DNA of 64,000 nucleotides. Origin: an uncultured Lentisphaerota bacterium. Lineage in GTDB: Bacteria; Verrucomicrobiota; Lentisphaeria; Oligosphaerales; CAITYL01. Position numbers and translations under genes: made by a program. This document shows positions 1 through 64,000 of this stretch, one piece after another (positions within the stretch are counted from its first letter, which is position 1; each line of letters begins with the position of its first letter). Where the stretch lies: NCBI GenBank assembly GCA_903921725.1, contig CAIXRA010000037.1:33322-97321 (forward strand), given 5' to 3'. The notes beneath the pieces are model-generated. The model did not search any database, had not been told where the DNA came from, and saw nothing but the letters and a program-made list of their open reading frames with translations.

Positions 1-1
1 C

Positions 2-1291
2 CGCCGCACCAACATCATGCCGGGCGAACGCGAGATCGGCATGGAGGATCTCATCCCCCGCGAGATCTGCGTCATCCCCGTCTCCGCCACCGGCTACATC
101 AAGCGTGTCGGCGCCAGCGTGTACGAGGCGCAGAACCGCGGCGGCAAGGGCGTCCGCGGCATGAAGACCAAGGACGAGGATTATGTCGACATGCTCCTCA
201 CCTGCTGTTCGCACGACACCATCATGTTCTTCACCAACAAGGGGCTGATGCACTGGCTCAAGGCCTATGACATCCCCGAGGGTTCGCGCGACAGCCAGGG
301 CAAGGCGTTGATCAACCTGCTCCAGCTCCAGGAAGGCGAGCGCGTCCGCGCCATGATCCCCGTCACCCAGGTGGACGTCGAGGGCCAGTACATCGTCATG
401 GCCACCAAAAACGGCACCGTCAAGAAGACCGAGCTGCGCGCGTTCAAGAACATGCGCCGCAAGGGGATTATCGCCATCAACCTTGAGGAAGGCGATGACC
501 TGATCGACGCCAAGCTCACCGACGGCAACCAGCAGCTCCTGCTCTCTTCGGCACACGGCATGGCCTGCCGCTTCCGCGAGACGGAACTGCGCACCCTCGG
601 CCGCGACACCACCGGCGTCCGCGGCATGGAACTGCGCGATGCCGATGACAAGCTCATCTCCGAGATTGTGGCCATGACCGTCGTCCACCCCGAAAACGAG
701 CTCCTCGTCGTCACAGCCAAGGGCATCGGCAAGCGCTCCCCGCTCGGCACCGGCATCGCCACCGTTGACGCGGAGGAGAAGGAAGAGGCAGAGACCGGTT
801 CTTCCGTAGGCGAAGCCGATTCCGTTGCCGCCGAAGGCGCTTCCGTTGGCGCGCCTCGCGCCGTGAAGGGCGGCTACCGCCTGACGAAGCGCGGCGCCAA
901 GGGCGTCACCAGCATCAAGCTGCGTGAGAATGACCGCGTCGTCGCCGCCATCCAGGTCAAGCCCGCCGGCGGCGAGGAGATCATCATGACCTCCGTCCAA
1001 GGGCAGATGGTCCGTACCCGCGTCGAGGAGATCCGGCTCACCGGCCGCTCTTCCTACGGCGTCATCGCCATGCGCCTCGAAGGCAAGGACCTGGTCAGCA
1101 GCGTCTCGCTGGTCGATCAGCTCAGCGCCGAGGAGATTGCCGCCAACCAGGCGAAGCTCGACGAGGAGAGCAAAAACGCCGCCGCCGTCGCCGAAGCCGA
1201 AGCCCAGGCGCTCGCCGCCAAGGCCGAAGCCCAGGCCAAGCTCGAAGCCGAGGAAGCCGCCGAGGAGGCTGGCACCGCCCCGCAGGAATAA
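2..1291 (+). CDS. gyrA: DNA gyrase subunit A, C-terminal beta-pinwheel part (5' end outside window)
   Basis: Frame open from position 2; RRTNIMPGEREIGMEDLIPRE..., GyrA-box-like QNRGGKGVRG and repeated pinwheel blades; acidic Ala/Glu-rich C-terminal tail. Confidence 0.95.
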   Translation, partial: RRTNIMPGEREIGMEDLIPREICVIPVSATGYIKRVGASVYEAQNRGGKGVRGMKTKDEDYVDMLLTCCSHDTIMFFTNKGLMHWLKAYDIPEGSRDSQGKALINLLQLQEGERVRAMIPVTQVDVEGQYIVMATKNGTVKKTELRAFKNMRRKGIIAINLEEGDDLIDAKLTDGNQQLLLSSAHGMACRFRETELRTLGRDTTGVRGMELRDADDKLISEIVAMTVVHPENELLVVTAKGIGKRSPLGTGIATVDAEEKEEAETGSSVGEADSVAAEGASVGAPRAVKGGYRLTKRGAKGVTSIKLRENDRVVAAIQVKPAGGEEIIMTSVQGQMVRTRVEEIRLTGRSSYGVIAMRLEGKDLVSSVSLVDQLSAEEIAANQAKLDEESKNAAAVAEAEAQALAAKAEAQAKLEAEEAAEEAGTAPQE

Positions 1292-1312
1292 GACCGGACG
1301 CCTTTAAGGCAG

Positions 1313-1382
1313 AACCGCCGAGACGCCAAGCCCGCCAAGAATCACCAACTTGGCCAACTTGGCGCCTTGGCGGTTTCTTTTT
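1313..1382. terminator. Probable bidirectional terminator between convergent gyrA and the TrmH-family gene
   Basis: Imperfect inverted repeat aaccgccgagacgccaag / cttggcgccttggcggtt (16/18) followed by tcttttt. Confidence 0.6.
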
Positions 1383-1409
1383 GCGTCCGTCCACCCGGGC
1401 GCGGGCGGA

Positions 1410-2267
1410 TCAGCGGGCGGGTTTCCAAGCGCGCTGGCGGGCGGCCTCGTAGAGCAGGATGGTGGTGGCGGTGGCGACGTTGAGGGAGTCGGCCAGGCCG
1501 AGCATCGGGATTTTTACCTTCAAGGTGGCGCGGGCGAGCCAGTCGGCGCTGAGCCCGGTCATCTCGCAGCCGACGGCGATGGCGACGGGGCCGCGCATGT
1601 CCACGTCGGTGTAGTTGTTCGCTGTGTGCGGCGTGGCGGCGAGCACGGGGATTTTATTCGCGGCAAGCCAGGCCAGCGTCTCCTCCGTGTTGCTCTCGGC
1701 GATGGGGACGGAGAAGAGCGTGCCGGTGCTGGCGCGGACGACGTTGGGGTTGTAGAGATCGGTGCAGCGGTCGCAGATGACCAGCCCGGTGACACCCGTT
1801 GCGTCCGCGGAGCGCAGGATGGTGCCGAGGTTGCCGGGCTTCTCGATGGCGACGGCGATGAGTAGCAGCGGGCTGGCGGCGAGGTTGATGGCGTCAAGTC
1901 CGCGGCGGACCTGCGGCGCGACGCCGAGCAGCCCCTCCGGGCGTTCGCGGTACGCCATGCGCCCAAACACCGCCGGCGTGGTGGTGTAGATCCGGGTTCC
2001 GGCCCGGCGGAAATCGGCGAGCAGCGCCGGCTCGTTCTCCCCCTGAAACATCTCCGGACAGACGAACAGTTCGCGGACCTCCGCGCCGGAGTCGAACCCC
2101 CGGCGCAGCGCGCGGTAGCCCTCGATGATGTACAGCCCCTCACGGTCGCGGTCGTGCCGGTCGCGCAGGCTGACGGCGAGCTTGACCCGCGGATTCTGCG
2201 GGCTGCTGATGTGCAGGTCCGGCACAAAGCCGCTGAGCCGGGGATGATGGCATGCCGTGTCGCTCAT
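1410..2267 (-). CDS. TrmH/SpoU-family RNA 2'-O-methyltransferase
   Basis: IEKPGNLGTILRSADATGV, NPNVVRASTGTLFSVP, and IPMLGLADSLNVATATTILLYEAARQR: SpoU knot motifs. Confidence 0.9.
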   Translation of the reverse strand: MSDTACHHPRLSGFVPDLHISSPQNPRVKLAVSLRDRHDRDREGLYIIEGYRALRRGFDSGAEVRELFVCPEMFQGENEPALLADFRRAGTRIYTTTPAVFGRMAYRERPEGLLGVAPQVRRGLDAINLAASPLLLIAVAIEKPGNLGTILRSADATGVTGLVICDRCTDLYNPNVVRASTGTLFSVPIAESNTEETLAWLAANKIPVLAATPHTANNYTDVDMRGPVAIAVGCEMTGLSADWLARATLKVKIPMLGLADSLNVATATTILLYEAARQRAWKPAR

Positions 2268-2310
2268 GGTTGTCCAATGCTCCGTTGCAGCGTGTACTGT
2301 AGCCCGCCAA

Positions 2311-3177
2311 TCAGAACCCGCGGAAGATCAGGTCCGGCTTCGCCGCGGCGGCGGAAAGGTGCATCTCGCGGGTAACGCCGGTGAGGAGCAGCGCGGAACG
2401 GTAGCCGAAGTCGTTTGCGCCCCGGATGTCGGAGGCGATGGAGTCGCCGAGCATGACGACGCGGCCGCGCGGAATCTTGCGTCCGGCACGATCTTCCAGC
2501 AGCCGGTGGTTGTGCTCGAAGATTGGGCCGAACGGCTTGCCCATGTACACCGGCTCGACACGCACGCCGTACACCTCCAGCACGCGCTGGATGAAGCGCG
2601 CGATGCCGCCCGCGGCGACGTGGATGTCGCCGCCCTTGGTCGGGTAATATTCGTCCGGGTTCGGCACCAGCAGCGGCGCCGCCGGATGCCGGATGAAGAA
2701 GTTGATGACGCCGTTGACGACCTTCTCCCAGTCGTAATGCTCCTCGCCGACGATGACGCCGGCGCACTCCGGGAGCCGCTCCAGGTCGCGCGTTCCGCGC
2801 AGCCCAGCCTTTTCGGCGAAGCACGGCTTGCCAAGGTCGCCGACGAGGAAGAAGAGCCGGCCCGAAAGCCCGCGTTCCTGCGCGACCTCCGCCAGACCGT
2901 CGGAGCAGGAGACGATTTCGTCCGGGGTCAGCCCGAAGCCGTGACGGTTGAGGAAGGCGGCCTTTTCCTCGACGGAGTGGTTGCCGTCGTTGGTCAGCAG
3001 CGCGAACGGCACCCCCAGCGTGCGGAGTCCGCCGAGGAACTCGGGGGCGCCGGGAAGCTTCTGCCCGCCGGCGGCCAGCACGCCGTCAATGTCGAACACC
3101 ACCGCGTCAAACTCGCCGCGGTGCGCCAGGAACCAGTCGTGGAAGGAGGGGAGTATCTGCATCATGAAGTCCGGCAC
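2311..3177 (-). CDS. HAD-superfamily (subclass IIA, NagD-like) hydrolase
   Basis: VVFDIDGVLAAG, FALLTNDGNHS, GKPFGPIFEHN and VVMLGDSIASDIRGANDFGYRSALLLTGV. Confidence 0.88.
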   Translation of the reverse strand: MPDFMMQILPSFHDWFLAHRGEFDAVVFDIDGVLAAGGQKLPGAPEFLGGLRTLGVPFALLTNDGNHSVEEKAAFLNRHGFGLTPDEIVSCSDGLAEVAQERGLSGRLFFLVGDLGKPCFAEKAGLRGTRDLERLPECAGVIVGEEHYDWEKVVNGVINFFIRHPAAPLLVPNPDEYYPTKGGDIHVAAGGIARFIQRVLEVYGVRVEPVYMGKPFGPIFEHNHRLLEDRAGRKIPRGRVVMLGDSIASDIRGANDFGYRSALLLTGVTREMHLSAAAAKPDLIFRGF

Positions 3178-3184
3178 GGCCCCC

Positions 3185-3889
3185 TCACCACTTCATGATG
3201 CGGGCGGTGTTGGGGACGAGCGGGAGGATGAGCTTCTTGATGGCGCGGGCGTACTCGGCGATTTCGACCTGGGCGTGGGCGGAGTCGCGCAGTTCCAGGA
3301 AATGCAGGAGGTTGTGCAGGTCGACCGTCGCCCAGAAAGTCGTCATCAGGTTCTGCGGGAGGACGCCGCGGGCCTGTTCGCGGCAGACGCCCATCGCCAG
3401 CAGTTTTTCGTAGAGTCCGACGGCGGTGCGGTTCTGCTCCGTGATGAGACCGGCGCAGACGGCCTGGTCGAGCGTGTCGGACTCGAATGAGGCCTGGCGG
3501 TTGTCCGCAGACTGCGCACGGACCGTCTCCGGCACGTAGCACGCGATCTCCTCCTCCGTGTAACGGCGGGAGATCTCGTTGTACGACCAGGTGCGATGCC
3601 GGTGCCACTGGGAGCGGATGAAGAGCGGGCAGTGTACGCTGAAGGTAAAGACGATGTGCTCCAGCGGACTTGTGTGCTGGTTGGAGACGAGGTACTCGAG
3701 CAGCTGGATGTCGCGCTCGTTCATCTCTTCGCGAATCTTGCCGAAGGAAACGCGGGCGGCGTTGACCGCAGTGGTTTCCGTGCCCATGTGGTCCAGCAGC
3801 CCGATCCAGCCCTGCCCTCCGAGGACCTTCACATGGTTCGGCGGCGGGATGTTCGCGGTCTGGAGCTTTTTGGCGGAGGCGTCGGACAT
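3185..3889 (-). CDS. thyX: FAD-dependent thymidylate synthase ThyX
   Basis: ThyX motif RHRTWSYNEISRRY; start chosen at MSDASAKK inside the longer ORF. Confidence 0.93.
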   Translation of the reverse strand: MSDASAKKLQTANIPPPNHVKVLGGQGWIGLLDHMGTETTAVNAARVSFGKIREEMNERDIQLLEYLVSNQHTSPLEHIVFTFSVHCPLFIRSQWHRHRTWSYNEISRRYTEEEIACYVPETVRAQSADNRQASFESDTLDQAVCAGLITEQNRTAVGLYEKLLAMGVCREQARGVLPQNLMTTFWATVDLHNLLHFLELRDSAHAQVEIAEYARAIKKLILPLVPNTARIMKW

Positions 3890-4052
3890 GGGGGAAATCT
3901 CTTGGTAAATGGTGAATGGTAGGCGGTGAGTGGCAGAATCAAAAACACGACGGAAAATGTACACCCTTTTCGCCAACAAACAAAAAGCCCCGCACCCCCG
4001 TTTTGCGGAAGAGCGGAGCCGTCTACGCGCCGTGTTCCGGCGTTGCGGGATG

Positions 4053-4304
<252 letters not shown>

Positions 4305-4654
4305 GCGTCGTCTAAGTCCTTACTCCGGCGGTGCGCCTGCAGGACGCTCCGTTGCAGATTTCGGTTGGTTTGCCCCATCATGTCCGCCCGGCCGTCCCGG
4401 CTTCACCGGCAGGCACCGGGCTGCGCGCCGCCAACCCGTACGGCGCACGCCAAATTCACAGCGGAAAAGACCGCCTCCGCTTCACGGATCGCGCCTTTTC
4501 GGCGGCGCAGGAATAAGACCCGTTGCAGAGGGACATACTATAGCGCGACATTTCCGGATGGAAACCCGCGCGGTAAAACATAGGGAAGCCCCCCCACCCG
4601 ACCCCGCCGCCTGTTTTTGCGCACGACAGGGAAAGGCCGGGCGGGGATGGCGAA

Positions 4655-6091
4655 TCATGGGTTCGGGCTGCTGCCGGAAACGACATAGGAATGCGCGACC
4701 GTCCCGTCGTCGCGAACGTATTCCAACGTGGATTTTTCCGGGGAAACCTTGACGCGCATATGGCCGGAGCTGCCGAGGAGCGTCCCGGCCTTGTAGCCGT
4801 ATTCCAGCGCGCTGCGGCTGCTGCCCTTCGGATCGCCGGGCTGCGGGACATCCTGATAGACGATGCCGTCGAGGGTCTGGTTGGCGTAGAGATGGTCGTG
4901 GCCGTGAAACACGACGTTGACACGGTTCTGGATGAGGAGCTGGTGGACCGGCATCGGCCAGCCGGGGCGGTGCTCCTTGAATCCGTCGGTGCCGTCCGCG
5001 TTCTTCCCGCCCCATTCGTAAAGCGGCGCCGCCTCCACGCCGCCGCGGCACTGATCGAAGCCGCCGACAAGGTGGTGGATGAAGACGAACTTGAACGACG
5101 CCCGGCTGCCTTCGAGCGTGCGCTTGAGCCACTGGTACTGCGCGTCGCCGAGCGAGTATTTCCAGTTGTCCCGCTGGCCGCGCTGGTTCTGCGTGTGCCA
5201 GAACGGGTCGAGCGCGACAAACAGCGCGTCGCCCCACTCCCAGGCATAATAATCCTGGAGCAGGCCGGCTTCCGGATGCTTGGCGCCGTTGCCGGAGAAG
5301 AAGCCGTCCGGGACGGGGTTCTGGAAGTAGGTTTTCCGGGTCCGGCACGACCAGACGGCGAGGCTGTCGTCCCGGCCGCGCGGACTTTCGCCGTCGTGGT
5401 TGCCCAGCACGAAGAACAACGGCGCGGAGTGGCAGAGGGCACCGAAATAATAACGCTGGGCCAGGTACTGCTTGAACGCCGAGGCGCGGTCCGGATGCTT
5501 CTCCGTCATGAAGGTGTCGCCGAGCTCGAGATGGAAGTCGGGCCCGTCGGCGAGCGCGTTGGCGAGCGTGCGCTGGTAGACGGCGGGGCTGGTATGTTCG
5601 TCGAGGTGCGAGTCGGCCGTGATGGTGAAGGTGAACGCACTCCCCGGCAGACGCGCCGTGTGGAACGTGCCGGGGCCGGACAGCGGCAGCACCCGCCTGC
5701 CGGTTGCAGCATCGCGCAGCTCGTAGAAGTGCGGGGTGTCCGGCGCGAGGCCGTCCAGGGTGACCTCCTGCGGTACGCCGGCCTTGAGCGCGACGGCGCG
5801 GCCCGCGGCGGGGAGCGCCTTCGCGTCGGCGCCCCAAACCAGGACGCACCCGGCGTCCGCGCGGAGAAGCAGGCTCAGGGTGACGGCGTTCTTCTCCGGA
5901 CGCACCAGCACGACGCTGCCCGCCTGCTCCGGCACCTCCGTGAGGAATGCCGGGACGGGGGGCGTTTTCTGGCCGTGCCCCTTCTTTGCCTTCTTTTCGT
6001 TCTGCGCGTCATCCGGAGCCGCCAACGCCGTCGCCGCAAGCAGCAGCGCCACAAGGCCGTTGCGGAGTGCGCATTGAAACAGGCGGTTCAC
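4655..6091 (-). CDS. Exported metallophosphoesterase (PhoD/purple acid phosphatase-like, N-terminal Fn3-like domain)
   Basis: FTITADSHLDEH, LELGDTF, FVLGNHDGESP, HHLVGG and FHGHDHLYANQ; GTG start overlaps the upstream stop (GTGA). Confidence 0.85.
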   Translation of the reverse strand: MNRLFQCALRNGLVALLLAATALAAPDDAQNEKKAKKGHGQKTPPVPAFLTEVPEQAGSVVLVRPEKNAVTLSLLLRADAGCVLVWGADAKALPAAGRAVALKAGVPQEVTLDGLAPDTPHFYELRDAATGRRVLPLSGPGTFHTARLPGSAFTFTITADSHLDEHTSPAVYQRTLANALADGPDFHLELGDTFMTEKHPDRASAFKQYLAQRYYFGALCHSAPLFFVLGNHDGESPRGRDDSLAVWSCRTRKTYFQNPVPDGFFSGNGAKHPEAGLLQDYYAWEWGDALFVALDPFWHTQNQRGQRDNWKYSLGDAQYQWLKRTLEGSRASFKFVFIHHLVGGFDQCRGGVEAAPLYEWGGKNADGTDGFKEHRPGWPMPVHQLLIQNRVNVVFHGHDHLYANQTLDGIVYQDVPQPGDPKGSSRSALEYGYKAGTLLGSSGHMRVKVSPEKSTLEYVRDDGTVAHSYVVSGSSPNP

Positions 6092-7635
6092 TTGACACCT
6101 CCGGCGCGTTTGGCGGGAATCGTATAGCTGTGCGCGACCGCGCCGTTCCTGTCCGCGCCCTTCTCGTCCGCGGGAAGGAAGGAACGGACATACTCCACGC
6201 GCACGGCCTCCGGGGCGACCGTCACCCTCAGATGGCCGGCGTTCGGCAGCACATCGCCCGTGCGGTAGGCGTCGCGGTTGAACGCCTGGTAGGTCGGGTC
6301 CGCCGGGTTGGGGCATGACTGGTAGACCACGCCGTCCAGCTCCTGATGCGCATAGATGTGGTCGTGCCCCTGGAAGAAGATCGTCACGCCGGTCTTCACC
6401 ATCAGGTCGTGGATCGGCAGTTCCCAGCCGGGCCGCTTTTCCGCAAACGAGGCGCGCCCGGTCTTGTCCTTGCCGCCCCATTCGCACAGCCCGGCATCCT
6501 CAATGCCGCCCCGGCCGGTTCCCAGCACGTGATGGCAGAACACGAACTTCCAGCGCGCCTTGCTCTCCGTCAACGTCTTGGCGAGCCAGCGGTACTGGGC
6601 GTCGCCCAGCGTGACGTTCCAAAGGTCGCGCTTGCCCTCCCCGCCCTTGCCGCCTTTGCCGCCGCCCTTCCCCGCCTGATTGTCGGCCTGTTTCTCCGCT
6701 TTGCCTTTGCCGCCTTTGGCGCGGCTGCCGGCCGCATTGTCCACGACGGCGGCCGAGTGCCAGTAGAAGTCGATCACGACGAAGAGCGCGTCGCCCCAGG
6801 TCCAGGCGTAATAGTCGCGCGGCAGTCCGACTCCCGGCACCGCCTCCGCGTCGCCGCTGTAGAACGGGCCGGGCGCGGGCAGCGGGAAATAGGCGATCCG
6901 GGCGCGTCCGGCCGCCGCGGCCGGATTGTCCGGCTTGCCGTCCAGGTTGCAGCGCGCCGCCTGCTCATGGTTGCCGTTGACCAGGAAGATCGAGGAGGAA
7001 CGCCCGAGATCGCCCAGGAAACTGCGCTGGCGGGCGTAGGCCTGGTTCACGGCGTCCTGGGTGACCGTCCCGCGCTCGATCAGGCGCTCGATGCTGAAAT
7101 CATCGCCCAGCAGGAAATAGAAATCCAGCGCATCCTTCGCCGCCGCACGCAGGGTCAGCGCGTACAGCGCCGGATCAAACATCTTCCCCTCGCGCTCCGG
7201 ATGGGAATCGCCCTGCACGCCGAAGCTGAAGGTGCCGCCCGGAGCGCGCCGGGTCTGGAACGCGCCCTCCGCCCCCGGCTGGAACTCGCCCTTGCCGGGC
7301 GTCCGCGTCAGCAGCCGGTAGGCGTAGCGCGTGTCGGGCTTCAGGGAGCCGATTTCAATCTCGGCCGGCACGCCCGCCCTGACCGTCCGCGCCTCCGTCT
7401 TTTCCGTGTACGCCCCCGGCTTGAGGCCGTACTCGACGCGCGCCTCGACCTCGCGCGCCGACAGGACGCTCAGCGTGACCGAACTGTCGGTCGGCCGGCC
7501 GAGGATCAGGGACAGTTCCGTGAAAGAGCCATCCGCGCCGCGCGACGCCCGCTCCTGCGGCCCGCAGAACGCGAGCGCGGCGGCGAGCAGAAGAAGCGCG
7601 GCGGCCGAGTGCAGGAGGGTGCGGGTGCGGTTCAT
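6088..7635 (-). CDS. Exported metallophosphoesterase, paralog of the adjacent gene, with Lys/Gly-rich insert
   Basis: SFGVQGDSHPEREG, LGDDFS, VNGNHEQA, CHHVLG and FQGHDHIYAHQ; insert AKGGKGKAEKQADNQAGKGGGKGGKGGEGKRD. Confidence 0.85.
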   Translation of the reverse strand: MNRTRTLLHSAAALLLLAAALAFCGPQERASRGADGSFTELSLILGRPTDSSVTLSVLSAREVEARVEYGLKPGAYTEKTEARTVRAGVPAEIEIGSLKPDTRYAYRLLTRTPGKGEFQPGAEGAFQTRRAPGGTFSFGVQGDSHPEREGKMFDPALYALTLRAAAKDALDFYFLLGDDFSIERLIERGTVTQDAVNQAYARQRSFLGDLGRSSSIFLVNGNHEQAARCNLDGKPDNPAAAAGRARIAYFPLPAPGPFYSGDAEAVPGVGLPRDYYAWTWGDALFVVIDFYWHSAAVVDNAAGSRAKGGKGKAEKQADNQAGKGGGKGGKGGEGKRDLWNVTLGDAQYRWLAKTLTESKARWKFVFCHHVLGTGRGGIEDAGLCEWGGKDKTGRASFAEKRPGWELPIHDLMVKTGVTIFFQGHDHIYAHQELDGVVYQSCPNPADPTYQAFNRDAYRTGDVLPNAGHLRVTVAPEAVRVEYVRSFLPADEKGADRNGAVAHSYTIPAKRAGGVK

Positions 7636-9260
7636 GGCTCGTTTTCCTTCTGTCCGGACGGACGTTCGCCTCCGCCCTTTTCGCCGCCCCTGTCCTTGTC
7701 CCCGCCGCGGCCGCCGCCTTCGCCGCGCCGCTGGCCGCCGCCCTTCCGCGGCTGGCCGTCACCGGGCGGACGGCGCTTGGGATAGACGTCCACGCCCTGC
7801 GCGGCGCGCTCGGTGATCGTGCCCTTGGGCGTGAGGTCGCGCCCCTGGAGCGCCGGATGGTCCGGCGCATAGCGGCAGGCGCGGAAGACGGAATTGGTCA
7901 TCGGCAGGACGTCGCCGAGCGCTTTCACCGCACCGTCGCGGGTGACGGGGTTGACGTACTCCCAGGCGAGCTCGCCCTTGGCCGTCACCTCGAAGAAATG
8001 GCCTTCGGTGTCGGAGCAGATGAACGTGCCGCCGTTCGGCAGGCGCTGACCGCTGGAACCGATGTGGCTGAAGAAGTTGTGGCTGTTGACCGACTGGTAG
8101 CTCCAGACGACCTGCTTCGAGATCTGGCGCGGCTGGTTGTGCGTGTCGTGGTCGTACGTCTCGCGCCGGTAGCCGGCGGCGGGCGGGTTCACGTACTTGC
8201 CGGTGTCGCGCCCGGCCGCATCGAGGAACGGATTGATCTCGAGGATCGACGACTGCGGAGTCCGCTGGTAGAGGTACTGGCCGTTGTTGAAGACCATGAT
8301 GTGCCCCGCGCCCGGAAGCCCCGGCCGGATCCAGTGCACGTCGTGCGCGCCGCCCATCTGCTTGTGGCCGGAGGTCGCCGAATCCCAGTTCTCCAGCACC
8401 TTGGGCGGATCCCCCTGCATGTAGCGCGCCGGATCGCCGAAGCGGTAGAGGAAATCGCCGGCCGGGCCGGCGGCCTTGGCGATGCCGGCCTTCGCGTCGC
8501 CGGCGACGAACGTGCCGTCGTGGTCGATCACATACAGCTCGCCCTGGACGGAGTTGATGACGACGTGTCCGGACTCCGCGTTGTAGTCCAACGAGTTGCA
8601 GTGCAGCCAGTCGCGCTTCAGCGGACGCCCCGGCATGTTGATGTTGATCCGGCCGGGATGGTCCGCAACGGTTTTGCCCTCGCCGACGTAATTGGCCTTG
8701 GCCGGGTCGACGTCCTGCACGACATGGTCGAAGAAGCACCATTCCCAGACCACGTTGCCCTGCATGTCCACCTCGACGATGGCGTCCATCTGGCCTTCCC
8801 GATACGGCCCCTTCGCCGGATTGGCCCCCGCGGCGATGGCCTGGTCGTGGGTGATCGATTTGTTGGCGATATAGAGGGTGGTGGGCGCGTTGAGCTTCTT
8901 GTTGAAGATGCGCACCCAGTCATGGTGCGGCGCATAGCCCTCGCGCTTCTCAGTGTATTCCCAGACGGTCTTGCCGTCCCAGTCCACTTCCTTAAAACCC
9001 TGGAAGCCGCTGGGGTCGTCCTTGGACGCGTCGAGGACGTTGCCGTTGTCGAGTAGGTGCGGATTGGTGCCGATCGGCCAGGTGTGGACCACGCGCCCTT
9101 CCAGGTCGAGCAGATAAGTGCGGCTGCCGACGCCGAAGAAGGTGTAGCCGTCGGATGCCTTCGCCTTGTCGCAGAAGAGCAGCTCGGTCGGCCCCTGCAT
9201 CCGTTCGTAGGCGAAGGCCGAGGCTGAACATAGGGCCAAAGTAAGAAATAAACGTTTCAT
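7632..9260 (-). CDS. Exported arylsulfotransferase-fold (ASST-like) beta-propeller protein
   Basis: Signal peptide; LLDLEGRVVHTWPIGTNPHLLDNGNVL, ...HNFFSHIGSSGQRLPNGGTFICSDTEGHFFEVTAKGELAWEYVNP; Gly/Arg/Lys-rich tail; ATGA overlap with the next gene. Confidence 0.75.
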   Translation of the reverse strand: MKRLFLTLALCSASAFAYERMQGPTELLFCDKAKASDGYTFFGVGSRTYLLDLEGRVVHTWPIGTNPHLLDNGNVLDASKDDPSGFQGFKEVDWDGKTVWEYTEKREGYAPHHDWVRIFNKKLNAPTTLYIANKSITHDQAIAAGANPAKGPYREGQMDAIVEVDMQGNVVWEWCFFDHVVQDVDPAKANYVGEGKTVADHPGRININMPGRPLKRDWLHCNSLDYNAESGHVVINSVQGELYVIDHDGTFVAGDAKAGIAKAAGPAGDFLYRFGDPARYMQGDPPKVLENWDSATSGHKQMGGAHDVHWIRPGLPGAGHIMVFNNGQYLYQRTPQSSILEINPFLDAAGRDTGKYVNPPAAGYRRETYDHDTHNQPRQISKQVVWSYQSVNSHNFFSHIGSSGQRLPNGGTFICSDTEGHFFEVTAKGELAWEYVNPVTRDGAVKALGDVLPMTNSVFRACRYAPDHPALQGRDLTPKGTITERAAQGVDVYPKRRPPGDGQPRKGGGQRRGEGGGRGGDKDRGGEKGGGERPSGQKENEP

Positions 9261-9274
9261 GTGCGGGTCTCCTG

Positions 9275-11014
9275 TTATTGTTCGCGCTGGTCGTTGCGGG
9301 GCGGACGCTCTTCGGAGTCGCCGCCCGTGCTATTGCCGCCCTTGCCTCCACCACCGCCGCCACGCCGCTCGCCCCGGACGCCGCCTTTGCCCTTGCCGCC
9401 TGGACTCTCGTCGGGCGAAGCGTCGGCCTTGTCCATGCCGGTCTTGCCCTTCTGCGCGGCCGGCAGCTCGATGACGCCCTTCGGCGTCAGGTCGCGCCCC
9501 GCAAGACCGGGATAATCCGGCGCGTAGCGGTGGACCTTGAAGACCGCGTTGAACAGATGCCCGCGCACATCCTTGCCGGGGAGTTCGCCCTGCGCCAGGA
9601 TGCCGCCGCGGACCATCGGGTTGACGTACTGCCAGACCGTCTCGCCCGCCGGGGTGACCTCGAAAAGGTGCCCGACAACGCCGGCGCAGATCAGCGTGTT
9701 GCCGTTCGGCAGGCGGTGCGCGCCGGAGATCTCCGAGGAGAAGAAGTCGGTGCGGTTCTTCGCCTCATAATGCCAGACCGGTTTTGCCGGACCGTACGCC
9801 TTTCCCGGTTCCAGGATGTAGCGGCCGCTGGCGTCCACCGGCGGCACGATCTCCTCAATGCTCGACCAGCCGCGGTCGTAGCCGTTGTTGAAGATCGTGA
9901 GGTTCCCCGCGCCGGGGCAGCCGTCGGGGATCCACTGGACGTCGTGCTGCTGCACGAGCTGCTTGTCGCTCATCGTGCCGTGCCCGTAAGCGGCGGGATT
10001 GCCCCAGCGGTAGATGAGGTCGCCGCCCTTGCCGTGCTTGCCGCCGGCATGGCTGGCGGCCTCCGCCGTGGTGGTGCTGTGGTCGAGGAACCAGACCTCG
10101 TTGCAGCCGCGGGCGCTGACCACGATCTGGTCGAGCTTCGGGTTGTAGGCGATGGAGTTCATGTGGTTCCAGAAAGCGGGCACGGCCCGGCCGTTGCAGT
10201 TCACGTCGATCCGCTCCGGGTGCGCGGCGATGTCGCCGTAGTTTGCCTTCGTCTTGTCGGCATTCTGGATGAGATGATCCCAGACGTGCCATTCCCAGAC
10301 AATCGTTCCGCCCTTGGGATAGGTCGGCTGCACCTCGATGATGGAGTCGGGGAAGAGCTGCCGGTCGCGCAGCATCTCCGGATTGAAACCGGCGGCAAGA
10401 CATTCTGCCAGCGATTTCTTCTCCACGACCAGCAGCAGGATGTTGCCGTTGGGCAGCGGCGCGATGTCGTGGTGCGACAGGTGCTGGTCGTTCGAATACT
10501 CGAACTCCCAGACGAGCCGGCCGTCCCAGTCGAACTCCTCTACGCGCCCGCCTTCGCCGCCGCTGGTGAACCCCTTGTTCTTCGTGAAGCAGCAGTGCAG
10601 CAGGTTGCCGTTGGGCTTGAGATAGACCGACTGCCCCGGCTCGTAGGCGCTCTTCCACTGGTGGACGACCTGCCCGGCGTTGTTCATCAGGTAGATGACG
10701 TCGTTGTGCTTCGGCGCGAACAGCGTGTAGCCGCTGAACGCCTTCGGCGTGTTGAGGAACATGCCGACGGTCTGCCCGGGGGTCGGCGAAACCGGCGTCT
10801 TGTTCTCCGGCATGGCGGCGCGGCCGCCGCCCTTGCCGCCACCGCCGCCGCCCTCGCGGGGGCGGTCCTGGCCCTGCCCCTGCTGCCGGGGCGGACGCCC
10901 GTCCGATTCTTCCTGCCCGAAGGCGGTCATGGAGGACGCCAGCACGCCCCCGGCCGCCATCAGGGCCAGCAAGGCTTTTTTCGTCCGGATGCGACAGGTC
11001 TGTGCGTTCATCAT
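9275..11014 (-). CDS. Exported arylsulfotransferase-fold (ASST-like) beta-propeller protein, paralog
   Basis: LMNNAGQVVHQWKSAYEPGQSVYLKPNGNLLHCC and LPNGNTLICAGVVGHLFEVTPAGETVWQYVNP; Gly-rich tracts at both ends. Confidence 0.75.
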   Translation of the reverse strand: MMNAQTCRIRTKKALLALMAAGGVLASSMTAFGQEESDGRPPRQQGQGQDRPREGGGGGGKGGGRAAMPENKTPVSPTPGQTVGMFLNTPKAFSGYTLFAPKHNDVIYLMNNAGQVVHQWKSAYEPGQSVYLKPNGNLLHCCFTKNKGFTSGGEGGRVEEFDWDGRLVWEFEYSNDQHLSHHDIAPLPNGNILLLVVEKKSLAECLAAGFNPEMLRDRQLFPDSIIEVQPTYPKGGTIVWEWHVWDHLIQNADKTKANYGDIAAHPERIDVNCNGRAVPAFWNHMNSIAYNPKLDQIVVSARGCNEVWFLDHSTTTAEAASHAGGKHGKGGDLIYRWGNPAAYGHGTMSDKQLVQQHDVQWIPDGCPGAGNLTIFNNGYDRGWSSIEEIVPPVDASGRYILEPGKAYGPAKPVWHYEAKNRTDFFSSEISGAHRLPNGNTLICAGVVGHLFEVTPAGETVWQYVNPMVRGGILAQGELPGKDVRGHLFNAVFKVHRYAPDYPGLAGRDLTPKGVIELPAAQKGKTGMDKADASPDESPGGKGKGGVRGERRGGGGGGKGGNSTGGDSEERPPRNDQREQ

Positions 11015-12765
11015 GGGTTCTCCTCTCCGTTTGATTCCGGCTGCCGTTCCGGCCCGTTTCGTGAATCGCGCGGTCCGCGCGGCGGGCGCTCCCCGCCGGC
11101 ACGCTGCTTCTCCTCCGCGCCGAGGGCGGAGTCCGGGCGGCAGTAGGAGATCTTGAGCTCCGCGCTGTCGAGGATCTTCCCCTTCATGGCGGCGAGCAGG
11201 ACGTCGCGCGTAACCTCTTCAGGATCAAGGACCAAGGACAGCGGCTCCGACAGCGCATAGACGGTGCAGGCGTAGGTCTTGAGCCCCGGCCCTTTGGAGT
11301 GCGGCGGCGCGTAACCGATCCGGTTGTTGACGCTGTTTCCGCCCATTGTCCCGACACCCTTTGCATCCTTGGGCAGCCCCTGCGCCGCCGCCGGGATGTT
11401 GTAGAGGATCCAATACCACTTGACCTGGTCGGGCGCCATATGGTGCATGATGAGCGCATAGGCCTTCGTCCCGGCCGGGGCGCCCTTCCACTCCACCGGC
11501 GGCGAAATGCCCGCGCCGTCGCCGGTGAACTCAACCGGCAGCAGGCCGTCGGCCTTCAGCACGGAACTGGCCAGGCTGAAACTGCCCGAGCGCGGAGGCT
11601 TCGGCTCGTCCGCCACCGGCGCGCTCTGCGCCTGGGTCGCGCCGCCGCGTTCCACCTTCTGCACCGGCGTCGGCTTGATGACCGGACGACTCTCGGCGGC
11701 GACCGGAAGCACGACCCGGAAGCCGAGGTGGTAGTACGGATGATCCGGGTCTTTCGGGCCGCGGAAGTAGGACGGGTTGCGGTTCGACACGCGGCCGTGC
11801 CCGTTCTCGCCGTTGTACCAGTTGCCGCCGCGCATGCCGCGGTACGCCTTGCCGTCCGGCATGAGGCTGCCGCTGGCGGGACCGGGCGGGTTTTTGGCCG
11901 GGCTGTAGGCGTAGTAGTCGCGGACGTACCAGTCGTTTATGAACTGCCAGACGTTGCCGGTCATGTCGTAGAGCCCGTAGCCGTTCGCGCCGTCCGCCGT
12001 CTGGTACGTCTCCTGCGCGCCCGGCCAGCCGAAGTCGGACTTGCGCTGCAGCTTGCCGTTGAAGAAGCCGACCGGGGTCGTCCACGGCTCCGGCCCGGCG
12101 CGGAACGGGTTCTTCGATTCGGGCCAGTTCGCCTGGGTGGCGTCCGCCTCGTCCCCGCACGGGAATTTACGGTAGGGGCTCTGCTGGCCGCCGCGCGCCG
12201 CATACTCCCACTCCGCCTCGGTCGGCAGGCGGAACCCGCTCTTGTTGAAGTCGCACTCCCAGGTGGCGGTGCTGTAGCAGGGCGGCAGCTTCTTCTGCGC
12301 GCCCAGCCAGTTGCAGTACGCCGCCGCGCCGAACCAGCGGATGCAGACAACCGGATGGTTCTCCTTCCCGTCCAGCACGGAGAACGCCTTGCCGTCCCAG
12401 CCGATCCGGCTGTACGGCGACATCCCACGGGTCTCGCAGAGCAGGTCGTTGCCGCCGGCGAGATGGACGCCGCCGTTGCGCACCTCGATCTGCCGCTGCG
12501 CCAGCGCCGAGTTCAGGAACGCGCAGAACTCCCGGTTTGTGACGTCGTAGACGCCCATGTAGAACGCGTCGAGCCGCACCGTGTGCACCGGTGTCTCGTC
12601 GCCGCCGTGCTTCGGGTCCACGAACCCGTGATGGTCGCCCATCTCGAACGAACCCGCCGGAATCAGCGCGAATCCGGGCCGCTTTTCCTGCGCCATCGCC
12701 GGAATCGCCTGGCATGCCATCAGCCCCGTCCCCACCATCACCGCAACGCGTGTCCGCCATTTCAT
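11011..12765 (-). CDS. SUMF1/FGE-fold domain fused to a C-terminal PEBP (YbhB/YbcL-like) domain
   Basis: N-term FALIPAGSFEMGDHHG...GLYDMTGNVWQFINDWYVRDYY...YHLGFRVV (SUMF1); C-term LLPVEFTGDGAGISPPVEWKGAPAGTKAYALIMHHMAPDQVKWYWILYNIPA (PEBP). Confidence 0.85.
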   Translation of the reverse strand: MKWRTRVAVMVGTGLMACQAIPAMAQEKRPGFALIPAGSFEMGDHHGFVDPKHGGDETPVHTVRLDAFYMGVYDVTNREFCAFLNSALAQRQIEVRNGGVHLAGGNDLLCETRGMSPYSRIGWDGKAFSVLDGKENHPVVCIRWFGAAAYCNWLGAQKKLPPCYSTATWECDFNKSGFRLPTEAEWEYAARGGQQSPYRKFPCGDEADATQANWPESKNPFRAGPEPWTTPVGFFNGKLQRKSDFGWPGAQETYQTADGANGYGLYDMTGNVWQFINDWYVRDYYAYSPAKNPPGPASGSLMPDGKAYRGMRGGNWYNGENGHGRVSNRNPSYFRGPKDPDHPYYHLGFRVVLPVAAESRPVIKPTPVQKVERGGATQAQSAPVADEPKPPRSGSFSLASSVLKADGLLPVEFTGDGAGISPPVEWKGAPAGTKAYALIMHHMAPDQVKWYWILYNIPAAAQGLPKDAKGVGTMGGNSVNNRIGYAPPHSKGPGLKTYACTVYALSEPLSLVLDPEEVTRDVLLAAMKGKILDSAELKISYCRPDSALGAEEKQRAGGERPPRGPRDSRNGPERQPESNGEENP

Positions 12766-13018
12766 GCCTGGGTTTCCTTTCCTGCCGGCCGTCTGTCCAC
12801 AAACGGACTAGACGCGCGCCTTATTGTGAGGCTGCCGTTTTATTGTTGAAGACAGCATACGCCCGCCTGGTTACAGGACACGTGCCGCCTTCATTAAAAA
12901 ACGGAATGCGCCGCGGCATGCGGGGATGCGGCGGCGCACAGGCGTGAGACGGGAGGAAGACGCGGTGCGGAATCCGCCGCCATCGCGGCCACAGAAGAAT
13001 CCGCGCCCGCCTTCAAAA

Positions 13019-14395
13019 TCAGGGGGATACCGCCTTCTTCACGGCGGAGGCGGGGGGCGCGCTATCGCGCACAAGGCGGACGAAGTTGTTGATGCGGATG
13101 ACGTCGCCCTGCGGGCCGTGGCCGTGCGGGAATTGCGAGGCGTCGCCGACCTTGGGATCGCTGCGCTGCGCGCCGGCGCCGTGGACGTCGCAGTAATGGT
13201 AGCTGGCTGAGCTGGGGCTTTGGCGAACCGAATTAGGCCCGCCTGATGGCGGACCGCCACGTTGAGCAGAGCCACCGCGGCCGGGACCAACACCCATTCC
13301 GGGCATTCCGGTCGGCCAGCCGGCGGCGCGGCCGAAAGCGACATACGCCGCATTGCCCCCCGCGAGGAGCGACGCATGCGTGGTACCGCTCCAGTAATAC
13401 GCATAATCCGGCTTTTTGATCTCGTTGGCGATCGGGGTGCAGGTGAACAGCGGGTCGATGGCGGGCGACTGGCTGGTGTCCGGCGAACGCGTGTAGTCGA
13501 CGAGGCTCTGCAGCTCCTTCACGCTGGGCAGGCGCCAATCGTTGCGGCCGAGGTACTTGTCCTTGTTTTTCTGCTGCACCCACGCCAGCGCCTCCTCCCA
13601 GTTCATCCCCTTGCCGCTGTCGCCCTTCGTCCACATCAGGCCGGTGGCGCGGTCGGTGATGGTGCCGTCGCCGTTGTCCTTGAAGTCGTTCTGGCCGTAC
13701 TTCGGGTTGCCGCGGACGCATTGCACAAAAAACGTCTTTTCCATGTTGCCGCTCGGCATTTGCAGGTCATAGCCCTTGATCCGGCCGTCGGCGAAATTGA
13801 CGCCGAAAAGCTTGTTGAATCCTTGGTACGACTTGCCGACGAACTTGGTGCTCGATGCATCCTGCGAATCAATCAAACGCTCACCGTTGGCCGTGTTGCC
13901 GTAGGCGAACTTGAAAAATCTCGTGTCAATGAACGGCTTCATTTTACTGGCATCCGTGCTGGGGCCGCTGGGATCAGAACCGCTGAACATGATCAGCGAA
14001 TAGAGCTCCTTGATCGTCGGCAGCCGCCAGTCGTCGAAACCGCCGAACGTGGCGGCGTTGAGCTTTGCGGGCAGCGCCTGCGCCTGGGCCAGCGTCAGCT
14101 TGTCCTTCCTCGTGATTTCGCCGTCGCCGTTGGTGTCGGGGCTGCGCTGCCAGGTCAGGCCGGTGACGTTGTCGCACACGGTCAGGCCGTCGGTACCCAA
14201 GGTGTAGCTCGGGGCGTGCCCGGCAATCTGCGCGTCCTGGCCGTAAAACGGCTGCCCCGGCTTCGGCGGCTCGATCTCACGGTGGTTGTCGTAGCACTTT
14301 GTTTGACCGGTACCGACGATGGGGTAACTCAACGGTGCGTCGGCGGCAAACGCCGACCCGGCGAGCAGGGTTGCGATGATCAATATCCGGTTCAT
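13019..14395 (-). CDS. Exported DUF1566 (Lcl_C) protein with two domain copies
   Basis: Two copies of DWRLPTIKELYSLI / DWRLPSVKELQSLVDYTRS; VTGLTWQRSPDTNGDGEI and ATGLMWTKGDSGKGM. Confidence 0.82.
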   Translation of the reverse strand: MNRILIIATLLAGSAFAADAPLSYPIVGTGQTKCYDNHREIEPPKPGQPFYGQDAQIAGHAPSYTLGTDGLTVCDNVTGLTWQRSPDTNGDGEITRKDKLTLAQAQALPAKLNAATFGGFDDWRLPTIKELYSLIMFSGSDPSGPSTDASKMKPFIDTRFFKFAYGNTANGERLIDSQDASSTKFVGKSYQGFNKLFGVNFADGRIKGYDLQMPSGNMEKTFFVQCVRGNPKYGQNDFKDNGDGTITDRATGLMWTKGDSGKGMNWEEALAWVQQKNKDKYLGRNDWRLPSVKELQSLVDYTRSPDTSQSPAIDPLFTCTPIANEIKKPDYAYYWSGTTHASLLAGGNAAYVAFGRAAGWPTGMPGMGVGPGRGGSAQRGGPPSGGPNSVRQSPSSASYHYCDVHGAGAQRSDPKVGDASQFPHGHGPQGDVIRINNFVRLVRDSAPPASAVKKAVSP

Positions 14396-15840
14396 GGAGC
14401 GGTTCCTTCTTGTTTTGTGGTTGCAGATGGTTTGGCGCCGGGGCGGCCGCCGGCCCTTCCCCCGGGTCTGCCTGAGCCAGCCCCAGCCCCGGGCGAGGGA
14501 CGGGTGCGGACGGCCGGCAGTTCTTTCTTCACTCCGGCCAGCGTGGCTTCAAGCCGGCGGGCGACATCGGTGGAACGGACGTACAGATCGGTGGTTTCGC
14601 GGGGATCGTCGGCAAGTTGGTAGAGCGACCGCTTGCCGTCGCTGGTTTCAATGAGCTTCCAGGTGCCGTCGAAGATGGCGAAATCGTTGCCGGAGCTGCC
14701 GACGATGATGAAGGGGCTGCGATCCTGCACCCGGCCGCCGCGCAGGGCGTCCCACTGGCTTTTCCCGTCGAGTTTCGCGGCGTCTTTCACCGGCACGCCG
14801 GCGGCGGTGCCCAGCGTGGGGTAAATATCCTGTGCCGCAATGGGTTGCTGACTGGCGGCGCCCTCCTTGAGCCGGCCAGGCCAGCGCAGCAGGCACGGCG
14901 TGTGGATTCCACCCTCGAAGATTGTGTCCTTGCCGCCGCGCAATGGCGCGTTGCTTCCGCATTGGCCGGCGCCGTTGTCGGAGAAAAATAGGACGATCGT
15001 GTTTTCGCGCAGCCCCTGTTTATCCAGCGCGTCGAGGATGCGGCCCACCGACGTGTCCAGTGCATCGACAACGGCCGCATAGGTCGCCTGCTGGCCGGAG
15101 AGGTTCTTGTATTTGGCAAGGTATTCATCCGGTGCGCTCAGCGGGAAGTGCGGCGCATTGAAGGCCACCTCCAGGAAAAATGGATGTTTCGCGTCGCGCT
15201 TCTCGATCGTCCGGATCGCCTCATCGGCGAACAGCGTGGTGGAATAGCCCTGTTCCTCGACGGGCTTGCCGTCGCGCTGCCAGTCCAGGGCGCCCCCGCG
15301 CAGTCCCGTATGCTTGAAGTAGTCCAGCTCCGCGCCCAGAAAACCGTAGAAATGGTCGAACCCGTTCTGCATCGGCGGGCTTTGGGCGCCGAGGTGCCAC
15401 TTGCCGACAAGGGAGGTCTGGTACCCGGCGGCCTGAAACGTCCCGGGGAAGGTGGACAACCCTTCCGGAAGCGACTGGCGCGGCCCCATCACGTTTGCGA
15501 TGCCAAACCGGCGCGGCATCTGCCCCGTGATAAGCGCGGCGCGCGTCGGGCTGCACACCGGGTGAACGTAGAACCGCTTGAGTTCCAGGCTTTCCTTGGC
15601 GAGGCGGTCGAGTCTCGGCGTGTGCAGGGTTCCGCCGTGGAAGCCGACGTCACCCCAGCCGAGGTCGTCCACGACCAGGACGAGGATGTTCGGCGGCGTG
15701 CCGCTTTTGGCCGCCGGGGGGATGGCGGCCGCGTCTGGTGCGCCGTGCGCCAGGGAGACGGCGGAAAGCCCGGCCAGAGCGCCGGCCGCCGTGAGAATCC
15801 GGCGGCGTGCCATGGGTTGTTTTGCCGTGTCACTTTTCAT
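14392..15840 (-). CDS. Type I sulfatase with Tat-like N-terminus
   Basis: PNILVLVVDDLGWGDVGFHGG; formylglycine motif CSPTR in YVHPVCSPTRAALITGQMPRR; MARRRILTAAGALAGLSAV signal; ATGA overlap with the DUF1566 gene. Confidence 0.93.
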   Translation of the reverse strand: MKSDTAKQPMARRRILTAAGALAGLSAVSLAHGAPDAAAIPPAAKSGTPPNILVLVVDDLGWGDVGFHGGTLHTPRLDRLAKESLELKRFYVHPVCSPTRAALITGQMPRRFGIANVMGPRQSLPEGLSTFPGTFQAAGYQTSLVGKWHLGAQSPPMQNGFDHFYGFLGAELDYFKHTGLRGGALDWQRDGKPVEEQGYSTTLFADEAIRTIEKRDAKHPFFLEVAFNAPHFPLSAPDEYLAKYKNLSGQQATYAAVVDALDTSVGRILDALDKQGLRENTIVLFFSDNGAGQCGSNAPLRGGKDTIFEGGIHTPCLLRWPGRLKEGAASQQPIAAQDIYPTLGTAAGVPVKDAAKLDGKSQWDALRGGRVQDRSPFIIVGSSGNDFAIFDGTWKLIETSDGKRSLYQLADDPRETTDLYVRSTDVARRLEATLAGVKKELPAVRTRPSPGAGAGSGRPGGRAGGRPGAKPSATTKQEGTAP

Positions 15841-15869
15841 GCGTTCCCCCGACCGTTCATGGTGAAAAA

Positions 15870-16091
15870 TCAGCCCCACGCGACCAGCACGGGCACCCGC
15901 TTGTCGGGTGTGACGGCAATGGCCTGTTTCGGACAATAGATGCGGCAAAGATGGCAGATCTGGCAGTCGTCCGGATAGGTGATGGCCGCCTTACCGGTCG
16001 TGTCATTCATCCGCAGGACATCCATGGGGCATGCGGCCACACAGGCGCCGCAGCCGATGCATTTCCCGGTGTCGATGGATTGGATGGACAT
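15870..16091 (-). CDS. 2[4Fe-4S] ferredoxin (73 aa)
   Basis: CIGCGACVAACP and CQICHLCRIYCP cluster motifs; start at MSIQSIDTGK. Confidence 0.9.
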   Translation of the reverse strand: MSIQSIDTGKCIGCGACVAACPMDVLRMNDTTGKAAITYPDDCQICHLCRIYCPKQAIAVTPDKRVPVLVAWG

Positions 16092-16104
16092 GGCGCCGCC
16101 TCCT

Positions 16105-17544
16105 TTACGATTTTTTCGCCGAGATGAATTCCAGCTCGCCGGGGAAGCGGCCGCGATAGCGCTGTTCGTAGGGAATGCTCGCGCTGGGCTTCCAGTCGGC
16201 CGGGATCGCCTGCTTGACCGCCTGGGGTGCCGGAGCAGTTCCGCCTCCACGCACGAGGCGGACGAAATTGTAGATGCGGACAACGTCCCCCTGCGGGCCG
16301 CGGCCATGCGGAAACATCGCGGGGTCACCGGCCTTTGAATCACTGCGCTGCGCGCCCGCGCCGTGGACGTCGACCAGCTGGTAGCCGCCGGAGGCGCCCG
16401 TCTTTGCAGCGCCGCTCCCGCGCACAGTGCCCAACCCCATCGCGCCCGGCGGTCCGCCGACCCGCGGCAGCATCCAACCCGTCGCACGGCCGAAGGCGAC
16501 GTAGACGGCGGCGGTGCCCTGCCGGCTGGGAGGGCCGTCAAGGTGCGTGGTGCTGCTCCAGAAGAACGGATACTCGCCGTCGTCGAGCTTGGAGACAAGG
16601 AAGAGCGGCGAGATTGCCGGCGACTGTGTGGCGGCGGGCGCGCGGCTGTAGTCGACGATGCTCTGAAGTTCCTTGGCGTTGGGCAGCCGCCAGTCGCCGT
16701 GCCCCATATATTTTTCCGCGTTTTTGGCCTGGACCCACGCCAGCGCCTGCTGCCAGTCCAACCCCTTGCCGCTGTCCGCCTTGGACCAGGTGAGGCCGGT
16801 GGCATGGTCGGTGATGGTGCCGTCGCCGTTGTCCTTGAACTCATTCTGCCCGTACTTCGGGTTGCCGCGGACGTAGCGGGAGTACATCATGCCGCGTTTG
16901 CCGCTGGGGAATGCCTTGGGATATCCCTTGATGCGGCCGTCGGCGAAATTGACGCCGAAAACCGTGGTGTTGCCGCCCATCGTCTTGCCGATGTACTCCG
17001 TGGCGGACCAGTCCTGGCAGTCGATGATGCGGACACCCTGGGACTCGTCGCCGTAGACGAAGTCGAAGAACTTGGCGTCGATGTACGGCTTGGAGCTGGC
17101 CACCGTGCCGACGCAGCCGCCATTGAAGTTGATGAGCGAGTACAGCTCCTTGATCGTCGGCATCCGCCAGTCGGTGAAGCCGCCCGCCTTGCACTTGGCC
17201 GCGCCGGCCACCGCGTCATCCCATGTCATCTTTTGACCGCGGGCCTTCACCCAGGCCAGCCCCGTGTTGAGGTCGCTCACGGTGCCGTCGCCGTTGTCCT
17301 TGTACCGCGGCGCCGCCGCCGGATTCTGCGCATCCTGGCCGTAGAACGGCTGTCCCGGCTTCGGTAGTGAGATTTCGCCTTTGCTGTCGTAGCACTTGCT
17401 CTGCCCGGTGCCGATGATGGGATAGGTCGGCGCCCGCCCGGCGTCCGCGCCGGTTTTCCCGGCTGGCGTTGCCTCCGTGTAGGCTGCATGCGCGCAGAGT
17501 GCCATGCCCGCAATTGCAGCTCCGGCAAAAATCGTCCTGATCAT
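16105..17544 (-). CDS. Exported DUF1566 (Lcl_C) protein, paralog of 13019..14395
   Basis: DWRMPTIKELYSLINFNGG and DWRLPNAKELQSIVDYSRAP; same VDVHGAGAQRSD...GPQGDVVRIYNFVRLVR ending. Confidence 0.82.
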   Translation of the reverse strand: MIRTIFAGAAIAGMALCAHAAYTEATPAGKTGADAGRAPTYPIIGTGQSKCYDSKGEISLPKPGQPFYGQDAQNPAAAPRYKDNGDGTVSDLNTGLAWVKARGQKMTWDDAVAGAAKCKAGGFTDWRMPTIKELYSLINFNGGCVGTVASSKPYIDAKFFDFVYGDESQGVRIIDCQDWSATEYIGKTMGGNTTVFGVNFADGRIKGYPKAFPSGKRGMMYSRYVRGNPKYGQNEFKDNGDGTITDHATGLTWSKADSGKGLDWQQALAWVQAKNAEKYMGHGDWRLPNAKELQSIVDYSRAPAATQSPAISPLFLVSKLDDGEYPFFWSSTTHLDGPPSRQGTAAVYVAFGRATGWMLPRVGGPPGAMGLGTVRGSGAAKTGASGGYQLVDVHGAGAQRSDSKAGDPAMFPHGRGPQGDVVRIYNFVRLVRGGGTAPAPQAVKQAIPADWKPSASIPYEQRYRGRFPGELEFISAKKS

Positions 17545-17671
17545 GTTTCGTCCCCCTGCCGTTTTCGCGCTATGGAAACGTTCCCCGTCTTGCCGGGTAT
17601 GGTGCTGTCAATGACGCAACGGTTACATCGGCGCCGCCGGAATTTATTCTCGCGCAGAGGCGCCGGGACGC

Positions 17672-17684
17672 GGGGGGGGGGGGG
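17672..17684. repeat. 13-bp poly-G tract upstream of the DUF1566/ferredoxin/sulfatase genes
   Basis: acgcGGGGGGGGGGGGGcgtg read directly. Confidence 0.9.
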
Positions 17685-17854
17685 CGTGACCGAAAAATCA
17701 CACAACCCGTCACAAAATTGGGCGGGGTGAAGGCGGGCGTACCCGGTGGCAGCATCATCCGCCTGCGCCATGTTCGCCATATCCTCGGTCACGGCATGGC
17801 ACTACTGGCCACGGTGTCGATTGGGTCCAGATGCCGCCCGGGCACGCCGTGCGG

Positions 17855-19936
17855 TCACGCAGGCGGGCTCGCTGAATCATGCTTAATCCGCCTGAATTCC
17901 AAACCGGCGACGGCCACCGAGGCGAACCCCTTGCGCGTGTCCAGCTCCACAAGCCCCGTGACGCGCGGGTGCAGGAGACCGGCCGCCACGACCGACTCAA
18001 TCCGGCCTTCATCCGTGAACCGCAGCCGGACCTTCACGGTGCCCAGTCCCGGCCAGAATGCGCTGCAGAACTCGGCCAGCACGGCGACGGGCGCCGGCGC
18101 GACGAGGCCGATGGGGAGATGATCCTGCCACGCCAGCCCCGGCCGGCACGCCAGGGGCATGCGCGGAAGTGCCAGGAAGAGGCGGTTCAGCCAGCGGTCA
18201 TGCCCCTCGACGCGGTAGCAGTAGAACGTCCCCTCATGTTTGCCGAAATAGAGCCGTCCGCGGCGGGACTGGAAGAAGAGCGTCCCGTCCACCGCCATGC
18301 ACACCTTGAGCGCCAGTTCACTGACGGCGCGGCCGCCGCGCAGGATTTCATAGCGGAACTCCTCGTCCAGCACAAAGCTGATGATGGCGTCCAAACGCTT
18401 GTCTGTGTAGAACGGTTCGACGGTGTCCTTGACGACGGGCAGTTCGTTGGCGTGGTATTCGCCGCCGTTGACATAGGCGACGAAGCTGAACGGGAGCGTT
18501 GCGGCCCCCACCGCCGGGCCCGCCTGCGCCTGCACGTGGATGTGCGGCTGCGGCGAAAATCCGCTGTTGCCGCAGAGTCCGAGAACGGCGCCGCGTTCGA
18601 CCCATTCGCCGACCTTGACTTGAACGGATTTCTCCGCGAAGTGCGAGAGTTCGACGCAGAAGCCGCGCGGATCCTGAATGACGACCAGGTTGCCCCACTT
18701 GTTCGCCTCGTCGGTCGTTCCGGGCGGGCTGTCGGGGAGGCTGTCGACGATCTGGACGACATGGCCGCGGACCGGCGAGAGGACGGGCTTGCGGTAGCAG
18801 TGGTAGTCGTGGAGGCAGGCGCCGTCGCCCGTGTGGGTCTTGCCGTCCTCGCCGGTGATGACGAAGTCGTAGGCGTGGCGCCACTGCCCTTGGTGCGTCC
18901 ACGGGCCATCGAATCCCTGCCACACGGTCCAGCGGCCGGAGAACGGCAGGAACAGCATCCGCTCTTGGCCGGGATAGCGGCGGCGGTTGGCCAGATGGTT
19001 GGCCAGGCGCTCTTCCGGGGTGTGTCCCGGAGCGGCGGAGGTGAGCGGCCGCCGCGCATAGGCCAGCATGCCGAGCATGGCGAGGGTGACGAGGTTGAAC
19101 GGCAGCACGAACGCGGGGACGCCCAGCGCCGGCAGCACATGCAGCGAGGCGTCCAGCGTCACGGCGGTGAACACGGAGGCCAGCGCGGCAAGCAGGAAGC
19201 TGACGGGCGACGGCAGGAGGAAGACGCCGCCGACGGCCATCGCGGCGAAGAGGAAGTTGCAGTTCGCGGGGTCCGCAAACGCCGCGTCGGCCGAACCGCC
19301 GAGAACGGCGCGGGTGAGCGTACCGGCAAAGTAGCCGAGGGTCGCCAGAAGGAAAAGGATGCGCGAGTGCGCGAGCAGCACCAGCGCCAGCGCCACGCCG
19401 AGCGGCACCAGCGGCAGGAACAGGATGGCGCCGAACGACCGGCAGTAGCCGGCCAGCCAGAACGGAAGCCCGAAATCGCCCGCCAGCCACTCCGGCGTCT
19501 GGCGCACGGCCTCGTGGAGTCCGAAGTAGCCGTAGGACGCGGCGTAGGCCAGCCCCGCCACGATCACGAACGGCACGCTGAGCACGGGCAGCCGCAGATG
19601 CGACCAGAGCGGCCCGGCCAGCGCCGTGGTAACGGCAAAGGTGGCGGCTCCGGCGGCCAGCACGAGGAGGAGCCCCGGCAGGGACGGGGCGAGCAGGTGC
19701 CCCAGCGCCAGCCCGACCAGCAGCGGATTGTAGCTGTAGGCGCCCGACTCCAGGAACAGCCACTGCATGCGCAGCAGGACGGCCAGGCCGTAGGCGGCGA
19801 GCAGGCACAGCGCTCCGGCGGCCGCCATCGGCGGATCGGCCAGTGCCGCCACCAGCAGAAGGGCGCCGAGGACGGCGCTGGGGACGAAGAAGATCTCCCC
19901 GCAGCCGCGAAGGATGGGCAGGAGGCGTCCCGTCAT
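17855..19936 (-). CDS. Urea-transporter-like membrane domain fused to M23 metallopeptidase-like domain
   Basis: N-term SGAYSYNPLLVGLALG and UT-type motifs LPVLSVPFVI and GVPAFVLPFNLVTL; C-term SPVRGHVVQIVDS...GNLVVIQDPRGFCVELSHF...VERGAVLGLCGNSGFSPQPHIHVQ. Confidence 0.82.
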   Translation of the reverse strand: MTGRLLPILRGCGEIFFVPSAVLGALLLVAALADPPMAAAGALCLLAAYGLAVLLRMQWLFLESGAYSYNPLLVGLALGHLLAPSLPGLLLVLAAGAATFAVTTALAGPLWSHLRLPVLSVPFVIVAGLAYAASYGYFGLHEAVRQTPEWLAGDFGLPFWLAGYCRSFGAILFLPLVPLGVALALVLLAHSRILFLLATLGYFAGTLTRAVLGGSADAAFADPANCNFLFAAMAVGGVFLLPSPVSFLLAALASVFTAVTLDASLHVLPALGVPAFVLPFNLVTLAMLGMLAYARRPLTSAAPGHTPEERLANHLANRRRYPGQERMLFLPFSGRWTVWQGFDGPWTHQGQWRHAYDFVITGEDGKTHTGDGACLHDYHCYRKPVLSPVRGHVVQIVDSLPDSPPGTTDEANKWGNLVVIQDPRGFCVELSHFAEKSVQVKVGEWVERGAVLGLCGNSGFSPQPHIHVQAQAGPAVGAATLPFSFVAYVNGGEYHANELPVVKDTVEPFYTDKRLDAIISFVLDEEFRYEILRGGRAVSELALKVCMAVDGTLFFQSRRGRLYFGKHEGTFYCYRVEGHDRWLNRLFLALPRMPLACRPGLAWQDHLPIGLVAPAPVAVLAEFCSAFWPGLGTVKVRLRFTDEGRIESVVAAGLLHPRVTGLVELDTRKGFASVAVAGLEFRRIKHDSASPPA

Positions 19937-21297
19937 GCGCCGCGCCCTTCCGCTTTCAGGCGGGCGGGCAGCTTCTCCCGCCGCGTCATGTCCGTCAGGT
20001 CCTCGGCCTCGCGGATGAGGTCCACGGTGCCGTCCATGGCGACGAGCACGGAGGCGGGGCGGTACTCGATGAACTGCATGGACTGGGTATGGTTGTAGGC
20101 GCCGACGGGGGAGATGACCAGCCGGGTGCCGCGCAGCAGCGGCGGCAGCAGGATCCCCTCGTCGATGACATCAATGTTCATGCATAGCGGGCCATAGATG
20201 ACGCTGGGTTCGTTGACGCCGCCGACCTCACGGTCCAGCTCGATGTTGAACTTGTACCAGAAGGCGGTGAACAGCAGGTTCACGCCGGCGTCCGCCACAT
20301 AGGCGCGGGTGCCGTCGGGCAGGCGCTTCGTCGCGGTCACCGTGGAAATCAGCCAGCCGGCCTCGTCGACCAGCGCGCGGCCCGACTCCAGGATGAGTTT
20401 CGGGACATCGCCGGGGCGCAGGGCCGAAGAGAGGGCGCGGCCGACCTCCTCCGCGTACTCGTCGATGGACGGCAGGGAAACCTCCGGCGAGAGGTAGCTG
20501 CCCTTGAGGCGGCTGTGTGACGGGAAACCGCCGCCGATGTCGAGATATTCGATGGAGAAAGCGAACGACTTCTCCACTTCGTAGGCGAACTCCACCATCT
20601 TCTTGACCTGGCGCCCGTAGGCGGCGGCCTCCATGATGTAGGTGCCGATGTGGCAGTGCAGCCCCTTGAGCACGAGCCGGCCGCCGTTCTTCATGCGCTT
20701 GACGGCCTCCAGCGCCTGGCCGCTCTCCAGGTTGAAACCGAAGCGGGACCACTGCGGCTGGATGCCGGAATCGAGGTTCAGGCGGATGCCGACGTGGACG
20801 TGGCGCCGGAGCTTCTTGGCGATCGCCTCCAGATCGTACAGCTCGTCGAGGTTGTCGATGTTGATCATGGCCCCCTCGTGCGCCGCCTTCTCCAGCGCGG
20901 CGGGGGACTTGTGCGGGCCGTTGAAGATGATGCGGTTGCCGGGGACGCCCTGGGCCCGCGCCTTCTCGTACTCCATCGCCGACACCACCTCCGCCAGTGA
21001 GCCTTCTTGGTGCATGACGGCGCAGACGGCGGCCAGGTAGTTGGTCTTGTAGGACCAGCCGAACGCCACGTTGGGGTAGCGCGTGGAGAACGCCCCGTAC
21101 ATCCGGCGGTAGCGCTGGCGCAGCGTCCGCTCCGAGTAGACGTAAAGCGGGGAGCCGTGCTTAGAAACCAGCTCCTCCACCGGCACGCCGTCAATCTCGC
21201 TGCGCACCTTCCGGGAATAGGCCGGACTGCGCCCGTACTTGTTCATCAGCCCCGTGACGAGCTTGTTGATTACCGGCTTCTCATAGGGACGTTTCAT
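19933..21297 (-). CDS. Fold-III PLP-dependent decarboxylase (DapDC/Orn-DC-like)
   Basis: HGSPLYVYSERTLRQRYRRMYGAF, FGWSYKTNYLAAVC (PLP-lysine region), HCHIGTYI, YLDIGGGFPS and LESGRALVDEAG; ATGA overlap with the next gene. Confidence 0.87.
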   Translation of the reverse strand: MKRPYEKPVINKLVTGLMNKYGRSPAYSRKVRSEIDGVPVEELVSKHGSPLYVYSERTLRQRYRRMYGAFSTRYPNVAFGWSYKTNYLAAVCAVMHQEGSLAEVVSAMEYEKARAQGVPGNRIIFNGPHKSPAALEKAAHEGAMINIDNLDELYDLEAIAKKLRRHVHVGIRLNLDSGIQPQWSRFGFNLESGQALEAVKRMKNGGRLVLKGLHCHIGTYIMEAAAYGRQVKKMVEFAYEVEKSFAFSIEYLDIGGGFPSHSRLKGSYLSPEVSLPSIDEYAEEVGRALSSALRPGDVPKLILESGRALVDEAGWLISTVTATKRLPDGTRAYVADAGVNLLFTAFWYKFNIELDREVGGVNEPSVIYGPLCMNIDVIDEGILLPPLLRGTRLVISPVGAYNHTQSMQFIEYRPASVLVAMDGTVDLIREAEDLTDMTRREKLPARLKAEGRGA

Positions 21298-22334
21298 GGG
21301 GCTTCCCCGCGGGTTATGGCTTTCTGGAAAAGGGACATGTCGGTCACCAGTTCATAGGTGTAGCGCACGAACAGCTTGCCGGCCTCGTATTCCATCTCCT
21401 CCGGCACCGGCAGCCCGAAGCAGCGGCGGATCAGGCGCGACGGCAGGTTGATGCCGACGCCGGTGGCGAAGTACGACCACGCCGGGAAGCGCGGGTTGAT
21501 CTCGATCATGTACACGCGGTCGCCGCTGACGATGCATTCCAGCTCGAACGGGCCGCGCCACTTGAACTTGCCGATGAATTCTTCCGTCGCCCGGAGCATC
21601 GGCCCGTGCTTGACGGTCACGCCCGTCCAGATTTTGCCGAGGGCGGTGACGGATAATTTTTTAATGCCGACCTGCCCCAGGGAGTTCCCCTCGCCGTCGC
21701 CCAGCCCCACCACGTTCATCTCGTCGCCGGACACCACCTGCTGCACGATGACCGGGTAGCCCCACTCCGCCACCAGGTCATGGTAGTGCGAGATCGCCTC
21801 CTGCGTGGTGTGGCAGCGGTAGGCCTTGTAGAAGCTGCCCTTGACCATCACCGGCAGCCCGATGGCCTCGACCGCCTGGAGAAACTCGTCCATCCCGCTC
21901 ACCACCTTCGTGCGCGGCAGCGAAATGCCGATGCGGTCAGAAATCTCGATGAGCCGGTCCTTGCCCCGCAGCTTGAACTGCTCCATGTCCGGAAGGAAGG
22001 TGCGGATGCCATGGGCGGCCAGGTCGGCCGCATACTTGATATAGAGCGGCAGCTCGGCGTCGAGGTTGGGGATGACAATGTCCAGGCCGTGCGACTTCTT
22101 GATGTACAGCAGCCGTTCGAGGAACGCCTCGCCGCTGCCCGACGGATAGGGCATGATGAACGACTTGTCCACGACCCAGTCCATGAAGATGCCCGGTTCC
22201 ATGGCGTCGTAGGCCAGGCCGACAATCTCCGCGTTCAGGCCGCTGTCTTCCTTCAGGCTGCGGGCCACGCCGACGCCGGGGCCGGGGTTGTCCACCGCAT
22301 TGATGCCCGAAATGCCGATGAAAAGCTTGTCCAC
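21294..22334 (-). CDS. ATP-grasp ligase (carbamoyl-phosphate-synthase-like)
   Basis: IGLPVMVKGSFYKAYRCHT, GYPVIVQQVVSGDEMNVVGLGD and FELECIVSGDRVYMIEINPRFPAWSYFATGVGINLP; overlaps the decarboxylase start. Confidence 0.88.
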   Translation of the reverse strand: MDKLFIGISGINAVDNPGPGVGVARSLKEDSGLNAEIVGLAYDAMEPGIFMDWVVDKSFIMPYPSGSGEAFLERLLYIKKSHGLDIVIPNLDAELPLYIKYAADLAAHGIRTFLPDMEQFKLRGKDRLIEISDRIGISLPRTKVVSGMDEFLQAVEAIGLPVMVKGSFYKAYRCHTTQEAISHYHDLVAEWGYPVIVQQVVSGDEMNVVGLGDGEGNSLGQVGIKKLSVTALGKIWTGVTVKHGPMLRATEEFIGKFKWRGPFELECIVSGDRVYMIEINPRFPAWSYFATGVGINLPSRLIRRCFGLPVPEEMEYEAGKLFVRYTYELVTDMSLFQKAITRGEAP

Positions 22335-22393
22335 GGTGAGGATTCCATTTTTGAATGATTAATGCATTTGCACATTATTTTGCGTGGCAACTC

Positions 22394-22431
22394 TTTGGAG
22401 TGCGGCAATAAGTGCATCCGTTTGCCGCTTT
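22394..22431. repeat. Left arm of a perfect 38-bp inverted repeat
   Basis: tttggagtgcggcaataagtgcatccgtttgccgcttt; exact reverse complement at 22534..22571. Confidence 0.97.
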
Positions 22432-22533
22432 CCAACTAAGGCGGAGCCACTATGGCAATACCTTATAGATTGCCGCCACAACTAAGTCAACAAAACCTAA
22501 AACACCAGAACACCAGCGCTCCGCACGAATGAA

Positions 22534-22571
22534 AAAGCGGCAAACGGATGCACTTATTGCCGCACTCCAAA
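22534..22571. repeat. Right arm of a perfect 38-bp inverted repeat (102-bp spacer)
   Basis: aaagcggcaaacggatgcacttattgccgcactccaaa. Confidence 0.97.
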
Positions 22572-22651
22572 TTTGCAGGCGCTTCGCTTTCTCTTGGCGT
22601 CTTTGCGAACTTCTGTGATTTTTTTGGATTCCGGCTCTGCCGGGTTGGGCT

Positions 22652-22894
22652 TCACCCCGTCACCAGCCCGAAGCTTTTCAGGACGCTCACGAAGTCCGCC
22701 ACGTCGCGCTGTGCCTCCTCGCGCGTCACCTCATACGCCTCCGCCAGCCGCCGGGCGGTCTCCCCATCGTCGGCGCCGGCGCGGAACGCATTGAGGATGT
22801 ACAGGCCGGTCTCGCTGGTCTGGAAGCTGTCGCCGGTCAGCGGGTTGAAGATGAACCCCTCTTCGTTGATGGCCAGGTGGGAAAGTTTTTGCAT
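22652..22894 (-). CDS. PqqD-like protein (RiPP recognition element-type fold)
   Basis: 80 aa; INEEGFIFNPLTGDSFQTSETGLYILNAFRAGADDGETARRLAEAYEVTREEAQRDVADFVSVLKSFGLV matches the PqqD pattern. Confidence 0.8.
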   Translation of the reverse strand: MQKLSHLAINEEGFIFNPLTGDSFQTSETGLYILNAFRAGADDGETARRLAEAYEVTREEAQRDVADFVSVLKSFGLVTG

Positions 22895-22945
22895 GGGGGG
22901 CTCCCGGGTAATTGTCGATGATTGACGGTGCCGTTTCTGATTCCG

Positions 22946-23665
22946 TTACCGGCGACCCTTGCCGCCGCCACCCCCACCACCACCCCCACCACCGCCGCCG
23001 CCGCGCGGACCCGCCGCGGGCACGTCCGCCACCACGACCATTTTAAGCCCTTCCAGGGCCCGCGCGTTTCCCGGACTAAGCAACAGCACCTTCTGGAAGC
23101 AGGCATCGCCCCCCTTGGCGTCCCCGGCCTTCTTGAGAGAAAAACCCAGCCCCAGCAGCATTTCCGTGTCGGTTGGGTAGAGTGTCGTCATCTTGCGGTA
23201 GATTATGGTGGCCTTCCGGAAGTCGCGCGCCAAGTACGTCAACCAGGCCATCCGGGAATTGGCGGTGTAGTTGTCGGAATCGCGCGCCAGCACCGACTGC
23301 CCCGTCCGCAGCGCGTCCTCGTTCTTCCCCAGCGCGGTCTGGGCCGCCATCAACCCCAGCAGCGGCTCGACGGCCGATGACGCAAGCTGGGACGCCTTCT
23401 TGTAGCGGGTGATGCTGGCCTCATACTGCTTGTTGCAGTACTGGAGCCAGCCAAGGCGATACTGGACGATGTACTCGGCGTTCGCCGCCGTCCCGAGTTT
23501 TTCCAGCGGCTCGATCGCCTTGACGTAGTCCTTTCCCTGTTCGGCGTCATAGGACTCCTGCAGGGCCGTGCCCAGCACGGCGGAGGAAAGCTCCGCGCGA
23601 ACGGGAGCGGCAAAAACGGCCAGCAGTGCCGCGTGGACAAGAAGGAACACGGTAGTTTTTTTCAC
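22946..23665 (-). CDS. Exported TPR protein with poly-Gly C-terminal tail
   Basis: Signal peptide, TPR-like helices (LGTAANAEYIVQYRLGWLQYCNKQYEASITRY), C-term GPRG(14)KGRR. Confidence 0.8.
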   Translation of the reverse strand: MKKTTVFLLVHAALLAVFAAPVRAELSSAVLGTALQESYDAEQGKDYVKAIEPLEKLGTAANAEYIVQYRLGWLQYCNKQYEASITRYKKASQLASSAVEPLLGLMAAQTALGKNEDALRTGQSVLARDSDNYTANSRMAWLTYLARDFRKATIIYRKMTTLYPTDTEMLLGLGFSLKKAGDAKGGDACFQKVLLLSPGNARALEGLKMVVVADVPAAGPRGGGGGGGGGGGGGGKGRR

Positions 23666-24318
23666 GAGAAATCTCTCCTTGTTTTTCTTGATCCGGAACC
23701 GTCAAGACTCACCATGTGAGTGGAGCCTTCGGCAAAAAGGTTACAACGGCACCGGCACCTGCCGCTCCCATGCTTCCGCCTACTTTTGCATCCCGCAAAC
23801 CTCGATGAACATATACCACACCGGCACCAACTCCCAACCGGCAACCGTGAAACGCCCCCACACGCTTGCGTTTGGCTGCTTGTTGCCAGTGTCGGTGCCC
23901 TCTGTGCCGCCAGCAGTAAAGCAGGGGGTGTGCCAATCCATAAAACCTGCGGACTCCTGCATTGCGCCTGCGCGCCTTGACATGAAACGCCGGGAATCCA
24001 ATCGCATGCGCTCAAGATGGTTGCAGCTGTTGATTATGCCGGGCTGTGCTGGTTGTCGGAGCAACTCCATCCGTTTGATCGCGGGTGTGCCCGGCGTGCA
24101 GAATTTGCACAAGACGGGTGATGTGTGAAGAAAATACACAGCCCGAATCGCGTCCATGCCGCCTGTTCCGCCGCTGCGTCCTCTTCCTCTGCGCGGCCCG
24201 CAGGATTTGCCGCTGCGGCCTCCGCAATTTTTCATCCTGCCGGCGGCACCCGGCGGGTGAGGCGCACGGCACCGATTCGGGGCGGGCTTCCGGCATTACC
24301 CCTCGACGTGCGGGCGGG

Positions 24319-24633
24319 TCAGCGGCCGCGTGACGGACTGACGGTGGGGCCGAGGCTGCCGGTGGCGTCGAAGTGATAGATCGTCTCGCCCTCGCGGCAC
24401 CAGCCGAACTTCTCGCGGGCGACGCGCTCGATGGCGCGGCGGTCCTTGCGCAGATCCTCGATCTCCTTGCGGAGCTGCATGACTTCCTGCTGCCGTTCGG
24501 CAAGCGTTTTTTCGGTGGCGGACAGGTCGCCGCGGAGATTGCGGTAGGTGCAGTAGTGCGGGTACAGGACAAGCCCGCCGACAAGCAGCACCGTCACCAG
24601 GCAGAAAAACATGAAGATGTTCAAGAGTTTCAT
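24319..24633 (-). CDS. FtsB/DivIC-family septum formation protein
   Basis: 104 aa, N-terminal TM, coiled coil, and RAIERVAREKFGWCREGETIYHF. Confidence 0.85.
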   Translation of the reverse strand: MKLLNIFMFFCLVTVLLVGGLVLYPHYCTYRNLRGDLSATEKTLAERQQEVMQLRKEIEDLRKDRRAIERVAREKFGWCREGETIYHFDATGSLGPTVSPSRGR

Positions 24634-24672
24634 GGCGTGTCTGGAGGGGTTTCCGCCGGGCTGTTTTTCCGG

Positions 24673-26040
24673 CTAACGGAGTGACAACATAATCCGGTAT
24701 TGGCGCAATACGAAGCTGCCTTCGACTTTCTGGAGCGTGAGCAGGCCGACGGGGATGTTAGCGCCGGTTTCCAGCCCCCGCAGACGGCGGCCGACCTCCT
24801 CGACCGAGTTCACCCCGATGTCACCGATCTGGGCGATGATGTCGCCCCGGCGGACGCCAAGTTCGGCAAGGGGGCTTCCCTCCTCGACCGAGCTGATGGC
24901 CAGCCCGGGAACTTCGGCGGGAATGCCCATGGCCTTGCGGAGCGGCTGCGTCAGCTCCTGAAGCTGGAGGCCAAGCCGCTGGCGGAGCAGGTCGGCGGCA
25001 CTCATTTCCGGAAGTTTGAACATGACGTTGCGGCCGTCCGCCAAATTGAGCCGCAACAACTGCCCCGGCGTGAGGCGCCACAGCACGCGCCCCAATTCCA
25101 GCGCGCGGTTGACGGCGACGCCGTTGGCACGGAGAATACGGTCGCCGTTCTTGATCCCCACCCTGGCGGCGGGCCCGGCGGGATCCACGTCGGCGGCCAC
25201 GGCGTTGAGTTCGCTGCCGACCACCCGCGTGTCGGGGACGAAGCCGCAGGTGGCCTGGGAGAAGCGGGAGGGCACAAGCCAGCGCCCGAGGACGTTCTCC
25301 ATGCGACGGGCGGGAATTGCGAAACCAATCCCCTCCGCGTCGCGGCGGATGGCCAGATTCAGGCCGATGAGCTGCCCGTCGGCATTGACGAGGGGGCCGC
25401 CGCTGTTGCCTGGATTGATGGCGGCGTCGGTCTGGAGAATGTCGTCGAACTGGCGGTTGCCTTCCTGGAGGGAACGGTTGCGCGCGCTGATCACGCCGAC
25501 GGATACGGTGTTTTCAAGGCCGAACGGATTGCCGACGGCAACGACGCTTTCGCCGAGTAGGATGTCGTCGGGCGCGCCGAACTCGATGGAGGCCAGCTTC
25601 ACGCCGGCCGGCAGGTCGGTGACCTGAAGAAGGGCTAGGTCGTTCGACGCATCGCCGGCGCGCATCCTGGCGGGATGGATCTTGCCGTCCGCAAGCCGGA
25701 CCATGATCTTGGTGGCGCGGCGGACCACGTGAAAGTTGGTGATGATGAGGCCGGAGGAGTCCACCACCACGCCGCTGCCCAGCGGAATCGCCTCCTTCAC
25801 CAAGCGCGGGCGGCTGTTGAAAAACTCGTTGAAATAGGCGTTGAACGGGTCGTCCACTACCTGCACCACCTGCTCGGTGCTGATGTTGACAACGCTCGGC
25901 ATGGCTTTTTGCACGGCCTCGACGATGGGTGTCCGCCGGCCGGTGGATCCAGCCGCCAGCGCATCGGCGGCAACCAGCAGGAACAAGGCGCAGGCGGCGG
26001 CCGGAAAGAGGCGCAACACGACAGTTGAAGCCGCCCGCAT
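24673..26040 (-). CDS. HtrA/Deg-family S1C serine protease with PDZ domains
   Basis: PLGSGVVVDSSGLIITNFHVV, ASNDLALLQV and TDAAINPGNSGGPLVNADGQLIGLN; an alternative ATG 30 bp upstream is possible. Confidence 0.92.
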   Translation of the reverse strand: MRAASTVVLRLFPAAACALFLLVAADALAAGSTGRRTPIVEAVQKAMPSVVNISTEQVVQVVDDPFNAYFNEFFNSRPRLVKEAIPLGSGVVVDSSGLIITNFHVVRRATKIMVRLADGKIHPARMRAGDASNDLALLQVTDLPAGVKLASIEFGAPDDILLGESVVAVGNPFGLENTVSVGVISARNRSLQEGNRQFDDILQTDAAINPGNSGGPLVNADGQLIGLNLAIRRDAEGIGFAIPARRMENVLGRWLVPSRFSQATCGFVPDTRVVGSELNAVAADVDPAGPAARVGIKNGDRILRANGVAVNRALELGRVLWRLTPGQLLRLNLADGRNVMFKLPEMSAADLLRQRLGLQLQELTQPLRKAMGIPAEVPGLAISSVEEGSPLAELGVRRGDIIAQIGDIGVNSVEEVGRRLRGLETGANIPVGLLTLQKVEGSFVLRQYRIMLSLR

Positions 26041-26091
26041 GCATGCTATTTTATAATAGCCATTTCCCATGTTCATGAATGGAGGTTTCCT

Positions 26092-27564
26092 ATGCCGGTC
26101 CCAACCGATGAAGCGACGCTGACACTCCAGGACGCCCGGAAATACCGCCGGATAAAACCGAGCGCGACGGCGGCCATCTTTTCGGGCGGATCCGTTCTGT
26201 TTGAAAATAACGAATCCGCGGCGGAATGCCAGTTCGCGGAGAAATTTTTGCAGGTTTTCTGGAACGAACAGCGCTTCCACGGCGGTCTCGCCCTCACCGA
26301 CGGCCGCAGCCTGGAAGTGCTGAACCCCGGCACCTGGAACGTCGAGCCGGGGCCCGACTTCCGCAACGCCGCCCTGCGCATCAGCGGCGAAGCGGTCCGG
26401 GGCGACGTCGAAGTGCACCGCAGCCCGGCGGACTGGCGGCGGCACGGGCATGACGGCGATCCAGCCTACGGCAACGTGGTGCTGCATGTGCTGTGGAACG
26501 TGCCCGCCGGGCAGCCTCCGGCGGCGGCCGGTGAACCGCCGCGGTTTGAACTGGCCCCGCATCTGGACCGCCCCTGGCACGACCTCGCGCGGGAACTGCA
26601 GGCAACCGTCTATCCCTATGCGCGGCGGGTCGCCCCCGGCGCCTGCGCGTTCCACTTGGCGGGACGCGAGGACGCCACCTTGAAACGCCTGCTGGCGGCG
26701 GCGGGAACGGCGCGCTTCCTGGACAAGGCGGAGCGTATCGGCCAACAGGGACTTGCATCAGGCTTCGACCAGGCGTTGTACGGGGAGGTTTTTGCCGCGC
26801 TCGGCTACAAGGTGAACCGTGACGCCATGCGGCGGGTGGCGGAAACGCTGCCGGCGGCGGAGTTCGCACGCATCCCCGACCGCACGGGGCGCGAGGCGGC
26901 GCTTCTGGGAGTGGCCGGACTGTTGCCGGACGCCAGTCGGGAATCTGTGAGGCCGGACTGGCGGCCGCACCTGGCCGGCTGGTGGGATGCCTGGTGGCGC
27001 CTGGGCCTTGTGGAGGCGGATGTGGAGTGGGCACAGGCACCGCTGCGCCCCGCCAACCGCCCGGAACGCCGGCTGCTGGCGGGTCTGGCCTGGATGGAAA
27101 AGACGGCGTTCACCCCGGGGCGCAGCTGCCTCGCACTGGCGCACGGAGCCGCAGACGGCCGGGAACTGCTCCGGCGGCTGTGGGATGCATTCCGGCTTTC
27201 CGGACGCTGGGGCGGCGGCGACACCGGTCCGGTCAACGCCCCGCAACTTCTCGGACACAGCAGGGCCGGCGACATCCTGGCCAACGCGGCGCTGCCATTC
27301 TTGTACGCCGCGTCCCGACACTTGGGTGATGAAGCCGCGGCGGCGCGCGCCCTCGACGCATTCCTGCTGCTGCCGCGCCTGCAGTCCAACCGCCGCCTGG
27401 CCGAGGCCGCCCACCGGCTGCTGGTGCCGCCCAGCCGGATTCGGGACGTCGTCACCCGCGCGGCCGAACAGCAGGGGCTTCTGGAAATCCAGCGCGCCTT
27501 CTGCGCGGCGGCGGCCGGCTGTGCGGTCTGCCCGTTCCGCGCAGCTCTCGGAGACGAAGGTTGA
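26092..27564 (+). CDS. DUF2851 family protein
   Basis: LQVFWNEQRFHGGLALTDGRSLEVLNPGTWNVEPGPDFRNAALRISGEAVRGDVEVHRSPADWRRHGHDGDPAYGNVVLHVLW. Confidence 0.8.
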   Translation: MPVPTDEATLTLQDARKYRRIKPSATAAIFSGGSVLFENNESAAECQFAEKFLQVFWNEQRFHGGLALTDGRSLEVLNPGTWNVEPGPDFRNAALRISGEAVRGDVEVHRSPADWRRHGHDGDPAYGNVVLHVLWNVPAGQPPAAAGEPPRFELAPHLDRPWHDLARELQATVYPYARRVAPGACAFHLAGREDATLKRLLAAAGTARFLDKAERIGQQGLASGFDQALYGEVFAALGYKVNRDAMRRVAETLPAAEFARIPDRTGREAALLGVAGLLPDASRESVRPDWRPHLAGWWDAWWRLGLVEADVEWAQAPLRPANRPERRLLAGLAWMEKTAFTPGRSCLALAHGAADGRELLRRLWDAFRLSGRWGGGDTGPVNAPQLLGHSRAGDILANAALPFLYAASRHLGDEAAAARALDAFLLLPRLQSNRRLAEAAHRLLVPPSRIRDVVTRAAEQQGLLEIQRAFCAAAAGCAVCPFRAALGDEG

Positions 27565-27631
27565 CGCACGGCCAACACGCAATACAGTAAGCCGGAATTT
27601 TCCGTCGTTGAGGAAGTCAGGACACCCCCGC

Positions 27632-28360
27632 ATGAAATACGCCATCCTGGGAGACATCCACGCCAACCTGGAGGCGCTTGAGGCGGTCCTGGACACATGC
27701 GAAAGCCTCGGCGTTGAAAAATATCTGTGCATCGGCGACATCGTCGGGTACAACGCCGACCCTGCGGCGTGCTTGGAAATCGTACGCTCCCTCGAGATGG
27801 ATGTGGTCATCAAGGGCAACCACGACGAGCAGGCGAGCCTGAACGATCCGCTGGTCGGCTTCAACCCCCAGGCGGCGCAGGCGATTCACTGGACGCGCGA
27901 GCAGCTCTCCGAGGAACAGCGCGGCTGGCTCGGCAGCCTGCCGCTCCAGAAGACCATGGGCCCCAAGCTCACACTCGTCCACGCCACGCTCGACATGCCG
28001 GAAAAATGGGGCTACATCTTCGACAGCCTCAGCGCGGAAGCGAGCCTGCACTACCAGTTCACCCAGGTCTGCTTCTTCGGCCACACGCACGTCCCGCTGG
28101 CCTTCGAAAAATTCGGGGGCGTGACCGGCGGCCAATACTCGGAGATTCGCCTGCTTCCCGGCCACAAGTACCTCATCAACGTCGGCAGCGTCGGCCAGCC
28201 GCGCGACGGGGATCCGCGAGCCGCCTTCATCACCTATTCCTCCGACGACCTGCAGGTGCAGCTGCACCGGGTGGAGTACGACATCGCCACCTGCCAGGAC
28301 AAGATTCTGGCGGCCGGCCTCCCCGAACGCCTGGCGCACCGGCTCAGCCTTGGGCGCTGA
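27632..28360 (+). CDS. Metallophosphoesterase (YfcE/MJ0936-like)
   Basis: MKYAILGDIHANLEALEAV, CIGDIVGYNADP, KGNHDEQAS, FFGHTHVP and INVGSVGQPRDGDPRA. Confidence 0.88.
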   Translation: MKYAILGDIHANLEALEAVLDTCESLGVEKYLCIGDIVGYNADPAACLEIVRSLEMDVVIKGNHDEQASLNDPLVGFNPQAAQAIHWTREQLSEEQRGWLGSLPLQKTMGPKLTLVHATLDMPEKWGYIFDSLSAEASLHYQFTQVCFFGHTHVPLAFEKFGGVTGGQYSEIRLLPGHKYLINVGSVGQPRDGDPRAAFITYSSDDLQVQLHRVEYDIATCQDKILAAGLPERLAHRLSLGR

Positions 28361-28402
28361 GAACCGGCAGGCCCGGTGCAGCACAGGAGCAAGGGAATCT
28401 GG

Positions 28403-29467
28403 ATGAACATCCTGGTAATCAAACCCAGCAGTCTCGGCGATGTCGTCCACACCCTCCCCGCCATCGCCCCGCTGCGCGCGCGCTTCCCCAGGGCGACCGT
28501 CTCCTGGCTGGTCAACGAGGAATATGCCGGCATCGTGAGGCTCTGCCCCGGCGTGGACGAGGTGATCCCCTTCCGTCGCAAACGCTGGGGACAGATTGCC
28601 CATTGGGGCGAACTTCTCTCTTTCCTGCGGCAGCTGCGCAGGCGGAAGTTCGACCTGGCCGTGGATTTCCAGGGACTCTTCCGCAGCGGATTCCTCTCGT
28701 TCTGTACGCGTGCACCGCGGCGGATCGGGTTTGCGGACGGACGCGAACTTGCACCGCGCTTCTGCACCGAGCGCGTCCGCGTCCCCGATTCCATCCTCCA
28801 CGCCGTGGACCGCAACCAGTTCCTTGTCCGGCACGCCATCGGCGGCGGGGCGGAGAGTTCCGCCGTGTTTCCTGAACTGCGGATGGATGCGGAGGCGGCG
28901 GCGCTCGCCCGGGCACGACTGCGGCGGGCCGGCGCCGACGACGCCTTCCCGCTGGTCGCCGTCGCCCCCTGCGCGCGGTGGGAAAGCAAAAACTGGCCCC
29001 CCGAATTCTTTGCGCAGACCCTCGAGTTGCTCGCCGCGCGCTTCCCGGAAATGCGCTGCTGGCTCCTCGGCGACGCCGGACAGCGCGGCACGGGCGACCG
29101 GATTGCGGCGCTCTGCCCCACGGCGCGTCCACTTAACTGGATGGGCGAAACAGGCTTGGGCGAGCTTCTGGAACTTTTGCGGGCCAGCCATGTCGTTGTA
29201 ACCAATGACAGCGGCCCGATGCACCTGGCGGCGGCGCTGCAGCGGCCGACGGTCGCCCTTTTCGGGCCGACGGCGCCGGAGCGCACCGGGCCCTACGGCA
29301 ACCGCAGCGTGGTGCTCCGCGGGAGCTGTCCGCGGAGGCCCTGCTTCCGCAGGCGCTGCCTGCGGGGCGACGACGCCTGCAAGGCTGATGTTTCACCCGG
29401 AGCCGCCGCTGCCGCGGCGGCCGGCCTGATTTCCGGCACGGGATTGCCGCAATCCCCCCACGAATGA
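28403..29467 (+). CDS. Glycosyltransferase family 9 (heptosyltransferase-like)
   Basis: MNILVIKPSSLGDVVHTLPAIAPLRARFP...VVTNDSGPMHLAAALQRPTVALFGPTAPERTGPYG. Confidence 0.92.
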   Translation: MNILVIKPSSLGDVVHTLPAIAPLRARFPRATVSWLVNEEYAGIVRLCPGVDEVIPFRRKRWGQIAHWGELLSFLRQLRRRKFDLAVDFQGLFRSGFLSFCTRAPRRIGFADGRELAPRFCTERVRVPDSILHAVDRNQFLVRHAIGGGAESSAVFPELRMDAEAAALARARLRRAGADDAFPLVAVAPCARWESKNWPPEFFAQTLELLAARFPEMRCWLLGDAGQRGTGDRIAALCPTARPLNWMGETGLGELLELLRASHVVVTNDSGPMHLAAALQRPTVALFGPTAPERTGPYGNRSVVLRGSCPRRPCFRRRCLRGDDACKADVSPGAAAAAAAGLISGTGLPQSPHE

Positions 29468-29499
29468 ACCATCCACGGCGGATCAACGGAGAAACGACA

Positions 29500-30540
29500 A
29501 TGACAGGACAACAACAAGGCGCTTCCCGGTTTCTGGCGGTGCCGTTGTGGCTGGGACTCGCCCTGCTCACGCCGGCGTTCGGCCAGATCGGCATCACCAT
29601 GAAGCTGGACCGCGGCGAGCACCACGACAAATACCTCCAGTACGAACCGGTCTGGGCCGAAATCACGCTGCGGAACGATACGGGCAACACCCTTGTCTTT
29701 GACGCAACTTCGGCGGAGAACCGTATGGGGCTCGACATCGAAACAAGCGAGGGAGTCCGCCTGCCCCAGGCCAACAAGAAGTTCAACCCCGCGGCAAACC
29801 TCATCCTCGGCGCCGGAGAAAGCCGCACGCTCAAGCTGATGCTCAACGACCTCTACAACCTCAATGCGGTTGGATCCTACAAGGTGACGGCCAAAGTCGG
29901 GCATGCGCGCCTTCCCCATGTCTATTACAGCGACCCGCCAAAGGCGCTCCAGGTCGTCAAAGGCTCCGTCGTCTGGACCAAAACATTCGGCCTGCCCACG
30001 GCCGATGCATCGGCGCCCATCCGCTCACGCCAAGCCAGCATCCTCATTTTCTCGGACGGACGGCACGACATCTACGCCGTGCAGACGGAGGATGACAAGA
30101 ACGTCTACGGCCTCGTCCGCCTCGGACCGCGCTTCATCGGCAACAAACCGCAGTGCGACGTGGACGGGTTCGGCAACATCCACACCCTCATTCTGATCCG
30201 CCCCCGCCTGATGGAATACCGCGTTTTCGACGGAGCGCTCAAGCAGAAGCTGCACCGCTATTACGCAGTGGAGAGCGACATGCCTTCGCTGCGGCGGGAT
30301 CCGGACATCGGACGCATCTCCGTCAGCGGCGGACGCCCGGCCGTCGAAGGCAAGGATTACCAGCTCGCCGACCTGAAGGTGGAGGAGATTGAAATCTTCC
30401 GCCCCGCCGTCACGCCGCCGACCGCAACACCCGCGGATCAGCCGGCGCCGCCAGCAGTGGATGGCGGCCGCATCACAACGCCGCTGGACGGCCAGGCCCC
30501 GCAGGAGACGCCGGGCAAGGGCGCCGCCGGCTCGAAATGA
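29500..30540 (+). CDS. Exported hypothetical protein
   Basis: N-terminal signal; beta-rich EPVWAEITLRNDTGNTLVFDATSAENRMG; Pro-rich C-terminus. Confidence 0.7.
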   Translation: MTGQQQGASRFLAVPLWLGLALLTPAFGQIGITMKLDRGEHHDKYLQYEPVWAEITLRNDTGNTLVFDATSAENRMGLDIETSEGVRLPQANKKFNPAANLILGAGESRTLKLMLNDLYNLNAVGSYKVTAKVGHARLPHVYYSDPPKALQVVKGSVVWTKTFGLPTADASAPIRSRQASILIFSDGRHDIYAVQTEDDKNVYGLVRLGPRFIGNKPQCDVDGFGNIHTLILIRPRLMEYRVFDGALKQKLHRYYAVESDMPSLRRDPDIGRISVSGGRPAVEGKDYQLADLKVEEIEIFRPAVTPPTATPADQPAPPAVDGGRITTPLDGQAPQETPGKGAAGSK

Positions 30541-30674
30541 CACGGGGCGTGGCCAGCACGCCCGAAAAGACACCGAGCGCGAATCCGCGGCGGCGGCAAC
30601 CCCGGACGGCATGCTTGATTTTCCGCCCGGCAGCGTCATACTTCCATCCGGTCTAAACCGGACCGTTTTCCTGC

Positions 30675-30762
30675 GGAGGGGTGGCCGAGCGGTTTAAGGC
30701 AGAGGTCTTGAAAACCTCCGAAGCGCAAGCTTCCGCGGGTTCGAATCCCGCCCCCTCCGCCA
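30675..30762 (+). tRNA. tRNA-Ser (anticodon TGA)
   Basis: ggaggggtggccgagcggtttaaggcagaggtctTGAaaacctccgaagcgcaagcttccgcgggttcgaatcccgccccctccgcca: paired acceptor, long variable arm, encoded CCA. Confidence 0.96.
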
Positions 30763-31272
30763 TTCCCATCCTCCTTGAAGCGTGCGAGTTACGCTTCCTT
30801 ATCCTCCCTGCGAATGGTTGGCGGATGGGGGCTTTTTGTCTGTTTATCCCCATGCAAATCCCGAGCATACGAAAACTTGCGTTTCCTGCGTTTGACGTTG
30901 CGCCTTTTTCCGCAAACAACCCAGGTGCGACAATCACCGCCTGACCGATTCCAACTCGTAGAAAAGCCCCATGCCGTCCCCTCAATGCAAAAGGCCTGCC
31001 CGACACCGGTCAGTGCGCATTGTCCGGCGCTGAGCCGCCGGCCGTCGCTCCAAGCAGGCATCGGTTTCCTGCACCACGCCTTTCTCTTCGCCCCCCCCCG
31101 TGCACCTCCGACACTTTGTCTCTATATTAAAATGTATACCGCGATTGTTATGTTTACGCCTTGCGATATATATTATACAAAATTTCACACTTCATAAAAG
31201 TATATGCGCCATGTTTACATTTAAACTTGATACGGCTGTACAACGCAATGTGCAGGGCGGGATGGTGAGCCT

Positions 31273-32928
31273 GTGGTAAAGACGAAAAAGAACAAGGCGG
31301 CGGACACAGCCACCACGATGCGCGACTGGAGTTGGCTCACATGGATGGTGCTGCTGGCTTGGCTTTTACTCTGGCTGGTTCGGGTGACAGCGCCGGCAGA
31401 TTTTTGGGCCGGTGGACAGGATCAGCAGGCATGGCGTGTGCGGGACATGATTTTCAACGGTCATGCCTTCTGCCAGCTGGACCAGAACGGCATACCGTCC
31501 GTGGAGCCCCCCCTGTATACATGGCTTGCCGCGGCGTGCTCAAAGCCCTTGCATCAGGCATCTTTGCTGGGGTTGCAACTGCCCGGTTCGCTGGCTTTCC
31601 TCGGGTGCACGCTAATGCTCTGGTTTGTCGGCCGGTGGCATTTCGGGGTCTGGGCCGGATTCTTTGCCGCCCTGCTCCTAATGGCTTCGCCGGGAGGCGT
31701 GCAATGTATTCTGCTGGGGTGCGGGGACAGCTTGTACATGCTGTTGGCGGCAGGCGCAGCCGTGGCGGCGTTTCGGGCATGGTCCGGGGGCGGGTTTGGC
31801 GGCTGGCTACTGTTTGGGTTTCTGTCCGCTCTGGCAACGATGGCGCAGGGACTACTGGGGTTGTTGCCGGTGGCGGCGCTGGGAGTTGGCATGTTGATGA
31901 CACGAAGACGGAAGGCTGATTCAACGGAACGGGACAGGGCCTTGCGTGTCTCTGTGGCCGGGGTGGCAACTGCTCCGCGCCTCTGGCGCTGGCTGCCTGG
32001 CCTGTTGTTGTTCGTGGCATTGTGTGGCACCTGGCTGTTTTGCACGGCGAAGCAGTCCGGTGGCATGCCGACGTCCAGAGTGTTGACGGAGGGGCTGCTC
32101 GGGTGGGCGCCACCTGCGGCGCCAGAAAACGTGCCGAATGGGATGGCTTTCCGCTGGCCGGTGGGGGCATTGCTGCCGGGGTTTGCGCCGTGGTGCCTGT
32201 TGACGCTGGCGGGGCTGTGGTCGGTGTTTCGCCGGACGACAAAGGATGAGAATTGGGGAGTCGAACATTTTCTTGCGTGGTATCTTGTTTTTGGTGTGTT
32301 TCTCTTCTTGCTGGTTCCGCATGCACGGGCGAATCTGGCGGTGCCGTTGGTGCTGCCGGCGGCGTGGCTTGCCGGGCGCGAGGCGGCGCGGCTGACGGCC
32401 CGGTGGCGGTTGAAACCCCGCCGGATACTGGCGGGAGTCGCGGTGGCATGGGGCCTGTTACTCGCGGGCACATCGCTACATTTCCATCTTTTCAACAGCG
32501 GCGCGGCGGCAGTAGTGCAGACGCGGGCCGTACAGAAGATGGCCGCCGAATACCATGAGAAGATCGGCCGGGAGGACCGAGCCCTGCTATACACGGAAGA
32601 TGCGCCGCCCGTTTTCCAGTTCTTCCGAGGGACGATGCAGCGTTCCATGCCCGCCAGCAAGGTCGCGGCGATGCTTGCGGGAATAGCACCGGCCACGGCC
32701 GTCGTAGGAGACGTGGAGGCCATGCGTGCGGCAGTCGCCGCGGCGGGCGGAACCTGCCGGGAAGTGGTGCCGGGGCTGGAAGCGCGGGTGACCGGCGTGA
32801 AAAACGACAGACCTCCCAAAAACATTGCACGGATGGGAATCCTGACAAATCTGCCGGCAGAGAACCGGATACCGTCGGGTTCGATGGCGTACAATACGGA
32901 TATCCATGATTCGGCGATGAAATATTGA
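31273..32928 (+). CDS. ArnT/GT39-like membrane glycosyltransferase
   Basis: Multiple TM segments; GIPSVEPPLYTWLAAA resembles the ArnT/PMT first loop; GTG start. Confidence 0.65.
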   Translation: MVKTKKNKAADTATTMRDWSWLTWMVLLAWLLLWLVRVTAPADFWAGGQDQQAWRVRDMIFNGHAFCQLDQNGIPSVEPPLYTWLAAACSKPLHQASLLGLQLPGSLAFLGCTLMLWFVGRWHFGVWAGFFAALLLMASPGGVQCILLGCGDSLYMLLAAGAAVAAFRAWSGGGFGGWLLFGFLSALATMAQGLLGLLPVAALGVGMLMTRRRKADSTERDRALRVSVAGVATAPRLWRWLPGLLLFVALCGTWLFCTAKQSGGMPTSRVLTEGLLGWAPPAAPENVPNGMAFRWPVGALLPGFAPWCLLTLAGLWSVFRRTTKDENWGVEHFLAWYLVFGVFLFLLVPHARANLAVPLVLPAAWLAGREAARLTARWRLKPRRILAGVAVAWGLLLAGTSLHFHLFNSGAAAVVQTRAVQKMAAEYHEKIGREDRALLYTEDAPPVFQFFRGTMQRSMPASKVAAMLAGIAPATAVVGDVEAMRAAVAAAGGTCREVVPGLEARVTGVKNDRPPKNIARMGILTNLPAENRIPSGSMAYNTDIHDSAMKY

Positions 32929-33393
32929 ACCTGAAACGGCTGTCCCCCGCACGGCGGTCCCGTCAACAGGGTGATTGTAAACCGGCCGTGAAAATTGCGG
33001 CGGTTCGCACAAATCGGCGACGGTCGACAACCGCCTCAGCGATGGCATCGTCCTTCTGTGTCCGGCTGCAAGGATTCCCGGAAACGATGCGGTGCGCCCC
33101 GCCATCGACCATAAAACGATGGCCGAGATGTGCGGCTACCGCCCGACAAAACCAAAGCCTACGCGTTATAGTATTCCTCAAGCAAACGGCTTTCTTCCCC
33201 ACCACGCTTTCACACTTCCCGGCCTTCGCCATTTGTCCACTTTTCGCGCCCACCCTGTCCACAAGTGACGTTCCTTTTCGCCTGGAAGCCGCGGAGGCCT
33301 TCCGGGTTTCCACGGGATAGCCCCTCCGCAATCCATCACCAGCAGCAGCCCCCGACCATTGCGCCTCCCGCGCGGGGCAAGGACACCGGCCCC

Positions 33394-34422
33394 ATGTTAA
33401 ACGACCTGCTTTGGTTTCCGACACGCGCAATCCCCCTGCTTTGGGCTTGGGGTGGCGGCCTGCACCGTTCAGCCACGGCATGGCTCGGCTATGCACTGGC
33501 CCTGGCGGCGCTCCTGCTGCTGGTCGCCTGCGTCCGCTCACTCCTGAAACTGCACTTGGTGCGCGCGGCGGCCTTCCTGCTTCTTGGCGCCATCTTGGGG
33601 GTCTGCGGCTCCGCCATGGCCGGTTTCGGCACACACTTTGACCGGGGCGACGGCGGCGGGACGGCCATCGCCGGAGCCCAGGTGCTCGAGCTGGACGGCC
33701 CGGCGACCGCGGACCTGGGCACGCTCGTGCTCATCGGCGGCTACGGCTCCGAGTCCCCCGTCTTCAGCGAGCCGGCCGTCTTCCGGGAAGCGGGTGCGGA
33801 ATCCGCAGACCCCGTTGTGGCGCGTTTCCACCGGCGCGTCATCGTCCGCCTCCACGGCGGATTCGGCTGGAACGATTCCATCCGCGCGGCCAATATCGCC
33901 GCAACGATTCAGTCGTGGCTGGAGCAAAAGGAATCCGCATGGAAGGACGGGAGCCGGCGGTACAACGTCGTGGTGGCACACTCGCGCGGAAGCCAGGTCC
34001 TGGCAATGACGCCGTGGTTCCGCAAGCACGGATGGCAGCGCATCGCCGTGCATCCGCCAGCCGGGGTCAACCTCCTCTTCCGCCTCTTCGATTTCGCCTG
34101 CCCGGAGATTGACGAGATTGATGACACCGGCGCGCGGCTGCTGCACGAGTTCCGCTATGGCGGCGGGAAGAAGCTCCAGCCGTGGACGGCGGTCTATCAG
34201 GCCTGGGGCTGGGACCAGACGGTCGACCGCTTCCCCGAGGACACGGGGCTCGTCCTGCGCAACGAGGGGCCGTTCGGCTCGCACGTGACCCCGTTCTGCG
34301 ACCGCAACAGCTATTTCTGGCGGGAGTTCGAAAACAGCCTGCCGCCGCGGAAGGACGCAGCCCCCGCAGTGTCCGCGGAGAAACGGCCGAGTGTCCAGGC
34401 GGCGGCGAGCCCCGCCGCGTAG
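33394..34422 (+). CDS. Membrane-anchored protein with alpha/beta-hydrolase-like region (hypothetical)
   Basis: Two N-terminal TM segments; VVVAHSRGSQVLAM nucleophile-elbow-like motif. Confidence 0.6.
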   Translation: MLNDLLWFPTRAIPLLWAWGGGLHRSATAWLGYALALAALLLLVACVRSLLKLHLVRAAAFLLLGAILGVCGSAMAGFGTHFDRGDGGGTAIAGAQVLELDGPATADLGTLVLIGGYGSESPVFSEPAVFREAGAESADPVVARFHRRVIVRLHGGFGWNDSIRAANIAATIQSWLEQKESAWKDGSRRYNVVVAHSRGSQVLAMTPWFRKHGWQRIAVHPPAGVNLLFRLFDFACPEIDEIDDTGARLLHEFRYGGGKKLQPWTAVYQAWGWDQTVDRFPEDTGLVLRNEGPFGSHVTPFCDRNSYFWREFENSLPPRKDAAPAVSAEKRPSVQAAASPAA

Positions 34423-34745
34423 GCCAGCAGATCCAGCCAGGAAAACGCGGTCCCCAGCAGCCGGCCGGCGAGCCGGACCGGCAGGGCGGCATGACGGCTC
34501 CATCCCAGCGGAATGTCGGTCAACTGGAACAGCTCCAGCCCGAGCATGACGGCGGCGGCGGCGGCAATCAGCCGTGCGGAGTCCGCACGCGTGAAAACGA
34601 GCCGCAGCAGCAGGAAGACCATGACGGCGTAGAGGGCGTCGCCCGGGTATTTGTCCAGCAGCGGCGTGCCGGTGTGGAGCAGGCGCGAGGCCAGGCCGGC
34701 CGCCACCACCAGGAGAAGGAGAAGAAACGTCCGGCGCCGGTTCAT
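34311..34745 (-). CDS. DUF2809-like small membrane protein
   Basis: LHTGTPLLDKYPGDALYAVMVFLLLRLVF...GLELFQLTDIPLGWSRH. Confidence 0.65.
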   Translation of the reverse strand: MNRRRTFLLLLLVVAAGLASRLLHTGTPLLDKYPGDALYAVMVFLLLRLVFTRADSARLIAAAAAVMLGLELFQLTDIPLGWSRHAALPVRLAGRLLGTAFSWLDLLAYAAGLAAAWTLGRFSADTAGAASFRGGRLFSNSRQK

Positions 34746-35962
34746 CCCCGTCCGTCTCCTCCGCCGGCTTCCGTCTTCCGTTTGAACCAGCTTTGCAGCC
34801 AGCTCCGGAAGCGCAGGAGACGCATCAGCGGCGACCCGACCTCGACGGCATGCATGGGGCAGCTCTCGACGCAGCACATGCAGAGGATGCATTTCTCGCC
34901 GAGGACCGGGCCGACGCGGCCGTCCGGCGCCGTGGGAATCGCCTTCACCGGGCAGATGCCGGCGCAGATGCCGCAGCGGGTGCAGAGCGGCCGGGCGATC
35001 CGCGGCCGGCAGCGGGTGAAACGGGTCAGCAGGCGGAACAGCGGTTCGGGGATCTGCTGGAGGCGGCGCGCGATGGACGGCTTCATGCGGACTCCGCGCA
35101 GAGCGTCAAGTCCGTCGCCCGCCACGCAGGCAGTCTGCCAGCCGGCGCTGCCGAACCCGCGCTCGACGGCGAAGCGGATCATTGGAACTTTCTGCGGCTC
35201 AATGCCAAGCGCCAAACAGCAGAGGGCGTCCACCGCCACGGCATCGGCACCGGCCACGAGCACGCCCACCGCCAAAGGCCTGCCGCTGGCGGGGCCGTCG
35301 CCCTCCATCGCCACCACGGCATCCACGACCGTCAGGTGCGGTTTCAGCGCGCCGTAGACATCCGCCAGGAAGGAACTCATCGTCACCGGCGAGGGGAAGT
35401 TGGCGTGGAACATCGCCTTGGCCTGGCCGGACACGAGGCCGAAGACGTTCTTCATGCCGCAGGTGAGCGTCGTCAGGGCGTGCGTCTTGAGCTTCGGCAG
35501 CGAGATCACGACATCGGCCTGCCTGTACCATTCCGGGACCGGCAGGAAGCCGTCGCGGCAGGGGATGGGGACGATGCCGCAGCCGTAGCTCTTCAGTTCC
35601 GCCCCCGTGCGTGCGGCGACCCCGGCCATCCCGGTCGTCCGCCAGAGGTGCGGCTCCGGGTGGCTACCCGCCGGACTGTCGGCGATCCAGACCCGCCCCG
35701 CCCCGGCCTCCAGGCAGAGCCGCGCCATCGCCTCGACGACGGCCGGGTGCGTGGTGACCGCCTCCTCCGGCGCTCGCGCGCTGAGCAGGTTCGGCTTGAG
35801 CAGGACGGTATGGCCCGGCTTCACCCAGCGGGAGATGCCGCCGATTCCATCAAGCGCCGTCCGGAGAGACAGAAGAACGCGGCTGGAATCATAGTCCGCA
35901 CAGCGCACGATGGCCAGGCCTGCGGCGGGGGATGCGGTGTTTGTCAGAGTGTCGGATGTCAT
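34742..35962 (-). CDS. DUF362 protein with C-terminal 2[4Fe-4S] domain
   Basis: VKPGHTVLLKPNLLSARAPEEAVTTHPAVVEA...VISLPKLKTHALTTLTCGMKNVFG and CTRCGICAGICP/CILCMCCVESCP; start at MTSDTLTN inside a spuriously long ORF. Confidence 0.88.
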   Translation of the reverse strand: MTSDTLTNTASPAAGLAIVRCADYDSSRVLLSLRTALDGIGGISRWVKPGHTVLLKPNLLSARAPEEAVTTHPAVVEAMARLCLEAGAGRVWIADSPAGSHPEPHLWRTTGMAGVAARTGAELKSYGCGIVPIPCRDGFLPVPEWYRQADVVISLPKLKTHALTTLTCGMKNVFGLVSGQAKAMFHANFPSPVTMSSFLADVYGALKPHLTVVDAVVAMEGDGPASGRPLAVGVLVAGADAVAVDALCCLALGIEPQKVPMIRFAVERGFGSAGWQTACVAGDGLDALRGVRMKPSIARRLQQIPEPLFRLLTRFTRCRPRIARPLCTRCGICAGICPVKAIPTAPDGRVGPVLGEKCILCMCCVESCPMHAVEVGSPLMRLLRFRSWLQSWFKRKTEAGGGDGRG

Positions 35963-37500
35963 GACGGTAATGTACACGCGGAGGGCGCTTTTCCGGAATG
36001 CCGGGCGGTGCACGGCATGCACAGCGCCGGAAAAAGCACGGCTACGGCAAACAGCGTCAGGCCGGAAAACCACAGGCCGGCGGCGAGGGCCAGCATCCCC
36101 AGCCAGAGGAACGCCTGGAACCGCGGAAGCGGAACCGCCCCGCAAAACGGCCGCCGCCAGCACCGGAGCACGATGAACAACAGAAGTCCGCCGAGGCCAA
36201 GATAGAAGGCGAAAAAGCCCCAGACGATCGGCGGCAGCGAACCGCCGGTCACAAGCGGAACCCCGGCCGCCGGCTGCCGCGTCAGGAGGAACAGCAGGTT
36301 CGCCTCGCCCAGCAGCGGCGCATGCTGTCCCGAGACGGAGGAGAGGATGCGCGGCCCCAGCCAACCGCCGTCCGGCAACGGCCAAGCCGCCGCCAGGACC
36401 TGTCCGGAGAGCGGCCAGGCATGGTCGAAGCGGCCGTTGGCGCGCGCCGCCGCCACACCGAAGGCGTTCCCCGACGGGCTGAACCCCCACATCACCGGCC
36501 CGGAGTCCTGATCCATCAGCCAATCGTGCCCCGGCATGCCCTTGGGATACTCGCGGAAACCGGCGGCGCCGATGCGGTTCTGCCAGAAATTTTGGACATA
36601 GGCATCGTACCACTGCCGGGCGACGTCCGGGTACAGCTCCGGCGCGTAGATCAGCACGTAGGAGTTGCCGATGCCGCGCGAGGGTCCGCCCGGCACGCCG
36701 CTGGCCGGATCGCCGATGTACGGCGGCAGGCCGCAGGAGTCGAGCATCGGCCCGGAAAAGGCGCGCAACGCCTGCGTCACAAAGGCGCTGCGGTCGGTTC
36801 CCAAAACGGAGTCCGCGCGGCGGATGCTCCAGACGGCGGCGAACACGTCGATGGGATAACACTCGGCTGGGTAATCGTGGAGCCAGCCGTGCGGCGAGGC
36901 GGCGAGGTCGGCGGCGAGCGTCTCCGCCTGGTCCGCCAGCAGCGCGCGATGGCGCCGGTCGCCGGTGAGCCGCTCGTAGCTGGTCAGCCCCTGGATCAGC
37001 ATGGCGCGGAAGAATACGTTTTCCCGGTGCAGATAGCCGTCGCCCCAGTGCTGCCGGACCCAGGTGTGGTGGACGGGGTCGGTGATGAGATCCGCGCAGG
37101 CTTCGACGGCGCCCCGTGCGTAGTCGCGCGGGGCCGGCCCCTGCGGATGCCGCTCCCACTCCTCCTGCAGCGCCTCGGTGGCGGCGAGATAGAACACGGA
37201 GCCGAACATGGGCCATTCCGTCGAGGGCACGTCGTACAGGTTCAGATGCGCCGCCACGCCGGACGCCAGCCGATTGCGTGCCCATGCCTCGTAGCGCGGG
37301 GTCAGGCTTTTGTGGACGCGCCAGGCGACGCGCGGGATTCCTCCCGGGCCGCGCAGGGCCGGATCGGCGAGGTCGCGCGCCAGCCACAGTCCCGGCAGGA
37401 GCAGGAACCACAGGGCCAGGACGGCCACCCCCGCGAGATTGATCCGGCGCATCCAGTCGAGGCGCCCGTCCGTCCGTCCGCCGCCGGCCTTGGTTTCCAT
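35959..37500 (-). CDS. Membrane protein with large alpha/alpha-toroid-like domain (possibly linalool dehydratase/isomerase-like)
   Basis: N-terminal TM, Trp-rich helical domain, C-terminal TM segments; ATGA overlap with the DUF362 gene; family is a guess. Confidence 0.5.
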   Translation of the reverse strand: METKAGGGRTDGRLDWMRRINLAGVAVLALWFLLLPGLWLARDLADPALRGPGGIPRVAWRVHKSLTPRYEAWARNRLASGVAAHLNLYDVPSTEWPMFGSVFYLAATEALQEEWERHPQGPAPRDYARGAVEACADLITDPVHHTWVRQHWGDGYLHRENVFFRAMLIQGLTSYERLTGDRRHRALLADQAETLAADLAASPHGWLHDYPAECYPIDVFAAVWSIRRADSVLGTDRSAFVTQALRAFSGPMLDSCGLPPYIGDPASGVPGGPSRGIGNSYVLIYAPELYPDVARQWYDAYVQNFWQNRIGAAGFREYPKGMPGHDWLMDQDSGPVMWGFSPSGNAFGVAAARANGRFDHAWPLSGQVLAAAWPLPDGGWLGPRILSSVSGQHAPLLGEANLLFLLTRQPAAGVPLVTGGSLPPIVWGFFAFYLGLGGLLLFIVLRCWRRPFCGAVPLPRFQAFLWLGMLALAAGLWFSGLTLFAVAVLFPALCMPCTARHSGKAPSACTLPS

Positions 37501-37760
37501 GTTCCGCCTCCCGTCCCGTCCTGTTGCGCCTCCACGGCTCCGTCTTCCGACCGCAATCTACCACCGCGCAAATGGCTTTGCAATGCAAAGCAAGCAAAAG
37601 AACGGTTTCCATGTTTGCGGCACGCTGAAGCGGTGAACTCCAACGGTTGATGGAACGGCGGCACGCTGATTTCGCGCGCGTTGACTTCACGGGGCGGCGG
37701 GCAATATTATTCGACTCTGTGTAACGATACGATGGAACAGCCGGGCCGGCCGCACGCGAG

Positions 37761-39134
37761 GTGGAGATCATGGCAGCGTACAAGCACATTCTGTCCGAGC
37801 GCGACATGCCGCGCAAGTGGTACAACATCCAGGCCGACATGCCGACGCCGATGCGGCCGCCGCTGCACCCCGGCACCGGCCAGCCGATCGCCGCGGCCGA
37901 CCTCGAGCGCGTCTTCCCCGGCAACCTGATCGAGCAGGAGATGAGCACGCAGCGCTGGATCGACATTCCCGAGCCGGTAATCGAGCGGCTCCTCACCTTC
38001 CGCCCCACCCCGCTCCGCCGCGCCTACGCCTTCGAGAAGGCGCTGAAGACGCCCGCGAAGATCTACTGCAAGGACGAGAGCGTCTCGCCGCCGGGAAGTC
38101 ACAAGTTCAACACCGCCATCGCGCAGGCGTTCTACAACAAGGAATTCGGCATCAAGCGCATCGCCACCGAGACCGGCGCGGGGCAGTGGGGTTCCTCGCT
38201 CGCCCTGGCCTGCCAGTTCTTCGGGCTGGAGCTGAAGGTCTACATGGTCCGCGTCAGCTTCGAACAGAAGCCGTTCCGCAAGCTGATGATGCAGGCCTGG
38301 GGCGCCAAGTGCGTCGGCAGCCCGAGTCAGGACACCGCCGCCGGCCGCAAGGTTTTGGCCGAGATGCCGGACACGCCGGGAAGCCTGGCCATCGCCATCA
38401 GCGAAGCCGTCGAGGACGCGGTCACCACGCCGGACACGCGCTACGCGCTGGGCAGCGTGCTGAACCATGTGCTGCTGCACCAGACGATCATCGGCCTGGA
38501 GACGCAGAAGCAGTTCAAGAAGCTGGGCGTCTCCCCGGATGTCGTCGTCGGCTGCGCGGGCGGCGGCTCGAACTTCGCGGGCATCGCCTTCCCGTTCCTG
38601 CGCGAGAAGATCCACGGTGCCAACGTGCGCATCGTCGCCGCCGAACCCACCGCCTGCCCGACGCTCACCCGCGGCGTGTTCGGCTACGATTTCGGCGACC
38701 TCTCCGGCTCCACGCCGCTGCTGCCGATGTACACGCTCGGGCACAAGTTCATCCCCGCCGCGCTGCATGCGGGCGGCCTCCGCTACCACGGCATGGCGCC
38801 GCTGGTCAGCCAGCTCACCAAGGACGGGCTCGTCGAAGCCACCTCGGTGCAGCAGCTCGAGAGCTACGCGGCCGGCGTGCTTTGGGCGCGCACGGAAGGG
38901 TTCATCCCCGCACCGGAAACCACCCACGCCATCGCCGCCGTCGTGAGAGAGGCCGAACGCGCCCGCGAGGAAGGCGTGGAGAAGAACATCGTCTTCTGCT
39001 ATTCCGGCCACGGCATCATGGATCTCAGCGGCTACGACGCCTATTTGGGCGGCAGGCTCACCAACTACGAGCTGCCGCAGTCGGAGATTGACCGCGCCAT
39101 CCACGACAACGGCAAGATGCCGCCGATCAACTGA
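37761..39134 (+). CDS. trpB2: TrpB2-type tryptophan synthase beta chain-like protein
   Basis: RPTPLRRAYAFEKALKTPAKIYCKDESVSPPGSHKFNTAIAQAFYNK, ETGAGQWGSS, GCAGGGSNFAG and CYSGHGIMDLSGYD. Confidence 0.92.
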   Translation: MEIMAAYKHILSERDMPRKWYNIQADMPTPMRPPLHPGTGQPIAAADLERVFPGNLIEQEMSTQRWIDIPEPVIERLLTFRPTPLRRAYAFEKALKTPAKIYCKDESVSPPGSHKFNTAIAQAFYNKEFGIKRIATETGAGQWGSSLALACQFFGLELKVYMVRVSFEQKPFRKLMMQAWGAKCVGSPSQDTAAGRKVLAEMPDTPGSLAIAISEAVEDAVTTPDTRYALGSVLNHVLLHQTIIGLETQKQFKKLGVSPDVVVGCAGGGSNFAGIAFPFLREKIHGANVRIVAAEPTACPTLTRGVFGYDFGDLSGSTPLLPMYTLGHKFIPAALHAGGLRYHGMAPLVSQLTKDGLVEATSVQQLESYAAGVLWARTEGFIPAPETTHAIAAVVREAERAREEGVEKNIVFCYSGHGIMDLSGYDAYLGGRLTNYELPQSEIDRAIHDNGKMPPIN

Positions 39135-39158
39135 CCCGCCCTTTCCGCCAAAATGAGA

Positions 39159-39189
39159 CGGGCCGTCCATTTGCACAATGGACGGCCCG
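39159..39189. terminator. Perfect 13-bp-stem hairpin after trpB2
   Basis: cgggccgtccatt-tgcac-aatggacggcccg. Confidence 0.65.
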
Positions 39190-39213
39190 CATCATTTTAC
39201 GGACAAAAGAAGA

Positions 39214-39256
39214 GCCCCTGTCTCCGGGGAAATTGGGGGGGGGCGGAGACAGGGGC
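39214..39256. repeat. Second inverted repeat, 13-bp arms, with a G9 tract in the loop
   Basis: gcccctgtctccg ... cggagacaggggc around gggaaattggggggggg. Confidence 0.75.
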
Positions 39257-39403
39257 GGAGGGACAACTGGATAACAGCACCATTCCGATGCCGTGTTTTA
39301 TAATTCATTGTTAAACTACAACACGCTCGCATAAATGCAAATGGTATTCAAAAAAAATCAAGCACCGGATCAATCGTGAGACTTTTGCTTTTGCAGGAAT
39401 GCG

Positions 39404-40543
39404 ATGACTCTTCACCCCATCAAAACAAGCATTGAATCACTGTATGTGCACATCCCCTTCTGTGCTTCAAAATGTTCCTACTGTGTCTTTTATTCCGTGC
39501 CTGCCGCGCCGGATTCCTCCCGCCTGAACTTCCTCGCCCGCCTGCTTCTGGAATTTGACGAACATGCGGCCGCCGGGAAAACCGACGGGCGGCCGATGTC
39601 CAGCGTTTTTATCGGCGGCGGAACGCCCACGCTGCTTGCGCCGCTGGAGCTGGAAGCGCTCCTGCGCGCCATCCGTTCCCGTTTCCCGCTCCGGCCGGAC
39701 GTTGAATTCAGCATCGAGTGCAATCCGGAAACCCTGACGGAGGAAAAGGCGGCGGTCCTCTCCGCCTGGGGCGTCAACCGGGTCAGCCTGGGCGCGCAGA
39801 GTTTTTCATCCGGCCTTCGTGCGCGCTTGGGCCGCAGCGGTGATCCCGGCCGGATCGGGCCGGCCGTCCGGATGCTACGGCGGCAGGGGATTGAGAACAT
39901 CGGCCTTGACCTGATTTATGCCATTCCCGGCCAGTGCATGAAGGAATGGGAGGCCGACCTGAAGGCGGCGCTGGCCTTCGGCCCGCAGCACCTTTCCACC
40001 TACTCGCTCACCATCGAGGAAGGAAGTGCGCTGGCGGCGGACGGCTCTCTTCAGGCTCCTGATGAGGCGCTGGCCGTGGAAATGTGGGAGACCGCGGAAG
40101 CGGTTGCGGAATCCGCAGGCATGAGGCGCTACGAGATTTCCAACTTCGCCGTTCCCGGTTTCGAGTGCCGCCACAACCTCTCCGCCTGGCATGCCGGAAC
40201 CTACCTCGGCTGCGGGCCGGCGGCATGCTCGTTCGATGGAGTTTTGCGCTGGGGCAACCCGGCCTCGCTGGAGGAATGGATGCAGCCGGAGATCCGCCGG
40301 GAGGAGGACCGCATTCCGCCCGAGGCGCGGGCGGCGGAAAGTCTCCTCTTCGGCCTGCGCACGGTGGACGGCTGGGAGCCGTGCGAATTCAAGGAGCGGA
40401 GCGGGTTCGACTTCCTGGAGCTGCGCGGGCCGCAGATCCGCAAGCTGGAAGCGGAGGGGCTGCTGGAGTTCCGGGACGGACGACTGAGGCCCACGCGCCG
40501 GGGGCTGCTCTTCAACGACGCCATCGGCCGCGAGCTTCTCTGA
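39404..40543 (+). CDS. hemW: Radical SAM HemW (coproporphyrinogen III oxidase-like)
   Basis: YVHIPFCASKCSYCVFYS, FIGGGTPTLL, EFSIECNPETL, NRVSLGAQSF and LDLIYAIPGQ. Confidence 0.92.
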   Translation: MTLHPIKTSIESLYVHIPFCASKCSYCVFYSVPAAPDSSRLNFLARLLLEFDEHAAAGKTDGRPMSSVFIGGGTPTLLAPLELEALLRAIRSRFPLRPDVEFSIECNPETLTEEKAAVLSAWGVNRVSLGAQSFSSGLRARLGRSGDPGRIGPAVRMLRRQGIENIGLDLIYAIPGQCMKEWEADLKAALAFGPQHLSTYSLTIEEGSALAADGSLQAPDEALAVEMWETAEAVAESAGMRRYEISNFAVPGFECRHNLSAWHAGTYLGCGPAACSFDGVLRWGNPASLEEWMQPEIRREEDRIPPEARAAESLLFGLRTVDGWEPCEFKERSGFDFLELRGPQIRKLEAEGLLEFRDGRLRPTRRGLLFNDAIGRELL

Positions 40544-40640
40544 AAATCGGCTCGTTTCCACAACGCGGGGTTTGTTCCCCGCAAACGGCTATATTGCAGC
40601 ATCAAATACCATTGGCGCGCAGCTCGGGGGCACTTCTTCC

Positions 40641-41243
40641 ATGGGCAGCAAATTCATCAGCAACGGACTGGCATCAGCCAAACGGACGATGGCGGCGGCG
40701 AAAACGGAACCGGCCGCGATGCCGGTGTCACCCGCGCCCGCCGTCCCCCCGGCGAACCTCGGCGAGATTGTACGGCGGGAGGACGCCAAACTGCACGGCG
40801 ACCTGCTGGTCAAGGAACGCGCCGAGTTCCACAAGCACCGTCAGGAACTGCTTCCAGAACTCAGGGAAACCATCGTCGGACACCAGGCGGCGCTCCGGTC
40901 GCTGGAAGACCAGCTGGAAACCCTCATCCGCGCGCACCAGGATCTGGAATCCGCCGAGCTTTCCACCGACGGCCCGGTGTCGCTGGGCGAACTGCGCGAG
41001 GCCAAGCGGAATTTGGAAGCGGCGCGAATGGAGCTCATGAAGCTTCAGCGCCAGCAGGCGGCCGCCGCCCCGGCGACACCGCCGGCCGCACAGGCGCCGG
41101 GCACCGCCGCCGTTGTGCTGCCGGATCTCTCCTGGAAGCAGGCGGCGGTTCTTGGGCTCTCGCTGACCTGGCCCGTCGCCGTTGTGATCTTCCTCGGCGC
41201 GCTGTTCGTCGGCATCTGCCTCCTGTCGGTGTTCAAGACCTGA
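40641..41243 (+). CDS. Hypothetical coiled-coil protein with C-terminal TM segment
   Basis: Long helical region then TWPVAVVIFLGALFVGICLLSVF. Confidence 0.7.
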   Translation: MGSKFISNGLASAKRTMAAAKTEPAAMPVSPAPAVPPANLGEIVRREDAKLHGDLLVKERAEFHKHRQELLPELRETIVGHQAALRSLEDQLETLIRAHQDLESAELSTDGPVSLGELREAKRNLEAARMELMKLQRQQAAAAPATPPAAQAPGTAAVVLPDLSWKQAAVLGLSLTWPVAVVIFLGALFVGICLLSVFKT

Positions 41244-41380
41244 TCCGCGCTCCGGCGGGTGGACACCCTTCGCGCACAACCGGACAAACATCCGGCGGAC
41301 GGGGCATGGAACCGCACAATAATCCGGCGTGTCCGACGTTTGGAAAGCAGACGTTTACACTCACACGCCGGAGTTCCGCC

Positions 41381-43933
41381 ATGCATCCCATCACCCCGAT
41401 TTTTTCCGTGTCCGCCCGCACCCTGCGTCTGCTCGTGCTTGCCGCCGCCCTGCTGCCGACGGGAAGCGTGCTGGCCGCCAAGCATTCCCCAAAGAAAAAC
41501 GAAGCCCCGGCACCCGCACCGGCTGCGTCCACGGCCCTGGAAACGACCGCCGAAGGCCAAGCGCTGCGCGATGCCTGGGTGAAGGCGCAGTACCGCCTGT
41601 CTCCGGAGGTCTGCACCACTTATCTGGCGTTCGCCAAGGCGCAGGCTCGGCGGGATCTGGCCGCCGCCGGCAAGACGTTGCCGGACGATTTCTGGGCCTG
41701 GGTGGACGGCGACCCGGTGGTCAGGAGCACGGTGTACGGCGCCAGGCTTTCGCCCGCCAACATCCTGCTCATGCTCCGCTCGCTGGAACTGGACCTGGGG
41801 CAGGACGCCGTCCGCAAGCGCTACACCCAGCTCGCGCTCGCCACGGCCGTGGTGCACGCCAGCAAGCAGGGGCCGCAGGCCGACATCACCCCGCGCGCGC
41901 CGCTCAAGCTGGCGATTCCGCCCTGCCCGCTCAAACCGGTGAACACAAAAGACCCCAACCGCACGCCGGACGTCAACGACCACATCATCAACTTCCTCAA
42001 CGAACATTTCATCGAGGAAGTTCCGCCCAAGCACAAGTGGGCTCCGGAAGCTGCGGAACTGAAGTATGACGACAAGGGTGTCGCCATCCCCGTTCCCGCC
42101 GAAGCGGCTAACCCCGCCGGCGACGGCGCGGCCGTGCAAAAGATCAAGCGCCCCCTCACCGCCGCCGACGTCATGGCGAGCCGGGCGCTGCAACTGGAAT
42201 TCAACGCCTACATGAAGGAACACGGGCAGACGGTGGAGATCAACTGCGGCGACCATGTCATCTACCCCGACCGCCACGACGCAGTCAAGGAGCCGGAGGG
42301 CAAGGAAATCCTGAAGGCGTTTGAGCTCTTCAAGGCCGCGTATGTGGCGAAGGGGATGCTGCCGGCCGCACGCGACCCGGCGCCGTCGCCGGCGGAGGGG
42401 TGCGCCTTCCTCATCCGGAACCATGAAGCCCCGGTGCCCGTTGTTGCGGCGGCGAAGAAGAAAAAACTCCCGCACTGTCCGCTGACCGCGCCGTGGCCGG
42501 TCTTGACCCTGCTCGCCGCCGACGACCAGCCGTTGCGTGAGCGACAGGACATCTGGGAACGTTGGCACAACCGTGGCGAGCTGCACACCTACGGCGAATA
42601 TATCGGCGGCATCGCGCAGCAGTTCAACTTCCAGTCCGCACGCCGACTCTGCCCGTACCCCTTCTCCTACGGCACCTTCCAGATGATGCTTAAGGACGGC
42701 GGCGTGTGCGGCACCATGGCCAACATGGGCGTGCGTACCTACAAGTCCCTCGGCATCCCCGCCAGCACCGCCGGACAGCCCGGGCACTGCGCGCTGATCC
42801 TTTTCGAGCTCAACAACAAGACCGGTGTCTATGAATGCAAGGGCGGCCAGTTCGCCACCGGCGGGCCGGACAAGACCAGCGTGCATGCCCCATGGATCTT
42901 CGGCGACGTCGACGCCCGCCGCATGATGGTCTACCACCAGAGCGTCGCCTGGGGGGTCAACGCCGGACTCCAGTCCTATCTGGATTCCATGCTGGCCTAC
43001 GACCTCTTCCGCCTGCTGCCGGAGGCGGACCGCCGCACGCACGGGCTGGAACTTCTGGAAAGCGGCCTCGCCGCAAACCCCTACAACTTTCAGCTGGCAG
43101 ATGCCGGCCAGGCGGCCGCCGGAACGCCACAGGCGCAGATCCATCTCTGGAAAACGCTGACGGCGGCCCTCGCCGCGACCGGGCCGAAACCGGGCTGCCC
43201 CGCCGACAGCCTGTACAACCAGACGGTCAAGGAAAAAATGTTTGGAAGGCTGGCCAAGCTTCCGGTTCCCGCGGATCCGGCCGCCGTGCGCGAAGTCTTC
43301 GCCTTTCTGCAGGCGGAGAAATGCGGAAATCCGGAGGCGCTGGCCACCTACCAGGCGGCGGCGGAGGGGTTGTCCGCACTCCTGACCCGGACGGCGGCCG
43401 ACTTCAAGGCACACCTCGCCTCGGCGCGCACCGAGGCCGCCTGCGAAAAGATGGAACAGGCTCTCACGGCGACGGCGGCCCGCATCGCCGACCGGAAACA
43501 GAGGACTGCCTGGGCGCTGGCGCTCTGGCAGGAGTTGCCGGGGCGCGAATGCTATTTCGGCCGCAAGAACAAGATCACGCTTGACCGGACGGTTCCCGCG
43601 CTCGCCAAACTGGCCGGCCGGAAGCCGCGTCCGGAAGCCGAACAGACCCAGTCGCTCCTCGACCAGGTCGCCGCCGACCTCAAGAAAAGGGTGGAAGGCG
43701 GGCGCAATCCCAAGGAATGCCTCCAGTTCGCCGGCCAGATTACCGATGCGGCCAACCAAGTCAAGGATGCGGAACAGAAACGCCTGTGGCTGGAGTGCCT
43801 GTCAAAGGCAATTTCCGGGCACGAGGAATACACGCTCCTAAGCGGGAAAAAAAGCAAGACGCAGCGCGACCCCTGCGCCGCCGCCATCCAGCGCCTTACC
43901 GCGCCGGCTCCGGAAAAGGCCGGCAAGGCATAA
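41381..43933 (+). CDS. Large exported protein with transglutaminase-like core
   Basis: Signal peptide; MLKDGGVCGTMANMGVRTYKSLGIPASTAGQPGHCALILFE resembles a Cys/His transglutaminase core; long helical C-terminus. Confidence 0.7.
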   Translation: MHPITPIFSVSARTLRLLVLAAALLPTGSVLAAKHSPKKNEAPAPAPAASTALETTAEGQALRDAWVKAQYRLSPEVCTTYLAFAKAQARRDLAAAGKTLPDDFWAWVDGDPVVRSTVYGARLSPANILLMLRSLELDLGQDAVRKRYTQLALATAVVHASKQGPQADITPRAPLKLAIPPCPLKPVNTKDPNRTPDVNDHIINFLNEHFIEEVPPKHKWAPEAAELKYDDKGVAIPVPAEAANPAGDGAAVQKIKRPLTAADVMASRALQLEFNAYMKEHGQTVEINCGDHVIYPDRHDAVKEPEGKEILKAFELFKAAYVAKGMLPAARDPAPSPAEGCAFLIRNHEAPVPVVAAAKKKKLPHCPLTAPWPVLTLLAADDQPLRERQDIWERWHNRGELHTYGEYIGGIAQQFNFQSARRLCPYPFSYGTFQMMLKDGGVCGTMANMGVRTYKSLGIPASTAGQPGHCALILFELNNKTGVYECKGGQFATGGPDKTSVHAPWIFGDVDARRMMVYHQSVAWGVNAGLQSYLDSMLAYDLFRLLPEADRRTHGLELLESGLAANPYNFQLADAGQAAAGTPQAQIHLWKTLTAALAATGPKPGCPADSLYNQTVKEKMFGRLAKLPVPADPAAVREVFAFLQAEKCGNPEALATYQAAAEGLSALLTRTAADFKAHLASARTEAACEKMEQALTATAARIADRKQRTAWALALWQELPGRECYFGRKNKITLDRTVPALAKLAGRKPRPEAEQTQSLLDQVAADLKKRVEGGRNPKECLQFAGQITDAANQVKDAEQKRLWLECLSKAISGHEEYTLLSGKKSKTQRDPCAAAIQRLTAPAPEKAGKA

Positions 43934-44190
43934 GCGCGAAACAGTCCGCGCGCCTTCGGACACGGATTGTTGCGCGGACGAGCGGTCGCGGCGTGGTGAG
44001 ACATGAAACGCAGCGGCACGATGTGCCGGATCCCCACGACATGCCGCGCCACCGCCGCATGCGACGGACGGCGTGGATGAACCATGCGAACTTGGAATTC
44101 CGGACAACGGGGCCGCATTGGCCCGTTACATTATGACCCGCGCGGATCCAGGACCGGGTTCGCCCGAAAGGCAGCCGTGTCCCTCCGTCC

Positions 44191-45432
44191 ATGAACATCA
44201 CGCCCCACCGCCCCTACGCCCCGCTTGCCATCCCCGGCTTCCGCTGGTACATGCTGAACCTGATGTCCGCGACGCTGGCAATCCAGATCCAGGGCGTCGT
44301 GGTCGCCTGGCAGGTCTATGAATTCACCCGCGACCCGCTGGCGCTGGGCATCATCGGCCTGGCCGAAGTCGTCCCCTTCATCGGCGCCGCGCTGTTTGCC
44401 GGGCATGTGGCCGACACGGCGAGCCGGAAACGCGTGGTCGTGTGGGCGCAGGGGTGCCTCTTCGCCTGCAGCCTCGCCCTGTTCATCCCCGTGCTGTTTC
44501 CCGCCATGCCGCATCCGGTGGCCCTGCTCTACGGCGTCGTGGCGGCCGGCGGCCTGGCGCGCAGCTTCCTGATGCCCGCCCGCACCGCCCTCGCCTCCGA
44601 ACTGGTTCCGCTTGAACTGTATGCGGGAGCCGTGCGCTGGCGGAGCGCCATGTTCCAGGTGGCCTCGGTTGTCGGCCCAGCGCTGGGCGGGTTGTTGTGG
44701 GCGGCCGGCGGGGCGGTTCTGGCGTATTCGGTGGGAGCCGCGCTCTTCGCCTGCGCGCTGGCCGGCATGGCCGGAGTCCCCGGCACGCCCCCGTCGCGGC
44801 AGACGGCCGGCGAACCGGTCTTGGCGAGCCTGAAAAGCGGCGTCGCCTTCATGTTTTCCGAACGCCTCCTGCTCGGCGCGGCGACGCTCGACATGTTCGC
44901 GGTCCTTTTCGGCGGCGCGGTCGCGCTGCTCCCCGTGTTCAGCGCGGAAATCCTGCATGCGGGCCCGCAGGGGTTGGGCATGCTGCGCGCCGCGCCGGCG
45001 GTCGGCGCGGTGGCCACCTCCCTCATCCTGGCGCACCGTCCGCCGTTCCGGCATGCGGGCCGCGCCCTGTTCGTGGCCGTCGCCACATTCGGCCTGTGCA
45101 TGATCGGGTTCGGCTGCTCCACCTCCTTCCCGCTCTCCTTGGCGCTGCTGGCGCTTTCCGGCGTCGCCGACGAAGTCAGCGTTGTCGTGCGCCAGACCAT
45201 CCTTCAGCTCCGCACGCCCCGGCACATGCTGGGCCGTGTGGCCGCCGTCAACTCCATTTTCATCGGATCGTCCAATGAAATCGGCGCATTCGAGTCGGGC
45301 GTCGCCGCGCGCCTCCTCGGTACCACGCTTTCGGTCGTGGCCGGCGGCGCGGCCACGCTGGTGGTGGTCGGACTTTCCGCCTGGCGCTTCCCCGTCCTGC
45401 GGCGCCTGCGCACAATCGAGCCGGCACCCTGA
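44191..45432 (+). CDS. MFS transporter (EntS/MFS_3-like)
   Basis: QIQGVVVAWQVYEFTRDPLALGIIGLAEVVPFIGAALFAGHVADTASRK. Confidence 0.87.
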   Translation: MNITPHRPYAPLAIPGFRWYMLNLMSATLAIQIQGVVVAWQVYEFTRDPLALGIIGLAEVVPFIGAALFAGHVADTASRKRVVVWAQGCLFACSLALFIPVLFPAMPHPVALLYGVVAAGGLARSFLMPARTALASELVPLELYAGAVRWRSAMFQVASVVGPALGGLLWAAGGAVLAYSVGAALFACALAGMAGVPGTPPSRQTAGEPVLASLKSGVAFMFSERLLLGAATLDMFAVLFGGAVALLPVFSAEILHAGPQGLGMLRAAPAVGAVATSLILAHRPPFRHAGRALFVAVATFGLCMIGFGCSTSFPLSLALLALSGVADEVSVVVRQTILQLRTPRHMLGRVAAVNSIFIGSSNEIGAFESGVAARLLGTTLSVVAGGAATLVVVGLSAWRFPVLRRLRTIEPAP

Positions 45433-45568
45433 CCGGCGCCCAGGGCGGCATTCCCAACAATCTGCCTGTAACCGCCCCCAGACCCCGCGCCACCAATGGG
45501 GTACAACGCAGGAATGTTCCTGCCGGAATCCGTCCGTAACCGAAACCCGAAGAAGGAGCACGCGAACC

Positions 45569-46072
45569 ATGAAGAAACTGATCATCTCCCTGTCCGTCGG
45601 CCTGCTGGCCGTTGGCCTCACCGCCGCCGCCGCCGACACAACCGCCCCGGCCGGCGACAAGCCCGCCGCGCCGCCGAAGCATGAGGGCGGCCGCCCCGGC
45701 ATGAACCGTCCCGACATGGCCAAGGAACTGGGCCTGAACGACGAGCAGAAGACGAAGGTCGAGGCGATCCGCAAGGCCAACGGCGAGGCCATGAAGGCAG
45801 CGCAGAAGGCCGTCCAGGAAGCCCGCGAGAGCAAGGACGAGGCCGCCGTGAAGAAGGCGATGGACGCCGCCAAGGCGCTGCACGAGAAGGTCCAGGCCGA
45901 AATCGACGCCATCCTCACGCCGGAGCAGAAGGCAAAGGCGGCCGAGCTGCGCAAGGCGCGCGAGGCCAAGATGAAGGAACGCGGCGGCAAGCGCGGCGAG
46001 CACAAGGGCGACAAGGGTGGTGAAGGCAAGGGCGAAGACAAGCCCCAGCCCCCGCCGGCCCCCGCCGAATAA
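45569..46072 (+). CDS. Spy/CpxP-like LTxxQ protein, exported
   Basis: Signal peptide; ELGLNDEQKTKVEAI and ILTPEQKAKAAELR motifs; Lys/Gly/Pro tail. Confidence 0.65.
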   Translation: MKKLIISLSVGLLAVGLTAAAADTTAPAGDKPAAPPKHEGGRPGMNRPDMAKELGLNDEQKTKVEAIRKANGEAMKAAQKAVQEARESKDEAAVKKAMDAAKALHEKVQAEIDAILTPEQKAKAAELRKAREAKMKERGGKRGEHKGDKGGEGKGEDKPQPPPAPAE

Positions 46073-46120
46073 CACCGTACGGCATGCGGCGCGGAGCTTT
46101 TCCAGCCGCGCGATTCGTGA

Positions 46121-46156
46121 AGCGGTCGGCCGGCATCGGCCGGCCGCTTTCTTTTT
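46121..46156 (+). terminator. Rho-independent terminator after the LTxxQ gene
   Basis: agcggtcggccg-gcat-cggccggccgct then ttcttttt. Confidence 0.8.
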
Positions 46157-46185
46157 GCCGGCAAACCCCGCCGCAATCAGCCTTG

Positions 46186-46218
46186 GGTTAAATGATCAAT
46201 TAAAATAAACATTCAACC
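46186..46218. promoter_or_regulatory. Candidate TetR/CecR operator palindrome upstream of the regulator
   Basis: ggttaaatg - 15 bp - cattcaacc (8/9 inverted match), 75 bp before the ATG. Confidence 0.45.
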
Positions 46219-46293
46219 GATGCTTGACGGCCGGCTTGCCGCACGTTACGTTCATGTCCGGAACCATCATTATGATCCGGTACGGAGACGGCC

Positions 46294-46980
46294 ATGGCAT
46301 CTGGTAAAAAGGCGAAACGCAAAGCGGGCGGGACGCGCGGACAGTTGCTCGAGGCGGCTTGCCGCGTCTTCGCGGAGAAGAGCTACCGCGATGCGACCGT
46401 GGCGGACATCTGCCGCCTGGCCGGTGCCAACGTCGCGCTGATCAACTATCATTTCGGCGACAAGGAAACGCTGTATGCGGAAGCCTGGCACCTCGCGTTC
46501 AGCCGTGCGCTGGAAGCGCATCCGGCGGATGGAGGCGTGCTGGCGGACGCGCCGGCCGAGAAGCGGCTGCGCGGCCGCGTGCTGTCTCTGATGCAGCGCA
46601 TCTCCGATCCGGAAAACCAAGAGTTTTCGATCATCCAGCGTGAGATTGCGAGCCCGACCGGCCTGCTGGCGGTTGTGATGCATGAAGCAATTCATCCGAT
46701 CCAATTGGCGTTCGGCAAGCTGATCCGTGAAATGCTGGGGGCCGGGGTGACGGAGGCGGACGTCGAGCTCTGCCGCATGAGCATCATCGCCCAATGCCTG
46801 CATCCGGTGCGGATGAAACGCCGCCATCAGCTGCTTGCGGGAGGAGAAAAACCGCCCTCGCCCATGCTGGATCTCAGCCTGGAGGCGACTGTCGACCACA
46901 TCGTCCGCTTCAGCTTGGCGGGCATCCGGGAAATCCGGGCGGGGCGGCGCCGGAAAAGAACGGGCGCACGGAAGGACTGA
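46294..46980 (+). CDS. TetR/AcrR-family regulator, CecR-like
   Basis: RGQLLEAACRVFAEKSYRDATVADICRLAGANVALINYHFGDKETLYAEAW; CecR-type C-terminus. Confidence 0.88.
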   Translation: MASGKKAKRKAGGTRGQLLEAACRVFAEKSYRDATVADICRLAGANVALINYHFGDKETLYAEAWHLAFSRALEAHPADGGVLADAPAEKRLRGRVLSLMQRISDPENQEFSIIQREIASPTGLLAVVMHEAIHPIQLAFGKLIREMLGAGVTEADVELCRMSIIAQCLHPVRMKRRHQLLAGGEKPPSPMLDLSLEATVDHIVRFSLAGIREIRAGRRRKRTGARKD

Positions 46981-47038
46981 GGCGGATAGCTGCGGGAATT
47001 TGTTTTTTTCAGGATGCTTAGGAAAAAAGGAGCCGGCC

Positions 47039-48424
47039 ATGAAATCGTGGATCATCAAAATCGTCGTCGTCATCATCTGCATCGCGGGTGCCTGTGCCGG
47101 CTGGTGGCACTATTCGGCGCGGCTGCAGACCGCCCCGCCCTCCTACGCCACGGCGCCGGTCACGCGCGGCGACCTGACGGGAACAATCGGGGCGACGGGA
47201 ACTATTGAACCGGAGGAGGTTGTGGATGTCGGAGCGCAGGTGGCCGGACAAGTCATCTCCTTTGGCTGCGACGCGGACGGAAAAACGGTCGACTACGGTT
47301 CCATGGTCAGCGCCGGAACGGTTCTGGCGCGCCTGGACGACGAGGTCTGCCAGGCCGATCTGGCCCAGGCAAACGCACAGCTCCAGCAGGCGGAAGCCCA
47401 GGTGACCAGCGCGACGGCCAACCTGGCCGTGCTGGATGCAAAGCTCACGCAGGCCCGGGCGGACTGGGAGCGCGCCCAAAAAATCGGTCCATCCGACGCC
47501 CTCGCCGCAACCACATACGACAACTACAAGGCCGTTTGCGCGACGGCAAAGGCCAGCGCGGACGCAGGCTCCGCGGCCATCCTACAGGCCAAAGCGCAGG
47601 TCGCCGTGGCAGAGGCGTCCGTGAACCGCGCAAAACGGAATCTCGGGCTCTGCGTCATCAAGTCACCGGTCGACGGTGTCATCATCGACCGCCGGGTGAA
47701 CATTGGGCAGACGGTAAACGGCAGCATGAATGCAGCCAGCCTGTTCCTCATCGCCAAGGATTTGAAGCGGATGGAGATCTGGGTGGCGGTCAACGAGGCG
47801 GACATCGGCGCGCTGAAGCCGGGCCAGCCGGTGACGTTCCAGGTGGACGCGTTCCCCGGTGAACCGTTCAAGGGCGAGGTCGGCAAGGTCCGCCTGAACG
47901 CGACCATGACGCAGAACGTGGTGACCTACACCGTGGAGGTGGTCACGGACAACTCCAGCGGCCGACTGCTCCCGTACCTCACGGCGAACGTGAAGTTCGA
48001 GGTGGATCACCGCGCGGGCGTGCTGACGGTGCCCAACGCGGCGCTGCGCTGGACACCGCCGGCGCAACAGACGGCGAAGGCGGACGGAAAAGCTCAAAAG
48101 ACAGAAGGCAAAAGCCAGAAGACGGACGGCAAAAAGCCGAAGGCGGACGGGGACGCCGCCGCTTCCGTACACGGGCATGCCGGCACGCTGTGGGCGCAGG
48201 ACGGCGCGGGCCTCCGTTCACTGCGCGTCCGCACGGGGCTGAGCGACGGGAGCCTGACGGAAATCTGGGGCGAAGGCGTAAAGGAGGGGCTGGAGGTGGT
48301 CGTGGGCGAGAACCGGGAGAGTGCAGACGCAAAGACCAGCACCGCCACCACCGCCGCCGACGGCACGGTCAATCCGTTTGTTCCCAAAATGCCGCCTCGC
48401 GGCGGCGGTGGACACGCCCATTAA
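47039..48424 (+). CDS. MacA/HlyD-family periplasmic adaptor
   Basis: APVTRGDLTGTIGATGTIEPEEVVDVGAQVAGQVISF; coiled coil; lipoyl half LCVIKSPVDGVIIDRRVNIGQTV. Confidence 0.92.
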   Translation: MKSWIIKIVVVIICIAGACAGWWHYSARLQTAPPSYATAPVTRGDLTGTIGATGTIEPEEVVDVGAQVAGQVISFGCDADGKTVDYGSMVSAGTVLARLDDEVCQADLAQANAQLQQAEAQVTSATANLAVLDAKLTQARADWERAQKIGPSDALAATTYDNYKAVCATAKASADAGSAAILQAKAQVAVAEASVNRAKRNLGLCVIKSPVDGVIIDRRVNIGQTVNGSMNAASLFLIAKDLKRMEIWVAVNEADIGALKPGQPVTFQVDAFPGEPFKGEVGKVRLNATMTQNVVTYTVEVVTDNSSGRLLPYLTANVKFEVDHRAGVLTVPNAALRWTPPAQQTAKADGKAQKTEGKSQKTDGKKPKADGDAAASVHGHAGTLWAQDGAGLRSLRVRTGLSDGSLTEIWGEGVKEGLEVVVGENRESADAKTSTATTAADGTVNPFVPKMPPRGGGGHAH

Positions 48425-48503
48425 GGGCGTAGCCAAGAATTCGCAAATTCCGCGTAGCCCCCCCCTTACGGGCGGGGCTGGGATTGAAGCAACAAATTCA
48501 CAC

Positions 48504-49249
<746 letters not shown>

Positions 49250-49253
<4 letters not shown>

Positions 49254-50632
49254 AAAAAACGTCCCGCCTTCTGCGCACCTTCAGGACCGCCGTCAGCTCG
49301 CTCCGGCGCAACGTGATGCGCGCGGTGCTGACGACGCTCGGCATCGTCATCGGCATCGCCGCGGTGATCGCCATGATGGAGATTGGCAGCGGCTCCTCCG
49401 CGGCGATCCAGGCGACCGTCGCCAGCATGGGCGCGAACACCCTGATGATCTTCCCGGGCGCGGCATCCACAAGCGGCATCAGCTTCGGCGGCGGTAGCGG
49501 CATGACGCTCACGCCGCAGGACGCCGACGCCATCCTCGCGGAGTGCCCGGCCGTGCGCGCCGCCGCACCGGTCGTGCGCGTCCGCGCTCAAATTGTCTGC
49601 GGAAGCCGCAACTGGGTGCCGCAGAGCATCTACGGAACGACGACGCAGTTTCTCGACGTGCGCGACTGGAAGACGCTGGCGGAGGGCGAACCGTTTACCG
49701 AGCGCGATGTCCGCAACGGCAGCAAGGTCTGCCTGATCGGGAAAACTCTGTCGCGTGAGCTGTTCCAGGGCGAATCCCCGGTCGGCCGGGAACTGCGCGT
49801 AAAGAACGTCACCTTCCGCGTCGTCGGCGTGCTGGCGCCCAAGGGTGCCAACATGATGGGGATGGACCAGGACGACATCCTGCTCGCGCCGTGGACGACC
49901 ATCAAGTACCGCGTCTCCGGCCAATCCTCCACGACCAGCAACCAGAGCGCGGCGGGTTCCGCCAGCTCCTCCATGAACACGTTGAACAACCTCTATCCGT
50001 CCTCCACGGTCACGCTGTACCCAGAACGTTCCGCGGTGCAGGCCGCGAATTCGCCGATGCCCGTGCGCTTCACGAACGTGGACCAGGTCCTGGTCGCGGC
50101 CAACGGTGGAGAGGAAATCCCGGCGGCCATCCGGCAGATGACCTCGCTGCTGCGGGAACGCCACCGGCTGGAAACGGCGGAGCCGGACGACTTCACCATC
50201 CGCGACATGACGGAGATGACCAAGGTTCTCTCCTCCACCACCGGCCTGATGACCAAGCTGCTGCTGTGCGTGGCGCTGATCTCGCTCATCGTCGGCGGTG
50301 TCGGCATCATGAACATCATGCTGGTGTCCGTGACCGAGCGCACGCACGAGATCGGCCTGCGCATGGCGGTCGGCGCGCGGAGCCGCGACATCCTGCGGCA
50401 GTTCCTCACCGAGGCAATCCTGCTGTGCCTGATCGGCGGCGTCCTTGGCATCCTGCTGGGCCGCGGCTGCTCCTGGCTCGTCCGCACCCTGCTGCACTGG
50501 CCGACGGCGATTTCCATCGGGGCCATCGTCGCGGCCGTCGTCGTTTCGGCCGGAGTCGGCATCATCTTCGGCTTTTATCCGGCCTGGAAGGCCTCGCGCA
50601 TGGATCCGATTGAGGCGCTGCGGTACGAATAA
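49250..50632 (+). CDS. MacB-type ABC transporter permease
   Basis: MRAVLTTLGIVIGIAAVIAMMEIGSGSS...GIMNIMLVSVTERTHEIGLRMAVGARSRDILRQFLTEAI; TTG start overlaps the upstream stop. Confidence 0.93.
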
Positions 50633-50702
50633 GCGGTTTTTTGATTGATCGATTCCAAGGTTTCAATTTCATGGCGGGCTTGACGAAGAGGTGATGGACT
50701 TC

Positions 50703-52160
50703 ATGAAAACGCTGCATGACAATCTCCGTGGCACACGCACGGCCAGCCGGGTTTCGCTGCTGGCCGCCGTTCTGCTCGCCGCCGCCGGCTGCATGACCGT
50801 CGGACCGGACTACAGGACACCGGGCACCATCCTGCCCGCCGGCTGGAACGGTGCGGGCGCGCCGGGTGCGGCCAGCGTGCCAACCGCGCAGGCGGCGGAG
50901 ATTGCGGCGTGGTGGAAAACGTTCAAGGATCCGGAGCTGGACTCGCTGGTCGCCCGCGCTTTTGCGGCAAACTTGGATCTGAAGCAAGCCGAGTCGCGCA
51001 TCCGCCAGGCCCGCGCCCAGTACGGCGTGGTCGATGCCGGCCTCTGGCCGTCCGTCAACGCCGGCGGCGGCTACAGCCACTCGCGTTCCGGCGGCCAGGG
51101 CAAGGCGGCCAACGTCTACAGGGCGGGGCTTGACGCTTCTTGGGAGCTGGACTTCTTTGGCGGCGCGCGCCGTGCTTCCGAGGCGGCGGAGGCCGACATC
51201 ACCGCCAGCGTGGAGGGGCGCCGCGACCTGCTGGTCACGCTCTCCGCCGAAGTCGCGGTCGACTATCTCTCCCTGCGCGGACTCCGGCAGCAGATCACCG
51301 TCGCAAGGGAAAACCTGGGCATGCAGGAGAAAAGCGCGGAGATTGCGCGCAAGCGGTTTACGGGTGGATTCAACAGCCGGCTCGACGTCGTCAACGCCGA
51401 GGCGCAGGTCGCGTCCACGCGATCGCAGATTCCCGTGCTTGAGGCGCAGGCGCGGCAGTCGGCCTACGCGCTGGCACTGTTGCTGGCACTGGAGCCGTCC
51501 GCTTTGGACGCGGAGCTGGCGAAGGAAACGCCGATTCCCGCCGCACCGCCGGAAGTGCCGGCCGGCCTGCCGTCCGACCTGCTGACGCGCCGGCCGGACA
51601 TCCGCCAGGCCGAGGCCCAGCTCCACGCCGCCACCGCGCGCATCGGCGAGGCAAAGTCCGCCCTTTTCCCGAAGATTACGCTGACCGGTTCCGCCGGCGT
51701 CTCCAACAACAAGCTGCCGTCGCTCGTGAGCTGGGACCGCCGCAACTATTCCATCGGGCCGTCCGTGACCTGGCCGCTGCTCGACTTCGGCCGGGTCCGT
51801 TCCGGAATCAAGGTGCAGGACGAGCTGGCGCAGCAGGCGGTTCTCGCCTACAGGAAAGCCGTGCTGACCGCGCTGAACGACGTGGAGTCCGCGCTCGTCG
51901 CCTATGTGAACGAACAGCTGCACCGGCAGGCGCTTGCCGAAGCCGTCGCCGCCAACCGCCAGGCGGTGGATTTGTCCTCCCGGCTCTATGCCGCGGGGCA
52001 GGTTGAATTCATCAACGTGATCGCCGCGCAGCAATCCCTTCTCTCCGCGCAGAACGCGCTGATCCAGAGCGACCGCAGCATCGCCACGGATCTTGTCGCC
52101 ATCTACAAGGCGCTCGGCGGCGGCTGGGATCCGAAGGGCGCCGCGGCGGGAAATGAATAA
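50703..52160 (+). CDS. NodT-family outer-membrane efflux lipoprotein
   Basis: LLAAAGCMTVGPDYRTP lipobox; LDLKQAESRIRQARAQYGVVDAGLWPSVNAGGGYS. Confidence 0.92.
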   Translation: MKTLHDNLRGTRTASRVSLLAAVLLAAAGCMTVGPDYRTPGTILPAGWNGAGAPGAASVPTAQAAEIAAWWKTFKDPELDSLVARAFAANLDLKQAESRIRQARAQYGVVDAGLWPSVNAGGGYSHSRSGGQGKAANVYRAGLDASWELDFFGGARRASEAAEADITASVEGRRDLLVTLSAEVAVDYLSLRGLRQQITVARENLGMQEKSAEIARKRFTGGFNSRLDVVNAEAQVASTRSQIPVLEAQARQSAYALALLLALEPSALDAELAKETPIPAAPPEVPAGLPSDLLTRRPDIRQAEAQLHAATARIGEAKSALFPKITLTGSAGVSNNKLPSLVSWDRRNYSIGPSVTWPLLDFGRVRSGIKVQDELAQQAVLAYRKAVLTALNDVESALVAYVNEQLHRQALAEAVAANRQAVDLSSRLYAAGQVEFINVIAAQQSLLSAQNALIQSDRSIATDLVAIYKALGGGWDPKGAAAGNE

Positions 52161-52226
52161 TCTTCCCGTCCGTTCCGTTTCTGATTGTAGTCCGGGAAAA
52201 ACCATACCAGGCAAGGAATCGGAAAC

Positions 52227-53405
52227 ATGAAAGCCAAAATGAGTCTCCTCGTGCTCGCCATGTCGGCCGCGTTCAACCTCGCGCACGCCGCGAACACGGC
52301 GGCCATCAATGACACCGTCAAGCTCAAACAGGCTGGGTTCAACGACGATGCAATCATCGCGTTCATCAAGGGGAAAAACCTCAACTACGATATTTCCGCC
52401 GATGAGGCGGTCACGCTGGCCAGGCAGGGCGTCGTCTCCCAGACCGTGCTGAACGCCATGATGGCCAGCGGCGCGGGCGCGGCCCCCGTCGCCGCGCCGG
52501 GAGCGGCCTCCACCCCCGTGCCGTACGCCCCGGCGGCACCCGTACAGCCGGCCGCCGCACCGCAGCCAGCCGTCTACACCGTTCCCCAGCCGCAGGTCAT
52601 GCCCGCCATGATCCAGCCAGCCGTCATCCAGCCGGCTTTGTCACCCGAGGCCGCATACTTCCACCAGGAACTCAGCCCGCACGGCCGCTGGATGCTGGTG
52701 GAAGACAACCAGTGGTGCTGGCAGCCCACGGTGGTGAACGCCAATCCGGCTTGGCGCCCCTACTGGGACAACGGACAGTGGATGTACACCGACCAAGGTT
52801 GGTACTGGTCCTCCAACTACCCGTGGGGATGGGCCACGTTCCACTACGGGCGCTGGAACCTGCATCCCCACCACGGCTGGGTCTGGTTCCCCGACCAAGT
52901 GTGGGGCCCGGCGTGGGTCGCCTGGCGTTCCGGCGGCGACTACTGCGGATGGGCGCCGCTGCCCACGGGAGCCGTCTACGACTCCGCCGCCGCCACCTTC
53001 ATCTACCGCGGCAAACGCGTAGGGGTGGGATTTGACTTCGGCCTGAACGACGCGCACTTCAGCTTCTGCTTCGTGAAGGACATGGGCAACCCCGGCCTCC
53101 GCCGCTTCCGCGAGGAGGAGGAACACGCCATCTTCAGGCGCACCTCCGTCATCACCGATTACAAAGTCGTGGTCGTCAAGGGAGAGGCTCACCCCCGCAT
53201 CGTCAACCGTGGCATCGAGGTCGAGCGCGTGACGACCGTCCGCGGCCGCGTCGTCGAGCCCGTCCGGATCCAGGACCTGCGCACGCCCGTCAGCGTCGGA
53301 CATGCGCCGGAACGGTTTGACGCGAAGGAGAAAACCATCGACGTCTACCGCCCAAAAGTCGGGGGGCACGACGATGACCGCAAAAAATCCTGGTGGGGGC
53401 GCTAA
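52227..53405 (+). CDS. Exported DUF6600/YXWGXW-like Trp-rich protein
   Basis: LSPHGRWMLVEDNQWCWQPTVVNANPAWRPYWDNGQWMYTDQGWYWSSNYPWGWATFHYGRWNLHPHHGWVWFPDQVWGPAWVAW. Confidence 0.78.
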   Translation: MKAKMSLLVLAMSAAFNLAHAANTAAINDTVKLKQAGFNDDAIIAFIKGKNLNYDISADEAVTLARQGVVSQTVLNAMMASGAGAAPVAAPGAASTPVPYAPAAPVQPAAAPQPAVYTVPQPQVMPAMIQPAVIQPALSPEAAYFHQELSPHGRWMLVEDNQWCWQPTVVNANPAWRPYWDNGQWMYTDQGWYWSSNYPWGWATFHYGRWNLHPHHGWVWFPDQVWGPAWVAWRSGGDYCGWAPLPTGAVYDSAAATFIYRGKRVGVGFDFGLNDAHFSFCFVKDMGNPGLRRFREEEEHAIFRRTSVITDYKVVVVKGEAHPRIVNRGIEVERVTTVRGRVVEPVRIQDLRTPVSVGHAPERFDAKEKTIDVYRPKVGGHDDDRKKSWWGR

Positions 53406-53511
53406 CCCGCTGGGCTCAGAAATGTTCAAGGCATCGTGCCGGTTGAACGCCAGATGCAGAAGGCCGCCGGCATGAATCATCCTGGCTGACGAAGCGGCAC
53501 GCCATGGAGAG

Positions 53512-53542
53512 GGACGGCGGGCTCTATGCGCCGTCCTTTTTT
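53512..53542 (+). terminator. Rho-independent terminator
   Basis: ggacggcg-ggctctatg-cgccgtcc followed by tttttt. Confidence 0.85.
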
Positions 53543-53687
53543 CCGTCGCGGCACGCCCGTCCGGAAAAAACTCAGGTTGTGTCTTGTTTTTGCGCCGGGC
53601 CTCGCTATTTTGCCTTCAAGTTTCCGCCGCTTGCGCCCCGCCGTTTTTCCACACAGCCCTCCTCTTTTCCAGACTGGGACGACGTTC

Positions 53688-54845
53688 ATGCTTTATTATT
53701 TTTCGGCCTTCCTCAACGAGCATGTATGGGGGCCGTTCCGTCTTTTGGGATCCTATCTGGTCCTGATCGGGCTCGGTGCCGCGCTGGGTGCCCTGGTGGT
53801 GGGGTTCCTGCTGCCGGTCCTGTGGCGCATCCTGCCGACGGACCGCGGCCGAGCGCACGCCCAGAACGCGCTGGCGGCGAAGGGCAAGCCAACCGGCGCC
53901 GGGTTCATCTGCGTGCTGCTGTTGCTGCCGGTGCTACTGCTGGTGGTGCCTCTGAGCATGAAGATGGTCACCATCATCGTCTGCCTCGTGCTGGCCATGG
54001 TCACCGGCTATCTGGACGACCGCAGCATCACCCCGTGGGGCGACTACTTCAAGGGCTCGCTCGACATCATCGTCGCCGTGCTAACCAGTATGGCGTTCTG
54101 CCAGTTCCAGGCGGTGGCCTGCTGGCTGCCGTTCGTCAAGGGCGACTTCCTGATGCCGGCGTGGGCGTTCATCCCGCTGGCATCGCTGCTGCTGTGGATG
54201 ACGATCAACGCCACAAATTGTTCGGACGGCGTGGACGGGCTGGCGGGCTCGCTGACCATGCTCTCGCTGTTCTACCTCGGCATCTTCCTCTACGTCGTGA
54301 TCGGACACCGCGAGGCCGCCGCCTATCTGCTGGTCCGGCATAATCCGGAGGGCGCGCGCTGGGCCGTGCTGCTGTTCACCGTGATGGGCGGGCTGGCGGG
54401 CTATCTCTGGCACAACGCGGAGCCGAGCCGGGTGCTGATGGGGGACGCCGGCTCGCGCTTCCTTGGACTGCTGGTCGGCGTGGCCGTGCTGGCATCAGGA
54501 AACCCGTTGGTAATCCTGGTGGTCGCGCCGGTCGTGCTGGTCAACGGCGGATCGGGCATCGTGAAGATCGCCCTACTGCGCATGTTCAAGAGGATGGGCT
54601 TCGACGTGCGGGCGCCGCAGAAGCCGTCGCCGCAGCTGACGCTGCCCGGCATCCTCCCGCCGCCGCCACCCGCTCCGGGGCAGCAAAGCCCGCTGGTGGC
54701 AATCCTGCACCGGGTGCGCTTCCCGCTGCACGACCATTGCCGAAAGAACCTCGCCTGGTCGAACGCGCAGGTGCTGCTGCGTTTCATGCTGGTCCAGAGC
54801 TTCCTCACGCCGCTGCTCTTCGTGATCCTCGTCAAGCTGCGGTAA
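53688..54845 (+). CDS. mraY: MraY-like phospho-N-acetylmuramoyl-pentapeptide transferase
   Basis: INATNCSDGVDGLAG, AEPSRVLMGDAGSRFLG, VRFPLHDHCRK; Pro-rich loop insert GILPPPPPAPGQQSP. Confidence 0.85.
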   Translation: MLYYFSAFLNEHVWGPFRLLGSYLVLIGLGAALGALVVGFLLPVLWRILPTDRGRAHAQNALAAKGKPTGAGFICVLLLLPVLLLVVPLSMKMVTIIVCLVLAMVTGYLDDRSITPWGDYFKGSLDIIVAVLTSMAFCQFQAVACWLPFVKGDFLMPAWAFIPLASLLLWMTINATNCSDGVDGLAGSLTMLSLFYLGIFLYVVIGHREAAAYLLVRHNPEGARWAVLLFTVMGGLAGYLWHNAEPSRVLMGDAGSRFLGLLVGVAVLASGNPLVILVVAPVVLVNGGSGIVKIALLRMFKRMGFDVRAPQKPSPQLTLPGILPPPPPAPGQQSPLVAILHRVRFPLHDHCRKNLAWSNAQVLLRFMLVQSFLTPLLFVILVKLR

Positions 54846-54961
54846 GAGAAGCTGGATTTTATAGGCGAGGCCGCTCTTGGGCAAATCTTAGGCGGATATT
54901 TTCCATTTTGCCTGGAGTGCCCTTCTGTAACACGACCCGTGTCTTTCCATGGGAGATCCGC

Positions 54962-55513
54962 ATGTCCGCGAAAAAGGCCACGAAGGTTGACGTGACGAAG
55001 CTGCGCCGCCCGAGCTGGGACGAGTATTTCCTGAAGCTGGCGATGCTGGCGTCGGAGCGCTCGACCTGCCCGCGGATGCATTGCGGCTGCGTGCTGGTGA
55101 AGGATCGGTTTGTGCTCTCGACCGGATACAACGGCTCGCTGCCGGGGGGCGCGCACTGCGACGACGCCGGCTGCCTGGTGGTCAACAACCACTGCATCCG
55201 CACGAACCATGCGGAGATCAACGCGATCTGCCAAGCGACGCGCCACGGCGTGATCGTCGCCGGCGCCACGGCCTACATCACGAACATGCCCTGCACGGCG
55301 TGCGCGAAGGCGCTGATTGCGGCGGGCGTGGCGCGCATCGTCGTCTGTTCCGGCTATCACGACACGCTGGCGGAACGGTTCTGCGCCGAATCCGGCGTGC
55401 TTCTGGAACGGCTGCCGATGCCGGAGCGCGACATCCATTATTATCCGGACGAGTACAGCTCCGCGAAACCGCGCACGGCCGCCGTGTCCGCCGACGCCTG
55501 CGGCTGTTCCTGA
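54962..55513 (+). CDS. Deoxycytidylate (dCMP) deaminase
   Basis: MHCGCVLVKDRFVLSTGYNGSLPGGAHCDDAGC, NHAEINAICQA and NMPCTACAKALIAAG. Confidence 0.92.
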   Translation: MSAKKATKVDVTKLRRPSWDEYFLKLAMLASERSTCPRMHCGCVLVKDRFVLSTGYNGSLPGGAHCDDAGCLVVNNHCIRTNHAEINAICQATRHGVIVAGATAYITNMPCTACAKALIAAGVARIVVCSGYHDTLAERFCAESGVLLERLPMPERDIHYYPDEYSSAKPRTAAVSADACGCS

Positions 55514-55781
55514 CCGTGTGGCGGGGATCCCCGGCCCGCATGCTTCATGAACGCCCAACGTCCGGGCGGTTGTCGCCTGAGCGCCGCCACCTGCGATGCC
55601 GCAGGGGAACCTCTGTTGCATTCGCCGTGTCTCCGGTATATACTGTGCGCACTCTGGAGCGGGAAACAATCGCGCCCCGCATGCTTCACGAACGATCAAC
55701 GATCAGGATGCAACTGTCGGCGTTCAAGGCGGTTGTGATGGTTAGGATGGATTCCGGAATATTGTGCGGCCTAAGCGCTCC

Positions 55782-57131
55782 ATGAACAATCCCAGCCGGG
55801 ACGGGAGATCCAAGGATTTGAAAAAAGCCGCCAACAATCCATCAACCGTCCGGCATTGGCCGTCACTGGCGCGGGTCATGATCGGCCGGCTCGTCCTTCT
55901 GGCCATTGTCTTTGCGTTGCTGACCATCATGCTCCCGCATGACGCGCAGGCGTTCTACGCGTTCATCGCGCTGGCGTTCGTCGTCAATATCCCGTATGCG
56001 CTGTGGCTGCGCCGGGACTCGACCATCCGGAGCAGCGCGCCGTTCCAGTTCCTCGTGGACACGGTTGTCATCACGGGGCTGGTCCATTTCACCGGCGGCA
56101 TTTCGAGCGAACTGTTCCTGCTCTACCCGCTGGTCATCCTCTCAGCCGGCATCGTGATCTCCGGCAGTTTTTCGTTGAAAATGGCCATGATGAGCATTTT
56201 CTCCTACTCCACGCTCGTGCTGCTGGAGCTTCAGGATGTTCTGCCGCACTACGGGCCGGACGCGGCGTACGAGAACTCCGAGCGTGTCATCGGGAACCTG
56301 ACGATGCGCGTCGTCCTCTTCGTCTTTTTCAGCGCGGCCAGCCAGTACCTCGCCAGCCGCTGTACCTACCAGGCCAAGAAACTGCAGCATTACCAGACGT
56401 GGATCACGGCCGTATTCAACAACGTTTCCATGGGCATCATCACCCTCACGCCGGAGCATGAAATCATCTTCGTCAACCGCACGGCGGCAAACTGGCTGGA
56501 GATGTCGCCGGAATCGCTGATGGGACAGCCTCTCGCCTCCGTTTTCATCGGCAAGTCCCCCACCCTCCGGCACCCGCAGGAAGAAAACCGGATGTGGAAG
56601 ATGATCACCGGCAGCGGCGGAACGCTTCCCGCGGGGATCACGGTCTCACGCGCCCGTTTTCCCGTGGACACGGCATCAACGGAGAACAGTCCGTTCCAGG
56701 ATCTGCCGGAACGGGAGGTCATCATCCTCGCCATCCGCGACCTCACCCGCGAGATGCAGGCGGAGGAAAGCAAGCGGCAGGCCCAGCAGCTCATCACCGC
56801 CTTCCAGGTCGGATCCGAGCTTGCGCACTCCGTCCGCAACCCATTGACCTCGATCCAGTGCGGATGCGACGGCATCCGGCAGATCGTGCGAGGCCTCAAC
56901 TCCGAAAAACCGGAACTCGGCGAGCGGGAGCGGAAGCTGATGGAACAGCTGGCGACGATCATCGGCCAGCAGGCCGAGTCCGTCAGTTCCGACCTGGAGC
57001 GCTTCCTGCTCCTCGCCACACAGAACCCGGAAACCCTGGTCAAGATGGCGTCCGACGCCGCCGACCAATATTTCCCGAAGAACGCCGCCGGCAGGCCGCC
57101 GCGCCCCCATCCGCCACAGGAATCCGCATGA
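55782..57131 (+). CDS. Membrane sensor protein with PAS and HisKA-like helices but no HATPase domain
   Basis: N-terminal TM block; PAS-like NNVSMGIITLTPEHEIIFVNRTAANWL; GSELAHSVRNPLTSIQCGCDGIRQI; ends without N/G boxes. Confidence 0.8.
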   Translation: MNNPSRDGRSKDLKKAANNPSTVRHWPSLARVMIGRLVLLAIVFALLTIMLPHDAQAFYAFIALAFVVNIPYALWLRRDSTIRSSAPFQFLVDTVVITGLVHFTGGISSELFLLYPLVILSAGIVISGSFSLKMAMMSIFSYSTLVLLELQDVLPHYGPDAAYENSERVIGNLTMRVVLFVFFSAASQYLASRCTYQAKKLQHYQTWITAVFNNVSMGIITLTPEHEIIFVNRTAANWLEMSPESLMGQPLASVFIGKSPTLRHPQEENRMWKMITGSGGTLPAGITVSRARFPVDTASTENSPFQDLPEREVIILAIRDLTREMQAEESKRQAQQLITAFQVGSELAHSVRNPLTSIQCGCDGIRQIVRGLNSEKPELGERERKLMEQLATIIGQQAESVSSDLERFLLLATQNPETLVKMASDAADQYFPKNAAGRPPRPHPPQESA

Positions 57132-57835
57132 ACACCGAATCCACGGCCGGTGCCTTCCGCGCGGAAGGCGTCCACAAACTGTTCAAGCTTGACGGGCACC
57201 AGATCCATGTGCTGAAGGGTGTGGACCTCGAAATCCCGGACGGCGCCTGGGTCGCCCTCGTCGGGGCCTCCGGCTGCGGAAAATCCACCCTCCTGCACCT
57301 GCTGGGCGCGCTCGACAAGCCGACCGGCGGCGAGATTTTCTGCCGCGGCCGCGCCTACGGGAAAATGTCCGCCGGAGGCAAGGCATCGCTGCGCCGCCAT
57401 GAGATCGGGTTTGTCTTCCAGAATTTCCACCTGTTCCCCGAACTGAATGCGCTGGAGAACGTCGCCCTCCCCGCCCTGCACTGGGGCTGGAACCGGGAAA
57501 AAGCCCGCTCGCGGGCGGAGCGGGTGCTGGAACGTTTCGGCCTCTCCCGCCGGCTCGCCCACCGGCCGCAGGAACTGTCCGGCGGCGAGCAGCAGCGCGT
57601 CGCCCTCGCCCGCGCCCTCATCAACGACCCCGGCATCCTCCTCGCCGACGAACCCACCGGCAATCTGGACGCCGTGGCCGCCGCCGGCATCCTAGAACTG
57701 CTCACGGAACTGCACCGGAAGGAAGGCAAGACCATCGTCATGGTCACCCACGACCCCGCCATCGCCTCACGGGCTGATCTGACAGTCCGCCTAGTGGATG
57801 GCCGGACGGAGACGCCGCAGCCCCCGCCCTCCTGA
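57128..57835 (+). CDS. LolD-like ABC transporter ATP-binding protein
   Basis: GASGCGKSTLLHLLGALDKPTGGEI, LSGGEQQRVALARALINDPGILLADEPTGNLD; ATGA overlap with the preceding gene. Confidence 0.93.
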   Translation: MNTESTAGAFRAEGVHKLFKLDGHQIHVLKGVDLEIPDGAWVALVGASGCGKSTLLHLLGALDKPTGGEIFCRGRAYGKMSAGGKASLRRHEIGFVFQNFHLFPELNALENVALPALHWGWNREKARSRAERVLERFGLSRRLAHRPQELSGGEQQRVALARALINDPGILLADEPTGNLDAVAAAGILELLTELHRKEGKTIVMVTHDPAIASRADLTVRLVDGRTETPQPPPS

Positions 57836-57881
57836 CACCGGGCTCCGCGAACCGCCGCACGATGTGAAGGAGAGACGCGAA

Positions 57882-58598
57882 ATGGGCTTGGAGGCCGTTG
57901 AATTCGTCCTGGATTGCGAAGAGGCGTTCGGCGTCGGCATCGCCGATGCGGAGGCGGAGAAGCTGCGGACTCCGCGCCAGGCCGCCGACTGCATCTGGGA
58001 GAAGCTTCGGACGGTCGAAGCGACGGGTTGCCAGACGCAGCGCGCCTTCTACCGGATCCGCCGCGCCGTATGTGCCCGGACCGGACAGCCGCGAAACACC
58101 ATCACCCCGGAATCGCTGCTGGCCGACCTGCTGCCCAGCGACATGACCGGCCCCGACTGGCAGGCAGTCCTCGACGCACTCCCGCCGGGAAAATGGCCCG
58201 CACCCGTGCGGCCTCCGGGGCTGGCGCGGCTGCTGATGAACCTGGTCTGCCTCGCCGGCATCGTCCTCGCCTTCGTGCTGGTTCCGCGCCTGCTGCCGGG
58301 GCTGGCCGCCGACTGCGGCCTGATCGGCGCGCGCTTCCTGGTCCTGCTGGCGGCGGCCTGCCTCCTGGGCCCGCTGGCGGCGTGGCTGACGCGCTCCCGG
58401 CGCCGCTGTTTCCCACCCCGTTTCCGCCGGGTGCGCGACCTGATCCCCTATGCGGCGGCGCCGGCGATGGAAGGCTGGAGCCGCGAGCTGGTGGCCGCAA
58501 AGGTCCGCGAGCTGGTTCTCAAGCACTGCGATCCCTACCCCAATCCCGACAAGTACAACGAAGACGCCGACTTCTACCGCGACCTCGGCTGGGGCTGA
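57882..58598 (+). CDS. Hypothetical membrane protein with partial ACP-like N-terminus
   Basis: MGLEAVEFVLDCEEAFGVGIADAEAEKLRTPRQAADCIWEKL aligns by eye with ACP helix II onward; two central TM segments. Confidence 0.65.
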   Translation: MGLEAVEFVLDCEEAFGVGIADAEAEKLRTPRQAADCIWEKLRTVEATGCQTQRAFYRIRRAVCARTGQPRNTITPESLLADLLPSDMTGPDWQAVLDALPPGKWPAPVRPPGLARLLMNLVCLAGIVLAFVLVPRLLPGLAADCGLIGARFLVLLAAACLLGPLAAWLTRSRRRCFPPRFRRVRDLIPYAAAPAMEGWSRELVAAKVRELVLKHCDPYPNPDKYNEDADFYRDLGWG

Positions 58599-58618
58599 CC
58601 CCGGCCGCTTTCCACTTT

Positions 58619-60715
58619 TTATGTAGCCGGCGGGTTCGCGGCGGGTGATGCGTCCGTGAAATCGGGCCGGTCCAGATCGACGCCCATGGTTTCGAACTCG
58701 GCGGCGGCATTGAGGAAATGGGCGGTGATCCAGAAGACGGTCCAGTCTTCGCTGTAGCCCCCGCGCATGCGGAAAACATCGGTCATGTTGCCGCGCTGGG
58801 CAAAGTTGGTGTGCTGGATCTGTTCGCCCTGGCTCCCCTTGGGGTCGATACTCTGGCCGCAACTGCGGAACATCACGGCCGCCAGCCGTTTGAGATCATC
58901 CCGCTTCAGGTAGCCGCCCATGCGCCAGATTTCCGGCGTCATCAAGACACCGAAGACATCGAGGTGCTGGTTCTGCGCCGAGACAACGGTCCAGCCCCGC
59001 GTCCTGAACCCATGGTCGGCGAGACGGCCCGGCGGCATCGGGATGTCCCATACCACCGTCCAGGTCAGCATGACATCCAGCGCATGCGCCGCCCAGTCCA
59101 GATGCTTTTGCTCACGGGTCATCTCGTACACCGCCAGGAAGGCTTGGAAGGCGGCCACCGCCCCCTCCTTGTCCTCGCAGCTGGCATCGAGCGTGCCCCC
59201 CCAGTACGGCTCCTCCATGGTCAGGTGCCGGGCCGCATAGTGTCCGGCGGCCTTGAGTGCGGCGGTCCGGTAGGCTTCCCTGCCGAAAAGCGCGTAGGCC
59301 TTGCAGAGCGGTGATATCAGAAACCCCTCGGCCGTCGAATTCGGGCGCCAGTTGCCGGCGAGTATCCGTGCTGCCTGAAGGTCGCACGCCTTGGCCAGGA
59401 ACGATTCCCAGGATTTGGCCCCGACCCCTTGCCGGCGGGCGGCCTGGATGGCGCGGGCGACGTTCTCCATCGCCTGCCCCTGCGAGACCCAGTCCTGCCC
59501 GTCCCACTTGCCGCTTTCGGCCGTGTAACCCAGAAGGAAGCCGTCTTTGTTGAACGGGGCGGTGGCCATGAAATCAAGCGACCGGTGGCCCATGGTTCCC
59601 GCCTTCGGATCGCCGAGGCGTTTCTCCAGTACCGGCAGTGCGAAGCCAAGCGCCTCGGCCTGGCCGCACCAGCCCATCACATAATACGTCCCCTTTACGA
59701 AGTCGGGATACATCTCGAAGCCGGGCGTTTTTTCCTGGTCGCGGAAGCGCGAGCAGGCGAACCGATATTTGTCATGGATAATCTGGTCGAAGGCGGGGAG
59801 TCCGTCAAGGCTGAATGGCGGGCGCAGGGCCCATTCGGTCCGCAGCGGCGTGCGGAATCCGGATCCCTGGGCGACGGCCGGGCAGGCTTCAAGGTAGAAT
59901 GATTTTTCGATGACCGTGCCGGGGCGGAGATCGACCCAGTTGTCCGGGAAATCCATAAATTTTCCCTGTAGTGACTTGGTCACGCTACGCTTGCCGTTGG
60001 CGGTGCAGGGGCCGGAGAGAAGCAGGAGCTCGGCGCCCTCCTCCTTGGAGGCGACACCGAGCGACCACCATTGGTCGGCATGGTTGCCGTCCGGCACCAG
60101 CGACGGCACGGTGTGCAGGGCGGCCGAACGCCAGGCCTCACCGTCGCGCCATTCGACGACGGCCATCGGCACGGCGTAGCGGTGCTCCTCAAAGATCGAC
60201 TCATCGCCCGGCTTGCCGGCATGCACCGCCACGGCGTTGGCGTTGGTGCGGGCGCCGCAGGGATTTCCGTAGTGGACGATACCCGGGAGCATCGGTTTCG
60301 CCTGCACCGCTCCGGGAAGGGTCCATCGCACCGAAAGTGTACAATGCGGCAGCGGCACCGTTCCCGTCCAAGTGAAACGGCGGAGACCGCGGACAACACT
60401 GCCTTCGATCCGGTAGGCGTCCTCAAGATTGAGCTGGCCCTGCGGCAGGTCGAGGTGGCCGGAGAGCACCGTCCATCCGCCGGCCTGTTCGGTCTTTTCC
60501 GGGACGGCGTGGCGCCATTCGGCGGGCCAGCCATCCTTCCAGGCGGTCGCCACCGACCACAGCCCTTCAGCCGGCGACTGAAACATCACGCGGCCACCCG
60601 CCATAATCTCGACCTGCCGGCCGGGGGCGTCCCCGGTCCGCAGCGAAACAGCCGGCTCGGCAAACGTCAGGCTGGAACCCAGTAACAGAAAACTCAGGAC
60701 CGGCAAGATTTTCAT
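58619..60715 (-). CDS. Exported protein, possible alpha/alpha-barrel glycoside hydrolase/lyase-like
   Basis: Signal peptide; Trp/Tyr/His-rich repeats such as GHYAARHLTMEEPYWGGTLDASCEDKEGAVAAFQAFLAVYEMTREQKHLDWAAHALDVML. Confidence 0.65.
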   Translation of the reverse strand: MKILPVLSFLLLGSSLTFAEPAVSLRTGDAPGRQVEIMAGGRVMFQSPAEGLWSVATAWKDGWPAEWRHAVPEKTEQAGGWTVLSGHLDLPQGQLNLEDAYRIEGSVVRGLRRFTWTGTVPLPHCTLSVRWTLPGAVQAKPMLPGIVHYGNPCGARTNANAVAVHAGKPGDESIFEEHRYAVPMAVVEWRDGEAWRSAALHTVPSLVPDGNHADQWWSLGVASKEEGAELLLLSGPCTANGKRSVTKSLQGKFMDFPDNWVDLRPGTVIEKSFYLEACPAVAQGSGFRTPLRTEWALRPPFSLDGLPAFDQIIHDKYRFACSRFRDQEKTPGFEMYPDFVKGTYYVMGWCGQAEALGFALPVLEKRLGDPKAGTMGHRSLDFMATAPFNKDGFLLGYTAESGKWDGQDWVSQGQAMENVARAIQAARRQGVGAKSWESFLAKACDLQAARILAGNWRPNSTAEGFLISPLCKAYALFGREAYRTAALKAAGHYAARHLTMEEPYWGGTLDASCEDKEGAVAAFQAFLAVYEMTREQKHLDWAAHALDVMLTWTVVWDIPMPPGRLADHGFRTRGWTVVSAQNQHLDVFGVLMTPEIWRMGGYLKRDDLKRLAAVMFRSCGQSIDPKGSQGEQIQHTNFAQRGNMTDVFRMRGGYSEDWTVFWITAHFLNAAAEFETMGVDLDRPDFTDASPAANPPAT

Positions 60716-60729
60716 GGTGGATTTGCCCT

Positions 60730-63318
60730 TTATGGCGTTTTGGCGGCGGAGATGCCGACATCGATGAACTGGCCGCCGACAGTCTGGTGGCAGTGGACGG
60801 CGATGGTGACTTCGGCGCCAGGCTTCAGCCTTGCCTTGGCTTCGGGAGCAATGTCGACGAGTTCATAGCCTGTGGAGTAGCCGGGAAGCGTGGCCGCCGG
60901 GATGCCGTCGATGTAGATCGCCGCGTCCTCGTCATGATGAATCCGCAGCATGAGGTCGCCGGATGCGTTGGCCGGCAGGCGGACGGTGCGCCGCAACCAG
61001 ATGTCGGCGGTCGTCCAGGCTGTGCCGATGACGGCGCCCGTGATGTCGTTTGCGCCGAAGCCGGAGCGCCCTTCCGTCCATGCTTGATCATCGAATCCTG
61101 GTTTTTCCCAGCCGGCGGCCGGGATTGCCGTGGTCATCCGCCAGGTTGCCTTCTGCGTGGAGGCGATCGGGATGATGTCGCGGGTGACCGGAGGCAGCGG
61201 CAGCGGCGCCCAGATGTGGGTTTTGGGATTGCCGCGGTCCTGCTGGCCGTACTTCTTCCAAAGGGCGCTATCGTTGAGAAAGGGGATGAAGAGGCCGCCG
61301 ATGACCGGACGGGCGGTGAACCCAATCATGCGGCCGGTGTCGACATTGTACCAGTCGACGGCGGCGCGCCGTTCCGGCACCTGGTCGAAGAAACGGCGGA
61401 TCTGTTCGCTGAAGAAGGCCAGGTCTTTGGGGTCGGCGGTGAGGCTGGCACACCAGATTTCCCAGTCGGTCTTGGTTTGGGCGCTGCGGTTGTCGAGCGG
61501 CAGGCCGAACTTGCGCATCGCCTTGGTACGGTAGAACGCCATCTCCTTGGCGGCGACTTCGGGCGGGAAGATGCCGAGCCCGAGGATGCGGTCCCATACG
61601 AGATTGTACTTCATGCTCCAGGTACCCGGCTTGTCGAACGCAAGCCGGAAATGATCGCCGTCGTCGGCGACCTCGACCCAGCGGCGGGCGAATTCCTTCG
61701 CCATCGAGGCGTACTTGGTTTCGGTTGCGGCATCGCCGCGCAGCCCGGCCATCTGGCCATAGGCGGCGAGCGCGAGAATCGCCTTGACCGAAAGGTTGGC
61801 ATTGTGGGCGAGATGCCCGGCAAAATCATCGGTGCAGAGCTGGTTGGCGGGATCAAAGCCGGTTTTCTGCAGATAGTAGGCCCAGGCGGTGAAATCCTGC
61901 CAGTAGCGGGAAACAAAGTCCGCGTTGCCGTCAATCTTGGCGATGGCGGCGGCGATCAGGATCAAGTTGGCCGATTCCTCGACCGGCATGCGGGCGGCAT
62001 CGGCATGCTGGTCGCCCATGTTGTAAACCTGGCCGTTGGCCTTCGGATAGGTGCCGAGGTCGTGCGGGCCGTAGTTGTACGGCCACAGCTCGGAGGCGCC
62101 ATAATCGAGCGCCGGCACCATCGCCGCCTTCGCCAGGGTGGGGCTGAACAGGAGGAACAGCGGCGCCATCGGATAGATGACGTCGACGGTGGCGATGCAG
62201 CCGTTCGAACTGTTTTCTTTGGGAAAAAGCAAGGGGGCGCCATTGGCGTCGGCGGCCAGGCCGTTGCCCGCCAGGCACTGGCGGTAGGCGAGAACACAGA
62301 GATAGGCATAATCGGTTCCGCCAAGCTTTTCGGCATCGGCCATGAACCGGGCGTCGAAGGCCTCGCAGCGTTTCTGCAGGGATGCGTACTCCTTTTCCGC
62401 CACCCGCAACAACCCTTCCGGCTCCATCCCATTGCGGCGCCAGTAGGGGCGCAGGTTCTTCATGAAATATTGGATCGCCCAGATCTCGTCGTAGGCCAGC
62501 AGTTGATGGCAGGAGCTGCTGGTGAAAACCTTGCCAAGCGACTGGCTGACGGCAATCGCCGCGCCTGCCTGCGCCGGTTGCGCCGCCACGGTTGTTCCGG
62601 CCGGCAGTTTGCCGGCTTCGGCAAACCCTTGGGCCAGGGTGTCGACCGGCCCGCAGGCGGAGGCGGCTCCCGTGCCCGGAGCGGCGACCCAGGCATGCCC
62701 CCAGTCAATCGTGTGGCTGTCGCCCGACGACGACAACACCGGCTGGGCGACACTGCCCGCCCAGGCCGTCATCATTCCGGCGGCCTTGCCGGCACTTGCC
62801 GTAATTGCCTGGTTCGGCGTGTTCACCGTCATCGCGGCACCGGCGGCCAGGAATACCGCAACGTCGTGCGGCTTGCCATCGGTGGCGGCGACTTCCCAAG
62901 TGACGTAGGTGACCGGGCGCGCCAGCACGTCCAGATCATCCGGCAGCACCGGAGTGGTGAAGGTCAGTGTCAGCTTGACCTCGGCATTGGCAAAGGTGTA
63001 GATCGTCCGGGTCGGCAATACCTTCACGGATCTCTGCGGCAAGGCGGGCAAGCCTGCCGGCTGGGTGCCTATGACCCGGCTGGTCCGCCCATCAACCCTG
63101 ATCAACCCAACCAACGGCTGTATCCGGCCGGTCCAATGACAGGTGGTACCTTCATTGAGCTTGTCGGAGTTCGACCAGATGCCAAAATGGGGATTGTGGA
63201 CGGCCAGGGGCACCATCGGCGGCCGCGGCGCGGCGGGGGTGGGTGCCGATTGGGCCAGAAGCGGCAAAGACGCCGCCATCGCCACCGTGGCAAGACTGGA
63301 CTTGATGAGCTTCAACAT
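60730..63318 (-). CDS. Exported GtaA-type glutaminase-like protein (DUF4964/5127/4965-like) with C-terminal galactose-binding-like domain
   Basis: PLAVHNPHFGIWSNSDKLNEGTTCHWTGRIQPLVGLIRVDG, TYVTWEVAATDGKPHDVAVFL, LFSPTLAKAAMVPALDYGASELWPYNYGPHDLGTYPKANGQ, and ADIWLRRTVRLPANASGDLMLRIHHDEDAAIYIDG. Confidence 0.8.
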   Translation of the reverse strand: MLKLIKSSLATVAMAASLPLLAQSAPTPAAPRPPMVPLAVHNPHFGIWSNSDKLNEGTTCHWTGRIQPLVGLIRVDGRTSRVIGTQPAGLPALPQRSVKVLPTRTIYTFANAEVKLTLTFTTPVLPDDLDVLARPVTYVTWEVAATDGKPHDVAVFLAAGAAMTVNTPNQAITASAGKAAGMMTAWAGSVAQPVLSSSGDSHTIDWGHAWVAAPGTGAASACGPVDTLAQGFAEAGKLPAGTTVAAQPAQAGAAIAVSQSLGKVFTSSSCHQLLAYDEIWAIQYFMKNLRPYWRRNGMEPEGLLRVAEKEYASLQKRCEAFDARFMADAEKLGGTDYAYLCVLAYRQCLAGNGLAADANGAPLLFPKENSSNGCIATVDVIYPMAPLFLLFSPTLAKAAMVPALDYGASELWPYNYGPHDLGTYPKANGQVYNMGDQHADAARMPVEESANLILIAAAIAKIDGNADFVSRYWQDFTAWAYYLQKTGFDPANQLCTDDFAGHLAHNANLSVKAILALAAYGQMAGLRGDAATETKYASMAKEFARRWVEVADDGDHFRLAFDKPGTWSMKYNLVWDRILGLGIFPPEVAAKEMAFYRTKAMRKFGLPLDNRSAQTKTDWEIWCASLTADPKDLAFFSEQIRRFFDQVPERRAAVDWYNVDTGRMIGFTARPVIGGLFIPFLNDSALWKKYGQQDRGNPKTHIWAPLPLPPVTRDIIPIASTQKATWRMTTAIPAAGWEKPGFDDQAWTEGRSGFGANDITGAVIGTAWTTADIWLRRTVRLPANASGDLMLRIHHDEDAAIYIDGIPAATLPGYSTGYELVDIAPEAKARLKPGAEVTIAVHCHQTVGGQFIDVGISAAKTP

Positions 63319-63496
63319 GAATGCTTCCTTTATGCGGTGGTTGGAAAAAATCATGTATGAACCGTTAGTATATCCGGCAGGCCGGGGGTGTAAATGGCCG
63401 AAATGATCAAAAAGATAGCAAAATCAATCATAGCGGTGGCATACCCCAGACTGCTGGGTGCTGAGGGGGTTAACGGTGACCGGAACCGCGGGACGC

Positions 63497-63883
63497 CTAT
63501 TCTTTTGATGACGCCGGCACAAGGCCGCCAGCAGGCGTTTGGTGTAACGCGCCGGGGCGGACGGGAGGTGCGCCAGGCTTACCAAGAGACTCTTTCGGCA
63601 CGGCGGACGCAGCCCACTGGTGTGCATCCGGACCGGTGCCAATGGTCGGAAACGCGGAAATCCGCAGCCGCGCCGCCCCCATTGGAATCAAGGTCACCGC
63701 TTCTTCCGGCCGGTCGCTCCTGACTGGGCTGGGTTGCAGCACCGCACACAACCCGTATCGGTCCGCAGTCCATTCGGGGATTTGTTTTGCCTTGGCGACA
63801 ATCTGAATCGGCGCGCTTTCCGGCGTGAAGGGGTAGTCGTCCTTCGGCCACGTCAATTGTGTGCGCACGACCAGATTATGCAC
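63497..63883 (-). pseudogene. Truncated C-terminal fragment resembling GH127/DUF1680 beta-L-arabinofuranosidase
   Basis: PFTPESAPIQIVAKAKQIPEWTADRYGLCAVLQPSPVRSDRPEEAVTLIPMGAARLRISAFPTIG; in-frame TAG immediately upstream of the GTG, so no N-terminal domain. Confidence 0.5.
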
Positions 63884-64000
63884 CTATCGCGAGCTGTAAA
63901 GTGGGTAACTGCTCCCAGTTTTTGACGACCACATTTCCCGTTTCGATGAGCCATCCTTCGACGGCGAGACGCCAGGCTTGTTTCGAGTCGGCCTTGGTCC
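63876..64000 (-). other. C-terminal end of an unidentified ORF entering from beyond the window
   Basis: Frame reads ...TKADSKQAWRLAVEGWLIETGNVVVKNWEQLPTLQLAIGA*. Confidence 0.4.

Follow-up and report, generated by a model that had tools for sequence, protein, structure and literature searches.

A urea-transporter-type channel domain fused to an M23 metallopeptidase domain in a conserved operon

Introduction

What is the role of a protein in which a urea-transporter (UT) channel is joined to an M23 metallopeptidase domain? The question is raised by a gene in a 64,000-nucleotide stretch of DNA from an uncultured Lentisphaerota bacterium, hereafter called the window. The initial annotation, made from the sequence of the window, took such a fusion to mean that the protein has another role than urea uptake. 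We found no description of the UT-M23 fusion or its operon in the open-access literature, and the architecture may already be recorded in domain databases. The individual domains belong to known kinds, and it is the combination, the operon, and the separation from urease that set the protein apart. The prospect that the entire system is new is a real one.

Results

Three domains in one reading frame

The UT-M23 gene is one unbroken frame of 693 codons in the list of open reading frames of the window, and overlaps the decarboxylase gene by 4 nt (ATGA). The gene and its domains are as follows.

17855–19936, minus strand: UT-M23 fusion gene, 693 aa, three domains, with the ATG at 19936 and the stop at 17855.
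18977–19936, minus strand: UT channel domain, residues 1–320; Pfam UT (PF03253) at residues 8–290, E=1.5e-49; Foldseek match to 3k3g, TM-score 0.81 by target length.
18482–18955, minus strand: M23 metallopeptidase domain, residues 328–485; Pfam Peptidase_M23 (PF01551) at residues 383–471, E=1.1e-9; Foldseek matches to M23 structures.
17858–18481, minus strand: C-terminal beta-rich domain, residues 486–693; AlphaFold2 pLDDT 94; weak half-barrel (LolA-like) similarity.

The Pfam scores of the UT and M23 domains are both far past the chance level. The AlphaFold2 model of the full protein, calculated with an alignment of 64 homologues, has a mean pLDDT of 91.4 and a pTM of 0.86, and its UT domain contains ten transmembrane helices, two pore half-helices, and a conserved TPEE tail helix. 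In the Foldseek search of this model against the PDB, the solved urea transporters rank first (3k3g, E=1.1e-12), and the next matches are M23 structures, such as DipM, Csd1/2, LasA, EnpA, and others (E about 3e-6 to 1e-4). Thus, the single frame, the two Pfam matches, and the two predicted folds bear out the fusion claimed by the initial annotation: the membrane half has the UT fold, and the C-terminal half includes the M23 fold. A genome search detected exactly one UT copy in the window's genome.

The initial annotation had overlooked the operon and the third domain (about 486–693). This domain matches no Pfam family, and is modelled alone with a pLDDT of 94.1. Its Foldseek matches to solved folds are weak, the best being LolA (E=3e-3, TM about 0.3), and we therefore leave it unnamed.

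On the opposite strand, a 739-codon frame (17879–20098, plus strand) runs antisense to the UT-M23 gene and the end of the decarboxylase gene, and looks like a GC-rich shadow ORF. Downstream of the UT-M23 gene, two related genes with duplicated Lcl_C domains (13019–14395 and 16105–17544) flank a sulfatase gene (14392–15948). They show no sign of belonging to the UT-M23 system, and an Lcl-like protein occurs near a few homologues (e.g., L041). Between the sulfatase gene and the second Lcl gene lies a small ferredoxin-like sequence (CIGCGACVAACPMDVL...CQICHLCRIYCPKQA; about 15870–16100, minus strand), which is read as the tail of a longer open frame.

Distribution of the fusion

Fused relatives of full or near-full length were collected from 80 loci in unrelated genomes. 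According to the record titles, many of which belong to MAGs, these loci are from Verrucomicrobia, Planctomycetota, Ignavibacteria, Calditrichota, Gemmatimonadota, Aquificota, deltaproteobacterial groups, Campylobacterales, cyanobacteria, Shewanella, Psychromonas, Thiomargarita, and others. Since this set was retrieved by the M23-domain motif CGNSG[YFR]SP[EQY], it is unusable for frequency. We therefore surveyed an independent sample, 399 genomes of the Pseudomonadota, to which Shewanella belongs, for the UT family and obtained matches in 56 genomes, 54 of which were also searched with the M23 half. In 34 of these 54 genomes, the UT frame continues directly into M23, including one fusion split over two contigs and one gene truncated by its contig. 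In the window's phylum (289 genomes searched), the fusion is present in all six UT-bearing genomes. A false fusion created by a frameshift or an assembly error is ruled out for practical purposes, as the same architecture recurs in dozens of independent genomes from many phyla.

Some Pseudomonadota genomes (G316, G383, and G399) have a second, shorter UT-family frame on the contig of the UT-M23 gene, at a distance of a few kb.

The peptidase site and the channel pore

The M23 ligand and catalytic residues, H348, D357, H432, H465, and H467, are identical in all 64 homologues, and the middle histidine, H432, occupies the position that we take to be catalytic from the established knowledge of M23 enzymes. 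The retrieval motif spans residues 455–463 only, and therefore did not directly impose H348, D357, H432, or the HxH histidines. These residues match the HxnD (H348/D357), catalytic His (H432), and HxH (H465/H467) positions of M23 enzymes (PMC9662197), and the domain thus belongs to the M23 family by its fold, its ligands, and its catalytic histidine. A degenerate M23 scaffold is disfavoured by the invariance of the active site in the 64 homologues.

In the UT half, F17, F173, N70, N227, P122, F123, P274, and P279 are invariant, and the duplicated LPxLxxPF-type motif and the pore Phe and Asn residues are retained in the 64 sequences, in agreement with the duplicated UT motifs that had been noticed. 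The polar residues are changed. The canonical pore-mouth Gln (GQVMF in dvUT; GQVFF, SQVMF, and SQIFL in the controls) is replaced by Glu in the window protein and in 44 of the 64 homologues. Its symmetry mate, which is E or Q in the canonical UTs, is mostly Ala, Ser, Leu, or Thr in the fusion homologues, and the change at the symmetry-related positions is asymmetric. Of the LT(A/W)PF-type threonines, the first is replaced by Ser in 59 of the 64 homologues, and the second is Thr in 44 and Val in the window protein. These Gln, Glu/Gln, and Thr positions line the pore in the UT structures. Therefore, the domain is a UT by its PF03253 match and fold, and its polar lining is altered: the Phe, Asn, and Pro elements of the pore are kept, while the canonical polar set (Gln, Glu/Gln, Thr, Thr) is not matched in UT-M23. 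The score against the urea_trans_yut equivalog (NCBIfam) is 93.6 bits, under the cut-off of 274.6. We speculate that an amine would be well accommodated by the Glu at one of the pore mouths. The UT pore constriction is 2–3 Å wide (PMC10541013), and therefore a product that passes through it would have to be very small.

Does UT-M23 still conduct urea, or urea and amides, with the M23 domain as a regulatory or scaffolding module, urea being an osmolyte or by-product and not a substrate of urease? The invariant pore Phe, Asn, and PF elements are consistent with this possibility, and degenerate M23 folds work as protein–protein modules (PMC9662197). Against it, the M23 catalytic residues are invariant, unlike those of degenerate scaffolds, the pore-mouth Gln/Glu positions are systematically changed, no ureohydrolase is present among the conserved operon genes, and urease is mostly absent, as described below. 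We consider this explanation somewhat unlikely.

Separation from urease

The initial annotation had noted the absence of a urease gene from the window, and this holds for the whole genome, in which no urease alpha subunit was detected. Urease is also missing from 24 of 31 UT-M23 genomes. Among the Pseudomonadota, urease is present in 4 of the 34 fusion genomes versus 18 of the 20 genomes with a stand-alone UT (Fisher p=1.1e-8, uncorrected for phylogeny), a large contrast, although some of the genomes are incomplete MAGs. The comparison covers the 54 genomes searched with the M23 half, and counting the other two, which have weak or partial UT matches (G388 and G491), as stand-alone gives p=2.3e-8. 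Urea uptake feeding urease is thus rejected for the window's genome and disfavoured for the family. The two folds, the intact zinc ligands, and the strong anti-association of the fused form with urease support the original suggestion of a function other than urea uptake.

The predicted side of the M23 domain

The loops on the side of the UT termini contain 6.3 Lys/Arg residues on average, versus 1.9 on the opposite side (64 homologues). The termini side is richer in Lys/Arg in 63 of the 64 homologues, with one tie, and when both termini are excluded, it keeps the excess in 50 and has the lower count in 2. The three stand-alone bacterial UTs that served as controls have a charge bias of the same sign. 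The segment between the last UT helix, which ends at residue 294, and the M23 domain, which starts at about 328, is hydrophilic and holds a TPEE-type stretch that is also present in the C-terminal tail of dvUT. Both UT termini are predicted to be cytoplasmic, and therefore the M23 domain is predicted, from the charge bias and the family topology, to reside in the cytosol. The domain had been described as a cell-wall-type peptidase; the M23 fold stands, while the predicted cytoplasmic location makes cell-wall hydrolysis unlikely.

Alternatively, the M23 domain may face the periplasm, through an inverted UT or an unusual passage of the C-terminal part, and trim peptidoglycan, while the operon supplies an amine that modifies the wall or envelope. 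Peptidoglycan is the substrate of the known active M23 enzymes (PMC9662197), and L008, a close stand-alone relative in the same M23 subfamily, has a signal-peptide-like N terminus. L008 and the M23 enzymes have the appearance of secreted proteins, and the C-terminal domain shows a weak similarity to periplasmic half-barrels (LolA/RseB-like), all of which would fit a periplasmic M23 domain, as would the periplasmic-looking TPR protein and the outer-membrane barrel of the operon. However, the positive-inside bias is nearly uniform among the homologues and has the same sign in the canonical UTs, the hydrophilic linker leaves no space for an extra transmembrane helix, and the upstream partners are cytosolic enzymes. 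We thus regard the periplasmic arrangement as unlikely, and hereafter place the M23 domain provisionally in the cytosol.

A conserved operon

In the window, the gene order is TPR, PqqD-like, ATP-grasp, PLP decarboxylase, and UT-M23, with 4-nt overlaps between the last three genes.

19933–21297, minus strand: PLP decarboxylase of the alanine-racemase fold, FigC/FslC-like, with the active-site motif GPLCMNID and the uncharged specificity helix T344/W347/Y348.
21294–22334, minus strand: ATP-grasp ligase of the CarB-like PRK12767 group, with invariant candidate site residues.
22394–22571, no strand: MITE-like insertion with long terminal inverted repeats, which separates the PqqD-like gene from the ATP-grasp gene and is not part of the system.
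22652–22894, minus strand: PqqD-like 80-aa protein of an RRE-type peptide-binding family (Pfam PqqD 5e-11, over the cut-off).
22946–23665, minus strand: TPR protein with a signal-peptide-like N terminus, a conserved operon partner.

Across many phyla, the conserved operon consists of PqqD-like, ATP-grasp, FigC/FslC-like PLP decarboxylase, UT-M23, outer-membrane barrel, and TPR. UT-M23 was counted at 83 loci, the decarboxylase at 61, the ATP-grasp ligase at 54, the TPR protein at 50, the outer-membrane-barrel-like protein (about 290 aa) at 39, and the PqqD-like protein at 33 when ORFs were called greedily; a targeted search raised this last count to about 46 loci with the gene directly upstream of the ATP-grasp gene. 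All of these counts are lower bounds because the contigs are often short. The mean column identity is 63–64% for the decarboxylase and the ATP-grasp ligase versus 48% for UT-M23. In the window's phylum, this first type of ATP-grasp ligase is present in all six UT-M23 genomes versus 1 of the 283 others. It was found in none of eight genomes with a stand-alone UT.

A different set accompanies UT-M23 in Shewanella, Psychromonas, and three other records: a TPR protein, an OKR_DC_1 decarboxylase, which is unrelated to the FigC-like enzyme, a PRK06524-type ATP-grasp ligase, a C45/AAT Ntn hydrolase, and another protein, possibly a barrel. These genes lie downstream of UT-M23 (L073, L078, L081, L082, L086, L105, L065, and L068), and six genomes with this set lack the first-type ATP-grasp ligase. 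A few loci (e.g., L067, L075, and L088) have neither set. Since two distinct decarboxylase/ATP-grasp pairs accompany the same UT-M23, the chemistry of ligation and decarboxylation, rather than the particular enzymes, is suggested to be what counts for UT-M23.

A search of the window's genome for the operon-type outer-membrane barrel, run without a positive control, gave no match, and sequence comparisons of the barrel with the PDB and Pfam gave nothing convincing. Within 1.5 kb upstream of the ATP-grasp gene, the PqqD-like gene is the sole conserved small ORF, and no precursor peptide was found there. The possibility that the PqqD-like protein itself acts as a carrier to which an amino acid is attached was rejected, as its C termini vary.

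Some features of these loci deserve a record. In three verrucomicrobial loci (L031, L032, and L033), the TPR and outer-membrane-barrel parts form one protein, like the TPR-barrel export porins. The TPR protein of the window ends in a long poly-glycine tail (22946–22990), and glycine-rich tails also occur in some verrucomicrobial relatives (L038). The MITE-like element is about 178 bp long, with 54-nt terminal inverted repeats that are 87% complementary, and roughly 30 full or partial copies (71–100% identity) are scattered over the genome.

The operon enzymes

The nearest solved relative of the decarboxylase is the N-citrylornithine decarboxylase FigC/FslC (7kh2, 1.3e-58). In FigC, Met355 replaces the acidic residue that follows the catalytic Cys in the ornithine, arginine, and diaminopimelate decarboxylases, and the specificity helix is uncharged (T327, T330, and Y331) (PMC7857480). 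As read off the alignment, the operon family has the corresponding Met after the catalytic Cys (Met373, 31/31) and an uncharged specificity helix (T344, 30/31; W347, 31/31; Y348, 30/31). These residues argue for a conjugated or uncharged substrate, rather than a free basic amino acid. Two candidate assignments were rejected: a diaminopimelate decarboxylase, as the LysA equivalog score is 225.9 bits versus the cut-off of 297.9 and the enzyme has Met373 and T344/W347/Y348 with no acidic residue or Arg, and a basic-amino-acid decarboxylase, as the recognition motifs for free basic amino acids are absent. In the ATP-grasp ligase, the candidate nucleotide- and Mg-site residues K125, K165, E205, E264, E278, N280, and R282 are kept in 23 of 23 sequences.

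Discussion

How might these components work together? Because the carriers are mostly free of urease and the partners are amide-making and decarboxylating enzymes, UT-M23 is probably a release-and-transport part, rather than a urea importer. We tentatively propose, with somewhat less than even confidence, that it forms the last, membrane-bound part of a conserved small-molecule pathway. The secreted look of L008 and the M23 enzymes, the half-barrel likeness of the C-terminal domain, the failure to find a precursor peptide near the operon or a barrel in the window's genome, and the narrow UT pore weigh against this model.

Conjugate formation: In the cytoplasm, the ATP-grasp ligase would form an amide bond between an amino acid and an acceptor, which may be a peptide held by the PqqD-like protein. 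The FigC-like decarboxylase would then remove a carboxylate from this conjugate.

Release and transport: The M23 domain, hanging at the cytosolic end of the UT channel, would hydrolyze the amide or peptide bond of the conjugate. The product, which we infer to be a small polar neutral molecule or an amine, would reach the periplasm by way of the UT pore, and may move onward via the outer-membrane barrel/TPR pair.

UT proteins are passive channels, open to flow either way. Therefore, UT-M23 could instead take up a small amide or amine, to be processed by the M23, ATP-grasp, and decarboxylase set, with the outer-membrane barrel as an uptake porin. An ATP-consuming ligase and a decarboxylase are better suited to synthesis than to catabolism, and we consider such an import route very unlikely. 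In the export direction, the broader reading, in which a biosynthesis-and-transport system spans many phyla and a cytosolic M23 domain, joined to a urea-type channel, frees the transported molecule at the pore mouth, is possible and still doubtful.

Many UT-domain genes are UT-M23 fusions in urease-free genomes, and the label “urea transporter” would thus lead to wrong predictions of nitrogen metabolism. If the proposed model is true, the UT fold is also widely used to channel the product of a conserved pathway, as a second role, and an M23 peptidase is at work in the cytoplasm. Being compact and present in cultivated bacteria (e.g., Psychromonas aquimarina and a Leptolyngbya), the operon is directly testable.

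Comparison with known systems

The operon decarboxylase shares the Met next to the catalytic Cys and the uncharged specificity helix with the FigC/FslC group, which, together with SbnH, AcsE, MccE, and BtrK, represents alanine-racemase-fold decarboxylases unrelated to polyamines (PMC7857480). It differs in that FigC H357 is replaced by Ile and FigC T330 by an invariant Trp, and the partner enzyme is an ATP-grasp ligase, in contrast to the NIS synthetase of FigC/FslC.

The proposed scheme may resemble the carrier logic of BtrJ/BtrK in butirosin biosynthesis and of LysX/LysW, in which ATP-grasp ligation is followed by modification and hydrolytic release. Unlike in these systems, no carrier with a conserved C terminus was found at the UT-M23 loci, where the PqqD-like C termini are variable.

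The channel domain shares the fold, the internal duplication, the pore Phe residues, and the TPE-type tail with the UT urea channels (dvUT, 3K3F/3K3G; UT-A/UT-B; PF03253). In contrast to them, UT-M23 has additional M23 and third domains, is not tied to urease, and has Glu in place of the pore-mouth Gln and Ala/Ser in place of Glu/Gln.

Finally, the peptidase domain has the fold, the HxnD and HxH ligands, and the catalytic His in common with the M23 zinc metallopeptidases LytM, LasA, Csd/Pgp3, and MepM. The His-to-Asp distance is 9 residues in UT-M23, as compared to 4 in the known M23 enzymes, and unlike these enzymes, the M23 domain of UT-M23 is joined to a channel and is predicted to be cytosolic.
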